In this document: positions 1 to 64,000 of the stretch, in pieces
How positions within the stretch are numbered: the stretch's first letter is position 1
How the letters are laid out: the number at the start of each line of letters is the position of its first letter
Source of the DNA: Candidatus Stoquefichus sp. SB1
GTDB lineage: Bacteria; Bacillota_I; Bacilli_A; Erysipelotrichales; Coprobacillaceae
Length of the DNA: 64,000 nucleotides
NCBI RefSeq assembly: GCF_001244545.1
Contig: NZ_LN852696.1
Coordinates: 1 to 64,000 of the forward strand
Reading direction: 5' to 3'
The notes under the pieces: model-generated
What the model was told of the DNA's origin: nothing
The model's database searches: none
The model's input: only the letters and a program-made list of their open reading frames with translations
Translations under genes and position numbers: made by a program

Positions 1-44
1 GAAACAAAGAGAGTCAAGAGAACAAGAAATTGTTTAGGAGATAG

Positions 45-1570
<1,526 letters not shown>

Positions 1571-1604
1571 AGGGAGAAGAGAAGACGTGGAGATCTGTTT
1601 AGTT

Positions 1605-1629
1605 TTGAATGTGCGTTGCGTGCATTCAA
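1605..1629 (+). repeat. 16S-23S spacer hairpin, copy 1
   Basis: The arms TTGAATG and CATTCAA (7 bp) flank an 11-nt loop in the 16S-23S spacer. The block around it (GATCTGTTTAGTTTTGA) recurs in the 23S-5S spacer at about 4743-4774 with a similar hairpin. It is probably a processing or antitermination element of the rRNA transcript (inference). The rest of the 230-nt spacer is A-rich and has no tRNA. Confidence 0.6.
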
Positions 1630-1799
1630 GGCAGGAACATTGAAAACTGAATAGCAAACTAGCAAAAACTTTTTACAACAGAAAAGAAGATAGATGAAGA
1701 AGAAACGAGATCAGGAAAGAGATTGAAGGTCGATTCATCTAGTTGCAAAAAACTAAGATAAACAAAAGAGAAAACAAGAAAAAGAACTTGAACACTTTA

Positions 1800-4710
<2,911 letters not shown>

Positions 4711-4754
4711 AGAAGAAGGGTTCAAGGAGAAAGAAGCTAGAGAGCTGTTCAGTT

Positions 4755-4774
4755 TTGAGTGCTCGTGCATTCAG
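4755..4774 (+). repeat. 23S-5S spacer hairpin, copy 2
   Basis: TTGAGTGC pairs with GCATTCAG (8 bp including G-U pairs) around a TCGT loop. It resembles the 16S-23S spacer hairpin at 1605-1629 in both sequence and flanks, so it looks like the same element used twice in one transcript. Confidence 0.55.
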
Positions 4775-4788
4775 GAGAAGGAAAGAGA

Positions 4789-4896
4789 TCCGGTGGCGAT
4801 AGGGTGATGGAGACACCTGTACCCATACCGAACACAGAAGTTAAGCATCACAGCGGCGAAGATAGTGCGCAAGTGCGACAATAGCAGGCTGCCGGT
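4789..4896 (+). rRNA. rrf: 5S ribosomal RNA
   Basis: The CCGGTGGCGATAGGGTGATG start, the central CCATACCGAACACAGAAGTTAAGC and the closing GCTGCCGG, which pairs with the 5' CCGGTGGC, give a standard 5S molecule of about 108 nt. It lies about 80 nt after the 23S gene and is followed directly by the operon terminator. Confidence 0.95.
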
Positions 4897-4903
4897 TCAA
4901 TCC

Positions 4904-4931
4904 GGGAGAGACGTCAGTCTCTCCCTTTTTT
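4904..4931 (+). terminator. Rho-independent terminator of the rRNA operon
   Basis: A perfect 9-bp GC-rich stem (GGGAGAGAC / GTCTCTCCC) closes a GTCA loop and is followed by six T residues. Confidence 0.95.
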
Positions 4932-4949
4932 CTTTGCAGAAATGTGGAT

Positions 4950-4990
4950 AACTAAAAAACTATGATCATGAGGTCATAGTTTTTTTAGTT
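4950..4990. terminator. Bidirectional terminator overlapping the MFS stop codon
   Basis: AACTAAAAAACTATGA (4950-4965) pairs with the complementary arm at 4974-4990, with one bulged T. A/T runs on both sides let it work on both strands. The stop codon of the minus-strand MFS gene lies inside the 3' arm. Confidence 0.8.
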
Positions 4991-6166
4991 ATCTTCAAGT
5001 GGATTCGAATGATCAATATCGAGTCTTTTAGTAAAGAGAATCATCACAATAGCAATTGATACGATAATAGCACCAATGAGGAATAGTCTGTAAGAACCGA
5101 AATAGTAATAGACATTTCCAAAGATATAACCAAAGACTGCCTTTCCAATATTCATTGCAGCATTAAGCAATGTAACTGCAGTACCAAAAACTGCTGGATT
5201 AACTGTTTCTTGAATATAAGCGAGAGCAGCAACTGTCGAACATGCGACACCAAGACAATGAACGATGCTCACAATAACGAATACATATGAATTAGGAACG
5301 AGTGCATATGTAAACATACGAATAGCCATTGGAATAGTTGCAAGTAAGAAGAACTTCTTATAACCTAGCCTTTTAATGACTTTTGATGCAATCATAAGGA
5401 ATAAAAATTCAGGTAAGACTTGAACAAATGTCAACCAACTGATTAATGAATTATCCCCTTTTAATGTAACAATTAAATGGTTACCAGCGAAAGCACCTGA
5501 ACTATCAACAACAATTTGGGTTATAATAACAAGCACTAACATAAATAAAAAGTTTTTATTAAGAAGTAAATCTTTAAAATTTCCTTTTTGTGGTTTCTCT
5601 TTATCAATATCCTTTGAATCAGCTTTAGGAAAGGTAAAACAAATGAGTAAAGCAATTCCTAATAATAACATATAGCTTGTAAACAAAGGACCATCTAAAC
5701 CGAAAATATCAGCTAAAAAACCAACGGCCATACTTCCTAACATATAACCTAATGATCCCATTCCTCTAATGGAACCATAATTACCGTTCGTTTTTGCAGT
5801 ATAATTCATTGCAATTGTATCTGCCATAGGTGTTGAGCCTAATCTAACAAGTTCTAACAATAATGCAAAGACAATACAGCCAATATAAACGGTCTGTTTT
5901 GAATAAAAATATAAAACAACAATACTAGCAGCTAATGAAAACATCAACAATAAATTGTATTTTCTTGTTTTATCACCAATAATCCCCCATAAGGGAATAA
6001 CGCAGACACCTAATATTAATGAAATTGCAGTAATCAATCCTATCTCTGAACCATTAAGACCAATACTTTTTTCCAAATAAACATTAATATAAGGAGTAAA
6101 ACATCCCACAGCCCCTATCAATAAAAAATAGAAGACTTGAAATTTCAGTATATTTTTATCTTTCAT
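4985..6166 (-). CDS. MFS transporter of the LacY/nucleoside-symporter-like type
   Basis: Predicted 393-residue integral membrane protein with about 12 hydrophobic segments and a charged central loop (near residues 185-205, DSKDIDKEKPQK). The first half has an MFS-like G-x-x-x-D-K/R-x-x-R loop (GIIGDKTRKY) after TM2. The start is taken at MKDKN because the Shine-Dalgarno GGGAGGAAT (6172-6180) lies over the only upstream in-frame ATG. Overall sequence recalls the MFS_1-like/NupG-type group, but the substrate cannot be read. It is divergent from the XRE cassette, and the shared intergenic region is rich in inverted repeats. Confidence 0.85.
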   Translation of the reverse strand: MKDKNILKFQVFYFLLIGAVGCFTPYINVYLEKSIGLNGSEIGLITAISLILGVCVIPLWGIIGDKTRKYNLLLMFSLAASIVVLYFYSKQTVYIGCIVFALLLELVRLGSTPMADTIAMNYTAKTNGNYGSIRGMGSLGYMLGSMAVGFLADIFGLDGPLFTSYMLLLGIALLICFTFPKADSKDIDKEKPQKGNFKDLLLNKNFLFMLVLVIITQIVVDSSGAFAGNHLIVTLKGDNSLISWLTFVQVLPEFLFLMIASKVIKRLGYKKFFLLATIPMAIRMFTYALVPNSYVFVIVSIVHCLGVACSTVAALAYIQETVNPAVFGTAVTLLNAAMNIGKAVFGYIFGNVYYYFGSYRLFLIGAIIVSIAIVMILFTKRLDIDHSNPLEDN

Positions 6167-6203
6167 AAAAATTCCTCCCATATCATTTCTATTATACTGA
6201 ATT

Positions 6204-6220
6204 CGTTTTGTAAACGCTTT
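6204..6220. promoter_or_regulatory. Inverted repeat and cre-like sequence upstream of the MFS gene
   Basis: CGTTT-TGT-AAACG is a 5-bp inverted repeat. The overlapping TGTAAACGCTTTAT matches 12 of 14 positions of the CcpA cre consensus (TGWAANCGNTNWCA). On the minus strand a TATAAT lies just downstream (about 6191-6196). Catabolite control of the exporter is inferred only. Confidence 0.4.
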
Positions 6221-6243
6221 ATTATTTCAGAAATAGAAAATTT

Positions 6244-6299
6244 AATTTTACATAAATAAATAGAAAAATGTAAAATTAACTTTACATTAAATGTAAAGT
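6244..6299. promoter_or_regulatory. Four-half-site operator array between MFS and XRE genes
   Basis: There are two perfect 10-bp inverted repeats. AATTTTACAT (6244-6253) pairs with ATGTAAAATT (6268-6277). ACTTTACATT (6279-6288) pairs with AATGTAAAGT (6290-6299). All four arms share TTTACAT/ATGTAAA. The second repeat contains the -35 box of the XRE promoter, so it is a likely autoregulatory operator of the XRE protein. Confidence 0.75.
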
Positions 6300-6309
6300 G
6301 TACTATACT
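6281..6309 (+). promoter_or_regulatory. Promoter of the XRE cassette
   Basis: TTTACA (6281-6286), a 17-bp spacer and TATACT (6304-6309). Transcription would start near 6316, so the leader before the ATG at 6329 is only about 13 nt. Confidence 0.8.
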
Positions 6310-6328
6310 AATTGTAGGAAGTGATGAA

Positions 6329-6550
6329 ATGAAGACAAAGATAAAAGAATTAAGAAAGAAAAATAAAGTGTCTCAGGATGAACTTGCTTTAGCTGTAGGG
6401 GTAACAAGACAGACGATTATATCTCTAGAAAAAGAAAAATATGTAGCTTCACTAGTTTTGGCATACAAAATAGCACGATATTTTGATTTGTCAATTGAAG
6501 AGGTATTTGATTTTACAGAAGTAGAGGAGGAATATAATGGAAGAATTTAG
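6329..6550 (+). CDS. XRE/Cro-C1-type HTH transcriptional regulator
   Basis: 73 residues that are almost entirely one HTH_3 domain. Helix 2-3 reads SQDELALAVGVTRQTIISLE, typical of the YozG-like short XRE regulators found beside small membrane proteins in Firmicutes. Its ORF overlaps the next gene by 14 nt, indicating translational coupling. It probably represses its own promoter through the palindrome over the -35 box. The tail EEEYNGRI has no recognisable effector domain. Confidence 0.92.
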   Translation: MKTKIKELRKKNKVSQDELALAVGVTRQTIISLEKEKYVASLVLAYKIARYFDLSIEEVFDFTEVEEEYNGRI

Positions 6551-6974
6551 TAAAGATATTAAAAAGAGAAGTTTATTGATTAAAATTGTTTTATGTATTT
6601 TAATTATTTTTAATATTGTTTTATATTTATTTCAAAAAGATGCATCAAGTTTAGAATTTGGTTTAAGTTTTCAAATGGGAATATGTACAGGTTTAGTCCT
6701 CATGGGTGTGATTATTGTTTATAAATATGAGTCCGCTGTTAAACAAGATGAACAGTTAATGAAACTTTATATTCAAGAACATGATGAAAGAAAAATATTA
6801 ATTAAACAGAAAATGTGTCAGTCTTCACTGATTGTTATTGTGTTATGCTTATTGATTGCTGATAGTTTGGCAGCTTATATAAATTTAGTTGTTGCGTATA
6901 CTTTAACTATAACGATTTTTATGATGTTGTTTATTATTCTTGCTTTTAAGATTTATTACTTTCATAAATATTAA
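6537..6974 (+). CDS. Four-helix membrane protein of unknown function
   Basis: 145 residues. Hydrophobic segments lie at about 16-33, 48-66, 99-117 and 121-140, separated by a charged loop (YKYESAVKQDEQLMKLYIQEHDERK). The family was not recognised. It resembles the membrane partners that commonly follow a short XRE regulator, in which the pair is thought to sense the envelope (inference from context). It is translationally coupled to the regulator upstream and followed after 12 nt by a second small membrane protein. Confidence 0.75.
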   Translation: MEEFSKDIKKRSLLIKIVLCILIIFNIVLYLFQKDASSLEFGLSFQMGICTGLVLMGVIIVYKYESAVKQDEQLMKLYIQEHDERKILIKQKMCQSSLIVIVLCLLIADSLAAYINLVVAYTLTITIFMMLFIILAFKIYYFHKY

Positions 6975-6986
6975 GGAGTGATTTAT

Positions 6987-7166
6987 ATGTGTCAAAGATC
7001 AAAGAAAACAAATTATTATCTTGTTGTGGGGTTATTGATCAGTTCTACGACATATCTCTTATATGATGCTGATATGATTCCACATTGGTTAAGATTAACA
7101 TTATTAATAATTGCTATTGTAGTGATGTTATATGGTGTAATAAAGAAAAATACATGTAAAAATTAG
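6987..7166 (+). CDS. Small membrane protein, 59 aa
   Basis: Start MCQRSKKTNYY is chosen because the Shine-Dalgarno AAGGAG (6973-6978) overlaps the alternative in-frame GTG at 6978, leaving a correctly spaced ATG at 6987. The protein has two hydrophobic segments (about residues 12-29 and 37-53) and basic ends. It is the last gene of the XRE cassette, before a terminator. No family was recognised. Confidence 0.7.
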   Translation: MCQRSKKTNYYLVVGLLISSTTYLLYDADMIPHWLRLTLLIIAIVVMLYGVIKKNTCKN

Positions 7167-7199
7167 GGATAGTCGTAAAAAACTATTCCTTTTGTTTTA
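7166..7199 (+). terminator. Terminator of the XRE cassette
   Basis: GGGATAGT pairs with ACTATTCC (8 bp, one G-U) and is followed by TTTTGTTTT. Confidence 0.8.
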
Positions 7200-7282
7200 T
7201 ATTTAGAAAAATTTCTTAATAATTTTGCCTTATAATAGTTATATCTATGATATAATAGAAAAAAAGAGAAAGGGGAATAGTT

Positions 7283-8464
7283 ATGAATTTTGTATATGTA
7301 TCACCTTCCTTTCCAAAAAATTTTTATCAATTTTGTGATTGTTTAAAAGAGAAAGGTGTCACAGTTTTAGCGATAGGAGATACACCTTATCATCAATTAT
7401 CTGAAGAATTGAAGAATGCTGTTGATGATTATTATCAAGTATTTTCAATGGAAAATTATGATGAGATGGTGAAAGCAATGGGATATTTTATATTTCATTA
7501 TGGTCATATTGATTGGTTAGAATCTAACAATGAATATTGGTTAGAACAAGATGCGAGATTAAGAACTGATTTCAATATAACAACAGGAATACATACTGAT
7601 CATATTGAAGATATTAAATGTAAATCTAAAATGAAAAAGTTTTATGAAGAGGCTGGAGTTAAAACAGCAAGATATCATTTAACAACAACATTAGAAGAAG
7701 GTTTAAAATTTATTAAAGAGGTTGGTTATCCAGTTGTTGTAAAACCAGATAATGGTGTAGGAGCAGCAAAGACATATAAGATTTCTTCTGATGAAGAATT
7801 AAAGGCTTTTTATTTGGAAGATCATCCAACTCAATATATTATGGAGGAATTTGTTAATGGGTTGATTATATCATATGATGGTATAGCCAATCTTGAAAAA
7901 GATGTTATTTTTGAAACATCACATGTTTTTCCAAATCCAATAATGGATGTTGTGAATGATGCAAGTAGTATGTATTATTATTCTTTAAGAGAAATACCTT
8001 ATGATTTAAAATTAGCTGGAAAAGCATGTGTTAAGACTTTTTATACAGCTGGAAGATGTTTCCATATGGAATTTTTTAGATTGTTAGAAGATAAAGAAGG
8101 ATTAGGTAAAAAAGGTGATATTATTGGTTTAGAAGTGAATTTAAGAACACCAGGAGGATATACACCTGATATGATGAATTTTGCAAATGATATTAATGTA
8201 TATGATATTTATGCAGATATGGTTGTAAAGGGAGAAAGTGAATATAATCATCATAGACCTTATCATTGTGTTTATTGTGGAAGAAGAGATTATTTGCATT
8301 ATCAACATACTCACAATGAAGTTATGGAAAAATATCAATTTGATTTATTAATGGCTGAAAGAATGCCAGATATTTTAAGTGGTGCAATGGGGAATTTTAC
8401 ATATACAGCACGTTTTGAAACAATGGATGAAGTGAATGCTTTTGTGGATTTTGTGCTAGGATAG
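7283..8464 (+). CDS. ATP-grasp ligase, first paralogue
   Basis: 393-residue ATP-grasp protein. The N-terminal Rossmann-like preATP domain begins MNFVYVSPSFPKNFYQF. The ATP-grasp nucleotide loop is VVVKPDNGVGA (about residue 152), and the Mg-ATP site is GLEVNLRTPGG (about 285). The family joins a carboxylate, via an acyl phosphate, to an amine or thiol. It is closely similar to the ligase at 9233 (long shared runs such as GDI-GLEVN and KSKMK), so the pair arose by duplication. Start ATG follows AAAGGGGA at good spacing. A -10-like TATAAT lies at 7251-7256. The specific substrate is unknown. It is annotated elsewhere only generically (carbamoyl-phosphate-synthase-like), which I would not trust as a function. 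Confidence 0.88.
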   Translation: MNFVYVSPSFPKNFYQFCDCLKEKGVTVLAIGDTPYHQLSEELKNAVDDYYQVFSMENYDEMVKAMGYFIFHYGHIDWLESNNEYWLEQDARLRTDFNITTGIHTDHIEDIKCKSKMKKFYEEAGVKTARYHLTTTLEEGLKFIKEVGYPVVVKPDNGVGAAKTYKISSDEELKAFYLEDHPTQYIMEEFVNGLIISYDGIANLEKDVIFETSHVFPNPIMDVVNDASSMYYYSLREIPYDLKLAGKACVKTFYTAGRCFHMEFFRLLEDKEGLGKKGDIIGLEVNLRTPGGYTPDMMNFANDINVYDIYADMVVKGESEYNHHRPYHCVYCGRRDYLHYQHTHNEVMEKYQFDLLMAERMPDILSGAMGNFTYTARFETMDEVNAFVDFVLG

Positions 8465-8475
8465 GAGGAATCAAT

Positions 8476-9231
8476 ATGAAAAAAGAATGGTTTAAGGAAT
8501 ATAGTGAGTGTTTAAATAGGGATATGGAGTTTATGGTATATGGACATGCTGGTCAACCTATTTTAGTCTTTCCAGCGCAGGATGGACGTTATTTTGATTT
8601 TGAAAATTTTGGGATGGTACAGACTGTTGAACATTTAATTGATGAAGGACGAATTCAATTGTTTTGTTGTGATAGTATTGATCCAGAATCTTGGTCTGGT
8701 AAAGGACTTGATCCTAGACATCGTACATATATGATGGAACAATGGTATTATTATATTGTTAATGAATTGGTACCAAGAATTTTTGAGATTAATTCTTATG
8801 GTAATGGTGGCGGATATGCTGATGGTATTTTTACAACAGGATGTTCTATGGGAGCGACGCATGCTGCTAATTTTATGTTTAGAAGACCAGATATTTTTAA
8901 GGGAACAATTGCATTAAGTGGATATTATGATAGTGATTTATTCTTTGATGATTATCATGATGATATTATTTATCGTAATTCACCTATTCAATATCTTCAT
9001 GGGATGAGTTATGATCATCCTTATGTTGATATGTATCGTCATTGTAAGATTGTTTTATGTTGTGGTCAAGGAGCCTGGGAAGATGATATGATTAGAAGTA
9101 CTGCACGCATGAAAGAACTTTTAGAATATAAAGATATTCCTGCATGGATTGATTTTTGGGGAAATGATGTCAATCATGATTGGGATTGGTGGCAAGTACA
9201 ATTTCCATATTTTGTAGAAAGGGTGATATAA
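8476..9231 (+). CDS. Esterase D-type alpha/beta hydrolase
   Basis: 251 residues. The nucleophile elbow GCSMGA (Ser near residue 122) fits the putative esterase (PF00756-like) family. A C-terminal WGNDVNHDWDWW supplies a plausible catalytic His, and the Asp is likely in the preceding strand. No signal peptide is visible, so it acts in the cytoplasm. It lies 11 nt after the first ATP-grasp gene and one base before the second, all with ribosome sites, so the three are one operon. It could hydrolyse, cyclise or transfer the ligase product (inference). Substrate unknown. Confidence 0.88.
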   Translation: MKKEWFKEYSECLNRDMEFMVYGHAGQPILVFPAQDGRYFDFENFGMVQTVEHLIDEGRIQLFCCDSIDPESWSGKGLDPRHRTYMMEQWYYYIVNELVPRIFEINSYGNGGGYADGIFTTGCSMGATHAANFMFRRPDIFKGTIALSGYYDSDLFFDDYHDDIIYRNSPIQYLHGMSYDHPYVDMYRHCKIVLCCGQGAWEDDMIRSTARMKELLEYKDIPAWIDFWGNDVNHDWDWWQVQFPYFVERVI

Positions 9232-9232
9232 T

Positions 9233-10441
9233 ATGAATTTAATTTTTATTTCACCACACTTTCCTCTCTATTTTTATAATTTTTGTGATCGATTAAAAGC
9301 TCGTGGTGTGAATGTTTTAGGAATTGGTGATGCAAGTTATGATAATTTGCCATATCATACTAAAATTGCTTTAACAGAGTATTACAAGGTTGATGATTTA
9401 GAAGATTATGAGGAAGTTTATCGTGCATGTGCATATTATACTTGGCATTATGGTAAGATTGATTGGATTGAATCACAAAATGAATATTGGTTAGAATTGG
9501 AAGCAACATTACGTAATGAATTCAATGTAACAACTGGAACAAAGATTCAACATATGGCACCAATGAAATATAAATCAAAAATGAAAGATGTTTATAAAGC
9601 AGCTGGAATACCTACTGCACGTTTTAGAATGGTGGATGATTATCAGGCAACAAAAGCTTTTGCGAATAAGGTAGGTTATCCTGTTATTGTTAAACCGGAT
9701 AATGGTGTGGGAGCAAGTTCTACTTATAAATTAAAAAATGATGATGAGTTAGATTATTTCTTTGCAACAAAAGATCCAGTGATTCAATTTATTATTGAAG
9801 AGATGGTACCTGGACATGTGGAGACTTTTGATGGTATTACAGATAAAGATAAAAATATCTTAATAGCGACAAGCCATGTTATGTTAAATTCAATCATGGA
9901 TAATGTCAATGAAGCCTCTGATACAGCCTTTTATTCACAGCCAGTTGAAGGTTTGGATATTGCAGAGGTTGGAAAAAGAGCAGTCGAAGCTTTTGATACA
10001 AGAAGTCGTTTTTTCCACTTTGAATTCTTTCGTTTAGATGAGGATAGAGAAGGATTAGGTAAAAAGGGTGATATTGTTGGCTTAGAAGTGAATATGCGTG
10101 CTCCTGGCGCTTATATGCCTGATATGATGAATTTTGCTTATAATGTAGATGTTTATACAATATGGGCAGATATGATTAAGTATAATCAATGTTATTATGA
10201 TATTAAAAGAGAATATTGGGTTGCTTATACAGGTCGTCGTGATGGTATTTGGTATATGTATAATTATGATCAGATTAGAGCAGTTTATGGTGAAAACATT
10301 GCTTTAGAAACAGATGTACCAGAAGCTTTATCAGCAGCTATGGGAAATCATGTTTTCATTGTCAAATCACGTACTCAAGAAGAACTGTTTGCAATGATTC
10401 GCTATATACTCAAACGAGAAGATGGAACTGATTGGATGTAA
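9233..10441 (+). CDS. ATP-grasp ligase, second paralogue
   Basis: 402 residues, with the same architecture as the ligase at 7283. The N-terminal domain begins MNLIFISPHFPLYFYNF, the nucleotide loop is VIVKPDNGVGA (about 154), and the metal site is GLEVNMRAPGA (about 286). The C-terminal portion (YTGRRDGIWYMYNYDQIRAVYG) diverges most from the first paralogue (YCGRRDYLHYQHTHNEVMEKY), suggesting different acceptor substrates. Its ATG overlaps the ribosome-binding region at the end of the hydrolase gene. It is the last gene of the triad, and a hairpin lies 56 nt downstream. Confidence 0.88.
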   Translation: MNLIFISPHFPLYFYNFCDRLKARGVNVLGIGDASYDNLPYHTKIALTEYYKVDDLEDYEEVYRACAYYTWHYGKIDWIESQNEYWLELEATLRNEFNVTTGTKIQHMAPMKYKSKMKDVYKAAGIPTARFRMVDDYQATKAFANKVGYPVIVKPDNGVGASSTYKLKNDDELDYFFATKDPVIQFIIEEMVPGHVETFDGITDKDKNILIATSHVMLNSIMDNVNEASDTAFYSQPVEGLDIAEVGKRAVEAFDTRSRFFHFEFFRLDEDREGLGKKGDIVGLEVNMRAPGAYMPDMMNFAYNVDVYTIWADMIKYNQCYYDIKREYWVAYTGRRDGIWYMYNYDQIRAVYGENIALETDVPEALSAAMGNHVFIVKSRTQEELFAMIRYILKREDGTDWM

Positions 10442-10496
10442 ATAGTATTCATCCTTATGAATGATACTTATATTAAAAAAACAATGTAAATGTGTC

Positions 10497-10524
10497 AAAG
10501 GGAATGATTCATATTATTCCCTTT
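10497..10524 (+). terminator. Hairpin after the ATP-grasp triad, possible terminator
   Basis: Perfect 9-bp arms AAAGGGAAT and ATTCCCTTT surround a 10-nt loop. The T tract is short, so termination may be weak. Confidence 0.5.
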
Positions 10525-10624
10525 AAAATTAAAATAGAGACAAGAATTTGATTGTGATTTTCAATAGAAATGTTATGATAATAATGTATGCGTTTATGTT
10601 ATAAAGAAGAAAAGAGATGGTTAT

Positions 10625-13444
10625 ATGGTAAATAAAAAGAATGAAAGACTTTCAACAAGAGGAGTTTATGTAATTAATGAACAATATCAAATTGTTTATT
10701 TTGATAATTCTTTAAAAGAGTTATATCCAACATTACAAAATAATTCTATCTGTTATCGATTATTAAGAAATCGTAGTGAGCCATGTTCAGATTGTCCACT
10801 TGTATTCTTAAATAATAGTCAAACAGTTATTCATACATCCATAAAATATAATGAATTGTATTGTGGATGGGATAATTGTACGACTTTAAGATTGAATTGG
10901 CCTCATGAAGGGGAATGTATTTTAGTAACCATGTATCCAATTAATGATGAAGAACATAAAGTCTTTTTAAATATAAATCAAGATCAGCACTATGATGAAC
11001 TTGTTGAATTAAATGTTAATACACAGACATATCGTTATCTTTGTAATGATGGTTCAGAGGTAGATATTGCTAATGAAGGAGAAATTAAGGATTTAGTTGA
11101 ACAATTTAGCACCAAATATATTTATCCAGAAGATATTGAAAGATTTAAAGCTTTCTTTGATTTAATTACATTAGAATATCGAACTGAGAATATGGGGCAT
11201 ATAGTAGATGATTTCCGAGTTTTAAGATCAGATAATAATTATCATTATTTTTCTTTATATTTGCAGCCAGTTGAAAAGAATATCAATGAAAAATGCTATC
11301 TTTGTTATGCTGTGAATGTCGATGAAAGATATAACGGACTTCAAAAACAACTTGATAATCGTTACCAGCAACAAATAGATCCATTAACATTTCTTTATAA
11401 TCTGAACACTTTTCAAGAACTTGTTAAAGATAGATTAGCTAAAGATTTAGATACAGAATATGCAATTGTTTCTATTGATATAGAACATTTCAAACTCTTT
11501 AATGAATGGTATGGAACTGATCAAGGAGATAATTTATTAAAATATGTTGCGAGTTGTATCCGTCGTTTTGTAGAGTCAAATAATGGTTATGCTGCACGTA
11601 ATGGGAATGATGATTTTCTTTGTCTTATTCCTTATGAATGTTGTCATGTAGAAATGTTAGAAAATGAAATTGTGAATTGGATTCAAAATTACAATATTGA
11701 ATATAGATTTTTACCAGCTGCTGGGATTTATCCGATTCAAGATAGAAAAACACCTCTGACTTTGATGTGTGATCGTGCTATTATGGCTGAAAATTCAATT
11801 AAAGGAAATTATATTAATAGAGTTGCTTTATATCAAGAAAAAATGAAATTGAAATTAGAGAATGAACAGGAAATTTTGTTTAGTGTGAAAAATGGACTTG
11901 AGAATAAAGAATTTGAAATTTATTTTCAACCACAATGTAGTGCTAGAACTCAAAGAATCATAGGTGCAGAAGTCTTGGTGCGTTGGAATCATCCAACAAA
12001 AGGCTTATTAATGCCTAATACATTTATTCCGATATTAGAAAATAGTGGCTTTATTTATAAATTAGATTATTATGTATGGGAAAAGACTTGCCAGTATCTT
12101 CATGATAGAATTGTGAAACAGCAAGTGATTGTTCCATTATCAGTTAATGTTTCAAGATTAGATATTTACCAGTATAATCTGGTACAAGTCTTTGAAAATT
12201 TATGTACAAATTATCAAATACCTAAACGCTACTTAGAAATTGAAATTACTGAGAGTGCATATAGTGATAATTTTGTACAATTAATTGAAACAATATCTCA
12301 ATTAAGAAGTCATGGTTTTAGAGTTTTAATGGATGATTTTGGAAGTGGTTATTCTGCACTAAATATGTTAAAGGATATTGAAGTTGATGTCTTAAAATTA
12401 GATATGAAGTTTTTAGATATGGATGAAAATAGTCTTAATAAAGGATTAAGTGTTTTAGAATCATCTATTCTCATGGCTAAATGGTTAAAAATGGGGCTTA
12501 TTGCTGAAGGTGTTGAAACTGAAGAACAAGTTAAACATTTGTTGAATATGAATTGTGAATATATGCAGGGATTCCATTTTTACAAGCCGATGCCAGCGAG
12601 TGATTTTGATGAACTTCTTTCTCACTTACAAAATGTTGATACAAGAGATATTATGGTAGAAAGTTTACCAACATTGCAAATAGATGATTTATTTAAAAAA
12701 GATATTACAAGTGAATCTATGCTAAACAATATCATTGGTGGCGTTGCGATTTATTCTCTTGATGATCATGATAATGTGACATTGAAAACAGTTAATGATG
12801 GCTATTATCGTATTACTGGATGTAATCCAGTGGATCTTAATGAAAAAGCAGATTCGATTCTTTTGCAGGTACATGAAGAAGATAGAGATTATGCGATTGA
12901 TATATTTAAACGTGCTGAAAAAAATGGGCATTTGGGTGCAAGTGGAACATTTAGAAGATATCGTTTAAATGGTGAAATTATGTGGATGAATCTAAAAGCA
13001 TTTTTCTTACATAGAGAATCTCATCAACGTATTTATTATGGCGTAATTAATGATTATACTGAGCAGATGAATAGACAAAAAGAACTTCATATGATCTTAG
13101 ATTCAATACCAGGAAATATCATTGAATATCGTGTGAAAGATGATCATCTGGCTTGTCATATTCTTAATTATGGACTTAAAGATTATTTAGGATATAGTCA
13201 ACAGGATATGAATCAAATGGTTGGCAGTCAACTTGGGCTAGAGAGTATTTGTCCAGAAGATAGAGAAGCAGTAGAAAAAATCTTTGTTGATTTCAAGACT
13301 TGGGGAAAAGGGATGGATTTCTATTATTCATGCTTTAATCTTCAGGGTGAAAAGGTGTATTTACATCAACATATTGTCTATTATGACCAAGAAGAAGATA
13401 CTAAGATATATTGTGGTTTATGTATGGTTATGAACAATGGATAA
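10625..13444 (+). CDS. PAS-GGDEF-EAL-PAS-PAS protein, c-di-GMP phosphodiesterase
   Basis: 939 residues without membrane segments. The order is an N-terminal PAS-like domain with a Cys cluster (CYRLLRNRSEPCSDCP, about 43-59), GGDEF (about 250-405), EAL (about 430-665) and two C-terminal PAS-like domains (about 695-810 and 815-939). The GGDEF signature is degenerate (RNGNDDF), so cyclase activity is probably lost. The EAL domain keeps its catalytic set: EVL, NVS, EIEITES, DDFGSGYS, KLD and EGVE. It should therefore hydrolyse c-di-GMP under control of the PAS modules. It is monocistronic, between hairpins. Confidence 0.93.
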   Translation: MVNKKNERLSTRGVYVINEQYQIVYFDNSLKELYPTLQNNSICYRLLRNRSEPCSDCPLVFLNNSQTVIHTSIKYNELYCGWDNCTTLRLNWPHEGECILVTMYPINDEEHKVFLNINQDQHYDELVELNVNTQTYRYLCNDGSEVDIANEGEIKDLVEQFSTKYIYPEDIERFKAFFDLITLEYRTENMGHIVDDFRVLRSDNNYHYFSLYLQPVEKNINEKCYLCYAVNVDERYNGLQKQLDNRYQQQIDPLTFLYNLNTFQELVKDRLAKDLDTEYAIVSIDIEHFKLFNEWYGTDQGDNLLKYVASCIRRFVESNNGYAARNGNDDFLCLIPYECCHVEMLENEIVNWIQNYNIEYRFLPAAGIYPIQDRKTPLTLMCDRAIMAENSIKGNYINRVALYQEKMKLKLENEQEILFSVKNGLENKEFEIYFQPQCSARTQRIIGAEVLVRWNHPTKGLLMPNTFIPILENSGFIYKLDYYVWEKTCQYLHDRIVKQQVIVPLSVNVSRLDIYQYNLVQVFENLCTNYQIPKRYLEIEITESAYSDNFVQLIETISQLRSHGFRVLMDDFGSGYSALNMLKDIEVDVLKLDMKFLDMDENSLNKGLSVLESSILMAKWLKMGLIAEGVETEEQVKHLLNMNCEYMQGFHFYKPMPASDFDELLSHLQNVDTRDIMVESLPTLQIDDLFKKDITSESMLNNIIGGVAIYSLDDHDNVTLKTVNDGYYRITGCNPVDLNEKADSILLQVHEEDRDYAIDIFKRAEKNGHLGASGTFRRYRLNGEIMWMNLKAFFLHRESHQRIYYGVINDYTEQMNRQKELHMILDSIPGNIIEYRVKDDHLACHILNYGLKDYLGYSQQDMNQMVGSQLGLESICPEDREAVEKIFVDFKTWGKGMDFYYSCFNLQGEKVYLHQHIVYYDQEEDTKIYCGLCMVMNNG

Positions 13445-13446
13445 TT

Positions 13447-13485
13447 AAAAAGGGAGTTCATAATTGATTTATGAATTCCCTTTTT
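13447..13485. terminator. Bidirectional terminator between the EAL gene and mgtE
   Basis: The arms 13447-13463 and 13469-13485 form a 17-bp stem (one G-U, loop about 5 nt) with A/T runs at both outer ends. It serves both converging genes and includes part of the mgtE stop codon. Confidence 0.9.
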
Positions 13486-14836
13486 AAACAAGAAATGGTA
13501 GAAATAAGTTAGCTAATTCTAAAAATATAAAGAATCCTAAAACATCAGTTGCTGTTGTTAAAAAAATAGAAGAAGCCAAAGCAGGATCGGCATGTAGTGC
13601 TTTTAAAACGACTGGTATAACAAATCCAAAGAAGCCGGATACTACTAAGTTTCCAATCATAGCAATACAAATAATAACACCTAAATAAAAGTTACCATAG
13701 AGTGCATAAACAATAATTCCTGTGACAAGTCCAGTAACAAAGCCATTAATAATCCCTAAAAAGATTTCTTTTCTCAGTGCCGGAAAACAATCTTTAAAAT
13801 GGACTTCACCTAAAGCAATACTTCTAATCATGATGGACAATGTTTGACTTCCGGCATTTCCACCCATTCCTGTCACAATTGTCATTGTGGCTGATAAAGC
13901 TACAATTTGTTCAATTGTACTTTCAAACATTTTAACAGTAAATGATGCTAAAAAGGCAGTTGCAAGATTGATAACTAACCATGGAAGACGCATTTTAATA
14001 GACTCAAATAATGTTGAATCCAAAGATTCTTCCTTATTTACACCATGCATCTGTAACATATCTTCTGTATGTTCTTCTTGAATAACATCGATGATATCAT
14101 CAACTGTAATAATCCCAAGTAATCCATTATTTTTATTAACAACAGGAATAGTTGCTAAGTCATATTTGGATACTAATAAAGAAACTTCTTCCTGATCTGT
14201 TTCAGGAGTTACAGAAATAACCTGATCATCCATAATAGATTCCAATGTTGCCTTTTCATCAGCAACTAATATATCTCTTAAATCAGCAGTTCCAATTAAT
14301 TGCTTTTTATCATTTAAAACAAAAATAGTTTCAATGACTTCAGTTTTAGGAGCAATTTCTTTAATTTTCTTAAGTGCATTCATCATTGTTAAATGATCAT
14401 TTAAAGCAATATACTCTGTTGTCATTAAACCACCAGCAGTATCTTCCTCATAACCAAGTAATTGCTCTATGATTTTCTGATCATCTGTTTTCATTAAAGT
14501 CATTAATTGCTTACGTTTACCAATTGGAAGTTCCCCTAAGATATCAACAATTGTATCCTTAGGAATCAAATTAAATAATCTTAAAATTCTTTGATTATTT
14601 AAACAATCAATAATATCAACTTGTAATTCTTCATCAGATTCTTCTAATATTTCTGATAATTTTTCATCATCAATATGATTACATAAATATTCCAATTGAT
14701 TATCTTCTAATTCTTCAATTTCTTGTGCTAAATCAATTGTCTGAACATGATCGTAAATATGATCAATCTCTTTTGTATCATGTTTAATTAATGCTTGTAA
14801 TAATTTTTCTAATTGAATTTGTGTTTTGTTTTCCAT
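13484..14836 (-). CDS. mgtE: MgtE-family magnesium channel
   Basis: 450 residues, the normal length. The N-terminal superhelical MgtE_N domain spans about 1-125, the linker motif EDTAGGLMTTEY is near 130, and two CBS domains span about 135-255. The five-helix pore region (about 275-450) has the signature GMGGNAGSQ and the closing DPALASSIFLTTATD. The family imports Mg2+, with cytoplasmic domains closing the pore when Mg2+ is high. The start follows GGAGGTC (14841-14847). Expression is probably controlled by the leader at 14852-14933, which holds a short ORF and alternative hairpins. Confidence 0.96.
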   Translation of the reverse strand: MENKTQIQLEKLLQALIKHDTKEIDHIYDHVQTIDLAQEIEELEDNQLEYLCNHIDDEKLSEILEESDEELQVDIIDCLNNQRILRLFNLIPKDTIVDILGELPIGKRKQLMTLMKTDDQKIIEQLLGYEEDTAGGLMTTEYIALNDHLTMMNALKKIKEIAPKTEVIETIFVLNDKKQLIGTADLRDILVADEKATLESIMDDQVISVTPETDQEEVSLLVSKYDLATIPVVNKNNGLLGIITVDDIIDVIQEEHTEDMLQMHGVNKEESLDSTLFESIKMRLPWLVINLATAFLASFTVKMFESTIEQIVALSATMTIVTGMGGNAGSQTLSIMIRSIALGEVHFKDCFPALRKEIFLGIINGFVTGLVTGIIVYALYGNFYLGVIICIAMIGNLVVSGFFGFVIPVVLKALHADPALASSIFLTTATDVLGFFIFLELANLFLPFLV

Positions 14837-14851
14837 TTTAGACCTCCTTTT

Positions 14852-14911
14852 TTAAGAAGATCTCACATATGTGAGATCAGTTTTATACGGTTTGGGCTTG
14901 CCTTTATCCAT
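14852..14911 (-). CDS. Putative mgtE leader peptide, 19 aa
   Basis: The ORF reads MDKGKPKPYKTDLTYVRSS and stops 15 nt before the mgtE start codon. A GGATGTGAG purine-rich stretch lies 5 nt upstream of its ATG. Its codons 12-18 overlap the perfect palindrome at 14859-14878. Proline/charge-rich nascent peptides are used to sense low Mg2+ in MgtL of enterobacteria, and the KPKP run here is reminiscent. No homology is claimed. Translation and function are inference. Confidence 0.5.
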   Translation of the reverse strand: MDKGKPKPYKTDLTYVRSS

Positions 14912-14921
14912 AATCTCACAT
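14859..14921 (-). promoter_or_regulatory. mgtE leader with three mutually complementary segments
   Basis: On the minus strand, segment 1 is ATGTGAGAT (14921-14913), segment 2 is GATCTCACAT and segment 3 is ATGTGAGATC; segments 2 and 3 form the palindrome 14859-14878. Segment 2 can pair either with segment 3 (a 10-bp stem followed by TTCTT) or with segment 1, which also holds the ribosome-binding site of the leader ORF. This is the expected layout of an attenuator. It does not match the M-box magnesium riboswitch that I know. Confidence 0.55.
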
Positions 14922-14939
14922 CCTTTCTCATACATTCAA

Positions 14940-14968
14940 AGTATGATAAAAATGAAGTCGAAAGTCAA
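14940..14968 (-). promoter_or_regulatory. Candidate mgtE promoter
   Basis: On the minus strand, TTGACT (14968-14963), a 17-bp spacer and CATACT (14945-14940) put the start of transcription near 14933, just upstream of the leader ORF. The remaining bases to 15144 are A/T-rich with no recognisable gene. Confidence 0.6.
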
Positions 14969-15144
14969 GTTAAATATATATTTATTTTCTGGTTATTAAA
15001 GACTTATAAGTATGATATATTAAACACATTATACCGTTAATATTTAAAAGTATACTCTATAAAAGACAAGTTTAATGGAGAGTAATGGTACAGAATATAT
15101 TATCAAATCAGAATGAAAAAGCCTTATAAAACGGAAAAACAAGT

Positions 15145-15173
15145 TTGACAGCGCTTTCAACGTATGTTATACT
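15145..15173 (+). promoter_or_regulatory. Promoter of beta-glucoside locus 1 with overlapping cre site
   Basis: TTGACA (15145-15150), 17 bp, TATACT (15168-15173). TGACAGCGCTTTCA (15146-15159) matches 13 of 14 positions of the CcpA cre consensus and overlaps the -35 box. Binding there would block RNA polymerase, so glucose-type catabolite repression is expected. Confidence 0.88.
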
Positions 15174-15184
15174 GAACTTGTAAA

Positions 15185-15214
15185 AGGATTGTCACTTCTT
15201 TGAAGGCATTACCT
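15185..15214 (+). promoter_or_regulatory. Ribonucleic antiterminator (RAT) 1 of locus 1
   Basis: AGGATTGTCACTTCTTTGAA followed by GGCATTACCT fits the BglG/LicT RAT pattern (GGATTGTTACT...GGCAAAACC). Its 3' half overlaps the 5' arm of the following terminator, so LicT binding would prevent termination. Confidence 0.85.
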
Positions 15215-15261
15215 TAAATAGTAGATACTATTTTTGTGTATGTTTTTAAAGAAGTTTTTTT
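15195..15261 (+). terminator. LicT-controlled terminator before EIIA of locus 1
   Basis: CTTCTTT (15195-15201) pairs with AAAGAAG (15248-15254) and is followed by seven T residues. The 46-nt interior can fold further. It is mutually exclusive with the RAT. Confidence 0.8.
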
Positions 15262-15282
15262 GTGTTAAGAAAGGATGAAAAA

Positions 15283-15756
15283 ATGTTTGATTTTTTAAAA
15301 AAGAAAGATTTATCTTTGTATGCCCCAATGACTGGACAAATGATTGAGGTTAATAGTATTCCAGATGAAGTCTTTGCTTCTCAAATGCTTGGGGAGACAG
15401 TTGCATTTATACCTCAAGATGACTATATCTGTGCACCATGTGATGGAAAAATAACAATGATTGCTCATACTTTGCATGCATTTGGAATGGTGAGTGATAT
15501 GGGAGTTGAAATTCTTATTCATATTGGTTTAGAAACTGTTCATTTTCATGGGAAGGGTTTTGAAATATTAGTTCATGAGGGCGAAAGGGTGAAAAAAGGA
15601 CAGATGATTATGAGAATTGATAGGCAGTTTTTTAAAGAAAAAGATGTTTGTCTGATAACACCGATGGTGATTACGAATAAAAAGAATTATCATGTCCATA
15701 TTGATTATAGAGATCATGTTATAAAAGGGGAAAATCGAATTATTGAACTTATATAG
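15283..15756 (+). CDS. PTS glucose-type EIIA component, locus 1
   Basis: 157-residue stand-alone EIIA of the Crr/PtsG-type. It has APMTGQMIEV at the start and the two active-site histidines in HTLHAFG (about 65) and ILIHIG (about 80), the latter carrying phosphate. The start is ATG 15283, 7 nt after GAAAGGATG; the longer GTG-initiated reading would overlap the terminator T run. It should receive phosphate from HPr and pass it to the EIIB of the permease at 16688. A separate EIIA encoded before its antiterminator is less common than the fused BglF form. Confidence 0.94.
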   Translation: MFDFLKKKDLSLYAPMTGQMIEVNSIPDEVFASQMLGETVAFIPQDDYICAPCDGKITMIAHTLHAFGMVSDMGVEILIHIGLETVHFHGKGFEILVHEGERVKKGQMIMRIDRQFFKEKDVCLITPMVITNKKNYHVHIDYRDHVIKGENRIIELI

Positions 15757-15771
15757 AAAGAAGGGAAATTC

Positions 15772-16602
15772 ATGAAAGTGATCAAAAAAATAAACAATAA
15801 TGTTGCTATATGTTTAGATAGTCATCAACATGAATTAATTGCTTTTGGTAAGGGCATAGGTTTTCCTAAAACACCTTATGAATTAAATGATTTAAGTCTT
15901 ATTCACCGTACATATTATGGGATTAGTTCAAGATATTTAGCGCTTATTGATGAAATACCTGAAGAAATATTTGATATTTCTGCAAGAGTGGTAGATATTG
16001 CGAGAAATTATATTCGTTGTGAACTCAATAATAATATTGTTTTTACACTTGCAGATCATTTACACTTTGCGATTAAAAGACATCAACAGCATTTAAATCT
16101 TAAAAATCCATTGATTTATGATGTTCAATATTTTTATGAAAAAGAAATGGAAATAGGAATGATGGCTGTTAAAATGATTTCTCGTGAACTACATATTCAT
16201 CTACCTAGAGAAGAAGCAGGGAATATTGCACTCCATTTTGTGAATGCTGAAGCGATGGGAGAAAGAAATTTAGATGATAATATGAATGAAGACATTATTA
16301 ATGAAATCACACTTATATTGGAAAAAGAATTAAATGTTCATATTAAAAGAGATGATTTTAATTATTCAAGGTTTGTTTCTCATTTACAGTATTTATTAAA
16401 AAGAAAGAATGTAGGAGTAAGTATTTCAAGTGATAATATTAAAATGTATCAGAATATGAAGAAAGAATTTCCAAAGATATATCATTGTGTATTAAAGATA
16501 AAAACATACATAGAAGAAAAACTTCACTGGGTACCCAGTGAAGAAGAGCTACTCTATTTAATGTTGCATGTCAATCGATTATATGCAAGAGAGGAATTGT
16601 AA
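15772..16602 (+). CDS. licT: BglG/LicT-family transcription antiterminator, locus 1
   Basis: 276 residues. The N-terminal CAT RNA-binding domain (about 1-55: MKVIKKINNNVAICLDS) is followed by two PRDs with the conserved phosphorylatable histidines in LADHLHFAI (about 100), ALHFVNAE (about 158) and MLHVNRLY (about 268). The protein binds the RATs at 15185 and 16592 when the sugar is present and HPr phosphorylates PRD2. PRD1 is phosphorylated by the permease in its absence. Its own stop codon lies in the second RAT. The symbol reflects family similarity. Confidence 0.93.
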   Translation: MKVIKKINNNVAICLDSHQHELIAFGKGIGFPKTPYELNDLSLIHRTYYGISSRYLALIDEIPEEIFDISARVVDIARNYIRCELNNNIVFTLADHLHFAIKRHQQHLNLKNPLIYDVQYFYEKEMEIGMMAVKMISRELHIHLPREEAGNIALHFVNAEAMGERNLDDNMNEDIINEITLILEKELNVHIKRDDFNYSRFVSHLQYLLKRKNVGVSISSDNIKMYQNMKKEFPKIYHCVLKIKTYIEEKLHWVPSEEELLYLMLHVNRLYAREEL

Positions 16603-16619
16603 CCGAAAGGGCATTATCC
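16592..16619 (+). promoter_or_regulatory. RAT 2 of locus 1, overlapping the licT stop codon
   Basis: AGGAATTGTAACCGAAAGGG followed by CATTATCC matches the RAT pattern, and the TAA inside it is the stop of the antiterminator gene. It is followed directly by a terminator. Confidence 0.8.
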
Positions 16620-16664
16620 AACAAATAAAGAGACAATAGTCTTTTAATTGTTGGTTTTTATTTT
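16618..16664 (+). terminator. LicT-controlled internal terminator of locus 1
   Basis: CCAACAA (16618-16624) pairs with TTGTTGG (16648-16654), followed by TTTTTATTTT. It gates expression of the permease gene downstream. Confidence 0.85.
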
Positions 16665-16687
16665 AAAGATGAAAAGAGGAGAAAATT

Positions 16688-18121
16688 ATGTCAAAAAAAG
16701 AAAAGTATGAACAACTCGCTAAAGAAATTGTTCAATGTGTTGGTGGTAAAGACAATATATCATTTGTGACGCATTGTATGACGAGATTAAGATTAAGTTT
16801 AAAAGATAGTAGTCTTGCCCAAACTGAACAAATTAAAAAGATACAAGGGGTTTTAGGTGTTCAATATGTTGGTGGGCAATTACAAATTATTTTAGGCCAA
16901 ACAGTCCAGCTTGTTTATGAAAATGTTTGTGAATTAGGAGATTTTGCTATAGAAGAGCATCGTCATGATCAAGTAAAAGAAAAACTAAATATAAAAACAT
17001 TAGGAATGAAAATATTAGATGGGTTAGCAGGATGTATGACACCACTCATTCCAATTATGATTTCAGCATCAATCTTTAAAATGTTGACAACAGTATTAGG
17101 ACCAATGATGTTGAATGTTTTAAGTGAAAGTAGCGATTTATATATTCTCTTTGCATTTGTAGGAGATGCTGGATTTTATTTCTTACCTATTTTTACAGGA
17201 TATACGGCAGCTAAAAAATTTGGTACTTCACCTATTTTAGGAATGTTTTTAGGAGCCATTTTGATTCATCCGACATTACTTGAATTTGTTGCACAATCGA
17301 AGAGCTTAAGTATATATGGGATGCCAGCAAGCTTACAAAATTATACAAGTTCAATACTACCTATTATTATGTCTGTATGGGTAATGAAACAGGTAGAAAA
17401 AATACTCAATAAAATCATCCCAAATATGCTTTCAACAGTCTTTGTACCAACACTTACAATCGCTATTATGTTGCCTGTCAGTTTATGTGTCTTAGGACCT
17501 TCTGGTGCATTTGTAGGACAATTTATTAGTGGAGGATTATTAAGCCTTTCTCAATATGGTGGTTTATTTACAATTATCTCCATCGCAATGATTGGAGCAT
17601 TGTGGCAGATATTGGTAATGACAGGGATGCATGTTGTTTTAATGTCAGCTTTATTTGTTGTTTTTTCATCAACAGGATCAGATACAATCATTATGCCAGG
17701 GGCATTGGTTGCAGGAGCTGCTGTTTATGGGATGTGTCTTGGAGCTATTTTAAGAATCAAAAATAAACAAGAAAAAAGTTTAGTTATTGGTTACTTTATT
17801 TCCTGTTGTGTTGGGGGTGTCACAGAACCAGCTATGTATGGACTCGGATTACGATTTAAACGTCCACTTATTGGAATGGTTGCAGGTGGTTTTGTAGGAG
17901 GGATAATTATTGGTATATTTGGTGTAACTGTTTATAATTTGATTCCTGTTGCTAATGTTTTACATTTAGCCAGTTATGTTGGTGGATCAACTATGAATAT
18001 TATTATAGGTGTATCAGCTGAAGCTATTTCAGTGATTGTTGCGGCTATTGTGACTTATTTCTTTGGCTTTGCTAAAGATGATCCACTTGTTCAAAAAAGT
18101 ATAGAGGAGGTTTCAAAATGA
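16688..18121 (+). CDS. PTS beta-glucoside-type EIIBC permease, locus 1
   Basis: 477 residues. EIIB (1-85) has the phospho-cysteine in THCMTRLR (Cys30). EIIC (about 105-470) is a ten-segment membrane domain with GVTEPAMYG near residue 378. There is no fused EIIA, consistent with the stand-alone one upstream. It transports and phosphorylates a beta-glucoside such as cellobiose, salicin or arbutin (family knowledge; the exact sugar is not readable). It ends 4 nt into the next gene. Confidence 0.94.
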   Translation: MSKKEKYEQLAKEIVQCVGGKDNISFVTHCMTRLRLSLKDSSLAQTEQIKKIQGVLGVQYVGGQLQIILGQTVQLVYENVCELGDFAIEEHRHDQVKEKLNIKTLGMKILDGLAGCMTPLIPIMISASIFKMLTTVLGPMMLNVLSESSDLYILFAFVGDAGFYFLPIFTGYTAAKKFGTSPILGMFLGAILIHPTLLEFVAQSKSLSIYGMPASLQNYTSSILPIIMSVWVMKQVEKILNKIIPNMLSTVFVPTLTIAIMLPVSLCVLGPSGAFVGQFISGGLLSLSQYGGLFTIISIAMIGALWQILVMTGMHVVLMSALFVVFSSTGSDTIIMPGALVAGAAVYGMCLGAILRIKNKQEKSLVIGYFISCCVGGVTEPAMYGLGLRFKRPLIGMVAGGFVGGIIIGIFGVTVYNLIPVANVLHLASYVGGSTMNIIIGVSAEAISVIVAAIVTYFFGFAKDDPLVQKSIEEVSK

Positions 18122-18468
18122 AGAGTGCAATAGAAGTTGTTCGACATCATAGTTCTGTCATGCGTAGTCAGGATATCAATATAATTTTAGATGATTTTTC
18201 AAGTGATGCAATTGTGATAACCAATTTATTAGAAGAACCAGTTGTTGGACATGATGATATCAAAAAACTTATTGATGCAGAAGTTCATAAAAGAAATGAA
18301 AAAAAAGATGTTCCTCATTCTGAAATTTTATTACAAAAGGACTATGGAAGTTATGTTTTGCACGTTTTTAAAAATGAACAAAGGAACATTTTAGGAATTG
18401 AAACATTTGTAGTTGAAAATGAAAAAATTATATTTGAAAGTTCATATATTACAAAATTAAACAAGTAA
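18118..18468 (+). CDS. NTF2-like (SnoaL-type) small protein
   Basis: 116 residues in an alpha-plus-beta pattern typical of nuclear-transport-factor-2-like folds: a helix followed by DDFSSDAIVITN, then GHDDIKKLID and a beta-rich end. It overlaps the EIIBC stop by 4 nt (ATGA), so it is translationally coupled to the permease. Such proteins bind small hydrophobic ligands or act as isomerases. A role in handling the aglycone released from imported glycosides is possible but speculative. A terminator follows immediately. Confidence 0.65.
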   Translation: MKSAIEVVRHHSSVMRSQDINIILDDFSSDAIVITNLLEEPVVGHDDIKKLIDAEVHKRNEKKDVPHSEILLQKDYGSYVLHVFKNEQRNILGIETFVVENEKIIFESSYITKLNK

Positions 18469-18508
18469 GAGAGTCTCATTCATATTAAACAAGAGACTCT
18501 CTTGTTTT
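18468..18508 (+). terminator. Terminator after the NTF2-like gene
   Basis: AGAGAGTCTC (18468-18477) pairs with GAGACTCTCT (18493-18502), followed by TGTTTT. It separates the PTS genes from the GH1 gene. Confidence 0.85.
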
Positions 18509-18595
18509 CATATAAACAAAATGTTTCAACTTTTGAAAAAAGAAAGCAGGTCTTAGTATTTTGATTATAATAAATTTAAATAAGAGGAGGAATAA

Positions 18596-20071
<1,476 letters not shown>

Positions 20072-20073
20072 AA

Positions 20074-20325
20074 ATGTTAGAATTTAAATTTGATACACAG
20101 TTATTAATTGAAGGACAGAATCTAAATGAAGATGAAATCAATGATTATATAACTGAGAATTTTAAGGGAGATTGTTTGTTGGCTGTTGGTGATGATGAAT
20201 TAATTAAGATTCATTTTCATACCAATGAGCCTTGGCTTGTTTTAGAGTATGCAGCAACACTTGGAGAGATTTATGATATTGTTGTGGAAAACATGGAAAG
20301 ACAAGCAAAAGGATTAAAGGGATAG
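20074..20325 (+). CDS. Stand-alone FakA/Dak1_2-type domain protein
   Basis: 83 residues that match only the C-terminal region of the fatty-acid-kinase/DhaL-like FakA proteins. The run LLAVGDDELIKIHFHTNEPW and VLEYAATLGEIYDIVVENM correspond to the VGDDDLVKVHVHTNDPG...GELSNIKIENM signature. The kinase (DhaL) domain is missing. It is coupled to the GH1 gene and to the AEC transporter. It could be a truncated relic or a stand-alone regulator that binds a DegV/FakB-like partner. A DegV gene lies at 61194. Confidence 0.7.
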   Translation: MLEFKFDTQLLIEGQNLNEDEINDYITENFKGDCLLAVGDDELIKIHFHTNEPWLVLEYAATLGEIYDIVVENMERQAKGLKG

Positions 20326-20337
20326 GGGGAAACTGTT

Positions 20338-21264
20338 GTGGATATTCAAGTTATATTGATGCAGATGATTCAATTGTTTTTAGTGATTGCTTTAGGTTAT
20401 TTCTTGTTTAAAGTAAAGATATTAGATGTTGATTTAAATAAAAAATTGACAACTTTATTACTAACTGTTACAACTCCAGCAATGATTGTTTCATCTGTAT
20501 TATCTACAACTGTTACACAAAGTTTTAATGATATTCTTTTTGTTTTCTTGATTGGTTTTGCAATTTATCTGATTATGCCAATATTAGGATTTATCATTGT
20601 TAAAGTTATGAAAATTCCTTTGCCTCAACAAGGATTATATATATTTATGACTGTATTTTCTAATATTGGTTTTATGGGATTTCCAGTGATGAAAGCAATA
20701 TTTGGCAATGAAGCCGTTTTCTTTACAGCTATTTTTAATATGATTTTTAATCTGTTTGTTTTTACTGCTGGTATTGTTATTATGAATTATGGAACTGGTC
20801 AGAATGTGAAACTTGATCCTAAAAATTTATTATCTCCTGGAGTGATTGCTTCACTTGTTGCATTGTTGATTTACTTTACTGGTATTCATTTTCCAGATGT
20901 TATTTCTTCAACTGTAACAATGGTGGGAGATATTACGACACCTATGGCGATGTTACTGATTGGTTCAACATTAGCAAATATACCATTAAAAGAAGTCTTT
21001 ACTGAATTAAAGATTTATCCCTATACAATTATCAAACAAATTATTGTGCCTGTCATAGCCTATCCTATTTTAAAACTGATTATAGGTGATCCATTAATTT
21101 TAGGGATAACATTGATTATGATTTCTATGCCAGTTGCTAATAGTGCAGTTTTGTTTGCTACTGAATATGATGGGGATGTTTCATTGGCAGCCAAAACAGT
21201 CTTTATGACTACGCTATTATCAGTTGTAACAATACCTTTAATTGTGGCTTTGTTCCTCGTTTAA
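20338..21264 (+). CDS. AEC-family transporter (auxin efflux carrier type)
   Basis: 308 residues, with ten predicted membrane segments in two five-helix halves. Typical AEC features are the N-terminal LFLVIALGYFLFK, TTPAMIVSSVLS and the mid-protein GDITTPMAMLLIGSTLA. The start is GTG at 20338, 7 nt after GGGGGAAA. AEC proteins export or exchange organic acids or small aglycones. Placement after GH1 suggests efflux of a fermentation product or aglycone (inference). It ends the operon. Confidence 0.9.
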   Translation: MDIQVILMQMIQLFLVIALGYFLFKVKILDVDLNKKLTTLLLTVTTPAMIVSSVLSTTVTQSFNDILFVFLIGFAIYLIMPILGFIIVKVMKIPLPQQGLYIFMTVFSNIGFMGFPVMKAIFGNEAVFFTAIFNMIFNLFVFTAGIVIMNYGTGQNVKLDPKNLLSPGVIASLVALLIYFTGIHFPDVISSTVTMVGDITTPMAMLLIGSTLANIPLKEVFTELKIYPYTIIKQIIVPVIAYPILKLIIGDPLILGITLIMISMPVANSAVLFATEYDGDVSLAAKTVFMTTLLSVVTIPLIVALFLV

Positions 21265-21282
21265 GGGTGTCAATAAAAATAT

Positions 21283-21342
21283 AAAATACGAGATAGAATT
21301 ATTGGTAGAAGATCTAAAATAATTCCCCCCCTCGTATTTTTT
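21283..21342 (+). terminator. Two-stem hairpin after the AEC gene, probable terminator
   Basis: AAAATACGAG (21283-21292) pairs with CTCGTATTTT (21331-21340). Inside it GAATTATT (21296-21303) pairs with AATAATTC (21318-21325), leaving an unpaired C tract. It ends in T residues. The TATAAT at about 21347 belongs to the next gene. Confidence 0.6.
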
Positions 21343-21387
21343 AGTGTATAATAAACTTAGATAGGGATGAGAAGGACGTGCTATATA

Positions 21388-22431
21388 ATGAGATTGTATG
21401 AACATGTAAAAAAAGTATTATATGCGGATGAATTTGTGACAATACATCGTGCAAAAGAGGAAAGACGAAATCAAAGAGGAATTGCTTTAATTGCTTCGGT
21501 TGCATTTTTAATTATGAGTATTTTAAATATTCGCCAGCAGTCTTATATAATGTTATGTTCTACAGTGGGATGTTCTCTATTTTTATTTATTGGTTATTAT
21601 ATGAGCAAATATCATAATTGTGATATATTTTTAAAAGCTGTTTATATTGTTATTTGTGTGGTGATTTTTACAAGTTATACAATTCTCGGTGGAAATGATG
21701 GTTTTGCTATCTTGTGGATTCTCATTGCAACTTATGCTTTTATGATCTCTATTGATTTTAAGGCTGGTTTCATCATTAATGTTTATTATTTAATTATGTT
21801 ATTACTAGTGTTTATTGGACCTTTATCATTTTTATTACAATATCAATATAGTCCAACGTTTCTCTTAAGATTTCCTTTTTTATATGTCATTAATTTTGCT
21901 TTTGCAACATATATAGCTATTCGTATTCGAACTTATCAATATGAAATTCTTATAAATCAACAAAAACTAGAATTTCAAAGTCATATGGATTTAAGTACTG
22001 GAGTTAAGAACCGCAATAGTTTTATTCAATATGAAAAAAACTTTCAGTCAGCAGATATAGATCATTTAATTGGTGTTTTTATTGATGTGAATGGTTTACA
22101 TGAAGTAAATAATCTACAAGGTCATTATGCTGGTGATCAAATGTTGAGATTGATTGCTGATTTATGTAAAGAACATTTTTTAAACAGCGAGATATTTCGG
22201 ATGGGTGGCGATGAGTTTTTAATCTTATGTCCCAATGCATTGCTTGATGAAGTTGAAAAAACAATCAAAGAAGTGTCAAATAAGATTGATGAAGCAGGCT
22301 ATTCTATTTCTTATGGTATTGCTTTACAAACAGAAGCATTAGATATTAATGAGATTGTAAAGATGGCTGATTATAAGATGAATGAATATAAAAAACATTA
22401 TTATAAAAGTGTTAATTCTCGTAGACGTTAA
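21388..22431 (+). CDS. Membrane-bound diguanylate cyclase (GGDEF)
   Basis: 347 residues from MRLYEHVKK. An in-frame ATG at 21367 would add seven residues but has no separate ribosome site. About six membrane helices span residues 35-190, followed by a short coiled linker and a GGDEF domain (about 200-345) that begins DLSTGVKNRNSF and has the intact active site FRMGGDEF. It should make c-di-GMP in response to an unknown membrane signal. It is monocistronic, followed by a weak terminator. Confidence 0.9.
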   Translation: MRLYEHVKKVLYADEFVTIHRAKEERRNQRGIALIASVAFLIMSILNIRQQSYIMLCSTVGCSLFLFIGYYMSKYHNCDIFLKAVYIVICVVIFTSYTILGGNDGFAILWILIATYAFMISIDFKAGFIINVYYLIMLLLVFIGPLSFLLQYQYSPTFLLRFPFLYVINFAFATYIAIRIRTYQYEILINQQKLEFQSHMDLSTGVKNRNSFIQYEKNFQSADIDHLIGVFIDVNGLHEVNNLQGHYAGDQMLRLIADLCKEHFLNSEIFRMGGDEFLILCPNALLDEVEKTIKEVSNKIDEAGYSISYGIALQTEALDINEIVKMADYKMNEYKKHYYKSVNSRRR

Positions 22432-22441
22432 TTATGAGGAT

Positions 22442-22479
22442 AAAAAAGTTGCTGAATATAAAAATGAAGCACTTTTTTT
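22442..22479 (+). terminator. Terminator after the GGDEF gene
   Basis: AAAAAAGTTGCT pairs imperfectly with AGCACTTTTTTT (one bulge). Confidence 0.6.
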
Positions 22480-22522
22480 GTGTTTTTGAAACTGTAAATA
22501 GTGTTTTCATATTATCACAATG

Positions 22523-22550
22523 TTTACTTTTCTATTGTAAATCGTATAAT
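22523..22550 (+). promoter_or_regulatory. nagA promoter
   Basis: TTTACT (22523-22528), 16-bp spacer, TATAAT (22545-22550). A loose TGAAAC...GTTTTCA repeat lies about 25 nt upstream and may be an operator. Confidence 0.65.
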
Positions 22551-22604
22551 AATAGTGAGTTTATTCATCATCAGATATGACAATAAAGAGAAAGGAGTTT
22601 AGAA

Positions 22605-23741
22605 ATGAAAATACTTGTTGAAAATGGAAAAGTTCTTATTGACGGGGAAAAGGAAATAGAAAATGGAGCAGTTCTTGTTGAAGGAAATAAAATTATAGGT
22701 GTTTATAAAGATTATCAGAATATCATAGCAGATCAGGTCATTGATGCAAAAGGGGCTTATATTATACCAGGACTCATAGATACACATACACATGGAATTC
22801 ATGGGTATGATTTTAATACTTGTCAAATTGAAGATATTGACACAATGAGTCAGGCTTTATTAGATGAAGGAGTGACTTGTTTTATGGCAAGTTTAACTGT
22901 TGAAAATCATGAAGATATGTTAAAAATATTAGATATGTATGATAATTGTGGGAATGCTCATTTATTAGGTGTTCATATGGAAGGACCGTTTTTAAATAAG
23001 AATAATAAGGCTGTTATGAAAGAAGAAGGGTTGATAGAACCAGATTTTCAAAAATTTGATGATTATTTGAATCATTGTAAAAAATTAAAAGCTATGACAA
23101 TTGCCCCTGAATTACCTCAAGCTTTAGAACTGATTACATATGGGAATAATCATGGTATCGTTATGAATGTCGGTCATAGTAGTGCAACTGCTCAACAAGT
23201 TCTTGAAGCACAAGCTTATGGGGCAAAAGGGATTACTCATCTTTATAATGCAATGAGTCAACACTTACATAGAGGACCAGGAGTTGTTACAGGGGCTATA
23301 ATATCAAAATTGTTTTGTGAATTAATTGTAGATGGATTTCATATTCATCAGGATGTGGTTAAAGCGACTTATCAGGCTATTGGAAAAGAGCGACTGATTT
23401 TAATTAGTGATGCGAACCCATGCAAAGGATTACCGGATGGACTTTATCAGTTTTCAGGAAAAGAGATAGAAATAAAAAATGGCAAAGCACGTGTAAAAGC
23501 AACAGGAAGAATAGCTGGCAGTACTTTAACATTAAATCAAGCATGTCATAATATGATGAAAATATGTGGATGTTGTATGAATGATGTTGTTTTCATGGCT
23601 TCTACTCACCCTGCCCAATTATATGGGTTAAATAAAGGAAAGATTGAAGTTGGCTATGATAGTGATATTTTGGTTGTTAATGATCATTTTGATATTTTAG
23701 CAGTTATGAGTCAAGGTGAAGTCAAACGAAACCAATTGTAA
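22605..23741 (+). CDS. nagA: N-acetylglucosamine-6-phosphate deacetylase
   Basis: 378 residues of the amidohydrolase superfamily. Metal and catalytic motifs are visible in order: PGLIDTHTHGIHGYD (about 54), HMEGPFLN (about 125), GHSSA (about 190), THLYNAM (about 210), DGFHIH (about 245) and the catalytic Asp in ISDANPC (about 267). It removes the acetyl group from GlcNAc-6-P, feeding GlcN-6-P to nagB and cell-wall or glycolytic routes. The start follows AAAGGAG at 8 nt. It stands alone here; nagB is not in the window. Confidence 0.95.
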   Translation: MKILVENGKVLIDGEKEIENGAVLVEGNKIIGVYKDYQNIIADQVIDAKGAYIIPGLIDTHTHGIHGYDFNTCQIEDIDTMSQALLDEGVTCFMASLTVENHEDMLKILDMYDNCGNAHLLGVHMEGPFLNKNNKAVMKEEGLIEPDFQKFDDYLNHCKKLKAMTIAPELPQALELITYGNNHGIVMNVGHSSATAQQVLEAQAYGAKGITHLYNAMSQHLHRGPGVVTGAIISKLFCELIVDGFHIHQDVVKATYQAIGKERLILISDANPCKGLPDGLYQFSGKEIEIKNGKARVKATGRIAGSTLTLNQACHNMMKICGCCMNDVVFMASTHPAQLYGLNKGKIEVGYDSDILVVNDHFDILAVMSQGEVKRNQL

Positions 23742-23855
23742 TCAACTGTAAGTTGTATTCATATCAACGAAAAAGAGAGTCATTCAACTTATAGTCGCTT
23801 CCTTTTTAAGCATACATTTTCTATAATCTATTTATCAAAAGAAAAGAGGTTAATA

Positions 23856-24347
23856 ATGAAAAAAACTTTAGGAAATAAAATGAATGAATTAAGAAAACAA
23901 CATGGAATGACACAAGATGAAATAGCTGAAAAAATGGGTGTATCATCTCAAGCTGTCAGTAAATGGGAAAATGATTTAAGTATACCGGATCTATCTATAC
24001 TTATTCAATTGGCTGATTTTTATCATATTTCATTAGATGAACTTGTAAGAGAAAAAGAAGAAACAGTTCACCTTGTAGCGAAAGAAGATCGTAAAAATAT
24101 TAATGATATGTTATTAAGAGTTCATATCAATACTACTGCTGGTGATAAAATAAAAGTTAATTTACCATTAGCTCTTATAAAGATAGCGGCTGATATGAAT
24201 GTTGAACTTCCTGAATTTAATGGCAGTGAGATATTAAAGCAAATTGATTTTCATATGGTTATAGCATTAATTGAAAATGGAGTTATGGGGACATTAGTAG
24301 AGGTTAATACTGCTGATGGAGATATAATTGAAATAACTGTAGAATGA
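23856..24347 (+). CDS. XRE regulator with C-terminal SHOCT-like domain
   Basis: 163 residues. The N-terminal HTH_3 (about 8-62) includes MTQDEIAEKMGVSSQAVSKW. The C-terminal part (about 80-163) has LRVHINTTAGDKIKVNLPLALIK and ends VNTADGDIIEITVE, the pattern of the small SHOCT-like domains also found next to YvlB/LiaX-like proteins. It is followed with a 4-nt overlap by a gene with a related tail. Its target is probably its own promoter or an envelope-stress gene (inference). Confidence 0.8.
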   Translation: MKKTLGNKMNELRKQHGMTQDEIAEKMGVSSQAVSKWENDLSIPDLSILIQLADFYHISLDELVREKEETVHLVAKEDRKNINDMLLRVHINTTAGDKIKVNLPLALIKIAADMNVELPEFNGSEILKQIDFHMVIALIENGVMGTLVEVNTADGDIIEITVE

Positions 24348-24586
24348 TGAGATTGAAGATAAGGACTAAAAAAGTTAAAATCAGTCTTATATTACCAAGA
24401 TTTTTAGTTATCAATAGATTCTCTATTTGGATAGGAGCATTCATTGTTAAAAAATATATATCATTAACAAAAGAACAGCGAAAAATAATGAGAATAGGAT
24501 TACATAAATGTTGTCAACAACATAAGAATCTATTAATTGTAGATATAAAGACACAAACTGGAGAAATTATAGAGATGAGATTATAA
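24344..24586 (+). CDS. Small protein related to the upstream SHOCT-like domain
   Basis: 80 residues. Its ends resemble the preceding protein: RTKKVKISLILPRFLVI versus KIKVNLPLALI, and VDIKTQTGEIIEMRL versus VEVNTADGDIIEITV. It thus appears to be a free copy of that C-terminal domain. The ATGATGA overlap couples its translation to the regulator. It may modulate the regulator by domain exchange (speculation). The next 150 nt hold the promoter region of the oxidoreductase. Confidence 0.6.
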   Translation: MMRLKIRTKKVKISLILPRFLVINRFSIWIGAFIVKKYISLTKEQRKIMRIGLHKCCQQHKNLLIVDIKTQTGEIIEMRL

Positions 24587-24737
24587 TGTCATCTCTATAA
24601 TTAAAGGTGTGATGAAAAACATGTTATAAAGGAACATAAAATGTTTGAGAAATGTTTAATGTATTGACAATTTCGCTTATTTTTGACTATAATAAATAAG
24701 GATAATTCATTTATGCCCAGAAATGAGGCGTTTTTTT

Positions 24738-26156
24738 ATGCAGAAAAATTATGATGTTATTATTGTTGGGGCTGGACCAGCAGGAATTATGGCAAGTTAT
24801 GAATTTTATTTAAAAGATCCAAGCAAAAAGGTCTTATTAATTGATAAAGGACAAGATGTTATGTTTAGGCATTGTCCAATTAAAGATAAAAAGATTAAAA
24901 GTTGTCCAATTATCAAAGATAATGAACCAGGATGTTTACCAGCATGTTCAATTACTTCAGGATTTGGTGGTGCAGGGGCGTACTCTGATGGAAAATTTAA
25001 TATTACAAGTGAGTTTGGTGGTTGGTTAACTGATTATATGGATAATCAGGAAGTAGAAGATGTTATTCATTATGTTGATGAATTATATTTGAAACATGGA
25101 GCAACATTAGAAATTACTGATCCAACAACTGATAAAATTAAAGAGATTGAAAAAAGAGGATATGCAGTTGGTTTAAAATTATTGCGTGCAAAAGTTCGTC
25201 ATTTAGGTACAGAAGAAAATTTACGAATTATGACAGAAATGTCTAATGAATTAAAAAATCATATTGATGAACAATTTAAAACAGCTGTAAAAGATATTAT
25301 AGTAGAAAATAATGCTGTGAAAGGGATTGTTTTAGAAAATGGTGAAGAAATTTATGCACCCAATGTTGTTTTAGCACCAGGTAGAGATGGTTCAACATGG
25401 TTAACAAAAGTTTTGAAAAATCAAGGATTAGAACTTTATAATAATCAAGTTGATATTGGTGTGCGTGTTGAAACAAGCAATATTGTTATGGATGAAATTA
25501 ATAGTAATCTCTATGAAGGAAAGTTTGTTTACAATACATCTGTAGGAACAAAAGTTAGAACATTTTGTTCTAACCCTAGTGGACATGTGGTTGTTGAAAA
25601 TCATTCAGGAACAATGTTAGCAAACGGTCATGCTTATCATGATCCAAAACTGGGAAGTCCTAATACTAATTTTGCATTATTGGTATCACATATCTTTAGT
25701 GAACCTTTCAATGAACCTAATGAATTTGCCCATGAGGTTGCAAGACTTGCCAATATGTTATCACACGGAAGCATTATTGTGCAAAGATATGGTGATATCA
25801 AAAGAGGTAGACGTACAACTGATAAACGTTTAAAGGAAGGATATACAAATCCAACTTTACCAGAGGCAGTACCAGGTGATTTAGGATTGGTTTTACCATA
25901 TAATACAATGAAATCAATTATCGAAATGATTGAAGCATTAGATCATGTCACTCCAGGAATTGCTAATGAACATACATTATTATATGGAGTAGAAGCAAAA
26001 TTCTATTCAGCAAGACCAAAAGTGAGAAAAGGATTTGAAAGTGAAATTGATGGTTTATATGTTGGTGGTGATGGAGCTGGTTTAACAAGAGGACTTGCTC
26101 AAGCGGGAGCCAATGGTATTATTATTGCAAGAAGTATTATTGAAAAAAATAAATAG
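24738..26156 (+). CDS. FAD-dependent oxidoreductase (COG2509-like)
   Basis: 472 residues from MQKNYDVIIVGAGPAG. The longer ATG at 24723 overlaps the GAGG ribosome site, so it is not used. The N-terminal dinucleotide fold is GAGPAGIMAS, the Cys-rich stretch CPIKDKKIKSCPI with CLPACS lies at about 48-75, and SGFGGAGAYSDGKF is typical of the uncharacterised FAD-dependent dehydrogenase group. The second FAD motif is GLYVGGDGAGLTRGLAQA (about 440). It is cytoplasmic. The conserved Cys may be redox active. Substrate unknown; monocistronic. Confidence 0.85.
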   Translation: MQKNYDVIIVGAGPAGIMASYEFYLKDPSKKVLLIDKGQDVMFRHCPIKDKKIKSCPIIKDNEPGCLPACSITSGFGGAGAYSDGKFNITSEFGGWLTDYMDNQEVEDVIHYVDELYLKHGATLEITDPTTDKIKEIEKRGYAVGLKLLRAKVRHLGTEENLRIMTEMSNELKNHIDEQFKTAVKDIIVENNAVKGIVLENGEEIYAPNVVLAPGRDGSTWLTKVLKNQGLELYNNQVDIGVRVETSNIVMDEINSNLYEGKFVYNTSVGTKVRTFCSNPSGHVVVENHSGTMLANGHAYHDPKLGSPNTNFALLVSHIFSEPFNEPNEFAHEVARLANMLSHGSIIVQRYGDIKRGRRTTDKRLKEGYTNPTLPEAVPGDLGLVLPYNTMKSIIEMIEALDHVTPGIANEHTLLYGVEAKFYSARPKVRKGFESEIDGLYVGGDGAGLTRGLAQAGANGIIIARSIIEKNK

Positions 26157-26157
26157 T

Positions 26158-26190
26158 GAAAAAGCAGGAAGTTTGACTTTCTGCTTTTTC
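26158..26190. terminator. Bidirectional terminator after the FAD oxidoreductase
   Basis: GAAAAAGCAGGAAGT pairs with ACTTTCTGCTTTTTC (15 bp, one G-U, TTG loop). The minus-strand gene at 26189 ends inside it. Confidence 0.88.
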
Positions 26191-27034
26191 ATATAAATAC
26201 CCATCCAAAAAAGAAAGAAAATATATTAGCAACAATTGTATAAGTGAGAATATCATTCTTTTTATGTGATATTAAGACCTTTTTATAAATGTATTTTTCA
26301 ATTAGAATAACTAGAGTTTCATATATGAGATAGAAACATAATGCAAAGATACCAATAATATAAGCTCTACTCATTTCTAATAATAAATTAAGAATAATTT
26401 GAGTTAATATGTTTGCTCCTATAATACATAATATTTCTTTTTGAGTACGGAATTTCATTATAACAGCAACCAGCAATTCAATTATGATTGTTATTAACAT
26501 TCTCATTACAAGCTCAAACATGGCTTCATTCCATATGTAGTTTGCTTCAACAGTGATTTCTGGAGTAGATATTGAATGAGATTCTACATTTAAATTCTGA
26601 GAGTTTAATGTAACTGTATAAAAACTATTGAAAGCATATCTTTGGTATATTTCTTTACTGACAATAAAAGTATCTGATTGAGGAAAATAAATTAAGACTT
26701 TAAATTCATCAGGTGGATAATAAGTCCATTGAAAATAATCAACACATAATTGGAAATATTGTAAGAAATAAAAACCATCAACATCTTTATAATCTACAAA
26801 TGCCTGCCATACTTCTTGTGGACCATAATCCCCAAAATATCTACTATCATCATTTTGTGTTTCATAAACACCAAAAGGACCAGATTGTTTTTCCTTAGAT
26901 AAAAGTGTCATATAAGCTTTTTCTTGAATACCATTAACATCGATTTTAACAGTTGGCTTTGGTCCCATGTCTGCTGATACATGCGAAGGCAGTAACATTA
27001 CTGCCAAAATAAGGAAAATAAGTGTTTTTTTCAT
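26189..27034 (-). CDS. Secreted/membrane protein with ADMGPKP motif
   Basis: 281 residues. A cleavable-looking signal peptide (about 1-21, LIFLILAVMLLPSHVSA) is followed by DMGPKPTVKI, a motif seen at the mature N terminus of a family of uncharacterised Firmicute envelope proteins. An extracellular beta-rich part (about 25-165) is followed by four hydrophobic helices (about 170-280). It lies 15 nt after the anti-sigma fragment with a strong AGGAGGT site, so it is probably transcribed with the ECF sigma gene. Function unknown. Confidence 0.7.
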   Translation of the reverse strand: MKKTLIFLILAVMLLPSHVSADMGPKPTVKIDVNGIQEKAYMTLLSKEKQSGPFGVYETQNDDSRYFGDYGPQEVWQAFVDYKDVDGFYFLQYFQLCVDYFQWTYYPPDEFKVLIYFPQSDTFIVSKEIYQRYAFNSFYTVTLNSQNLNVESHSISTPEITVEANYIWNEAMFELVMRMLITIIIELLVAVIMKFRTQKEILCIIGANILTQIILNLLLEMSRAYIIGIFALCFYLIYETLVILIEKYIYKKVLISHKKNDILTYTIVANIFSFFFGWVFI

Positions 27035-27049
27035 AATTTTTATAACCTC

Positions 27050-27538
27050 CTAGGATTGAAGATGGGTATAAGTGATAAAAAAGGCTTCATTATTTTCAAT
27101 AACATTTTGATTAAGTTCATGATTATAAGCATATAGAGTTTCTTGATAGACACCAATTTTTTGATAATGGTATTCGCTTAATGCCTGAACTCCAAAGTCA
27201 TCTCTAGTTGTGTCATAATAAATTGTCACACCTTTTTCAGGATTAAAATAAACTTCTGTTAAAATAGGATCACCTTCATCTGTTGAAATAGCAATACGAA
27301 TATGGCAGGGTTGATTTTTATAAATATCATTAATAAATGAATCTAAGATATCTTGATGGAAGACTCTCGTATTAGCATAAACATAAAAATTCATATTTTG
27401 AAGTTCAATATTAGAAACATCATGAGGGATATCATTTAAAGTACAATTTATTTGATTGGTATTTTTGGGATTAATAAGTGTATTTTCTTTTTTTGATTGA
27501 TTAAAATATGTGGAATGATAATGAATGCAATAATGCAA
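27050..27538 (-). pseudogene. Anti-sigma-like gene, C-terminal part in the -1 frame
   Basis: The reading frame (about 160 residues) encodes an extracytoplasmic domain beginning near NQSKKENTLINPKN and resembling the C-terminal domains of short anti-sigma proteins (DUF4362-like, tentative). It has no ATG or ribosome site of its own; the only start codon is a TTG inside the upstream reading frame. It continues the protein of 27448-27681 if translation shifts by -1 at A-AAA-AAG (27493-27487). It is either a frameshifted gene, a sequencing error in an A7 run, or a programmed frameshift. Confidence 0.65.
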
Positions 27539-27681
27539 ATTGTAACAATTGATAGAATCACTTTTGAATGTTTAAAAGATGTTTCATGACTAGAATTATG
27601 CAAAAGAAGATTATGTAATAGAATCTCTTTTCTATGGGGAGAAAGAGTTATTTCATCATAAGTTTGTTTTATTGTTTTCAT
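27448..27681 (-). CDS. Anti-sigma-like protein, N-terminal part (frame 0)
   Basis: 77 residues. A cytoplasmic segment (about 1-38, MKTIKQTYDEITLSPHRKE) precedes one membrane helix (about 41-60, VILSIVTICIIAFIIIPHIL). It starts 4 nt inside the ECF sigma gene, the classic sigma/anti-sigma arrangement. In frame 0 it ends with a short basic tail (KKKIHLLIPKIPIK). A -1 shift would join it to the extracellular domain in the next frame, giving a normal one-helix anti-sigma factor of about 205 residues. Confidence 0.7.
   Translation of the reverse strand: MKTIKQTYDEITLSPHRKEILLHNLLLHNSSHETSFKHSKVILSIVTICIIAFIIIPHILINQKKKIHLLIPKIPIK
27487..27493 (-). other. A-AAA-AAG slippery heptamer in the anti-sigma gene
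   Basis: In frame 0 the codons are CAA AAA AAG, so the heptamer A-AAA-AAG lies exactly in the phase used for -1 frameshifting in dnaX. Slippage leads into the long downstream frame. I see no strong stimulatory stem-loop after it. Confidence 0.6.
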
Positions 27682-28163
27682 ATCATATTTTCACCTAACT
27701 TTCTTTTTAGTATTTTTCTAGATCGAGCAAGACGATTACGAACTGTAGAAGAAGGAATTTTGAGAATATGAGCAATTTCCTGATTATTATAACCCTCATA
27801 ATAATATAAATAAGTCACCATTTTATAACGATTAGGAAGTTCTAAGACAGCTTCACGTGTTTTGTCTTTATCAAAAGGGTCAGTTGTAAGAATAATTTCT
27901 TTATCAATTCTTTTCTTATACCACCATTGTTTTAACATATCTTTACAAGTATTTTTGGCAGCTACAATAAACCAAGCTTTTTCATGTTCTAAAGAAAGAA
28001 ACGGCTTATGATAATTTAAATATTTTATAAATGTCTGTGAAACAGCATCTTCACTATCGACAATATTTTTCATATAAGAAAAACAAATTCTATAGACCAT
28101 ATCAACATTTCTTTCATAGACATCAATAATTTCCTGTTCACTATGACTTTTATTTACATCCAT
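27678..28163 (-). CDS. ECF-type RNA polymerase sigma factor
   Basis: 161 residues. Region 2 (about 10-80) has VDMVYRICFSYMKNIVDSEDAVSQTF and the HEKAWFIVAAKNTCKD core. Region 4 (about 100-155) has LPNRYKMVTYLYYYEGYNNQEIAHIL and the HTH PSSTVRNRLARSRK. Start ATG 28163 follows GAGAAGAGA; an upstream ATG at 28181 has no ribosome site. It is coupled (ATGA) to the anti-sigma gene. GGAGAC-N17-CGTATT just upstream on the minus strand is a speculative self-recognised promoter. It probably responds to envelope stress. Confidence 0.9.
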   Translation of the reverse strand: MDVNKSHSEQEIIDVYERNVDMVYRICFSYMKNIVDSEDAVSQTFIKYLNYHKPFLSLEHEKAWFIVAAKNTCKDMLKQWWYKKRIDKEIILTTDPFDKDKTREAVLELPNRYKMVTYLYYYEGYNNQEIAHILKIPSSTVRNRLARSRKILKRKLGENMI

Positions 28164-28233
28164 GATTATCTCTTCTCTCATTATTAATACGATTGAAAGA
28201 TTGAAAATGTCTCCTTTTTTATTATTTTAACAT

Positions 28234-28253
28234 AAAAAGCCTCAAAAGAGGCT
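28234..28253 (-). terminator. Terminator of the CDF gene
   Basis: On the minus strand AGCCTC-TTTT-GAGGCT is followed by TTTTA. Its 5' arm contains the stop codon of the CDF gene. Confidence 0.85.
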
Positions 28254-29127
28254 ATTTTGTTTTTGGATTCACATGAATCATACAATGTTTAATATCAGGA
28301 AATTCTTTTTCTAAAGCATCATGGGTTTTATGAGCAATCATATGAGCTTCTTTCAAAGAAAGATTTTCATCAACACCAATCTCTAAATCAACATAATATT
28401 TCTCACTAAACATTCTTGTTTTCAAAGAATCAATACAAATAACATAATCTTGTTTTAAAATAAAATGAATAAGGGCATTGTTAATTTCATCAGAACAGCT
28501 ATGATCAACCATTTTGATTGTTGCATCATAGAAAATACTAATACCAGGTTTTAATATAAACAAACAAATAACAATTCCAGCTGCTGGATCAAGCCATTTA
28601 AAGCCAAGCATAGCCCCACCAATTCCAATGAAACTTCCAATTGAAGATAAAGCATCACTACGATGATGGAAAGCATCAGCCATTAAGGCAGGAGAATGTA
28701 TTTTAAGAGCATAATAACGGGTATACCAATACATGGCTTCTTTAATAATGATAGAAACAATAGCTGCAATGAATGCAATGAAATGAGGAATAACTATAGT
28801 TTGAGGATGAAATAGTGATAATAAACTATTATAGCCAATTTGAAGACCTGTAAAAACTAATAGAACTGATAAAAGAATAGCTGCAATACATTCCATTCTT
28901 TCATGTCCATAAGGATGTTCATGATCAGAAGGCATACTTGAAAAATGTGCCCCAATCATCACAATAACTGTACTGACAACATCACTTAATGAATGAATAG
29001 AATCACTTATCATTGCATGAGAATGACCATATAGTCCTGCTAGAAATTTAAAAATAGAAAGGATGAAGTTTCCAATCATTGTAAGATAGGAAACATGATA
29101 AATTGTTTCTTTATAAGTTAATTCCAT
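28252..29127 (-). CDS. Cation diffusion facilitator (CDF) transporter
   Basis: 291 residues. Six membrane helices span about 10-205 with metal-site motifs SDSIHSLSDV (TM2, about 42) and ADAFHHRSDALSS (TM5, about 150), the HxxxD and HxxxD pattern. A His-rich loop HEHPYGHERME connects TM2-TM3, and the cytoplasmic C-terminal domain ends in HVNPK. It expels Zn2+, Mn2+ or Fe2+ by proton exchange (family knowledge). The HxxxD in TM2 and TM5 leaves Mn/Fe-type as well as Zn possible. Monocistronic, between two terminators. Confidence 0.94.
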   Translation of the reverse strand: MELTYKETIYHVSYLTMIGNFILSIFKFLAGLYGHSHAMISDSIHSLSDVVSTVIVMIGAHFSSMPSDHEHPYGHERMECIAAILLSVLLVFTGLQIGYNSLLSLFHPQTIVIPHFIAFIAAIVSIIIKEAMYWYTRYYALKIHSPALMADAFHHRSDALSSIGSFIGIGGAMLGFKWLDPAAGIVICLFILKPGISIFYDATIKMVDHSCSDEINNALIHFILKQDYVICIDSLKTRMFSEKYYVDLEIGVDENLSLKEAHMIAHKTHDALEKEFPDIKHCMIHVNPKTK

Positions 29128-29252
29128 AAAATCACGTCCTTTTATATCTTATGTTAATATTATGGAGATGTGATAAAAACAGATTTCTTCTTTGAGTTTA
29201 CAAGAAACTTATTTTACATTATAATAAATACAACCAAGAGGGGGATTATTTT

Positions 29253-30098
29253 ATGAATATTAACGGTAAAGAGATTTCATTAAAAAGAAAAGATGAATTA
29301 AAAATAAAAATTAATCAATTAAAAGAACAAGGAAAAAGAATTCCTAAATTAGTTGTTGTTTTGGTGGGAGATAATCAAGCAAGTCAAACATATGTACGTA
29401 ATAAAGAAAAGGCATGTACATATGTTGGCATGTTATCAGAGGTTATTAGATTGGAAGCATCCATTTGTGAAGAAGAATTAATTGATGTTATTGAGAATTT
29501 AAATAAAGATGAAAATGTTGATGGGATTTTAGTTCAATTGCCACTACCACAACATATTCATGAAGAGAAGATTCTTGATTTAATTGATCCGGCTAAAGAT
29601 GTTGATGGATTTCATCCATCAAATGTTGCTAAATTATTACTAGGTCAAAATGGACTAGTTCCTTGTACTCCACAAGGAATGATGGTTTTGTTAGACGAAA
29701 TTAACTATGATTTAACTGGTAAAGAAGTTGTAGTTGTGGGAAGAAGTAATATTGTTGGAAAACCAGTTGCACTTTTATGTTTACATAAAAATGCAACAGT
29801 GACAATTGCTCATTCACGTACAGCTAATCTTAAAGAAGTCTGTCAACGCGCTGATGTTTTAATTGCAGCAATTGGACAAGCTAAGTTTTTTAATCATGAA
29901 TACATCAAACCAGGTGCTGTTGTATTAGATGTTGGAATGGATCGTGATGAAAATAATAAATTATGTGGTGATGTTGATTTTGATGATGTTAAAGATATTG
30001 CTTCATATATTACACCGGTTCCAGGTGGCGTTGGACCAATGACAATCGCTATGTTATTAGAAAATACATTACAAGCATATCAACAAAGAGAGGGATAG
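29253..30098 (+). CDS. folD: Bifunctional methylene-THF dehydrogenase/cyclohydrolase
   Basis: 281 residues, the normal length. Catalytic Tyr/Lys region [12 protein letters not shown] (about 46), substrate loop [11 protein letters not shown] (about 92), DVDGFHPSN (about 117) and NADP fold [14 protein letters not shown] (about 157) are followed by the [12 protein letters not shown] signature (about 256). It interconverts 5,10-methylene-THF and 10-formyl-THF. It is followed after 3 nt by DUF951 and then GNAT genes, likely a single operon. Confidence 0.97.
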
Positions 30099-30101
30099 AA
30101 T

Positions 30102-30302
30102 ATGGAATATGGGTTAAATGATATTGTAGAGATGAAAAAACAACACCCATGTAAAAAATCAAATCAGTGGCAAATTATTAGAATGGGTGCTGATATTAAG
30201 ATTAAATGTTTAGGCTGTGGTGCAATTATTATGTTTTCACGTCGTGATTTTGAAAAACGTTTAAAAAAGGTTGTTGTTCATCATGTTGATTCAGTTGATT
30301 AA
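30102..30302 (+). CDS. DUF951 (YyzM-like) protein
   Basis: 66 residues. Typical DUF951 features: LNDIVEMKKQHPC at the start and KIKCLGCG(A)IIMFSRRDFEKRLKKV, with a Cys4-like arrangement (one Cys at HPC, then CLGC) suggesting metal binding. This small cytoplasmic protein is widespread beside ychF or folate genes in Firmicutes; function unknown. The next gene overlaps its end by 20 nt. Confidence 0.92.
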   Translation: MEYGLNDIVEMKKQHPCKKSNQWQIIRMGADIKIKCLGCGAIIMFSRRDFEKRLKKVVVHHVDSVD

Positions 30303-30753
30303 AGAAGAAGATAATGCTGAAGTAGAAAAACTCATTCGTGATTGTCTCATTGAATATGGTTGGAATAAACCTGGTTGTGCTTGGGATGATCCTGATTTGG
30401 GTCAATTTTATCAAGTGTATCAAGGGCAAGGTAAACAATATTTAGTAGCTAAAAAGAATGGACATGTGGTTGGTGGCTGTGGGATTGGACCGGTCAAAGG
30501 AAAAATAGGAGTTTGTGAGCTACAAAAAATGTACTGCTATAAAGAAGTACGTGGAACGGGATTGGCTCAGCAGCTTTTACAATTATCATTAGAATTTGCT
30601 AAAAAATATTATCAACAATGTTATTTAGAAACATTTGAAAACATGATTCCAGCCAATAAGTTTTATCTTAAAAATGGTTTTCGTTTATTAGAACAACCAT
30701 TAATACAAAGTGATCACTACGCATGCGATAAGTGGTATATCAAGGATCTATAA
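30283..30753 (+). CDS. GNAT-family N-acetyltransferase
   Basis: 156 residues from MLIQLIKEED. The acetyl-CoA loop CELQKMYCYKEVRGTGLAQQ (motif A, R-G-x-G-L-A, about 85-105) and a C-terminal NKFYLKNGFRLL motif B are clear. The start is inside the DUF951 gene; an in-frame TTG upstream would extend it by four residues. It probably acetylates an amino acid or small amine (inference); YjgM-like GNATs are similar in size. A terminator follows. Confidence 0.9.
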   Translation: MLIQLIKEEDNAEVEKLIRDCLIEYGWNKPGCAWDDPDLGQFYQVYQGQGKQYLVAKKNGHVVGGCGIGPVKGKIGVCELQKMYCYKEVRGTGLAQQLLQLSLEFAKKYYQQCYLETFENMIPANKFYLKNGFRLLEQPLIQSDHYACDKWYIKDL

Positions 30754-30780
30754 CAGATTGATTTTTCAGTCTGTTTTTTT
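30752..30780 (+). terminator. Terminator of the folD operon
   Basis: AACAGATTGA pairs with TCAGTCTGTT across TTTT, followed by a T run. Confidence 0.85.
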
Positions 30781-30782
30781 TA

Positions 30783-30811
30783 TTGACGTGCATACTATAT
30801 TGTAATACAAT
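30783..30811 (+). promoter_or_regulatory. Promoter of the PadR operon
   Basis: TTGACG (30783-30788), 17 bp, TACAAT (30806-30811). The palindrome 30795-30815 covers the spacer and -10 box. Confidence 0.8.
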
Positions 30812-30845
30812 ATAGATGTAAAAGGTATCTTGCAATACAATATAG
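30795..30845. promoter_or_regulatory. Two PadR-type operators
   Basis: CTATATTGTA-A-TACAATATAG (30795-30815) is a perfect repeat over the promoter. A second copy has a perfect right arm TACAATATAG (30836-30845) and a degenerate left arm, centred 30 nt downstream and overlapping the GAGGAG ribosome site. The 30-bp spacing places both on the same face of the helix. Autoregulation by PadR is expected. Confidence 0.75.
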
Positions 30846-30854
30846 AGGAGTGAT

Positions 30855-31199
30855 ATGATGATATCGTCACAAATGTTAAAAGGAACATTGGAAGGATGTA
30901 TTCTTGCGATTATTAGTCAGAATGAAACATACGGTTATGAAATTTCACAACAATTAGAGCAGTATGGCTTTGGGAAAATTGTTGAAGGAACGATTTATCC
31001 ATTATTATTGAGATTAGAAAAAAATGGTATGGTTATGGCGACATATCGTCAATCAGATGTAGGACCAAAACGTAAATATTATTCATTGACCGAAAAAGGA
31101 AATGAAGAAATGAAAAGATTTCAACAAAGTTATGAAGAATTATCTACAGCTGTAGATAAATTGCTAGAGGATATTAAGGGGGAAAATAATGATGAGTAG
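30855..31199 (+). CDS. PadR-family transcriptional regulator
   Basis: 114 residues of the short PadR type: winged helix with LEGCILAIISQNETYGYEIS (about 10-30), VEGTIYPLLLRLEKNGMV (about 46-63) and GPKRKYYSLTEKG (about 72), then a C-terminal dimerisation helix. ATG 30855 or 30858 can be used. It represses its operon through the palindromes at its promoter. It overlaps the HAAS gene by 11 nt, the usual partner in Firmicutes. Confidence 0.94.
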   Translation: MMISSQMLKGTLEGCILAIISQNETYGYEISQQLEQYGFGKIVEGTIYPLLLRLEKNGMVMATYRQSDVGPKRKYYSLTEKGNEEMKRFQQSYEELSTAVDKLLEDIKGENNDE

Positions 31200-31842
31200 A
31201 AAGGTAAATCAGTTAAGAAAACAAAATAATCAATTAGAAGAGAAGCTCAGTCAGGATAATCAAAATGTATTAACTGATATCATTGTTTATTTGAGAACTT
31301 CTCAAATAAGTGATTATCAGCAGGAAATCATTCGTAATGATATTACACAAATGATGATAGATGGGGAACAAAGAAACATGGATATGCATGATGTTATTGG
31401 TAATGATTACAAAGAGTTTTGTGATAATATTTTAGCAGAAGTTCCTAAACAAAGTATAACTGAAAAAATATTATCCATGATAGCTCCTATTTGTTTATAT
31501 TGCTGGATTGTTCTTGTGATATGGCTAGTAACTTGTATTTTGGAAATCATTTTTGATCAAAATACTTTGCCATTATTGGTTTTAAAATTAGGAGATTTTG
31601 TGAGTTATGGGACTTTGATATTTGTATCTATTTTTATTGTTGATTATATTTGTAAAAATTCTTTTGAGATAAACAAAACAAAGTATAAGTTTGTTTTTAT
31701 GCTTATTGTATGGATGATTGTTTTTAGTATAAGTCGTCTATTGCTTAATGATTTTGTTTTCTATATTCATATTTATATTGCGATTGGCTTATTTATGTTT
31801 TTGTTAATTGGTTATAAGGTATTTGATGAATTGTTTAATTAA
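31189..31842 (+). CDS. HAAS-domain (DUF1048-type) membrane protein
   Basis: 217 residues. The N-terminal HAAS-like domain (about 15-90) has DYQQEIIRNDITQMMIDGEQRN and GNDYKEFCDNILAEV, and is followed by four membrane helices (about 97-118, 127-147, 160-178 and 185-206). PadR plus HAAS pairs are common and are thought to sense membrane-active compounds, with the HAAS domain contacting the regulator (family knowledge). Terminates at a clear hairpin. Confidence 0.85.
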   Translation: MMSRKVNQLRKQNNQLEEKLSQDNQNVLTDIIVYLRTSQISDYQQEIIRNDITQMMIDGEQRNMDMHDVIGNDYKEFCDNILAEVPKQSITEKILSMIAPICLYCWIVLVIWLVTCILEIIFDQNTLPLLVLKLGDFVSYGTLIFVSIFIVDYICKNSFEINKTKYKFVFMLIVWMIVFSISRLLLNDFVFYIHIYIAIGLFMFLLIGYKVFDELFN

Positions 31843-31855
31843 AATAAGTGATTAG

Positions 31856-31888
31856 AGAGACTTCATAAAATATGAAATCTCTTTTTTT
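31856..31888 (+). terminator. Terminator of the PadR/HAAS operon
   Basis: AGAGACTTCATA pairs with TATGAAATCTCT (one mismatch) and seven T follow. Confidence 0.8.
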
Positions 31889-32062
31889 ATTCATCTGATT
31901 TAAAATATTTAGCATAAACAGAAAATAATAGAAAAATATTTGTATTTATAAAATATTAACCTATCAGTGATATAAATTGTGAGAATAGAACGGACGTGCT
32001 ATGATAATTTTAAGGAGTGGGATAATGTGTCATATTTGATCATATGAAAAGGAAGTGAAAGA

Positions 32063-32824
32063 ATGTTATTTTTGAATGATGAAGTTGATTTAAAGCCAAC
32101 AGAGATGGAAATTTATAATTATATTAACGCTAATTTAGATAAAGTTGTTTATATGCGTATTAGGGAATTAGCAGATGCAACATTTGTGAGCACAACAACT
32201 ATTTTACGCTTTTGTAAAAAATTTGGCTGTCAAGGTTATTCGGATTTTAGAGTTAGATTACTAGATTATAGAAAGAGTATTAGAGAAAATAATCGATTAA
32301 TTCAAGAACTTGATGAGACTGTATTTATTGAATATTTTAAACGTACAGCTTATCATGATTTTAAAAATATGATTCAAAAAGCAACTGATATTATTCTTGA
32401 ATCAGATTTGTTATTTTTTGTCGGTACTGGAACATCAGGAGTTATGGCAACTTATGGCTCTATTCTCTTTTCATCACTTTTTACATTTTCACTTCCTGTC
32501 ATTGATCCACAAAATAGTCCGGTTTATTACTTACCAGATCAATTAGATAATCATATTTGTTTAATTGTCTTTTCTGTAACAGGGCATAATGCTGAAGTGT
32601 CAGATTATATTAATCGATTCAGAGTTCATCCAATTAAGATTATTTCTATTACCAACAGTGCAAATTCACAAATCGCAAAATCATCTGATTTAAATATACC
32701 TTATTATATTAATACTGAGATGTATCAAGATACTAATATTACATCACAAATACCAGTTGTTTATATTCTAGAACGTTTATCTAGAGAAGTTTATTATCAA
32801 AAACATCTTCAAAATCAAATTTAA
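32063..32824 (+). CDS. RpiR/MurR-family regulator with SIS domain
   Basis: 253 residues. HTH_6 domain (about 1-75) with FVSTTTILRFCKKFGCQGYSDF and a phosphosugar-binding SIS domain (about 105-235) with FVGTGTSGVMA and SVTGHNAEVSDY. It responds to a sugar phosphate. It is directly upstream of the CelB-type EIIC gene, separated by a terminator and a repeat-rich promoter, and probably controls it. The upstream 220 nt hold the previous terminator and A/T-rich sequence. Confidence 0.93.
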   Translation: MLFLNDEVDLKPTEMEIYNYINANLDKVVYMRIRELADATFVSTTTILRFCKKFGCQGYSDFRVRLLDYRKSIRENNRLIQELDETVFIEYFKRTAYHDFKNMIQKATDIILESDLLFFVGTGTSGVMATYGSILFSSLFTFSLPVIDPQNSPVYYLPDQLDNHICLIVFSVTGHNAEVSDYINRFRVHPIKIISITNSANSQIAKSSDLNIPYYINTEMYQDTNITSQIPVVYILERLSREVYYQKHLQNQI

Positions 32825-32827
32825 TGG

Positions 32828-32856
32828 AAAAAGTCAAATTTATTTTGGCTTTTTTC
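32828..32856 (+). terminator. Terminator after the rpiR gene
   Basis: AAAAAGTCAAA pairs with TTTGGCTTTTT (one G-U). Confidence 0.7.
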
Positions 32857-32912
32857 TTATATCATATTTTGATGATTGATATTTGTAACAGAGTGTTTTT
32901 TTATGGTAAAAA

Positions 32913-32981
32913 TAACAATTTTGTTAACAGTTTCCAATGTCCTTTGGAAATGTTTACATTATAATTAATGATTTATATAAT
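32913..32981 (+). promoter_or_regulatory. Promoter and operator repeats of the CelB-type EIIC
   Basis: TTTACA (32953-32958), 17 bp, TATAAT (32976-32981). Immediately upstream are TTTCCAA/TTGGAAA (32931-32950) and TAACAA/TTGTTA (32913-32926), candidate sites for the neighbouring RpiR regulator. Confidence 0.75.
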
Positions 32982-33023
32982 CAAGGTAGAAAGAAGTTAT
33001 AGAAAAGATGGGAGGACAGTATT

Positions 33024-34265
33024 ATGAACAAAATGATGGATTGGATACAGGATAAGCTTATGCCACCATTAATTAAAGTTGCTAATCTTAGATATTTAGT
33101 AGCAATTAGGAACGGATTGGTTGTCACATTACCAGCAATTATTAGCGGAAGTGTTTTCTTGATTGTTGGAAACATTCCAATTGATGCATGGACAAATTTT
33201 TTGGAACCATATCAAGGAATGATTAATGCGGCTGTTAATGCGTCATTTGGAATTATTTCTTTGTTAGGTGTTGTAGGTATTGGTTATGAATTGGCTAAAA
33301 GTTATGATTTAAGTGGTATTTCTGGTGGTGGTTTGGCTTTAATGGCTTTTATTATTACACAATTAACGAATGATTTTGAATTATCAGCAGTAGGATTTGA
33401 TTCAACTGGGTTATTTACTGCTATTATATCAGCTATTGTTGCAGTTGAGATTTATCATCTTTGTATTGTTAAGAATTGGGTTATACATCTTCCTGAAGGT
33501 GTTCCACCAGCAGTAGGAAATTCATTTGTTGCTTTAGTACCAGCATTCTTAACGTTAATATTATTTTGGATTGTGAGAGTTCCATTCCATTTTAATATTA
33601 ATGCATTTATTCAATATATTTTTTCACCATTATTATTCGCATTGAATACATTACCAGGAATATTGGTTTATACGTTACTGGTTAGTTTGTTATGGTGTGC
33701 AGGTATTCATGGTGATATGACACTTGAAGGTGTTGCTGATCCAGTCTTTATTCAATTTGTTTCAGCAAATGCATTGGCTTATGCTAATCATACACCTATC
33801 CCCTATATTACTGCTTCAGGGTTTAGTTCATTGTTTGTCAATGTCGGTGGAACAGGTGCTACTTTAACATTGGTTTTCCTGATGTTAAGATCACGTAGTA
33901 AAACATATAAACAACTTGGAAAAATTTCATTACCTTCAGCAATATTTGAGATTAATGAACCAGTTATTTTTGGATTTCCAATTATTATGAATCCATTAAT
34001 GATGATTCCATTTGTTCTTGTTCCATTGGTTTTAACAACGACTTCATTTTTAGTTATGTCTATTGGCTGGGTAAATCCACCAGTTGCCCAAATTCCTTGG
34101 ACAATGCCACCAATTATTGGACCATTAATGGCTACAGGATGGGATTGGCGTGCCACTATTTGGTCAGCTATTGAAATTGTTATTGCAATTGTTCTTTATT
34201 TACCATTTTTCAGAGTAGCTGAAAAACAAATGCTTGCTACTGAAAAAGAAGAGCCAAGTGAATAA
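33024..34265 (+). CDS. PTS lactose/cellobiose-type EIIC (CelB-like)
   Basis: 413-residue EIIC of the lactose/cellobiose superfamily with the usual two five-helix bundles plus reentrant region. Family motifs are VAIRNGLVVTLPAIISGS near the start and FEINEPVIFGFPIIMNP near residue 310, where the sugar-binding Glu lies. No EIIB or EIIA gene accompanies it, so it must share those from elsewhere. The substrate is probably an oligo-beta-glucoside (inference). RpiR gene upstream. Confidence 0.93.
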   Translation: MNKMMDWIQDKLMPPLIKVANLRYLVAIRNGLVVTLPAIISGSVFLIVGNIPIDAWTNFLEPYQGMINAAVNASFGIISLLGVVGIGYELAKSYDLSGISGGGLALMAFIITQLTNDFELSAVGFDSTGLFTAIISAIVAVEIYHLCIVKNWVIHLPEGVPPAVGNSFVALVPAFLTLILFWIVRVPFHFNINAFIQYIFSPLLFALNTLPGILVYTLLVSLLWCAGIHGDMTLEGVADPVFIQFVSANALAYANHTPIPYITASGFSSLFVNVGGTGATLTLVFLMLRSRSKTYKQLGKISLPSAIFEINEPVIFGFPIIMNPLMMIPFVLVPLVLTTTSFLVMSIGWVNPPVAQIPWTMPPIIGPLMATGWDWRATIWSAIEIVIAIVLYLPFFRVAEKQMLATEKEEPSE

Positions 34266-34309
34266 GTTATTAGACAACTTTTAATAAAGTAAAAACAATA
34301 TATAATTAT

Positions 34310-34360
34310 ACTGCTTCCTAAAATTAAGATAATAATTTAATGGTTTGGAAGCAGTTTTAT
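34310..34360 (+). terminator. Terminator after EIIC
   Basis: ACTGCTTCC (34310-34318) pairs with GGAAGCAGT (34347-34355) and TTT follows. The rest of 34266-34486 is A/T-rich with a tandem ATAGCTGTT/ATAGCTGTA repeat near 34405 and nothing coding. Confidence 0.8.
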
Positions 34361-34486
34361 TATAGCTAAGTTATATAAGTATTTAATGCTGATATGGTAA
34401 AATATAGCTGTTATAGCTGTAAAAATAAAATTATGACATTTTTCATAATTTGCAAATAATTTGACGGTTAACTTTGTTGTTTCAAG

Positions 34487-34515
34487 TTGACAGTTATCTA
34501 CTTTTATGATATGAT
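34487..34515 (+). promoter_or_regulatory. Promoter of beta-glucoside locus 2
   Basis: TTGACA (34487-34492), 17 bp, TATGAT (34510-34515). No convincing cre site overlaps it, unlike locus 1. Confidence 0.85.
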
Positions 34516-34527
34516 TTTTTTGTCGAT

Positions 34528-34556
34528 AAGGATTGTTACTCTTCGAGGCTTTACCT
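34528..34556 (+). promoter_or_regulatory. RAT 1 of locus 2
   Basis: AAGGATTGTTACTCTTCGAG followed by GCTTTACCT is an excellent LicT/BglG RAT match. Its 3' half overlaps the terminator arm. Confidence 0.9.
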
Positions 34557-34599
34557 TTATAAAACATAATTATGTTTTATGGAGCCTCGAGGAGTTTTT
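34539..34599 (+). terminator. LicT-controlled terminator of locus 2
   Basis: CTCTTCGAGGCT (34539-34550) pairs with AGCCTCGAGGAG (34583-34594), followed by TTTTT. The interior holds a perfect 22-bp palindrome (34559-34580) that stacks inside. Confidence 0.92.
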
Positions 34600-34633
34600 A
34601 TATTATAATCAATTATTGGAAAGGAAGTTCAAT

Positions 34634-35110
34634 ATGTTTAGATTTAAAAAAAATAAAAGTTGTGTTCTTTATTCTCCCGTTAAAGGAAAGAGTATTTTAC
34701 TAGAAAATATTCCTGATAAAGTATTTGCAGATAAATTAATAGGAGATGGTATAGGCTTTTCTTTTGATGACAATGTTATTTATTCACCATGTGATGGCGA
34801 AATTATAATGATCGCAAATAGTAAACATGCAATTGGTATGAAAACAGAAAATGGTGTAGAAATTTTATTACATGTTGGATTAGAAACAGTTAATTTAGAT
34901 GGTCAAGGTATTGAGGTACTCATCAATATACATGATAAAGTCAAAGCGCATGATCCCATTATGAAATTAGATAGGCAGTTTATGGATATGCATCATGTTG
35001 ATCTTACCACACCATTAATTATTACTGATTTAAAAGGATATCATTTGGTAATTAGTCATCCTCAAAAAGTAGATATTTCAGATGTTGTTATTCAAATCAA
35101 TTCTAAATAA
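34634..35110 (+). CDS. PTS glucose-type EIIA component, locus 2
   Basis: 158 residues from MFRFKKNKSC. The first usable ATG is at 34634, after GGAAAGGAAG; longer readings run through the terminator. Active-site histidines lie in SKHAIG (about 67) and LLHVGLETV (about 82). It is paralogous to the locus 1 EIIA, and the arrangement EIIA-licT-RAT-EIIBC is duplicated. It donates phosphate to the EIIB at 36078. Confidence 0.93.
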   Translation: MFRFKKNKSCVLYSPVKGKSILLENIPDKVFADKLIGDGIGFSFDDNVIYSPCDGEIIMIANSKHAIGMKTENGVEILLHVGLETVNLDGQGIEVLINIHDKVKAHDPIMKLDRQFMDMHHVDLTTPLIITDLKGYHLVISHPQKVDISDVVIQINSK

Positions 35111-35123
35111 GGGGTGAATGTGT

Positions 35124-35954
35124 ATGAAAGTTATAAAAAATATCAATAATAATGTTTCTCTATGTTTAGATAATAATAACAATGAAGTTGTTGCTTTTGG
35201 AAAAGGTATTGGTTTTACAAAACCGCCTTATGAAATACCTGTTTCACAAATTCAGAGAACTTATTATGATATTGATCCTGTCTATATAAGTATGATTAAT
35301 GATATTCCAATAGATATTATTGAAATATCAACTCAAATTATTGAATTTGCAAGAACACAGATAGAGAGTCCTATTAGTTCAAATATCATTTTTACACTTG
35401 CAGATCATATAAATTTTGCTATTCAAAGATATCAAAAAAATATGAATATTAAGATGCCTATTATTTATGATATTGAGCATCTTTACGAAATAGAAATGAA
35501 AATTGGACTTAAAGCAATTGCATTAATTAAAAAGAAAATGGAGATTTATTTACCGAGAGAAGAGGCTGCTTATATTGCTATTCATTTAATTAATGCTGAA
35601 TCAATGAATAAAAATAATGTTCAACGAATAGATGAACAGCATATTCAAGAAATGACTGGAATTATTGAAAAGTATTTTCAATTTGTAATTGATAAAAAAG
35701 GATTTAATTATTCTAGATTTGTAACTCATATGCATTATCTTTTAAAAAGAGGACAAAATCATCATATGATACAAAGTGAAAATGTAGAATTGTTTGATAT
35801 TTTAAAAGAAAATTATCAAAAGACATATGAATGTTCAATTTTAATTAAAAATTATATTGAAAAAGTATTAGATTGTTCTTTATCGCAAGAAGAATGTTTG
35901 TATCTTATTCTTCATATTAATCGTTTATGTTCAAGAGAGGATTGTAACCAGTAA
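35124..35954 (+). CDS. licT: BglG/LicT-family transcription antiterminator, locus 2
   Basis: 276 residues from MKVIKNINNNVSLC. The alternative ATG two codons upstream sits too close to GGGGTG. CAT domain at about 1-55; PRD histidines appear in LADHINFAI, AIHLINAE and ILHINRLC. Close paralogue of the locus 1 protein (same start MKVIK-INNN and FGKGIGF). It acts on the RATs at 34528 and 35937. Cross-talk between the two LicT proteins is possible because the CAT regions and RATs are similar. Confidence 0.93.
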   Translation: MKVIKNINNNVSLCLDNNNNEVVAFGKGIGFTKPPYEIPVSQIQRTYYDIDPVYISMINDIPIDIIEISTQIIEFARTQIESPISSNIIFTLADHINFAIQRYQKNMNIKMPIIYDIEHLYEIEMKIGLKAIALIKKKMEIYLPREEAAYIAIHLINAESMNKNNVQRIDEQHIQEMTGIIEKYFQFVIDKKGFNYSRFVTHMHYLLKRGQNHHMIQSENVELFDILKENYQKTYECSILIKNYIEKVLDCSLSQEECLYLILHINRLCSREDCNQ

Positions 35955-35965
35955 GGGCTTTACCT
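35937..35965 (+). promoter_or_regulatory. RAT 2 of locus 2, overlapping the licT stop codon
   Basis: AGGATTGTAACCAGTAAGGG then CTTTACC. TAA of the antiterminator gene lies inside, exactly as in locus 1. Confidence 0.85.
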
Positions 35966-36010
35966 CAGTACATGAAAACAACATGTTTTTGTACTGGGGT
36001 TTTTATTTTA
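35962..36010 (+). terminator. LicT-controlled internal terminator of locus 2
   Basis: ACCTCAGTAC (35962-35971) pairs with GTACTGGGGT (35991-36000), then TTTTATTTT. Confidence 0.9.
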
Positions 36011-36077
36011 GCAAATACAATAGGGTGCACACTGTTGTGGAGCAAATATATATTAATAAAAAAAGGAGGACAAAGAA

Positions 36078-38875
<2,798 letters not shown>

Positions 38876-39183
38876 ACATAAATAACCTTTCTTTATAGTA
38901 TGAAAAAAGTAACTATATTGATTGACATAATAGTATTAAATTTAATTTAGAATAAGGTAGTGTCAAAAATATTATAATGAGCAGTATATTAACATTGGCT
39001 ATATCTAAAGATGTCTAATAAAAAAGTTAATATATTTAAAATTAAAATATATTTCAATCAATTTATAATCCTTCCAAGAGCATGAACTTAGTTATTATTT
39101 CTAAACTTCATGCTTTTTTATAATAGAAAAATATTTGTTTTAATGGAAAACTTTAGCCAACTACAAGTTATTCTTTAGGTACC
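38876..39183 (+). other. Long A/T-rich intergenic region after locus 2
   Basis: No ORF with a ribosome site was seen. It holds a TTGACA near 38921 without a well-placed -10 box, then a terminator at 39079-39119. A small RNA of about 150 nt ending there is conceivable but unsupported. Confidence 0.4.
39079..39119 (+). terminator. Terminator upstream of the MATE gene
   Basis: AGCATGAA (39079-39086) pairs with TTCATGCT (39107-39114), with an inner TTAG/CTAA pair, followed by T residues. It probably ends the locus 2 transcript. Confidence 0.8.
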
Positions 39184-39231
39184 TTGACAAATGGAAATAA
39201 GAGGTTTAAGATATAATCGTTAGGTACCTAA
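39175..39231 (+). promoter_or_regulatory. MATE promoter with two MarR operators
   Basis: TTGACA (39184-39189), 17 bp, TAAGAT (39207-39212). TTAGGTACCTAA (39220-39231) is a perfect palindrome at the start site. TTAGGTACCTTG (39175-39186) is a 10/12 match overlapping the -35 box. The MarR protein encoded downstream is the likely ligand. Confidence 0.82.
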
Positions 39232-39245
39232 AGGGAGAGAAGTTT

Positions 39246-40598
39246 ATGAATAAAGAAAAAATGGAAACAGGTAAAATTTTACCATTATTAATTGAATTAT
39301 CAGTTCCTGCAATGATAGGAATGATTGTTAATGCAATCTATAATATTGTTGATAGGATGTTTATTGGAAATGCCCCACATTTAGGCTCAATAGGATTGGC
39401 AGGGATTACAATCTCTTATCCAGTGACCCTGATTTTAATGGCATTAAGTTTAATGGCAGGAGTTGGTGGAGCAACGCGTTTTTCAATTGCTTTAGGAGCA
39501 AAGCAAGATGATGATGCGAAATATTATCAGGGGAATGCTTTGATGATTACGGTTATCTTTGGTTTGTTTTTTATGATTGTTGGAAATTTGTTTATGGATC
39601 CTATTTTGACTATATTAGGAGCAAGTGATCAAGTTTTACCACATGCTAAGGCTTATTTAAGTATTATTTTATATGGTGCTGTTTTTCAGTGTGTGGCTAT
39701 GTGTGGGAATAATTTTTCAAGAGCACAAGGAAATGCAAGAAATGCCATGGTATCACAATTATTAGGAGCTGGATTTAATATTCTTTTTGATTATATACTG
39801 ATTGTACAATGTCATATGGGTATGGAAGGTGCTGCCCTTGCAACAATTGGTGGACAATTTTTAAGTATGGTCTGGCAGTTAATGTTCCTGTTTGGAAAAC
39901 GTGGTCTTATTCAATGTCAGTTTGAACATATGAAATTAAAGAAACATTTTACATATATGATTATAAAAACAGGATTACCTGCATTTTTAATGCAGATGTC
40001 AACAAGTGTTTTAAATATTGTGATTAATGGAACATTAGGCACATATGGTGGTGATACTGCTATTTCTACAGTTGGTATTATTACAAGTGTACAAACGTTA
40101 ATGTTGATGCCATTAACAGGAATGACACAAGGACAGCAGCCAATCATTAGTTATAATTTTGGAGCAAAATGTTATCATCGTGTCAAGGAAACATTAAAAT
40201 ATACCATTATTGGAGCAAGTCTTATCGCAGTAGCTGGATTCTTAGCGATTGAACTTTTTCCAGCACTCATTATTTCTATGTTTAATCAAGAGGCAGAGAT
40301 TATTCATTTAGGAAGTACGGCACTGAGAATTTGGTTTCTATGCTTACCATTAGTAGGTTGTCAAACAATGTGTGCAAACTTTTTTCAGGCTATTGGTATG
40401 GTGAAACAGTCAAGTTTTCTTAATTTATTAAGACAATGTTTATTGCTTATTCCATTGATATTGATATTATCATTTGCTTTTGGATTGTATGGTGTTTTTG
40501 TAGCTGTTCCAATTGCCGATTTGGTTGCTTTTATAATAACAATGTATTTAATTAAAAAAGAAATGAAAACTTTTGTTGTACAGGAGAATGAATCATGA
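39246..40598 (+). CDS. MATE-family multidrug/Na+ exporter
   Basis: 450 residues, twelve membrane segments in two pseudo-symmetric halves. Typical motifs: LSVPAMIGMIVNAIYNIVDRMFIG at the start and SRAQGNARNAMVSQLLGAGFNI near 160, with GMTQGQQPIISYNFGA near 298. Efflux of cationic compounds in exchange for Na+ or H+ is the family role. It is translationally coupled (ATGA) to the MarR gene; together they form a self-regulated resistance operon. Confidence 0.94.
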   Translation: MNKEKMETGKILPLLIELSVPAMIGMIVNAIYNIVDRMFIGNAPHLGSIGLAGITISYPVTLILMALSLMAGVGGATRFSIALGAKQDDDAKYYQGNALMITVIFGLFFMIVGNLFMDPILTILGASDQVLPHAKAYLSIILYGAVFQCVAMCGNNFSRAQGNARNAMVSQLLGAGFNILFDYILIVQCHMGMEGAALATIGGQFLSMVWQLMFLFGKRGLIQCQFEHMKLKKHFTYMIIKTGLPAFLMQMSTSVLNIVINGTLGTYGGDTAISTVGIITSVQTLMLMPLTGMTQGQQPIISYNFGAKCYHRVKETLKYTIIGASLIAVAGFLAIELFPALIISMFNQEAEIIHLGSTALRIWFLCLPLVGCQTMCANFFQAIGMVKQSSFLNLLRQCLLLIPLILILSFAFGLYGVFVAVPIADLVAFIITMYLIKKEMKTFVVQENES

Positions 40599-41101
40599 AA
40601 GAAATATGTACGCTTTGTAGTCAGCATTGTCATAAAAATCAATTACAATGTGCAAAAGGTGTTGCTTATTTTCAACAAAGTTCAGTTATCGCTCAAAATG
40701 ATTTAACAGGAAAACTCATGAAATGTGGACATATTTTAATGCATAAGACCGGTAAAAAAAGAGGACAAGAAAATATTTTAGAAATCTTATCACAACATGA
40801 TCAAATATCTCAAAAGCAACTGCAAGAAATGTTGGCTATTGAAGCAGGGTCATTAAGTGAAATTCTATCTAAATTGGAACAAAGAAATCTTATTCAACGT
40901 AGTAAAGATCAAAATGATAAACGAAAGTCTATTATTGCTTTAACACAAATGGGTTATGATAAAATAAAAAATAAGAAATCAAATGATGAGGACTTATTTG
41001 ATATGTTAACAATTCAGGAAAAACAACAATTAGATTTGATGTTAGATAAAATATTGGAAGAATGGCATAAAAGACATATGAATATGCATAAGAAAGCATG
41101 A
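40595..41101 (+). CDS. MarR-family regulator with N-terminal Cys motif
   Basis: 168 residues. The winged-helix core (about 60-130) contains SQKQLQEMLAIEAGSLSEILSKL and the wing DQNDKRKSIIALT. Unusually the first 20 residues read CTLCSQHCHKNQLQC, a CxxC-x3-C-x6-C cluster that could bind Zn2+ or an Fe-S centre, or act as a redox switch. It probably represses the MATE operon by binding TTAGGTACCTAA. Cys clusters ahead of the HTH are not standard in MarR proteins. Confidence 0.88.
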   Translation: MKEICTLCSQHCHKNQLQCAKGVAYFQQSSVIAQNDLTGKLMKCGHILMHKTGKKRGQENILEILSQHDQISQKQLQEMLAIEAGSLSEILSKLEQRNLIQRSKDQNDKRKSIIALTQMGYDKIKNKKSNDEDLFDMLTIQEKQQLDLMLDKILEEWHKRHMNMHKKA

Positions 41102-41103
41102 TG

Positions 41104-41126
41104 AAGGACGATAATTGTCCTTTTTT
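41104..41126 (+). terminator. Terminator of the MATE/MarR operon
   Basis: AAGGAC and GTCCTT with a 7-nt loop, then TTTTTT. Confidence 0.88.
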
Positions 41127-41246
41127 AATTTAAGCTTAAAAATAATATTTTGAGTATAATTTATTTCTTTTTTTCACAAAAAAAGGGAAGATTTTTTATC
41201 ATAATACATGAATATGTTATAATATTGTAATCCTTATGTAATCCTG

Positions 41247-41260
41247 TATTGTTTACAATA
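41247..41260. promoter_or_regulatory. Inverted repeat upstream of the histidine kinase
   Basis: TATTGT-TT-ACAATA lies 33 nt before the kinase ATG, close to the expected promoter. It shares its arms with repeats at 30795 and 60043. Confidence 0.4.
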
Positions 41261-41292
41261 TAAGAATACCTATAGAGAGGAGTTAGGCTAAA

Positions 41293-42573
41293 ATGATAAG
41301 ATATATAAATATTGCTTTAGAAGTTTTTAGTGGTTTAATTTCTCTATTAGTTGTTTTGAGTATTATTGCTGGTAATGATAAAAAAGATCGTCTTAATCAA
41401 AAATTTGTTTGTATGTTAATTTGTAATATTTTTGTTTTATTTAATGATTCTATTGCTTTGATTTTCAAAGGTCATATGGATTTAGGGAGTATTATTTTAG
41501 TTCGTATTGGAAATTTTTGTGCATTTGTTTTCAGTTATTTAATTCTCGCTACTTTTACAGATTACTTAATCTCATTTTTACAAACAAAAAAAGAGATATC
41601 AAGAATGCCTGCTAAGATAATGTGGGGACTTTCTATTATTGCTATTATTTTAGTATTTGTTTCACAATGGACAAATATTTATTATATTATTGATGAACAT
41701 AATGTTTATCATCGTCAAGGTTTATTTTGGTTATCTCAAAGCTGGGGAATTATTTGTTTACTTATTAATAGTATTGTTATTTTAAAAAATCATAAAGTTT
41801 TAAGTAAACGGGAGACAATTTCTTTGATGGGATATATTCTTTTACCTGTTGTAGCAATGTTTATTCAAATTTTTGTTTATGGAGTTGCATTATTGTATTT
41901 ATCAACTTCAATCTCATGTTTAGCTCTTTATTTGAATATGCAAATTGATCAAGCACAAAAAACAAAAGAGATTGAATTAGAATTAGAAAGACATAAGATT
42001 GAAATGATGATTAATCAAATTAAGCCACATTTCTTATATAATACATTAAGTACGATTCGATATCTTTGTGAAAGTAATCCTCAACAGGCTCAAATAGCTA
42101 TAACACAATTATCACAATTTTTAAGATTAAATATAGAATTTCTATCAAGTACAGATCAAATTCCTTTTGTCCAAGAGTTAGAACATATTAAAAATTATCT
42201 TAATATAGAATGTTTACGTTTTAAAGATAAATTAAATATTCAATATGATATTCAAACAACTGATTTTACATTACCACCATTAACAGTTCAGCCAATTGTA
42301 GAAAATGCAGTGCATCATGGTGTATTAAAAAATAAAGATGGTGGAACTATTTGGATTCAATCTCAGGAAACAGATAATGATTATCGAATACTTATTAAAG
42401 ATAATGGTGTAGGATTTCATTATCAGGAAATAGATTCTCAAAATGAAACTCATATAGGTATTTGTAATGTGTCTGAGCGTCTAAAACTTGTACGTCATGG
42501 GACAATTGAAATAGAAAGTTCTGATGGAGAAGGAACAACAGTAACACTTATCCTTCCAAAGGAGGAGAAATAA
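41293..42573 (+). CDS. LytS/YehU-type sensor histidine kinase
   Basis: 426 residues. Seven hydrophobic segments (about 1-215) with a large second half, then a His_kinase domain (about 225-310) whose phosphorylation site is IKPHFLYNTLSTIRYL (His near 243). The HATPase_c domain (about 320-425) has ENAVHHG and DNGVGFHY. It probably senses an extracellular signal through its membrane domain. It forms an operon with a SARP-type regulator and a GGDEF protein. Confidence 0.92.
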   Translation: MIRYINIALEVFSGLISLLVVLSIIAGNDKKDRLNQKFVCMLICNIFVLFNDSIALIFKGHMDLGSIILVRIGNFCAFVFSYLILATFTDYLISFLQTKKEISRMPAKIMWGLSIIAIILVFVSQWTNIYYIIDEHNVYHRQGLFWLSQSWGIICLLINSIVILKNHKVLSKRETISLMGYILLPVVAMFIQIFVYGVALLYLSTSISCLALYLNMQIDQAQKTKEIELELERHKIEMMINQIKPHFLYNTLSTIRYLCESNPQQAQIAITQLSQFLRLNIEFLSSTDQIPFVQELEHIKNYLNIECLRFKDKLNIQYDIQTTDFTLPPLTVQPIVENAVHHGVLKNKDGGTIWIQSQETDNDYRILIKDNGVGFHYQEIDSQNETHIGICNVSERLKLVRHGTIEIESSDGEGTTVTLILPKEEK

Positions 42574-42574
42574 C

Positions 42575-43420
42575 TTGAAAATATTAATTATAGATGATGA
42601 GGAAATGGCTTTAAAGGATTTAATGAGTATTCTTCAACAAGTTATTCCTTATTCTGAAATTTATCCTTGTCACTCTTATCAAGAAGCCCTAACTATTATA
42701 AAGACAACCTCTATTGATATTGCTTTTCTAGATATTGAAATTGGAGAAAAAAATGGAATTGTACTTGCTAAAGAAATGAAAGATTTACAAACAGATATTC
42801 ATATTATTTTTGTTACTGCTTATGCAAAATATGCTATGGATGCATTTGCTGTACATGCTAATGGCTATTTATTAAAACCCGTTCAAAAAGAAGATATTCA
42901 AAGAGAATTAACTTTTGCTTATCAGGTTATCGCTCATACACGAATTAGAGTTCAAACATTTGGTGGATTTGAAATCTTTGTAGATGGTAAACCATTAATA
43001 TTTAAGCGTTCTAAAGCAAAGGAACTACTAGCTTATTTGGTAGATCGGCGTGGAATAGGTGTCACAACACGTCAAGCTTGTAGTATTTTATGGGAAGATG
43101 AACCATATGATGTTAAACTTAAAAATTATTATCAAGTCATCCTTATGGAACTAAGGAATACTTTAAAAAAAGCAGGGATTGAGGATATCATAAGAAGGCA
43201 TCGTAATTTCATTGCTATTGATCCTAATAAGATTGACTGTGATTATTATCGCTTTATTGAAGGGGATGCATGGGCAATTAATACTTATCGACGTGACTAT
43301 ATGATCTGTTATAGTTGGGCGGAGTTTAGTATGGGTGTTTTAGATGAACAAATAGATAATATGAATGATCAAAAAAATGATGGGGAGGAGGGTGTATGTT
43401 TAAAAAAGATAATCCTTTAA
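42575..43420 (+). CDS. Response regulator with SARP-like output domain
   Basis: 281 residues. TTG start at 42575, 7 nt after GGAGGAG that lies within the kinase gene. REC domain (about 1-120): IIDDEEMA, phospho-Asp in AFLDIEIGEKNG (about 53), KP near 105. The output (about 125-245) is a winged helix of the SARP/BTAD kind (FGGFEIFVDGKPL and LAYLVDRRGIGVTTRQAC) rather than the LytTR domain usual with LytS kinases. It ends 25 nt into the GGDEF gene. Targets unknown. Confidence 0.9.
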   Translation: MKILIIDDEEMALKDLMSILQQVIPYSEIYPCHSYQEALTIIKTTSIDIAFLDIEIGEKNGIVLAKEMKDLQTDIHIIFVTAYAKYAMDAFAVHANGYLLKPVQKEDIQRELTFAYQVIAHTRIRVQTFGGFEIFVDGKPLIFKRSKAKELLAYLVDRRGIGVTTRQACSILWEDEPYDVKLKNYYQVILMELRNTLKKAGIEDIIRRHRNFIAIDPNKIDCDYYRFIEGDAWAINTYRRDYMICYSWAEFSMGVLDEQIDNMNDQKNDGEEGVCLKKIIL

Positions 43421-45282
43421 TAAGAATTAATTTGTTAATATGTATTATTATTGTTGCAGGTTTTTCATTAATCGCATTTTTGAATTATCACAGTGATTAT
43501 TATGCTTCTTTAGAGAGTATTGAAAGGGTATCATCCCTTGCTTCTCAAAGCATATATTATCAATTAGAATCAGTTCTATCTAAACCTCTTCATGCCTCTT
43601 TAATGATATCAAATGACAATGTATTAAAAAATGACTTGAGTCAGGAATTAAAGAATCAAGAATTTACTGGTATAGTGACTCAATATCTACAAAAATGTCA
43701 AAATCAATATCAATGTGATTCAGTTTTTCTTGTTTCAACACAAACAGATAGATATTATTGTTTTGATGGTAAAAATCGAATTTTAAATAGTCAAGATATT
43801 TGGTATTACTCGTTCTTAGAATCTGATCAAGATTATACTTTTCATATGAATGATGAAGAATCATCAAAAAATAATATAGCTTTATTTATTGATTATAAAG
43901 TCAAAGATACAAGAGGTAATGTTATTGGTATTATTGGTGTAGGAATTCATTTAGATTCGATACAGAGTATCTTAAAAACTTATGAAGATGATTTCAAAGT
44001 TAAGGCATATTTTATTAATGAGCATGGAAATATTGAAATTTCAACAAAATATTTGGGATATCAAAATAAAAATTTCTTTCAATTAATGAATTTAGAATCA
44101 TTAGAAGAAAAAGTATTGAATAGTTGTGATGAAAAACAAGTGGGTAAATATTGGATTCATTCAAATCATTTAGGGCAACAAGATGATTTTATAGAGAGTC
44201 GTTTTATTAATGACTTATCATGGCATTTCATTATTGAAAAAAGTAACCAAGAAGCATTACAATTATTAAATAAACAATTATATACTACAATAGCAGTGAT
44301 AGCGAGCATTTTAATTTTAATATTATTTGTTGTTACTTATGTTATTAAGGGATTTAATAAACTTATTGAAGAACGAAATATTGCCTTTAGAAAAGCAACT
44401 GAAAAATTATATGATAATATCTATGAATTAAATATTACCAAGAATTGCTCTGCTAATGTAAGTACACAAAGATATTTTGAGAGTTTAGGTGCTCCACCAA
44501 GTCTTCCTTATAATGAGGGACTTAAAGTTATTGCTCAAAAACAGATTAAAGATGAGTATAGAGAAGGCTATATTCAAACCTTTTGTACTGAAAATGTTTT
44601 AAAGCAATATGAATTAGGAAATACCGATTTAAGATATGATTTCTTAATAACAGAAGATGGAACACATTATTATTGGATGCGTATAGATGCACGTGTTTAT
44701 TATAATAAGGAAGATAATTGTATTCATATGTTTACATATCGTAAAAATATTGATAAAGAAAAACGTCAAGAGATAGCTATGATGAAAGAAGCGAGAATTG
44801 ATAATTTAACCCAATTATATAATCGAGCTTCAATCCAGACAATTATTGAAAAAAGATTATTAACAGATCCTCATCATCTTCATGCATTCTTTATCTTAGA
44901 TATAGATCATTTTAAAAAAGCAAATGATTTATATGGTCATGCATTTGGAGACTATGTTTTGATGCAATTTGCGAAAACATTAAAAGATAATTTTAGAAGT
45001 GAAGATATTGTAGGTCGTTTGGGTGGAGATGAATTTATTGTCTTTTTACCTATACCAAGTATTGAATTCGTATATAAAAAAGTGAAGAGTCTACAAAAAG
45101 CATTAAATCAAGAAATTAATTTTGATGGAAGTCAGATGGAAATATCAGCAAGTATTGGAGTATGTATTGCTCCACAAGATGGTGTTGATTTTGTGACATT
45201 ATACAAAAAAGCAGATCAAGCATTATATATTTCTAAGGAAAGTGGTAGAAATACTTTTACAATTTATAATGAGAAGTCATAA
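43396..45282 (+). CDS. CACHE-PAS-GGDEF diguanylate cyclase
   Basis: 628 residues. An extracytoplasmic dCACHE-like sensor (about 35-290) is framed by two membrane helices (about 9-31 and 296-318). A PAS-like domain (about 330-455) precedes GGDEF (about 465-625) with an intact active site (GRLGGDEFIVF). It makes c-di-GMP in response to an external ligand (inference from domain order). Translation is coupled to the SARP regulator through a 25-nt overlap, with GGGGAGGAGG ahead of its ATG. Confidence 0.93.
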   Translation: MFKKDNPLIRINLLICIIIVAGFSLIAFLNYHSDYYASLESIERVSSLASQSIYYQLESVLSKPLHASLMISNDNVLKNDLSQELKNQEFTGIVTQYLQKCQNQYQCDSVFLVSTQTDRYYCFDGKNRILNSQDIWYYSFLESDQDYTFHMNDEESSKNNIALFIDYKVKDTRGNVIGIIGVGIHLDSIQSILKTYEDDFKVKAYFINEHGNIEISTKYLGYQNKNFFQLMNLESLEEKVLNSCDEKQVGKYWIHSNHLGQQDDFIESRFINDLSWHFIIEKSNQEALQLLNKQLYTTIAVIASILILILFVVTYVIKGFNKLIEERNIAFRKATEKLYDNIYELNITKNCSANVSTQRYFESLGAPPSLPYNEGLKVIAQKQIKDEYREGYIQTFCTENVLKQYELGNTDLRYDFLITEDGTHYYWMRIDARVYYNKEDNCIHMFTYRKNIDKEKRQEIAMMKEARIDNLTQLYNRASIQTIIEKRLLTDPHHLHAFFILDIDHFKKANDLYGHAFGDYVLMQFAKTLKDNFRSEDIVGRLGGDEFIVFLPIPSIEFVYKKVKSLQKALNQEINFDGSQMEISASIGVCIAPQDGVDFVTLYKKADQALYISKESGRNTFTIYNEKS

Positions 45283-45309
45283 GTCATAAAGGAATTTATG
45301 GCTTTTCTC
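45283..45309 (+). terminator. Terminator after the CACHE-GGDEF gene
   Basis: GTCATAAA pairs with TTTATGGC over a GGAA loop, then TTTTCTC. Overlaps the end region of the gene. Confidence 0.7.
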
Positions 45310-45361
45310 ATATACAAATAAAAATATAATGATTATAATGATTGATAAGGAGATGAGTTGT

Positions 45362-46021
45362 ATGCAAAAAATACTCATTATAGAAGATGATAATGATATT
45401 AATAATATGATTAAAGAATTTTTACAGGAGAATGGTTATCTTTGTTTTCAGGCATTTTCAGGAAGTGAAGGGAAATTGCTCATATCTATGAATCATTATG
45501 ATTTGGTTCTTTTGGATTTGATGTTACCAGGATTATCAGGTGAGGAGTTGATCAGTGAGCTGGTTAAGCAAACAAAGGTCATTGTTCTTTCTGCGAAAAG
45601 TGAAATAGAAACAAAAGTGAATTTACTTGAATTAGGTGCAAATGATTATATTTGTAAACCATTCGATATCGATGAACTCTTAGCAAGAGTCAAAGTCCAG
45701 TTGCGTCAGGATGTTAATAAACAAAGACAACTGATCTATAAAGATTGGCATATTGATTTAGATTTGATGACTCTTGAAGTTAATGGGAAAATCATAGAAT
45801 TAACAGCCCGTGAATTTAAAATTATTGAGTTACTTATGCACTATCCTCAAAAAGTATTTACCAAAGAAAATATTTATGAATATGTTTGGGAAGATGATTA
45901 TATAGTTGGTGATAAAACAATCAATGTCCATATCAGTAATATTCGTACAAAACTCAAAACTACAGGAACAGATCATTATATTCAAACTGTATGGGGGATG
46001 GGGTTTAAACTTATAGAATAA
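45362..46021 (+). CDS. OmpR-family response regulator
   Basis: 219 residues from MQKILIIEDDND; the ribosome site AAGGAGATGAG makes this start better than longer readings. REC domain (1-115) with phospho-Asp in LVLLDLMLPG (about 49) and a C-terminal winged-helix Trans_reg_C (about 125-215) with GDKTINVHISNIRTKLKTTG. It heads an operon of regulator, ABC exporter and kinase, the BceRS/bacitracin-type arrangement. It likely binds the tandem repeat at 46029-46050. Confidence 0.94.
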   Translation: MQKILIIEDDNDINNMIKEFLQENGYLCFQAFSGSEGKLLISMNHYDLVLLDLMLPGLSGEELISELVKQTKVIVLSAKSEIETKVNLLELGANDYICKPFDIDELLARVKVQLRQDVNKQRQLIYKDWHIDLDLMTLEVNGKIIELTAREFKIIELLMHYPQKVFTKENIYEYVWEDDYIVGDKTINVHISNIRTKLKTTGTDHYIQTVWGMGFKLIE

Positions 46022-46028
46022 AACTTTA

Positions 46029-46050
46029 ACCTTTCTTAAACATTTCTTTA
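46029..46050 (+). promoter_or_regulatory. Tandem 11-bp direct repeat upstream of the ABC genes
   Basis: ACCTTTCTTAA and ACATTTCTTTA are adjacent copies with a period of 11 nt, typical for OmpR-family dimers. A TTGAAA/TATAGT promoter with short spacing lies at about 46057-46083. Confidence 0.6.
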
Positions 46051-46105
46051 CGTTTATTGAAACATTATCCTTTATTCTATAGTTAGAAAAGAAAGGGGTG
46101 TTGAT

Positions 46106-47026
46106 ATGAACACACAATATGTTGTGGAAACACATCAATTATGTAAACAATATGGTCAACAGTATGCTGTTCATCATATTGATATGCATATTCAAAAAGG
46201 AGACATTTATGGTTTTATAGGAAGAAATGGAGCAGGGAAATCAACAACATTAAAGATGATTGCAGGTCTTATTCATCCAACAATGGGTGAAATCAAACTC
46301 TTTGGAGGTCCAGCTCATGATCAAATGGCTCATCAGAGAATAGGAATTTTGATTGAAGAAGCAGGATTATATCCGCATATGAGTGCTTATGATAACCTTG
46401 AATTACAGGCTTTGTCATTAGGAATTATTGATAAAAATGTTATTCATGATGTTTTAAAGTTAATGAATTTAGAAAATGTAGGAACCAAGAAAGTTAAAAA
46501 CTTTTCAATGGGTATGAAGCAAAGATTAGGTATTGCAATGGCAATGTTAGGAAATCCTGATTTTTTGATTTTAGATGAACCGATTAATGGATTAGATCCA
46601 GAAGGTATTAGAGAAATGCGAGAAACGCTTATATCATTGAATAAAGAAAAAGGGATGACAATGATTATCAGTTCACATATTTTAGGTGAATTAAACAAAC
46701 TTGCAACAACTTTCGGAATTATTAAAGAAGGTGTACTGATTCAAGAAATCACAAAAGAAGAGCTAGATGATAAATGTAAAGAGTATTTACTTATAGAAGT
46801 TGATAATATTGAAAAAGCTTGTTTTCTTTTAGAAGAAATGCCTGAAAAAATAGAATATGATGTTTATGATCAAAAATGTCTTCATATTTATCAATATACA
46901 GATTCAGCTAAACTTATATCTGAGTTCATTAAACATGGTATTGCAGTATATTCATCTTCATTTCATAGCCAGGATTTAGAAGAATATTTTCTTAGCCTAA
47001 TGGAAGGAGGAACATCACATGTTTAA
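46106..47026 (+). CDS. ABC transporter ATP-binding protein (BcrA-type)
   Basis: 306 residues. Walker A GRNGAGKSTTLK (about 39), Q-loop, signature FSMGMKQR (about 134), Walker B FLILDEPINGLDP (about 153) and switch His SSHILGEL. The C-terminal 80 residues are typical for the BcrA/lantibiotic-immunity group. It overlaps the permease gene by 8 nt and powers export or membrane flippase activity, probably removal of a lipid-targeting antibiotic (family inference). Confidence 0.95.
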   Translation: MNTQYVVETHQLCKQYGQQYAVHHIDMHIQKGDIYGFIGRNGAGKSTTLKMIAGLIHPTMGEIKLFGGPAHDQMAHQRIGILIEEAGLYPHMSAYDNLELQALSLGIIDKNVIHDVLKLMNLENVGTKKVKNFSMGMKQRLGIAMAMLGNPDFLILDEPINGLDPEGIREMRETLISLNKEKGMTMIISSHILGELNKLATTFGIIKEGVLIQEITKEELDDKCKEYLLIEVDNIEKACFLLEEMPEKIEYDVYDQKCLHIYQYTDSAKLISEFIKHGIAVYSSSFHSQDLEEYFLSLMEGGTSHV

Positions 47027-47825
47027 TCTTCTTCGTATGGATTTAAAAAGATTACAAAAATCAAGATCATCATATGTTATTTTGATTTTATCTATGTTGG
47101 TATCATTGATATTCTTTATGGCACTTTATATTGCATTGAATCCTGATTTACAGGCATGGATGAAAACTCATGGATTTATTTTTCAAGTGAGTGGGATGGA
47201 TTCAACTCAACCTGCTATTTCTTTTATTGAATTATTTCATTTAACATATACTCAAAATTTCTTAGCCATTTTTATTGGAATTGCCGTTGTTCTTTTCAAT
47301 TGTCATGAACATGAATGTGGTTTTTCAAAGAATGTTTTAAGCATTCATGTGAATAGATTTCATTATATTTTAAGTAAAAGTATAGCATTGAGTTTATATG
47401 TATTGGTGATGATGAGTATATGCTTTTTAGAGGCTATTATTCTTAATTTGTGTGTGTCAGCATTCTTTATATTTCCATCTGTTCAAGATATGTTGCTTTA
47501 TGTTGGGTTATTATGCCTCATAGCAATTGCATTTGTTTGTATGTATACTGCATTAACAATTTGGCTTAAAAGCAAATCAGGATGTATTGGAACAGTGATT
47601 GTTTATGCAACTGGCATTTGGATGTCAATTGTTAATCCACTATTAGGAATACTTGGCTGGCAGAAGATTCTTGACTATACATTGATGAGCCGTTTAGGTA
47701 TGTTAAGTCGTTATGTTCAATCAATAGATATGAATCAGATATTCATGATGATTTTCAATGTTGTTTGTTTTATCCTAATTTATACATTCTTAAGTACACT
47801 AAGATCTTATAAAAAAGATATTTAA
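47019..47825 (+). CDS. ABC transporter permease
   Basis: 268 residues with six hydrophobic segments: about 20-40, 85-105, 115-140, 150-180, 188-208 and 240-262. An N-terminal basic end (MDLKRLQKSRSS) is typical of ABC-2 permeases. It is the only membrane subunit in the operon. The intimate coupling with the BcrA-type ATPase indicates a two-component self-protection exporter. No large extracellular sensor loop as in BceB is present, so the kinase may sense directly. Confidence 0.88.
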   Translation: MFNLLRMDLKRLQKSRSSYVILILSMLVSLIFFMALYIALNPDLQAWMKTHGFIFQVSGMDSTQPAISFIELFHLTYTQNFLAIFIGIAVVLFNCHEHECGFSKNVLSIHVNRFHYILSKSIALSLYVLVMMSICFLEAIILNLCVSAFFIFPSVQDMLLYVGLLCLIAIAFVCMYTALTIWLKSKSGCIGTVIVYATGIWMSIVNPLLGILGWQKILDYTLMSRLGMLSRYVQSIDMNQIFMMIFNVVCFILIYTFLSTLRSYKKDI

Positions 47826-47839
47826 AGGAGGAAAAGTCT

Positions 47840-48715
47840 ATGGTATACCTGTTGATTTTATTGATAATTATCATTGTTTTATTGGGAGGATATTTAATAC
47901 GCAGTCATTATGAAATCAATCATCTCATTCAACAATTAGATACTATCGCAACAGGTAGCCATATTCATTTCACTTCTCAGATTCATACTCAGGAATTTCA
48001 TGAAGTCTATTTACGATTAAATAAGTTATTAGCGATTTATCAGCAACGAGAATATAAAACCGAACAAGCAGAACAACAACTTAAAATGACTATTCAAAAT
48101 ATGGCACATGATTTAAGAACCCCATTAACAAGTTCAATGGGATATATGCAAATGATGAAGAAAAGTCAGGATATAGAAAAAAATCAAAGATATCTTGAGA
48201 TTTCTTTAGCAAAGATGGAAGAACTCAAGAATATGCTAGAAGAACTTTTCTTATATACGAAATTGACATCAGAACATTATGAATTAGAAAGTGAACCATT
48301 GTCAATCTATCCACTTTTAATGAATAGTCTTTTTCACTATTATGAATTTTTTGAAAGTCACCATACTGAACCACAAATCATATTTGAAGATCAAAATATT
48401 CAATTCTTTGTCAACCAAGAAGCAATAGAACGTGTCTTCCAAAATATTATTAATAACGCATTGATACATGGTGAAGGTGATTTTAAAGTCTATCAAAAAG
48501 GTCATGCTCTATGTTTTTATAATACTATGAAAAAAGATCATATTCCTGACATTGGACATATCTTTGAAAGATTCTATAAAGCTGATGTTGCAAGACATAA
48601 GACATCTTCGGGTTTAGGATTAGCTATTGTTAAAGAGTTTGTTGAAAAAATGGGTGGAACAGTACAAGCAAGAATTGAAGAGAATCAGTTTGTGATTGAA
48701 TTGAATTTAAATTAA
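47840..48715 (+). CDS. Sensor histidine kinase of the ABC operon
   Basis: 291 residues. Only one membrane helix is visible (about 3-21, MVYLLILLIIIIVLLGGYL), followed by a HAMP-like linker, HisKA (about 85-150) with phospho-His in MAHDLRTPLTSS (about 91) and HATPase_c (about 185-290) with NNALIHGEG and SSGLGLAIV. It is the partner of the regulator at 45362. Lacking extracellular domain, it probably reads transporter activity (inference). Confidence 0.93.
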   Translation: MVYLLILLIIIIVLLGGYLIRSHYEINHLIQQLDTIATGSHIHFTSQIHTQEFHEVYLRLNKLLAIYQQREYKTEQAEQQLKMTIQNMAHDLRTPLTSSMGYMQMMKKSQDIEKNQRYLEISLAKMEELKNMLEELFLYTKLTSEHYELESEPLSIYPLLMNSLFHYYEFFESHHTEPQIIFEDQNIQFFVNQEAIERVFQNIINNALIHGEGDFKVYQKGHALCFYNTMKKDHIPDIGHIFERFYKADVARHKTSSGLGLAIVKEFVEKMGGTVQARIEENQFVIELNLN

Positions 48716-48741
48716 AAAAGAGTTCTTGATGGAGAACTCTT

Positions 48742-48743
<2 letters not shown>
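48716..48743. terminator. Bidirectional terminator after the ABC operon
   Basis: AAAAGAGTTCT pairs with AGAACTCTTTT over a 6-nt loop. The minus-strand YczE gene ends inside it. Confidence 0.9.
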
Positions 48744-50768
<2,025 letters not shown>

Positions 50769-50833
50769 TCATTCCTCCTTGATGACTTTATTATAAATAA
50801 AGAGTCTTTACCTTTCTATATTTCAAACGTCAC

Positions 50834-50850
50834 TTTAAACGCTGTTTAAA
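50834..50850. promoter_or_regulatory. Inverted repeat between GH1 locus 3 and rpiR
   Basis: TTTAAAC-GCT-GTTTAAA (7-bp arms) lies midway between the divergent genes and could be the operator of the RpiR protein. An AAACG copy also lies at 50825. Confidence 0.6.
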
Positions 50851-50912
50851 TAAATTCAATATTTTATTTATTATTTATTAAATAAGATTTATAATAAACA
50901 AGAGGTGATGAC

Positions 50913-51788
50913 ATGCTTATTACACAAAAAATGGAACTTATGAAATTAAGTTCCAATGAAGAATTAATCTATCAGTTCATTCTCAACCATCCTGAACAAT
51001 TAGAAAGATTAACAATTAAACAAATAGCATCACAAATTTATGTTTCACCTGCTTTATTTATTGTCTTTGCAAAAAAATTAGGATATTCAGGGTGGAATGA
51101 ATTTAAACAGGATTTTATAGAAGAAAGAAAATATTTAGATAGTCATTTCCAACAAGTGAATCCTAATAAACCATTTTCTTCTCAAGATAATATTATGAAT
51201 ATTGCCTATAAAATTGCGACTTTACAAAATGAGACTATTCAAGATACTCTTCAACTCATTCATCATGATAATCTTCAAAAAGCCACTCAATTATTAAAAA
51301 AGAGTTCACATATTTATCTTTTTGGAAGTAATATGTCTTATATAGCATCACAGGAATTTTTTTATTCTATGAAACGATTAGGTGCTCATATTGAATATAA
51401 TATCGATCCAATTGAACAAGTTTTTCAAGCTCAAATAATGCCACCACAAAGTGTAGCTATAGTCATTTCCTATACAGGTGAAACTGCACATGTTTTAAAA
51501 ATCTGTCAGGATTTGCATCGACAGAAAGTTCCTATTATTACAATTACTGGTTATGGTGAAAATACAGTTATGCAATATAGTGATGTAGCCTTATATATGA
51601 GTACAAGAGAAAATGTTCATACAAAAATAAGTACATTCTCTACAAGACAAAGTATTCATACGATTTTAGATATTCTTTATAGTTGTTATTTTGCATTTCA
51701 TTATCAAGAAAATTATGAAAAAGTTGTTGAAATAAATAACTCTGTTGAATATAGACGTTTTTCTTCTAATACAAAAATCAATCAATGA
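50913..51788 (+). CDS. RpiR/MurR-family regulator with SIS domain, locus 3
   Basis: 291 residues. HTH_6 (about 1-78) with IASQIYVSPALFIVFAKKLGYSGW and SIS domain (about 120-250) with YLFGSNMSY and VISYTGETAHVLK. It responds to a phosphosugar and probably controls the divergent GH1/YczE operon, and possibly the PTS operon downstream. A perfect hairpin terminator follows. Confidence 0.93.
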   Translation: MLITQKMELMKLSSNEELIYQFILNHPEQLERLTIKQIASQIYVSPALFIVFAKKLGYSGWNEFKQDFIEERKYLDSHFQQVNPNKPFSSQDNIMNIAYKIATLQNETIQDTLQLIHHDNLQKATQLLKKSSHIYLFGSNMSYIASQEFFYSMKRLGAHIEYNIDPIEQVFQAQIMPPQSVAIVISYTGETAHVLKICQDLHRQKVPIITITGYGENTVMQYSDVALYMSTRENVHTKISTFSTRQSIHTILDILYSCYFAFHYQENYEKVVEINNSVEYRRFSSNTKINQ

Positions 51789-51831
51789 TATAAGAAAAGT
51801 AATAATCACTTCATAAGATTAATTACACTGC

Positions 51832-51856
51832 GGACAAAATAAATTTTGTCCTTTTT
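51832..51856 (+). terminator. Terminator of the rpiR gene, locus 3
   Basis: GGACAAAAT-AA-ATTTTGTCC followed by TTTTT. Confidence 0.9.
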
Positions 51857-51883
51857 CTATTTATTCCATATTGGAATAAATAG
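51857..51883. promoter_or_regulatory. Perfect 12-bp inverted repeat, candidate operator
   Basis: CTATTTATTCCA and TGGAATAAATAG flank TAT. It lies 15 nt before the -35 box of the next operon, suggesting an activator or repressor site. Confidence 0.65.
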
Positions 51884-51897
51884 AGCCTGAATCGGAA

Positions 51898-51926
51898 TTG
51901 CTATGAAAACGCTTTTATTTTAAAAT
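51898..51926 (+). promoter_or_regulatory. Promoter with cre-like site of the ceramidase-like/PTS operon
   Basis: TTGCTA (51898-51903), 17 bp, TAAAAT (51921-51926). TGAAAACGCTTTTA (51904-51917) matches 13 of 14 cre positions and fills the spacer, so CcpA repression is likely. Confidence 0.75.
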
Positions 51927-51952
51927 GATAGTGTCAAAGGAGGGAGATAAAT

Positions 51953-52993
51953 GTGGTAATTGATGCCAACATGTATTGGTTTGATGAACATATCTTTGAG
52001 GAATCACAAGAAACTGAACGTTTTTTATCAGAAATTCCTATTAGTTATGGAATTCATGGATACATGAAAGAAAATGAAGATCAATTCAAACAGATTGTCA
52101 TTGAAAAACCCAAAGGCTATCAAAATTTAAATTATTTGGAAGGAGACTATTTATTAGAAAAACAACTTGCTGATATGGATGCAGGTAATGTTCAAAAAGC
52201 CATTCTTAAATTACCTGGGTGTCATGAATGGATGTCATTAGATATGTGTAAAAAGTTTAATGATGGAATGGCTGATTATGTTAGAAAAAGTCAAGGTCGA
52301 TTGGTTGCCTTAGCAGTTGTTCCACCATTAGCTAGTGAAGCATGTTTTCAAGAAATTGAGAGATGCAGAAATGAATTAGGAATGTCAGGTGTACAATTAT
52401 GTGCACATTATGGAAATCATTATTTAGATTCGGATATTTTTAATGACTTTTTTAAAAAACTGAATGAACAAAAAACAACAGTTTACATTCATCATACACC
52501 TGTTCCTGTACAATATGACTGTTTATATGATTATAATAATCTAAGACGTTCATATGGTCGATGTGTTGATCAAACAACAGCTATCTGTAGAGAATTATTT
52601 AGTGGTTTTTTTGATAGGTTTCCTAATCTTACATTTGTTCATTCCATGCTGGGTGGAGGATTCTTTGCCATTGAGAATATGCTTTTTCCACCTCATGCAA
52701 AGACTACTGAAAAGGTAGCAAGATTTGAGAGTAATCAAGATAATGTTTGGAAAGTGTATAAAGAACATATTTATTTTGAAACATCTCATGCACAGCCATG
52801 GGGAAAGCAACAGTTAGAATGTGCGATTCAAGTATTAGGTGCAGATCATATTATTTTTGGTAGTTCTTATCCAGTTAGGAGAGAATGGTTATTAGAAGGT
52901 GCAGAGTTTATAAAGATGTTAGATATTAGTGATGAAGAAAAAGACATGATTTTATATAAAAATGCATGTCAAATCTATCATATTGATGAATAG
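51953..52993 (+). CDS. Amidohydrolase-2 (ACMSD-like) TIM-barrel protein
   Basis: 346 residues, GTG start at 51953 after GGAGGGAG; the ATG two bases earlier meets a stop at once. Family traits of amidohydrolase-2 enzymes are GRLVALAVVPP (about 117), TVYIHHTP (about 180), LTFVHSMLGGG (about 225) and IIFGSSYPVRREW (about 300). The metal-binding HxH at the N terminus is replaced (IDANMYW), and the FGSDYP Asp is Ser. It may have lost hydrolase/decarboxylase chemistry or use another mode. First gene of the operon. Confidence 0.82.
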   Translation: MVIDANMYWFDEHIFEESQETERFLSEIPISYGIHGYMKENEDQFKQIVIEKPKGYQNLNYLEGDYLLEKQLADMDAGNVQKAILKLPGCHEWMSLDMCKKFNDGMADYVRKSQGRLVALAVVPPLASEACFQEIERCRNELGMSGVQLCAHYGNHYLDSDIFNDFFKKLNEQKTTVYIHHTPVPVQYDCLYDYNNLRRSYGRCVDQTTAICRELFSGFFDRFPNLTFVHSMLGGGFFAIENMLFPPHAKTTEKVARFESNQDNVWKVYKEHIYFETSHAQPWGKQQLECAIQVLGADHIIFGSSYPVRREWLLEGAEFIKMLDISDEEKDMILYKNACQIYHIDE

Positions 52994-53004
52994 GAGATAT
53001 AAAA

Positions 53005-54276
53005 ATGAATGAAGATAAGTCATTAAAGGTTGGTTCGGCAAAAGAAAAATTATTATTTCCAAAAGATTTCTTCCCTGTTGAAAATTTTAGTTATATACAT
53101 GATGATCTTTATGTTAGAGTTCTCTATTTAGAAGCTAACCAACCATTTATTCTCCTTTCATTTGAATTAACATCATTAAGAGAATATGTTATAGAAGAAT
53201 TAAAAAAACGTATTTCTAAACAGACAGATATACCATTCAAGAACATTTGGATATGTGTAACACATACTTTTTCAGCACCTCATTCTCGTTCTGTAGATGC
53301 TCTTGAAAAAGGTGATCTCACTATAAAACAAAAAAATAAAGTCTTCTGTGATATTCTCTATAGTTCAGCAAAAAAAGCAGTGACTCTTGCTATTCAACAA
53401 AAGCAAATTGTATATGTTGGCTTTGGACACGGATTTTGTTCAGTCAATGTGAATCGAGATATTTCTACAAAAGATGGCTGGTGGTTAGGGGCTAATGATT
53501 TAGGAATATCTGATAAAAGCGTACCCATTATTAAATTTGAAAATAAACAGCATCATACAATTGCTCTTCTTTATAGTTATGATGTTCAATCCTCCATTAT
53601 GGAGGGGTCTTTACAAAAAGATGGACGATATGCTGTTACAAGTGATCTTACTGGTGTAACAAGTCAATATATAGAAAGCCAATATGATGATTGTGTAGCA
53701 ATGTATATTGTAGGAGCTGCTGGAGATCAGGCACCATTGTTTCAGGCTAAACATCATATTATTGATAAAGAAGGACAGATACAAGTCACAGATATACATG
53801 AAGATGGTTTTGTGTTTGTTAAAGCTTTAGGAACAAAATTAGCAACGCAAGTGATTAGGGCATGTGAAAGAATAAAAACAGTTCCATATATGGGAAAAAT
53901 TCAGAATATTCAAACTCAGTTTATTTGTCCAGGACAGAAAATAAGAGATAGACAAGAATTGAAACCCACTCACCACTATAATTATTTGAATGATCAAGAT
54001 CAGATGGTAGGAGTTGAAATCATTCAATTTGGTTATATTGTGATAGTAGGGGTTCAACCGGAATTATCTAGTGTAACTGCTATGGATATAAGAAAACAGT
54101 CTCCTTTTCCTATAACTATGATTTTAACAATGGTTAATGGAGGAGCAAAGTATATGCCAGATCAGACTTCGTATGATCGAATCACATATGAGGCTATGAA
54201 TTCAAAATTTGCTAAAGGATCAGCTGAAATGCTGACTGAACAAATAGTGAAAACACTAGAAAATATAAAAATATAA
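53005..54276 (+). CDS. Neutral-ceramidase-like protein, degenerate active site
   Basis: 423 residues, related to the N-terminal domain of neutral/alkaline non-lysosomal ceramidases and paralogous to 54287. At positions where ceramidases have THTH, AVHGT and GDVS it has VTHTFSAPH (about 95), SYDVQSS (about 197) and GAAGDQAP (about 240): one His of the first pair, the second His and the Ser are missing. The Glu (QPELSS, about 350) and Tyr (KYMPD, about 385) remain. No signal peptide. It may support the intact paralogue. Confidence 0.75.
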   Translation: MNEDKSLKVGSAKEKLLFPKDFFPVENFSYIHDDLYVRVLYLEANQPFILLSFELTSLREYVIEELKKRISKQTDIPFKNIWICVTHTFSAPHSRSVDALEKGDLTIKQKNKVFCDILYSSAKKAVTLAIQQKQIVYVGFGHGFCSVNVNRDISTKDGWWLGANDLGISDKSVPIIKFENKQHHTIALLYSYDVQSSIMEGSLQKDGRYAVTSDLTGVTSQYIESQYDDCVAMYIVGAAGDQAPLFQAKHHIIDKEGQIQVTDIHEDGFVFVKALGTKLATQVIRACERIKTVPYMGKIQNIQTQFICPGQKIRDRQELKPTHHYNYLNDQDQMVGVEIIQFGYIVIVGVQPELSSVTAMDIRKQSPFPITMILTMVNGGAKYMPDQTSYDRITYEAMNSKFAKGSAEMLTEQIVKTLENIKI

Positions 54277-54286
54277 GGAGGAAAAT

Positions 54287-55528
54287 ATGAGAATAGGACA
54301 TGCAAGATATTGTATTTCACCAAAGCAGGAGTTTTATTTGATTGGATATCGAAGTGATAACCGAATGTATCCAGCCATTGGAATTCATGATGATATTTAT
54401 TGTCAATCATTATTGTTTGAAAATAATGGTCAAATGTTATTTCTCTTTTCAGCAGATTTTTTAGAGTTTGAAGAAGAAATGGCAGAGGATGTGAAGACAT
54501 TGCTGGCAGATCAGTTTGGCATTGAAAGAGATTGTGTTTTATTAAGTGCAACACATAATCATTCATCTGTCGTCTCTTATCACAAAAGTTGGTATACAGG
54601 TAAATTTAATCAAGATTATTATGATTATTTGATAAAAATGATTATAAAGAGTTTCCAAGATTGTCTTGAAAGTTTACAAACAGCATATGCAAAGTATGGG
54701 AAAGCAAACATTTATGGATATTATGGAAATCGTAATCATCCTGGACAACCAGCAGACAATGAGGTGATTGTTGTCAAGTTTTATAATGAAAATCATGAGG
54801 CTTTTGCAGGCATTGTGAATTGGGCTGTACACTCTACAGTCATTAGTGGTGAAAATACTTATTTAACAAGTGAATTAGCAGGACATGTTTGTCAATGTTT
54901 GTATGATGAATTCAAGTTTTATCCAATTATGATGGTTGGGGCGGCTGGAGATTGTAGTAATCGCAATGAAAGACAAGGTAATGATTTCATAGAACTTGAG
55001 AGAGTTGCACCATTATTAGCATCTGATATTGCACAAATTGATGTGAGTAAAACAATACAATTAAAAGAAATAAAATGTCAAACTCTATTTCATACAATTC
55101 ATCATGATATGTCATTTGTTCATGATGAGTTAAGAGATGAAATTATGAACATGGAAAAACAGTTAGAAAGAGAAAATCAACAATCTAAAAAAGATTTTCT
55201 TATGAAAAAGATAAATAACCTTAAAACACAATTAGATATTCATGCTTTTCATCTTGATGCTAAAGCATCTGTTATCCAATTAGGAGATTTGCAGATTTTT
55301 GTCTTTCCAGGTGAATTAGGGTCTGCTTTTGGTATTCAAATGAAGAAAGAGTGCCCTGTATTAGGACTCATTTGTGGATATACAAATGGATATTATGAAT
55401 ATTTTATGCCAGAAAGTGAATATGGTTTATCTTTTGAAACAATGGGTTGTGCTATTCCCAAAGGGGAACCGGAAAAACTGGTACAAAAGTTTATACAAGC
55501 TTCAAAGTTATTGAATGGAGAGGGTTAA
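54287..55528 (+). CDS. Neutral-ceramidase-like hydrolase, intact active site
   Basis: 413 residues. Zn and nucleophile motifs of the ceramidase fold are kept: SATHNHSS (about 93), NWAVHSTVISG (about 185), GAAGDCSN (about 220), PGELGS (about 340) and NGYYEYFMP (about 370). It has no signal peptide, so the substrate is intracellular, e.g. a phosphorylated amide or ester brought in by the PTS (inference). Starts 10 nt after its paralogue. A coiled insertion (about 270-310, ENQQSKKDFLMKK) is unusual. True ceramide activity is unproven. Confidence 0.8.
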   Translation: MRIGHARYCISPKQEFYLIGYRSDNRMYPAIGIHDDIYCQSLLFENNGQMLFLFSADFLEFEEEMAEDVKTLLADQFGIERDCVLLSATHNHSSVVSYHKSWYTGKFNQDYYDYLIKMIIKSFQDCLESLQTAYAKYGKANIYGYYGNRNHPGQPADNEVIVVKFYNENHEAFAGIVNWAVHSTVISGENTYLTSELAGHVCQCLYDEFKFYPIMMVGAAGDCSNRNERQGNDFIELERVAPLLASDIAQIDVSKTIQLKEIKCQTLFHTIHHDMSFVHDELRDEIMNMEKQLERENQQSKKDFLMKKINNLKTQLDIHAFHLDAKASVIQLGDLQIFVFPGELGSAFGIQMKKECPVLGLICGYTNGYYEYFMPESEYGLSFETMGCAIPKGEPEKLVQKFIQASKLLNGEG

Positions 55529-55529
55529 A

Positions 55530-57458
55530 ATGGAAGAAAAGAATGTTTTATTAGCTCCTGTGGATGGAAAATGTGTTTCTTTAAACGAAGTTCCTGATGA
55601 AATGTTTGCTGAAAAAATCATGGGAGATGGAGTTGCTTTTCGTTATGAAGGAGATGCAATCTATGCACCGTGCTCAGGAATAGTAAGGGTTGTTGCAAAT
55701 ACAAAACATGCTATTGGAATTCAAAATGAGGAAGGACTGGAAGTTCTTATTCATGTGGGTGTGGATACTGTTAATTTAGCTGGTAAGGGTTTTGAAACAC
55801 TTGTTGTACAGGGGCAAAAGATTAAACAAGGGCAGCAAATCCTTAGAATTGATAGAGCATTTATGGATCAGCAGCATATCAATCTCATAACGGCTATGGT
55901 TTTAACAAATTACAAAGATTTTCAATATGATATATTAAGTCTTGATCAGAACGTTGTTCATAATCAAACTGAAATCATTGAATTTTCTAAAAATAAAATA
56001 AAAAAAGTTGAGGAAAAGAAGATGAAATATAAGAAATTATGTGAAGATATTATTCAATATGTTGGAGGACGTGAGAACATTATTAATGTGACACATTGTA
56101 TAACACGTTTACGATTTAAACTGAAAAATGAAGACAAAGCAGATACCAAAGCACTCAATCAATTAGATGGTGTTATGAAAATTATTCAGACAGGTGGGCA
56201 ATATCAGGTTGTGATAGGGACACATGTTGATGATGTTTATGATGAATTGGTTGAAATTGGTCAATTAAATAAGGAAGTGCCATTGGATATAGATGAAGGA
56301 GATACTGAACAAAAGAGTATTCTCTCAAGATTTCTAGTTTTAATGAGTGGTATTTTCCAACCGATATTAAGTATTTTAATGGCAAGCGGGATGATCAAAG
56401 CTTTGTTGAAACTTGTTGTTTTAGCAGGTTGGTTGAATGAAACAAGTGGAACTTATACAATTTTAAATTCTCTTGGAGATGCATTATTTTATTTCTTCCC
56501 AGTTGCAATTGGATGGTCAGCAGCTAAGAAGTTTGGTATTAAAGAGATATATGGAATTACATTGGGTGCGTGTTTAACATATCCTGCCATTGTCTCATTA
56601 TCTTCTGCAGAACCACTATATACACTTTTTGCTGGAACAATTTTTGAAGCAAGTGTTTTTACAGAATTTTTAGGAATACCTGTTATTCTACCAGGGGCAG
56701 GATATGCAAGTTCTGTCATTCCAATTATTTTAATTGTCTTTGTAGCAGCAAAAATCTTTAAATTCTTAAATAAAAAATTACCTGCAATGATTAGATCTTT
56801 CTTTGTTCCATTCTTAACATTAATTATTACTCTTCCACTAGCTCTCATTGTGATTGGACCAATAGCGATGTTTATTCAAGACTTATTGGGAGAATTAGTT
56901 CAATTAATCGTTGGATTAAATGCCGGAATAGCTGGTTTATTCTTAGGAACATTCTGGTCAGTCTTGGTAATGTTTGGATTACATATGCCTATCATTATGA
57001 TGTTCAATGTCAATATTTCAACTTATGGTTATGATATCATAAATCCATTGATTTTCTCAGGTGCTTTAGCAACTATGGGTGCGGTTTTAGGCGTTATTAT
57101 CCGTACAAAATCAGTTCAAGAAAAAAACATTGCAGTTCCTGCCTTATTTTCAACTTTCTTTGGTGTCAATGAACCATCATTATATGGAGTCTTAATTCCT
57201 AGAAAGAAAATCATGTTTAGTTGTTTCTTATCTGCTGGAATTGGTTCAATGATTGCTGGTTTCTGTGGAGCAAAATTATATGCATTTGGAGCTTCAGGTC
57301 CTTTAGGATTACCTTGCTTTATTAATCCTAATGGTATTGATATAGGATTTATTGGATTATGTATAGGGGCAGTTGTTAGTTTTGCTTTAGCATTAATTGC
57401 AGCTTTAATTATTGGTGATAAAAAGGATGCAAATGCAATTCAATTAGGAAAAGAATAA
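55530..57458 (+). CDS. PTS permease with IIA-IIB-IIC domain order
   Basis: 642 residues from MEEKNVLL; the earlier ATG at 55515 overlaps the GGAGAGGG ribosome site. Domain order: EIIA (1-150, NTKHAIG and LIHVGVDTV active site), linker (about 150-168, charged), EIIB (about 168-250, Cys in THCITRLRF) and EIIC (about 265-640, GVNEPSLYG). BglF-type permeases have IIB-IIC-IIA, so this is a permuted fusion. It imports and phosphorylates a beta-glycoside-like sugar. Last gene of the operon; no GH1 inside it. Confidence 0.92.
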   Translation: MEEKNVLLAPVDGKCVSLNEVPDEMFAEKIMGDGVAFRYEGDAIYAPCSGIVRVVANTKHAIGIQNEEGLEVLIHVGVDTVNLAGKGFETLVVQGQKIKQGQQILRIDRAFMDQQHINLITAMVLTNYKDFQYDILSLDQNVVHNQTEIIEFSKNKIKKVEEKKMKYKKLCEDIIQYVGGRENIINVTHCITRLRFKLKNEDKADTKALNQLDGVMKIIQTGGQYQVVIGTHVDDVYDELVEIGQLNKEVPLDIDEGDTEQKSILSRFLVLMSGIFQPILSILMASGMIKALLKLVVLAGWLNETSGTYTILNSLGDALFYFFPVAIGWSAAKKFGIKEIYGITLGACLTYPAIVSLSSAEPLYTLFAGTIFEASVFTEFLGIPVILPGAGYASSVIPIILIVFVAAKIFKFLNKKLPAMIRSFFVPFLTLIITLPLALIVIGPIAMFIQDLLGELVQLIVGLNAGIAGLFLGTFWSVLVMFGLHMPIIMMFNVNISTYGYDIINPLIFSGALATMGAVLGVIIRTKSVQEKNIAVPALFSTFFGVNEPSLYGVLIPRKKIMFSCFLSAGIGSMIAGFCGAKLYAFGASGPLGLPCFINPNGIDIGFIGLCIGAVVSFALALIAALIIGDKKDANAIQLGKE

Positions 57459-57466
57459 GAAAAATA

Positions 57467-57510
57467 GAAACTGTTATAATTCCATTATTCTAACAGTTTC
57501 TCTTTCTTTT
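57467..57510 (+). terminator. Terminator of the ceramidase-like/PTS operon
   Basis: GAAACTGTTA (57467-57476) pairs with TAACAGTTTC (57491-57500), then TCTTTCTTTTT. Confidence 0.85.
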
Positions 57511-57537
57511 TATGCGTATTTTTCTGATATTTTATTC

Positions 57538-57565
57538 TTGACAATTTTTCGAAAAGTTTTAAAAT
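57538..57565 (+). promoter_or_regulatory. Promoter of the MFS gene
   Basis: TTGACA (57538-57543), 16 bp, TAAAAT (57560-57565); start expected near 57572. Confidence 0.75.
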
Positions 57566-57584
57566 AGGAACGTAAAATAAAATC

Positions 57585-57660
57585 AAGCAACAACAATGTG
57601 TAGTTCAAAACGTAAACCCAATTGTTTTGAATTATGCATTTTTTTGTTGCTTATTTTTAT
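57585..57660 (+). promoter_or_regulatory. Structured leader of the MFS gene
   Basis: AAGCAACAA (57585-57593) pairs with TTGTTGCTT (57644-57652) and is followed by ATTTTTAT. Inside, TTCAAAAC (57604-57611) pairs with GTTTTGAA (57624-57631), leaving asymmetric internal loops. The outer stem with T run resembles a terminator placed 20 nt before the ribosome site, as in attenuators or riboswitches. The class is not recognised. Confidence 0.55.
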
Positions 57661-57674
57661 ACAGGAGGAAAGAA

Positions 57675-58886
57675 ATGAATAAACAAAAAAGCGAAAAATT
57701 ATGGACAAAGAATTTTATTATTATCATCATTATTAATTTCTTTGTATTTTTAAATCACTTGATGATTTTATCAACTTTTCCATTTTTTATTTCATATCTC
57801 GGTTATTCCGATAGTATGTCAGGAGCTTGTGCAGCAATTTTTTCACTAATTGCAGTTCTCTCAAGACCATTTATTGGATGGATGTTGGATAATGGAAAAA
57901 GAAAACAGATATTATTAGTGGGATTATGTGGTATGGTTCTGATGCCTATGGGCTATATCTTTATTTACACGACCTTAGTATCTATTGGACTGGTTATTTT
58001 GCTGAGGATGGCCCATGGCTGCTCATTGGCATGTTCAAACACATCAACTTCAACAATAGCAACAGATATTATTCCAAAGTCGAGATTTTCTGAAGGAATG
58101 GGTATGTTTGGGATGGCAACAGCTTTAGCTACAGCATGTGCACCAACTATTGGAGAAACTCTTATGAATATCAGTTTTGAACTTTTGTTTGTTGTTGCAA
58201 CTGTTATTATGGTGATTTCATTAGTTCTTTTTTCATTATTAAAAACACCAAAGATAGAAATTACAAAAAAACCATTAAAAGTAAAAAACTTAATTGATAA
58301 AAATGCACTACCAGCATCATTTGTTGTTCTTATTTTTCTTTTGACTTATGGGTCGTTAGAGAATTATATTTTAAAATTTGCTTCTGAAGAAGCTGCAATA
58401 ACAATTTCAGGAGGACTTTATTTCACAGTGATGGCGATTATGTTACTTTTGACAAGAATTTTTATTGGAAAAGTAGCTGATCAAAAGGGAGAAGCTATTT
58501 TCGTATATAGTTGTAATGCCTTTATGCTGGTGGCTCTCATATTATTAGCTTTCATTCCAAACAATATAACATTCCTATTGTCTGCTGTTTTATCTGGCTA
58601 TGCTTTTGGAGGATTAGAACCTTCTTTACAGGCTATGGCAGTCAGTATTGCTCCCCTTGAAAGAAGAGGTGCTGCTAATTCAACATTTCTTTGTGCTTAT
58701 GATATAGGTATTGGTATTGGTGGTGGAATAGCAGGCGTACTTATAGATATTTTAGGATATCATTATATGTTTGGAATATTATCAATCGCAAATATTATTT
58801 CTATTATTGCTTATATTATTTTTGGTAAAAATCATCCATCATCATTAACATTAAGGATAAAACAACAAAATCAAGAATCTATATAA
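57675..58886 (+). CDS. MFS transporter
   Basis: 403 residues from MNKQKSEKLW with GGAGG at 57664-57668; the longer reading runs through the leader hairpin. Twelve membrane segments, MFS loop GWMLDNGKRKQ after TM2 and RMAHGCSLACSNTSTSTI (about 115) typical of drug/metabolite MFS transporters. Next to a LysR regulator and a cyclase-family enzyme, it may export or import a small aromatic metabolite (inference). Substrate unknown. Confidence 0.88.
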   Translation: MNKQKSEKLWTKNFIIIIIINFFVFLNHLMILSTFPFFISYLGYSDSMSGACAAIFSLIAVLSRPFIGWMLDNGKRKQILLVGLCGMVLMPMGYIFIYTTLVSIGLVILLRMAHGCSLACSNTSTSTIATDIIPKSRFSEGMGMFGMATALATACAPTIGETLMNISFELLFVVATVIMVISLVLFSLLKTPKIEITKKPLKVKNLIDKNALPASFVVLIFLLTYGSLENYILKFASEEAAITISGGLYFTVMAIMLLLTRIFIGKVADQKGEAIFVYSCNAFMLVALILLAFIPNNITFLLSAVLSGYAFGGLEPSLQAMAVSIAPLERRGAANSTFLCAYDIGIGIGGGIAGVLIDILGYHYMFGILSIANIISIIAYIIFGKNHPSSLTLRIKQQNQESI

Positions 58887-58903
58887 ATTGAATGAAATTA
58901 TTG

Positions 58904-58935
58904 AAAAAGGATTGTAAGATATGCAATCTTTTTTT
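58904..58935 (+). terminator. Terminator of the MFS gene
   Basis: AAAAAGGATTG pairs with CAATCTTTTTT (G-U once). Confidence 0.75.
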
Positions 58936-58942
58936 GATAGAT

Positions 58943-58973
58943 AAAAAAAACATCTTAAGCCAGTTAAGATGCT
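58943..58973 (-). terminator. Terminator of the LysR gene
   Basis: On the minus strand CATCTTAA-CTGGC-TTAAGATG is followed by eight T. Confidence 0.85.
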
Positions 58974-58981
58974 TTGAATTG

Positions 58982-59860
58982 TTATTTATGCATTTGGATA
59001 GAATTAATAAAATGTCTAGCAGGTTGTGAGAGAACAACATCTTTTTTGTAGTAGATTTTAATCTGAGTTGATATTTTAGGATAAATATCAACTAATGAAA
59101 TTTTTGGGCTTGAGAGATACTCAATTGGTTTTTTCATAAGTAATGAGACGCCCATTCCTTTTTCTATAAGATCAATGATATTTTCTGCTCTTTGCCCAGT
59201 ATAAATAATATTTGGTGTGAAACCAGCTTTTTGACATTCTTGTTGGCATAGATTATATAGTAATGATGTTGGCTGCAAAAAAAGAAAATCTTCAAAACGA
59301 AGTTGTGTTAAAGAAATTTGTTTTTCTTGTGCTAATTGATGATATGCTGGTAAAACAGCAACCAGCTGATCCTCTTCATAAGCAATTTTTGCAAATTCAT
59401 CGTTATTTTCATCTTCATCACGTATAAAAGCGAGTTCGCATTTATTATGTCTTAAAAGTTCTTTAAGTTCAGCAGATTCACCCTCAATAAGATTTACATA
59501 ATAACTTTTATTTTCTCGTTTAAACTTAAGTATCTCATCAGTAATATGATAAGGGGCCATGACTGGAATAGAGCCTATTGTAATAGAATGTTTAATATTT
59601 TCTGATTGATTGTTTAAGGCGGTTGTATATTGATATTGTAGACTTGCGATTTGCTTTGCATATCCTAATAATATTTTACCATATTCATTGAGGTGAACTT
59701 TGCGTGTTGTTCGATCAAATAATGGATAACCCATTTCATTTTCTAGAACTTTTATATGTTTAGATAAAGAAGATTGAGATATAAATAAAGAATCAGAAGC
59801 TTCTAAAAAATTTTCTGTTTCAGCTAAAACAACAAACTCTCTTAAGTAATTTATTTCCAT
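58982..59860 (-). CDS. LysR-family transcriptional regulator
   Basis: 292 residues. HTH_1 (1-62) with ENFLEASDSLFISQSSLSKHIK and ENEMGYPLFDR, then the LysR substrate-binding domain (about 90-290). Divergent from the cyclase gene at 60083, the classic LysR arrangement; the intergenic region contains long palindromes. Effector unknown. The neighbouring MFS gene could also be a target. Start ATG 59860 follows AGAGGTGA. Confidence 0.94.
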   Translation of the reverse strand: MEINYLREFVVLAETENFLEASDSLFISQSSLSKHIKVLENEMGYPLFDRTTRKVHLNEYGKILLGYAKQIASLQYQYTTALNNQSENIKHSITIGSIPVMAPYHITDEILKFKRENKSYYVNLIEGESAELKELLRHNKCELAFIRDEDENNDEFAKIAYEEDQLVAVLPAYHQLAQEKQISLTQLRFEDFLFLQPTSLLYNLCQQECQKAGFTPNIIYTGQRAENIIDLIEKGMGVSLLMKKPIEYLSSPKISLVDIYPKISTQIKIYYKKDVVLSQPARHFINSIQMHK

Positions 59861-59872
59861 GAAATCACCTCT

Positions 59873-59896
59873 TTTTAATATTGTACAATATTAAAA
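59873..59896. promoter_or_regulatory. 24-bp perfect palindrome at the LysR start
   Basis: Twelve-base arms meet at GTAC (TTTTAATATTGT and its complement), 12 nt upstream of the LysR ATG. It overlaps the expected ribosome site/promoter region and suits autorepression. Confidence 0.6.
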
Positions 59897-59933
59897 TAAA
59901 AAAAGCGAGATATCTTGTTCAAATGTTTTATTC

Positions 59934-60000
59934 ATCCTTATTTTATTATCATGAAGATAATTATCTATGTTTTGAAATGAACTAATTAAAAAATAAGGAT
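59934..60000. promoter_or_regulatory. Nested inverted repeats in the LysR-cyclase intergenic region
   Basis: ATCCTTATTTT (59934-59944) and AAAATAAGGAT (59990-60000) form an 11-bp pair. AGATAATTATCT (59955-59966) is a 12-bp palindrome between them. They are candidate LysR sites. Confidence 0.5.
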
Positions 60001-60021
60001 TTATAAATATAATATTTTTTG

Positions 60022-60072
60022 TTGACAAGGAAATAATTTTATCCTATATTGTATCCATGGAAACAATATAGG
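60022..60072 (+). promoter_or_regulatory. Cyclase promoter with long inverted repeat
   Basis: TTGACA (60022-60027), 17 bp, TATATT (60045-60050). CCTATATTGT (60043-60052) and ACAATATAGG (60063-60072) bracket 10 nt and cover the -10 box and the ribosome site AGGAGG. Confidence 0.75.
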
Positions 60073-60082
60073 AGGTAAGATT

Positions 60083-60640
60083 ATGTTTTATGATTTAACT
60101 TTAAAAATAACACCACAATTGATGAAAGATGCTAATGGAAATGAAAAAAAGTCATTAGTAGGACATCTTGGAACACATTTTGATGTGATGAATAAAGAAT
60201 TTCCGTTATCTTATTTTCATTTACCAGCAATTATTTTTAATGTTTACAATAAAGAAGAGATAGATTGTAATGATATTGATTTCAATCAAATACAAGAAGG
60301 AATGTTTGTAGTATTTGCAACTGGCTTTATTGAAAAAGTAGGTTATGGTCATAAAGATTATTTTTCTCACCATCCACAATTATCAAAGGCATTAATTGAA
60401 CAGCTTATTCAAAGAAAAATTGCTATTATAGGAATTGATAGCCCTGGTATTCGAAGAGGGAAGGAACATACACTAATGGATCAATATTGTGCAGATCATC
60501 ATGTTTTTGTGGTTGAAAATCTATGTCATCTTGATATAGTTCTAAATCAGAAAAGTTTTCAATCTTGTTATATCAATACATATCCAGTGAATTATAGTGA
60601 TATGACAGGATTACCATGTCGTGTTGTTGCGGAGTTATAA
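60083..60640 (+). CDS. Cyclase-family (KynB-like) hydrolase
   Basis: 185 residues of the metal-dependent cyclase/kynurenine formamidase superfamily (PF04199-like). The first metal motif is GHLGTHFDV (about 28), and the second is GIDSPGIRRG (about 120). The usual HxGTHxDxPxH is incomplete at the later positions (VMNKEFPLSYF). It could open or close an amide/lactone ring of a small metabolite. Divergent from LysR and followed, without gap, by a MarR gene. Confidence 0.75.
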   Translation: MFYDLTLKITPQLMKDANGNEKKSLVGHLGTHFDVMNKEFPLSYFHLPAIIFNVYNKEEIDCNDIDFNQIQEGMFVVFATGFIEKVGYGHKDYFSHHPQLSKALIEQLIQRKIAIIGIDSPGIRRGKEHTLMDQYCADHHVFVVENLCHLDIVLNQKSFQSCYINTYPVNYSDMTGLPCRVVAEL

Positions 60641-60641
60641 T

Positions 60642-61097
60642 ATGTATCAGGAATTATTGAATTTATTTGCTGAACAGTTAGAAAAGCAAGATCAACTCTC
60701 TAAATTAACAGAGAGTCACATTTTACATCCATATGGATATTCAGATGTTCACAGCATTGATTATATTGGAAAAAACAAAGATATGAATGTTACTAAACTC
60801 GCAGATTGCTTAAAAATGACGAGAGGGGCAGCTAGTAAGATTGTTAAACGCTTATTGCAACAAGAACTTATTGAAGTCTATACAAAAGAGAACAATAAAA
60901 AGGAAAAATATTATCGCTTAACAAAAAAAGGTCGAAAAATCTATAAAGAACATGAAAAAAGGCATCAGTTATGGATTAAACGTGATACCCAATTCTTTAA
61001 AAGATACTCAGCTATAGAAATTCAATATATTAAAGAATTTATGAAAGACTATAATCAGTATCTAGAAGAACAAATTGATGAGATTGGAAAAATGTAA
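60642..61097 (+). CDS. MarR-family regulator
   Basis: 151 residues from MYQELLNLF (ATG 60642, after GGAG); earlier in-frame codons lack a ribosome site. Winged-helix core with NVTKLADCLKMTRGAASKIVKRLL and KKEKYYRLTKKGRK. It is the partner of the cyclase gene and may bind the CCTATATTGT...ACAATATAGG repeat at the shared promoter. Ligand unknown. Confidence 0.9.
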   Translation: MYQELLNLFAEQLEKQDQLSKLTESHILHPYGYSDVHSIDYIGKNKDMNVTKLADCLKMTRGAASKIVKRLLQQELIEVYTKENNKKEKYYRLTKKGRKIYKEHEKRHQLWIKRDTQFFKRYSAIEIQYIKEFMKDYNQYLEEQIDEIGKM

Positions 61098-61140
61098 TAA
61101 ATAATTAGTGTTTTTTCTTAATTGCTAACAAAAAACGTAA

Positions 61141-61180
61141 AATGAAAAACATGAAGCTATTTTCTTCATATTTTTTCATT
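61141..61180. terminator. Bidirectional terminator between MarR and DegV genes
   Basis: AATGAAAAACATGAAG (61141-61156) pairs with CTTCATATTTTTTCATT (61164-61180), with one mismatch. Confidence 0.65.
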
Positions 61181-61193
61181 TCATTAAAAAGCA

Positions 61194-62033
61194 TTATTTG
61201 CTTATATAAGCAATTAAACGTGCACCAGGTCCAGCGTGTGTTCCAATAACAGGACCTACAAAGCCATGTAAAACTTCACCAAAGCCAAATTCATCACGAA
61301 GCGTTTGTTCAAATTTGTCTAAACCATCATCATGACCAGTATAACCAATACAAATAGGTTCATCAAAATCAATTTCACCATCTTCATGAATCAAATCAAT
61401 AATTTTACTTGTTGCTTTTTGAGTTCCACGTGCTTTCGCAAACATTTCAAGATTACCTTCTCTTAAACCAATAATAGGTTTGAACTTTAATAAAGTTCCT
61501 GCTGTTGCAGCTGTTTTTGATAAACGTCCACCTTTATATAAATATTCTAAAGTATCTACAAAAGCAACAATTCTAATTTTGTGTTTATAATCTTCTAAGA
61601 TATTGACAATATCTTTAACATCAGCACCAGAGTCTCTTAAACGAACAGCTTTTAAGACAAGTAATCTTAACATTTGAGTTGTAGCTAAACTATCAATAAC
61701 ATAAATATCATCATATTCAGCTAAGTCTTTAGCAATGTTTGCACTTTGATAAGTTCCACTGATTGTACTTGATAAAGTCATCACAATCACACTATCACCA
61801 GCTTTTTTCGCTTCTTCATAAAGGTTTAAAAATTCTTGAGGTGAAGGTTGTGAAGTTGTTGGTAACACTTCGCTACTTGCTAATAAATCGTAAAACTGTT
61901 GAGGCTGTAAATCAATTCTATCTTTATATTCTTTCCCATCAATAATGACTTTTAATGGAATAATATCAATATTTAATTCTTTGGCATAATCTAAATCAAT
62001 ATCAGCAGTTGAATCTGTAATTATTTTAATCAT
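61194..62033 (-). CDS. DegV-family fatty-acid-binding protein (FakB-like)
   Basis: 279 residues. DegV/EDD fold with IITDSTADIDLDYAKEL, EVLPTTSQPSPQEF (about 55), VMTLSSTISGTYQSA (about 85) and the C-terminal VGPVIGTHAGPGA (about 262), the fatty-acyl pocket signature. DegV/FakB proteins present fatty acids to the kinase FakA. FakA itself is not in the window, only an orphan C-terminal-like domain at 20074. Its start overlaps the MarR gene by 8 nt. Confidence 0.93.
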   Translation of the reverse strand: MIKIITDSTADIDLDYAKELNIDIIPLKVIIDGKEYKDRIDLQPQQFYDLLASSEVLPTTSQPSPQEFLNLYEEAKKAGDSVIVMTLSSTISGTYQSANIAKDLAEYDDIYVIDSLATTQMLRLLVLKAVRLRDSGADVKDIVNILEDYKHKIRIVAFVDTLEYLYKGGRLSKTAATAGTLLKFKPIIGLREGNLEMFAKARGTQKATSKIIDLIHEDGEIDFDEPICIGYTGHDDGLDKFEQTLRDEFGFGEVLHGFVGPVIGTHAGPGARLIAYISK

Positions 62034-62454
62034 TTTTATCTCCTTGTGTCATATGCATTCTGACTGTATGTAACATTTTTTCGAGAAGTTGTACTTCTTC
62101 AGGACTAAAAATATTTTCGATATCACCAAGAACTTTTTTAATAAAACGATCATTATCACGATAAAATACTAAGAACTTTTTTGTAACTTGTAAACGATAA
62201 GATCTTTTGTCTTCCTTACTTACTTCTTTAATAAGATAGCCTTTTTCAATAAGTTGATTAATTTTATATGTCGCATTGGGTTGAGAAATTCCCATATACT
62301 TAGCATATTCAAGAATAGTTGGATGTCCTAGCATATAAATAATATCTAGGCTAAATGCTTCTTGCATTGTTAATTCAGTTGAATTCGCACACATAGAGGC
62401 ATAGAAATTCATTTTGAAGAGGTTATAAACCGATTGAAATTCTTTAGTTAACAT
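62026..62454 (-). CDS. MarR-family regulator of degV, FabT-like context
   Basis: 142 residues. Winged helix with TILEYAKYMGISQPNATYKINQLIEKG and EDKRSYRLQVT. It is translationally coupled to degV. MarR-type FabT controls membrane lipid genes, so a fatty-acid-responsive role fits the DegV partner (inference). A perfect 20-bp palindrome covers its transcription start. Confidence 0.9.
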   Translation of the reverse strand: MLTKEFQSVYNLFKMNFYASMCANSTELTMQEAFSLDIIYMLGHPTILEYAKYMGISQPNATYKINQLIEKGYLIKEVSKEDKRSYRLQVTKKFLVFYRDNDRFIKKVLGDIENIFSPEEVQLLEKMLHTVRMHMTQGDKND

Positions 62455-62473
62455 GTTGCACCTCCTTTGATGA

Positions 62474-62493
62474 TACTTAAAATATTTTAAGTA
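62474..62493. promoter_or_regulatory. 20-bp palindromic operator of the MarR-degV operon
   Basis: Perfect palindrome TACTTAAAATATTTTAAGTA located just downstream of the -10 box. A second imperfect site (TTAAAATATTTGAA, 62531-62544) lies upstream of the -35 box. Confidence 0.75.
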
Positions 62494-62494
62494 C

Positions 62495-62522
62495 AGTATA
62501 ATCTATTTTTTATCATTGTCAA
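62495..62522 (-). promoter_or_regulatory. Promoter of the MarR-degV operon
   Basis: Minus strand TTGACA (62522-62517), 16 bp, TATACT (62500-62495). Confidence 0.85.
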
Positions 62523-62544
62523 CTAAATAATTAAAATATTTGAA

Positions 62545-63018
62545 TTAAATGAAATAAAAAAGTAAAGCAATAATCACAGAAACCAAAACGTCACTTATAT
62601 AATGAACACCAGCTAAAATCCGACAAAGACTCATCATACTTGCTACAATCAATGCAAAAACACCAAGATAAAGATTAACAGGTAAACAGACTAATGCAAT
62701 AATAAAAGCACTCACAGTATGACGACTAGGGAATGATTCACCATGTTTATGACCAATAAGAGGCTGAATATTCATTGCATCATATGGTCGCGGACGATTC
62801 ACGATTTTTCTAAAAAGAGTGACAACACTAAATGCAGCCAATGGTTTCCAAATGGTTTCTATAAGTAAAGGATTCCCAGACCATAATAAGTATAAACATA
62901 CACAAGGATATATCATAAAGGTTATTAATGGAAAAAATTTTGTAATCAATAGAATCGTTTTTTCCAATAAAGGAAATTGACGAATATAAGCTAACATTGT
63001 TCTATAAAACGTTTCCAT
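62545..63018 (-). CDS. PAP2-family membrane phosphatase
   Basis: 157 residues, five to six membrane segments. The three PAP2 motifs are present: KIVNRPRP (about 70), SFPSRHT (about 95) and RILAGVHYISDV (about 133) with its catalytic His. It probably removes phosphate from undecaprenyl-pyrophosphate or phosphatidic acid/phosphatidylglycerol phosphate at the membrane (family knowledge). Start follows AAGGGTGATAGG. Monocistronic. Confidence 0.93.
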   Translation of the reverse strand: METFYRTMLAYIRQFPLLEKTILLITKFFPLITFMIYPCVCLYLLWSGNPLLIETIWKPLAAFSVVTLFRKIVNRPRPYDAMNIQPLIGHKHGESFPSRHTVSAFIIALVCLPVNLYLGVFALIVASMMSLCRILAGVHYISDVLVSVIIALLFYFI

Positions 63019-63106
63019 CCTATCACCCTTTCTTTCTTATTATAGCGAAAAGTATAGATAATGACAAACAAATTAAGGTAAGAATGTATACGTTATGAAA
63101 AACAAA

Positions 63107-63143
63107 AAGTTATACCTCTTTTTGTAAAGAATAAGTATAACTT
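63107..63143. terminator. Hairpin between the PAP2 and unknown genes
   Basis: AAGTTATAC pairs with GTATAACTT (9 bp, loop about 19 nt). No strong T run in either direction; may end the unknown gene at 63174. Confidence 0.4.
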
Positions 63144-63173
63144 AAAATGCATGGAATCATCTATAAATACGTA

Positions 63174-63599
63174 TTATTTTCGATTTTCAAAACGCTGTTT
63201 TTCAATAGAGGAAATAATATCCCAAAGAGTTTTTTGACTTGTTTCTATCTGATTGAAAATATGATAAGGATCTTTAATAACTAGAGATGATTTTTTCAAT
63301 ACTTGAATAAAAGAAATCAGTTCATCTCTAGTGGTATTATTGAAGAATATAGTAGTATCGACACTTGTTTGATTTTTAAGTTTTATAGTCAATGTTATAG
63401 TTATTGTTGAACTTCTAAAGAAATCCTGTATTCCATAAGTGACAAGACATTCTTGAATATCTTTAAAATAAAAGATCTGCTCCTGTTTCTTTCCTTTCAA
63501 TCTTTCAAGATTACTTAACAAATCATAATATATTATAACTTGTTGCTCATTATCAATAAGACATCCATGTTTTTTTGAACCAATTAAATATTTATTCAT
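63174..63599 (-). CDS. Protein of unknown function, 141 aa
   Basis: Mostly beta-strand (about 1-105: YLIGSKKHGCLIDNEQQVIIYYDLL, IFYFKDIQECLV, TITLTIKLKNQ, DTTIFFNNTT) followed by helices, a pattern like a PH-type fold. No signal peptide or membrane helix. AGGAGGAATT lies before the ATG. Family not recognised. The gene is alone on its strand, upstream of the divergent ychF, with a 236-nt spacer. Confidence 0.6.
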   Translation of the reverse strand: MNKYLIGSKKHGCLIDNEQQVIIYYDLLSNLERLKGKKQEQIFYFKDIQECLVTYGIQDFFRSSTITITLTIKLKNQTSVDTTIFFNNTTRDELISFIQVLKKSSLVIKDPYHIFNQIETSQKTLWDIISSIEKQRFENRK

Positions 63600-63835
63600 T
63601 TTTAATTCCTCCTATAATCTATATTATAATTGAATAATAAAAATCAATCCTATTTCTTAGCATGAAAAACAAATAAATATCATGGAGTACAATGATGAAT
63701 AATAAAAAGCTTTGAGTATATTTTCAAATCATCGTTTAAATATCTTTTATGTCTAAAGAACAATGCAGAGAGAAATGACTTGTATTTTAGAGTGTTTTTA
63801 GATAAAATGAATAGGAAGTTAAGGAGTGATATGAT

Positions 63836-64000
63836 ATGGCATTAACAGCAGGTATTGTGGGGTTACCAAACGTAGGAAAATCAACATTATTTAATGCAAT
63901 TACAAATGCACAAGTTGAAGCAGCGAATTATCCATTCGCAACGATTGATCCTAATGTAGGTGTGGTTGAAGTTCCAGATCATCGTTTAGATGAACTGACG
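63836..64000 (+). CDS. ychF: Redox-regulated P-loop ATPase YchF, 5' part
   Basis: First 55 codons of YchF/OLA1. The P-loop [11 protein letters not shown] (residues 9-19) and [12 protein letters not shown] switch region are diagnostic of this Obg-family ATPase, which binds the 50S subunit. ATG 63836 follows AAGGAGTG at 7 nt; a closer upstream ATG at 63831 is out of frame. The gene runs off the end of the window. Confidence 0.96.

Follow-up and report, generated by a model that had tools for sequence, protein, structure and literature searches.

What is made or turned over by two ATP-grasp ligases encoded on either side of an esterase gene, and do these three genes belong together at all? This question is raised by a locus within the window, which is the whole stretch of 64,000 nucleotides that was analysed here and which stems from a genome assembly of 3.59 Mb. 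In the following, the two ligases are termed A1 and A2 (A for this type of ligase in general) and the esterase is termed E. Their coordinates are listed in Table 1.

Table 1. Features of the ligase–esterase locus and their positions within the window.
Feature	Positions	Strand	Description
Terminator-like hairpin 5′ of A1	7165–7190	+	consensus scan only; may delimit the transcription unit on its upstream side
A1	7283–8464	+	ORF; ATP-grasp ligase, 393 aa, L-amino-acid-ligase-like fold
E	8476–9231	+	ORF; PF00756 serine esterase, 251 aa, signal peptide not visible
A2	9233–10441	+	ORF; second ATP-grasp ligase, 402 aa, old separate clade

An earlier note on this DNA had described a three-gene layout with spacers of 11 nt (A1/E) and 1 nt (E/A2), and open reading frames on one common strand were indeed found at these positions. 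A ribosome-binding-like AGGAGG is located upstream of E. The predicted hairpin in front of A1 would fit a separate transcription unit and by itself proves nothing. The nearest named relative of A1, with 92% identity, is from Candidatus Stoquefichus massiliensis. Starting 183 nt after A2, positions 10625–13444 encode a PAS-GGDEF-EAL protein of 939 aa, relatives of which are also found 3′ of the triad in two other loci (L060, 65%; L066, 74%), making it a local neighbour of that group. Further downstream (15262–57458) the window contains several repeated sets of PTS IIA, a LicT-like antiterminator, PTS IIBC and 6-phospho-beta-glucosidase, with these labels having been assigned by eye.

Predicted activities of the ligases and the esterase

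Both motifs which the earlier note had read in two paralogous ligases, KPDNGVGA and GLEVN, are present in A1 as well as in A2. The alignment of the two proteins yields an identity of 46% overall, and the divergence of the C-terminal parts pointed out before was confirmed, with 35% identity for residues 291–393 versus 52% for residues 1–100 and 49.5% for residues 101–290. K154, H261, E263, E284, N286 and R288 are each invariant in the ligase alignment (186/186). Roles in the binding of ATP and metal can be assigned to these residues by analogy, and on this basis A1 and A2 can be regarded as catalytically complete ATP-grasp proteins. Pfam models above their cut-offs were GARS_A and CPSase_L_D2 for A1, and CPSase_L_D2 and ATP-grasp_3 for A2. 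NCBIfam yielded 41 and 50 matched models for the two ligases, none of them near its cut-off among the 25 matches listed for each. Judged by these models, both proteins fall into the ATP-grasp superfamily without receiving a functional name. In the source genome, high-score matches of the ligase profile comprised only A1 and A2.

An AlphaFold2 model of A1 (pLDDT 91.5) matched BL00235 (3vot; Z 30.6, rmsd 3.6 over 354 residues) and RizA (4wd3; Z 29.9, rmsd 4.5 over 358 residues), followed by the next entry at Z 27.3. RizA was also first in Foldseek for A1 and in the profile search (2e-17). The predicted ligase fold thus appears to be closest to that of L-amino-acid ligases, and this over the whole chain. 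A fold match alone would not prove the formation of a dipeptide or amide; PurK-like enzymes come close with Z-values near 27. According to an excerpt of PMC6920838, L-amino-acid ligases are ATP-grasp enzymes which form only dipeptides, from free amino acids.

The esterase fold that had been suggested for E is well supported, as the protein contains the nucleophile elbow GCSMG and reaches 44.1 bits with PF00756 (cut-off 22 bits). The NCBIfam search of E gave one weak match only, which was to a model for PHA depolymerase (14.7 bits versus a cut-off of 150). In the esterase alignment S124 is conserved in 133/134, E202 in 131/134 and H234 in 132/134 sequences, and from its position following the strand 191–197 of the model E202 is presumably the catalytic acid. 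The AlphaFold2 model of E (pLDDT 93.2) matched a feruloyl esterase (Z 24.0), FphF (23.4), FrmB (23.1) and antigen 85 (22.0). Inspection of the translated N-terminus by eye revealed neither a hydrophobic stretch nor a secretion signal. E is best explained as a soluble Ser-Glu-His hydrolase of the PF00756 family with a feruloyl-esterase/FrmB/Ag85 fold. As the site residues are near-invariant across 186 ligases and 134 esterases, the ligase and esterase motifs lie far beyond chance.

The ligase–esterase pair as the conserved unit

Among 80 ATP-grasp loci, which were picked for their similarity to the ligases, E is located within 1 kb of the ATP-grasp gene in 74. The complete arrangement A-E-A was observed in 27 loci, 47 contained A-E without an adjoining second ligase, and three loci of each kind additionally contained a second esterase, E2. 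Six loci were without E; one of them (L081) stops at a contig edge, and the genomes of the other five encode E elsewhere. Forty E loci, drawn from the relatives and the phylum of the window, comprised 22 A-E-A (one with E2), nine A-E, five E-A and four E alone, and all four genomes with a lone E encode A at another position. Each of the 16 genome handles that were checked for broken linkage keeps both A and E (16/16), although two of them, G010 and G908, seem to be the same assembly. In Bacillota_A, E was found in 10 of 398 genomes and is adjoined by A in 10/10, in both orders. In Fusobacteriota, 30 of 98 genomes contain E, with A adjoining it in 12/12 loci examined, ten of which include E2. 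A-E is also present on plasmid records of Peptoclostridium, Sinorhizobium and Pararhizobium, and single genes occur on those of Massilia (A alone), Thiodictyon and Rhizobium (E alone), which holds for the plasmid records only. Hence, gene order is variable (A-E, E-A, E2-E-A) while linkage is retained, and the conserved unit is the pair of A and E, not the triad.

For the earlier note, which had treated the three genes as one unit and proposed a neighbourhood search, this means a partial confirmation: the genes do recur together elsewhere and E mostly adjoins A, but it is the pair which is kept and only about a third of the loci (27/80) contain the full triad. Its idea of two ligases catalysing two sequential steps is not supported as the definition of the pathway, since the majority of the ligase loci contain A-E with no second ligase adjoining and four genomes (G008, G011, G015 and G023) contain a single ligase beside E, which is of the A2 type by tree. 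As only A1, only A2 or both can be found beside one E, alternative ligases are favoured over two obligatory steps. A1 and A2 would then both serve one esterase and probably differ in their substrates.

E2 is a second type of PF00756 esterase that joins many such loci elsewhere. In the source genome an E2 of 251 aa (343 bits) is encoded on the contig of the triad without being linked to it, near position 1.039 Mb. In family f2, two diverged genomes contain two related ligases with E2 in place of E (L288, 6060–9830; L295, 5942–10327), and these sets are flanked by genes for a NUDIX protein and a metallophosphoesterase (labels by eye).

The absence of any substrate-determining neighbour, which had been noted for the window, extends to 67 divergent loci that were kept from 146 at less than 70% mutual ligase (or esterase) identity. 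The 133 proteins at positions −1 and +1, out of 261 near neighbours, were scanned and enrichment was judged by low counts alone. They contained 175 Pfam families, none with more than three occurrences. The module appears to be self-contained, as no recurring neighbour family is present among these 133 immediate neighbours. Several candidate links were rejected on the same counts. A link to NUDIX proteins or ADP-ribose was dismissed with NUDIX at 2/133, and one to ABC exporters with ABC_membrane at 2/133; an exporter gene pair follows A-E in one group of Fusobacteriota (L169–L174) and is missing in L185. Serine O-acetyltransferase is encoded near E in seven genomes of family f14 and overlaps A in one genome of family f8, and this link was discarded with the hexapeptide family at 3/133. 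In f14 (L254–L258, L259 and L260) E is unlinked from A and located either behind xylB-xylA (five genomes) or directly behind serine O-acetyltransferase (two genomes). The order xylB-xylA-E, seen by eye in three of the five genomes, was rejected as a xylose link for not recurring among the 133 neighbours. In three f8 loci (L236, L238 and L241) a lone A is located directly 3′ of the ATP synthase epsilon gene (ATP-synt_DE_N, 3/133).

PADLOC models, covering known anti-phage defence, assigned none of their families to the three proteins, and a pattern scan of viral_contigs yielded no relative of A or E. The unannotated record MT836893.1 (L136) of a phage collection, labelled as a phage clone and UNVERIFIED, carries E2-E-A and may be a bacterial scaffold.

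Multiple origins of the second ligase

Trees were of the quick type with SH-aLRT support. For the ligase tree, 242 rows were reduced to 186 by dropping loci L010–L033 and L186–L193 as well as identical sequences and those ligase ORFs that were shorter than 370 aa or scored below 250 bits. In this tree A2 falls into a clade of 28 rows (SH-aLRT 100) which is separate from A1, and the second ligases of Holdemania-like and of Solobacterium-like loci form two further clades with a support of 100 each. A single clade for all second ligases was rejected (AU 1.1e-44) in a test that involved 46 of the 186 rows and groups named after the first tree had been seen. As the second ligases thus belong to three separate clades whose union is rejected, the A-E-A arrangement arose at least three times. 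L175 is a fourth candidate origin, which was excluded from the count for its long branches.

Tree distances of A and E were correlated across those 100 loci that have a ligase upstream and a single E (r 0.80; 0/999 permutations as high). This agreement is compatible with inheritance and transfer of the two genes as a unit, although shared descent alone also raises r. The module is patchily held and has apparently moved between phyla.

Proposed function in the light of co-occurrence

Profile searches (E-value ≤ 1e-40) in the same 392 genomes of the phylum detected A in 100 and E in 52 genomes. Both genes were present in 50 genomes, E without A in two (G005 and G054), A without E in 50 and neither in 290 (Fisher 1.7e-32, kinship ignored); in the patchy family f2 alone the corresponding numbers are 21, 1, 1 and 17 (Fisher 3.5e-9, kinship likewise ignored). 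Most genomes with A and no E (43 of the 50) are from family f8 and measure 0.8 to 1.8 Mb. Consequently, the dependence of E on A is much stronger than that of A on E. As half of the A-positive genomes keep A without E, A has a role without E, and the rarity of the opposite case favours an action of E after A. One small genome that was counted among those with both genes (G387) keeps A and contains a degenerate E with nine stop codons (contig 25:17873–18595), which looks like an esterase loss under way.

The gene set tends to be co-inherited and probably makes or turns over a small molecule. In the proposed mechanism A would bind ATP and activate the carboxylate of its substrate, which is most likely an amino acid, by forming an acyl phosphate. 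The activated carboxylate would then be coupled to an acceptor, for which an amine is the likeliest candidate, with release of ADP. E would work after A on the same small molecule by removing or moving an acyl group which is held as an ester or thioester. That an ADP-forming ligase of the amino-acid type and an esterase act in this manner on one small molecule, as a self-contained module, is the tentatively preferred reading, to which we assign a probability of roughly 45%. The same figure applies to its broader form, a widespread system in which one small molecule is both made and turned over by a ligase along with a dedicated esterase of the cytoplasm in Bacilli, Clostridia, Fusobacteriota and Proteobacteria, with the second ligase, recruited at least three times, widening the chemistry. 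Serine esterases usually cut esters, whereas ligases with the fold of A make amides; the chemistry assumed for either A or E may therefore be wrong.

The reverse order, in which E would first release a carboxylate or acceptor from an ester, be it imported or internal, and A would then join the released piece, appears unlikely, even though a cytoplasmic esterase with a feruloyl-esterase/FrmB fold would suit it and E stands directly behind xylB-xylA in the f14 genomes, as a sugar-ester deacylase might. It does not explain why A so often occurs without E and E hardly ever without A (50/100 versus 2/52 genomes), and the sugar link is not a recurrent one among the 133 proteins scanned. Slightly more doubtful still is a detoxification or storage by conjugation, in which A would attach an amino acid as a tag to a compound that is harmful or in surplus and E would take the tag off again, so that both activities oppose each other. 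A patchy, self-contained set of two genes that was apparently transferred between phyla, with no pathway neighbours found among the 133 immediate ones, is what would be expected from such a system; in the window's own family, however, A accompanies E in 16 of the 17 E-positive genomes, which looks more like housekeeping. It is quite improbable that the genes represent a graspetide-type system for the modification of a ribosomal peptide with E as processing enzyme: graspetide links are made by ATP-grasp enzymes, as stated in an excerpt of PMC8939145, but the modelled fold of A matches amino-acid ligases over its whole chain and the two flanking gaps in the window hold only short unremarkable ORFs. 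Hardly any weight is left for A1 and A2 being in fact an already known enzyme of the cell-wall, purine or carbamoyl-phosphate kind (the earlier note had named a match to a known cell-wall or nucleotide enzyme as an objection to its own proposal), because the weak matches to such families stay far below the curated cut-offs among the matches listed and the general ATP-grasp model of Pfam gives higher scores to other ATP-grasp proteins of the same genome.

The pair is of interest for several reasons. It is carried by common gut anaerobes (Erysipelotrichaceae, Fusobacterium and some Lachnospiraceae), and two linked genes which do without any further conserved neighbour make a well-delimited target, as a new metabolite could come to light once the two or three proteins are expressed. 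Moreover, second ligases were repeatedly recruited next to this esterase, which amounts to a natural experiment on how ligase specificity changes.

Both parts belong to known superfamilies; a description of their pairing, of its distribution or of the repeated triads was not found in the open-access literature, a scope outside of which most subscription papers lie. The L-amino-acid ligases BacD/YwfE, RizA and BL00235 resemble A in their whole-chain fold (Z 25 to 31) and ATP-grasp site, yet identities in the structure alignments are only 14–18% and A1 reaches 20 bits with the curated BacD model, for which the cut-off is 850. RizA and BacD serve antibiotic pathways. Unlike these two, A has a linked esterase and stands without pathway neighbours. 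Carbamoyl-phosphate-synthase-like ATP-grasp proteins (NCBIfam PRK12767 set) exhibit a weak similarity to A in the ATP-binding region, which is far under the cut-offs (36 of 286 bits). E shares its fold as well as nucleophile, acid and histidine with CE1 feruloyl esterases, FrmB/S-formylglutathione hydrolases and antigen 85. It differs from these PF00756 esterases by an identity of only 12–17%, by having no visible secretion signal, which by eye also separates it from the secreted feruloyl and acetylxylan esterases of CE1, and by being tied to an ATP-grasp gene.

Follow-up and report, generated by a model that had tools for sequence, protein, structure and literature searches.

The operon described here bears on four kinds of known system: neutral ceramidases (PF04734; P. 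aeruginosa, structure 2zws, and human, 4wgk), bgl-type PTS operons that combine a permease with GH1 or GH4 and an antiterminator, Amidohydro_2 barrels of the ACMSD decarboxylase type (LigW, gamma-resorcylate decarboxylase), and amino-sugar PTS operons with NagA or ChbG (YdjC). In the window, by which we mean the whole 64,000-nucleotide stretch of DNA analysed from the gut bacterium Candidatus Stoquefichus sp. SB1, a single operon encodes an Amidohydro_2 barrel protein (AH), two ceramidase-fold paralogues (CerA and CerB) and a PTS permease. CerB has the catalytic-domain fold of the neutral ceramidases, which are also the best Foldseek match of CerA, but both proteins are short (423 residues in CerA and 413 in CerB), 17–19% identical to the known enzymes, PTS-linked and predicted to be cytosolic. 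With the bgl-type operons the locus shares the PTS family, the carbon-source operon type and a cre-like site, whereas its hydrolases are of ceramidase and amidohydrolase fold, its regulator is a LysR protein and its conserved unit holds no dedicated glycosidase. AH belongs to the barrel family of the ACMSD-type decarboxylases (E 1e-20 to LigW2), but departs from them at the metal site throughout its own family. The logic we propose, PTS import and then loss of an acyl group from the sugar phosphate inside the cell, is that of the NagA and ChbG operons, although the deacylase fold here is unrelated to theirs. This is a PTS catabolic operon of known kind whose pairing with ceramidase-fold proteins is new and widespread; a literature search found no description of a ceramidase–PTS operon, in agreement with the sequence-only reading, which had called the combination undescribed.

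Layout and likely regulation of the operon

The four genes are open frames (Table 1), and open frames, Pfam matches and fold together bear out the initial proposal of one operon for an amidohydrolase-like barrel, two ceramidase-like proteins and a IIA-IIB-IIC permease. The permease matches EIIA_1 (PF00358), EIIB (PF00367) and EIIC (PF02378), all above the Pfam cut-offs, and scores 591.6 bits against the beta-glucoside IIABC model TIGR01995, below its curated cut-off of 614.7. Translation of the permease probably starts at 55530 rather than 55515, since the former has the better ribosome site and gives a length that fits the orthologues.

Table 1. Features of the operon and its flanks, in window coordinates.
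Feature	Position	Strand	Description
GH1 6-phospho-beta-glucosidase, flanking	49362..50765	-	probably a separate unit
RpiR regulator, flanking	50913..51788	+	not conserved with the operon; probably a separate unit
Intrinsic-terminator-like hairpin	51832..51851	+	3' of RpiR; divides RpiR from the AH operon
Putative LysR-type regulatory element	51861..51900	+	palindrome TTATTCC-N5-GGAATAA (51861-51879); GAATA-N16-GAATTG (51874-51900)
Sigma-70-type promoter, conserved	51898..51926	+	-35 TTGCTA, 17-bp spacer, -10 TAAAAT; -35 overlaps GAATTG
cre-like site ATGAAAACGCTTTTAT	51903..51918	+	between -35 and -10; palindromic; one mismatch
AH	51953..52993	+	Amidohydro_2 barrel, ACMSD / 5-carboxyvanillate decarboxylase-like, without canonical metal ligands
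CerA	53005..54276	+	neutral-ceramidase-fold paralogue; degenerate zinc site: H87 kept, F89 for His99, Q195 for His204
CerB	54287..55528	+	neutral-ceramidase-fold protein; intact zinc site H90, H182, E343, Y372
PTS permease IIA-IIB-IIC	55530..57458	+	beta-glucoside (Glc superfamily) type; frame opens at 55515
MFS transporter	57675..58886	+	between PTS and LysR; place not conserved
LysR, operon-linked regulator	58982..59860	-	orthologues adjoin the same operon elsewhere

A GH1 and an RpiR regulator had been placed beside the operon and both are there by profile match, but as parts of the unit neither held up. RpiR is not conserved with the unit and the terminator separates the two, so we rejected it as the operon regulator and treat AH-CerA-CerB-PTS as a unit of its own. 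GH1, also rejected as a member, has a copy close to just 2 of the 20 full operons, and its numbers have expanded hugely in some of the genomes; since sampled relatives carry from 4 to 66 GH1 matches per genome, one nearby is often to be expected. That the locus is an ordinary beta-glucoside operon under RpiR and GH1, as the position of both genes immediately upstream might suggest, and holds its ceramidase-like genes by chance, is hardly credible, as the four-gene unit is conserved across classes without GH1 or RpiR, which already contradicts chance.

The linked regulator is instead the LysR protein, so named from a cluster that it shares with a Pfam-tested member: its orthologues adjoin the same operon at six other loci with 57–75% identity, and at others with 40–48%. 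The MFS gene has no homologue at the other operon loci, and its product is a possible exporter. Upstream of AH, a dyad box precedes a promoter whose TTG and TAxxAT are invariant columns of the upstream alignment. In 23 of 84 regions upstream of AH the motif GAATA-N12..20-GAATTG is present, compared with 11 of 4000 random windows of 360 bp, and the box aligns across eight operons; its exact form is present in a single copy in its own genome, and a second box for the LysR regulon was accordingly rejected. The description of the operon as cre-bearing holds for the palindromic site inside the promoter, and one-mismatch sites also lie upstream of AH in two streptococci, but matches of this quality number 13 in the window against 7.4 expected, which is not beyond chance and makes the site weak evidence by sequence alone. 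The adjacent LysR gene and the dyad box point to a LysR-regulated operon, and we infer that CcpA may regulate it too.

The ceramidase-fold pair and the amidohydrolase

CerB scores 57.9 bits against Ceramidase_alk (PF04734, gathering cut-off 32.1) and superposes on 2zws with Z 38.9 and rmsd 2.8 over 374 residues. Its four zinc ligands (in the order of Table 1, His97, His204, Glu411 and Tyr448 in P. aeruginosa numbering) occur in all 19 CerB proteins; the His99 and Arg160 equivalents are also kept, while a Phe stands at the Tyr460 equivalent. Fold and residues suggest that CerB would use metal and be catalytic. This likeness could be taken to mean that CerA and CerB are genuine ceramidases with sphingolipids or glucosylceramides as their substrates, which we consider very improbable. 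Characterised enzymes are secreted or membrane-bound, with a signal peptide and a C-terminal domain, and known ones have 646 and 688 residues; CerB aligns with residues 5–490 of 2zws only, ends at the N-terminal catalytic domain and has an N-terminus that is not signal-like. There is no sphingolipid gene among the neighbours and, to our knowledge, PTS import of such hydrophobic lipids is not known.

CerA, a paralogue of CerB at 25% identity, matches no Pfam family at E up to 1, PF04734 included. Its structure model matches neutral ceramidases only in Foldseek, the lower rows being insignificant or weak matches of common arrangement. The His204 equivalent is Gln, and the His99 equivalent Phe, each in 32 of 34 CerA proteins. 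The two paralogues had been treated as equivalent hydrolases, a view that does not survive the loss of part of the zinc and catalytic site in CerA.

AH is a clear Amidohydro_2 barrel (E 7e-26, 92 bits against a cut-off of 26.4) whose nearest known relatives are aromatic-acid decarboxylases. Its family, however, has IDxNxY in place of the first-strand metal motif in at least 66 of 73 proteins (first-strand equivalence judged by eye) and, aligned to LigW, Ser for the metal Asp (FG[ST]SYP), and thus lacks the ACMSD-type metal ligands. As the sequence-only reading had it, secretion signals are absent: a hydropathy test found none in 73 AH, 51 CerA, 25 CerB and 54 order-level relatives, and the one borderline score belongs to a protein whose N-terminus is not signal-like. 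All three proteins are predicted on this basis to be cytosolic.

Distribution and transport partners

The AH-CerA-CerB-PTS system is small and conserved. The neighbourhood search proposed at the outset recovered AH-CerA-CerB with a beta-glucoside-family PTS in Breznakia, Clostridium neonatale, Konateibacter, Streptococcus gallolyticus, S. orisratti, Enterococcus, Oenococcus oeni and Collinsella, a range that spans Bacilli, Clostridia and Coriobacteriia. CerA and CerB genes are spaced by -4 to +49 bp, and IIA is placed first in several species' operons. A 706-residue CerB-IIA fusion frame in one relative was set aside as probably an indel error, AH and PTS being broken in the same contig.

A bgl-type PTS lies at 20 of 23 AH loci with CerB but at 1 of 57 without it (Fisher p 1e-14, the loci being phylogenetically non-independent). 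Elsewhere in the same order, 31 of 49 CerB-like loci have a mannose-family PTS on the same strand no more than 7 kb away, with about 3.5 EIID genes per genome, and in Paenibacillus the partner is a lactose/cellobiose IIC, so that CerB goes with three PTS superfamilies. CerA tracks AH, frequently without a PTS, and in Clostridia AH-CerA sits beside Opp-type ABC transporters. The coupling of ceramidase-fold proteins to PTS import might have been called coincidental had homologues been secreted or the genes lacked PTS partners; recurrence, the CerB–PTS association and the lack of secretion support a functional tie, and for CerB the coupling withstands this test, but AH-CerA often lacks a PTS, and the PTS is not the sole import route. 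Because AH-CerA often occurs with ABC transporters and no PTS, phosphorylation is not needed for this half of the system. The much tighter tracking of the PTS by CerB than by CerA or AH suggests that CerB works on a phosphorylated compound. An obligate AH-CerA pair was rejected, several AH genomes having no CerA, an observation that counts against the system proposed below.

The neighbours give weak hints only on substrate (85 scanned AH neighbours). Esterases (EstA/PHB-depolymerase-like and BD-FAE) and exporters (FUSC, MATE) recur beside AH, which speaks for the deacylation system proposed below; MFS transporters and feruloyl/PHB-type esterases recur as well, and an Agrobacterium relative has a PHB-type esterase and a tannase in its vicinity. 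Together with the decarboxylase kinship of AH, the LysR regulator and hosts that include S. gallolyticus, O. oeni and deer-gut bacteria, these would fit import of an aryl or acyl beta-glucoside from which GH1 removes the sugar first, leaving AH, CerA and CerB to act only on an aromatic ester or amide aglycone that is then exported. We think this rather unlikely, given that AH lacks the decarboxylase metal ligands and that CerB, of the three, is the one bound so closely to the PTS.

Proposed pathway

We tentatively favour a LysR-controlled, probably glucose-repressed system for uptake and deacylation of an acylated or amidated glycoside, in which we infer both the substrate and the order of steps. 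The beta-glucoside-family PTS would import a glycoside bearing an amide- or ester-linked, perhaps aromatic, acyl group and phosphorylate its sugar, and CerB, as a cytosolic zinc hydrolase, would cut the acyl bond, a step extrapolated from the ceramidase fold. Translationally coupled CerA, missing the full zinc site, may be a partner, a subunit that binds the substrate or an enzyme whose chemistry has changed; AH, missing the usual metal ligands, may process the released or imported moiety. General GH1 6-phospho-beta-glucosidases would finish the sugar, and LysR would sense a pathway compound and activate from the box at 51861–51900. The lack of a dedicated glycosidase in the conserved unit counts against the scheme. 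Glycosyl amides or acylated sugars, as first suggested, are a reasonable guess at the substrate.

The substrate might instead be an amino sugar with an N-acyl group, or a glycoside of one, and CerB would then strip that group from the amino-sugar phosphate after import, a role parallel to that of NagA or ChbG. In S. gallolyticus the gene directly upstream of AH encodes a ChbG-family (YdjC) deacetylase, and a same-sized frame takes that place in S. orisratti; YdjC is present in six CerB-like operons of the same order, five of which have either mannose-family PTS genes or a IIA linked to them; and on a Nitratireductor plasmid a ceramidase-like gene shares an operon with NagB-like, SIS and Amidohydro_1 genes and a sugar ABC transporter. 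Yet most species, and also the window, have no YdjC beside the operon, and no nagA/nagB-like family is prominent among the scanned neighbours, so that we hold this possibility to be unlikely.

With a little less confidence than the deacylation system itself, we hypothesize a new intracellular route in which a ceramidase-fold zinc hydrolase, its degenerate paralogue and an amidohydrolase devoid of its metal site deacylate a PTS-phosphorylated glycoside; such cytosolic ceramidase-fold proteins of Bacillota and Coriobacteriia may then form a broad class of deacylases that are linked to a PTS and act on sugar phosphates, rather than lipid enzymes. Proteins of the neutral ceramidase family are by default labelled as lipid enzymes, and here they follow sugar importers in gut and food bacteria. 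Many gene annotations would be put right once the substrate is known, and it could become clear in what way Collinsella of the gut, enterococci, streptococci and Oenococcus exploit acylated glycosides of plant or host origin.

Gene content and promoter of the operon

All the frames named in an earlier, sequence-only reading of this region are present in the window sequence, and its proposal of a single operon stands: a terminator-like hairpin ends the preceding RpiR regulator gene, so that the amidohydrolase-fold gene (AH), the two ceramidase-fold paralogues (CerA and CerB) and the beta-glucoside (bgl)-type PTS permease gene form one unit with its own promoter. CerA was retrieved with CerB as query, at 25% identity. 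For the PTS gene, 55530 is a likelier start than the beginning of its frame, judging from the ribosome site and the lengths of orthologues.

Features of the operon and its surroundings in the window
Feature	Position	Pfam match or remark
Terminator-like hairpin	51832-51851	ends RpiR
AH	51953-52993	Amidohydro_2
CerA	53005-54276	none in a Pfam search
CerB	54287-55528	Ceramidase_alk
PTS gene (frame)	55515-57458	EIIA_1, EIIB, EIIC
LysR regulator	58982-59860 (-)	adjoins PTS end
Cyclase (kynurenine-formamidase-like)	60083-60640	PF04199

The RpiR gene and the flanking GH1 gene (6-phospho-beta-glucosidase) had been taken as companions of the operon, yet neither is conserved with AH-CerA-CerB-PTS; the regulator adjoining the PTS end is instead of LysR type. 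It occupies the same place in seven operons including the window's, and the window LysR shares 57-75% identity with its six nearest relatives. Divergent from LysR lies the cyclase gene, followed, with an overlap, by a gene that to the eye resembles a MarR-type regulator. GH1 is hugely expanded in related genomes, with 56 matches in the same-genus genome G033 and 66 in genome G053.

When aligned, the regions upstream of AH have in common a dyad that ends in GAATA, a near-constant spacing from it to GAATTG, and a TTG/TAxxAT promoter. The GAATA...GAATTG element occurs in 23 of 84 such regions, as against 11 of 4000 random windows, and is present at 19 of the 23 CerB loci. At the window promoter the -35 hexamer overlaps this element, and the spacer is filled by the cre-like site of the earlier reading, which does sit within the operon promoter but by itself is not significant. 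We infer from this layout that LysR would activate the operon and CcpA repress it.

Ceramidase folds and altered active sites

Confident AlphaFold models of CerB (pLDDT 91.4) and CerA (pLDDT 95.6) gave significant, full-domain PDB matches to neutral ceramidases only. In profile alignments, and in Pseudomonas aeruginosa neutral ceramidase numbering, the equivalents of H97, H99, R160, H204, E411 and Y448 are present in all 19 CerB sequences. In CerA the equivalents of H97, R160, E411 and Y448 are kept, but in 32 of 34 sequences Phe stands at the H99 position and Gln at that of H204; CerA is thus a partner without catalytic activity or else an enzyme of altered chemistry. The cerA and cerB genes overlap or almost touch, a spacing that fits a putative CerA-CerB heteromer. 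AH matches the Amidohydro_2 decarboxylases with its metal Asp replaced by Ser, and its first strand reads IDxNxY, which we equate by eye with the usual metal motif. None of the hydrolases had been credited with a signal peptide, and indeed no homologue of AH, CerA or CerB looks secreted.

Recurrence of the operon and its two modules

Scanning about 85,000 species genomes with the AH alignment returned 80 named loci, 20 of which carry AH-CerA-CerB with a bgl-type PTS gene. Hosts of these include Konateibacter, Breznakia pachnodae, Clostridium neonatale, Streptococcus gallolyticus, S. orisratti, Enterococcus hulanensis, Oenococcus oeni, Collinsella and several MAGs, and the order LysR-AH-CerA-CerB-PTS is found on an E. 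raffinosus megaplasmid. In the sister species G033 the operon seems to have decayed: locus L104 (8970-9952) holds broken remnants, one of AH (71% over residues 2-64) and one of CerA (71%). One MAG locus (L016, 12783-14903) has a single open frame spanning CerB and IIA, probably an indel error because AH and PTS are broken in the same MAG. A protein family of ~530-590 aa, with no Pfam or NCBIfam match, recurs beside the AH operon (L123, 14482-16242; L180, 5707-7299).

CerB relatives occur in 128 of the 316 genomes of the window's order. At 31 of 49 sampled loci of this kind a mannose-family EIID gene is found no more than 7 kb away in the same orientation, where ~0.025 per locus would be expected from about 3.5 EIID genes per genome by our own tally. 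In all such locus counts related loci were taken as independent, and p-values therefore overstate the strength of the associations. Clusters of the form IIB-IIC-IID-CerB-IIA-HAD-NIF3, with a mannose-family PTS (L065, L066, L017, L018), constitute another ceramidase-fold PTS system in the Erysipelotrichales, and a more common one. At another locus (L023, ~8800-10030, genome G001) a CerB-like gene is broken up into three open frames and looks like either a pseudogene or an assembly error. Elsewhere, in a Paenibacillus copy, a lactose/cellobiose-family IIC separates AH from CerA, and in a coriobacterial copy CerB is followed immediately downstream by an EIIBC gene. With bgl-type, mannose-family and lactose/cellobiose-family partners, CerB is thus linked with three PTS superfamilies.

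CerA, for its part, is tied to AH rather than to the PTS: many Clostridia carry AH-CerA without a PTS, beside Opp-type ABC transporters, MATE exporters, MBL hydrolases and esterases. The sequence-only reading had regarded genes lacking PTS partners as a sign of coincidental coupling; such absence is frequent for AH-CerA in Clostridia, but CerB mostly stays with the PTS. The window operon is therefore two modules joined, which is why it holds two distant paralogues.

Proposed function and candidate substrates

The ceramidase-fold pair is conserved, cytosolic and PTS-linked, and stands under a conserved promoter bearing an element of the LysR type. In the pathway that we propose, the PTS would import and phosphorylate the substrate, CerB would act as a zinc-dependent deacylase, CerA would have an accessory role, and AH would carry out further processing. 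As substrates, N-acylated amino sugars are suggested by ChbG in streptococci and in the mannose-PTS clusters; we lean towards acylated or aryl glycosides, to which the recurrent esterases, the FUSC, MATE and MFS transporters, LysR and the decarboxylase-like AH all point. Text searches of a paper library turned up no account of an operon combining ceramidase-fold genes with a PTS, in keeping with the earlier view that the combination was undescribed. Among genomes the pairing is common, so the window operon is no unique oddity but one of a type of PTS catabolic operon that has been overlooked.
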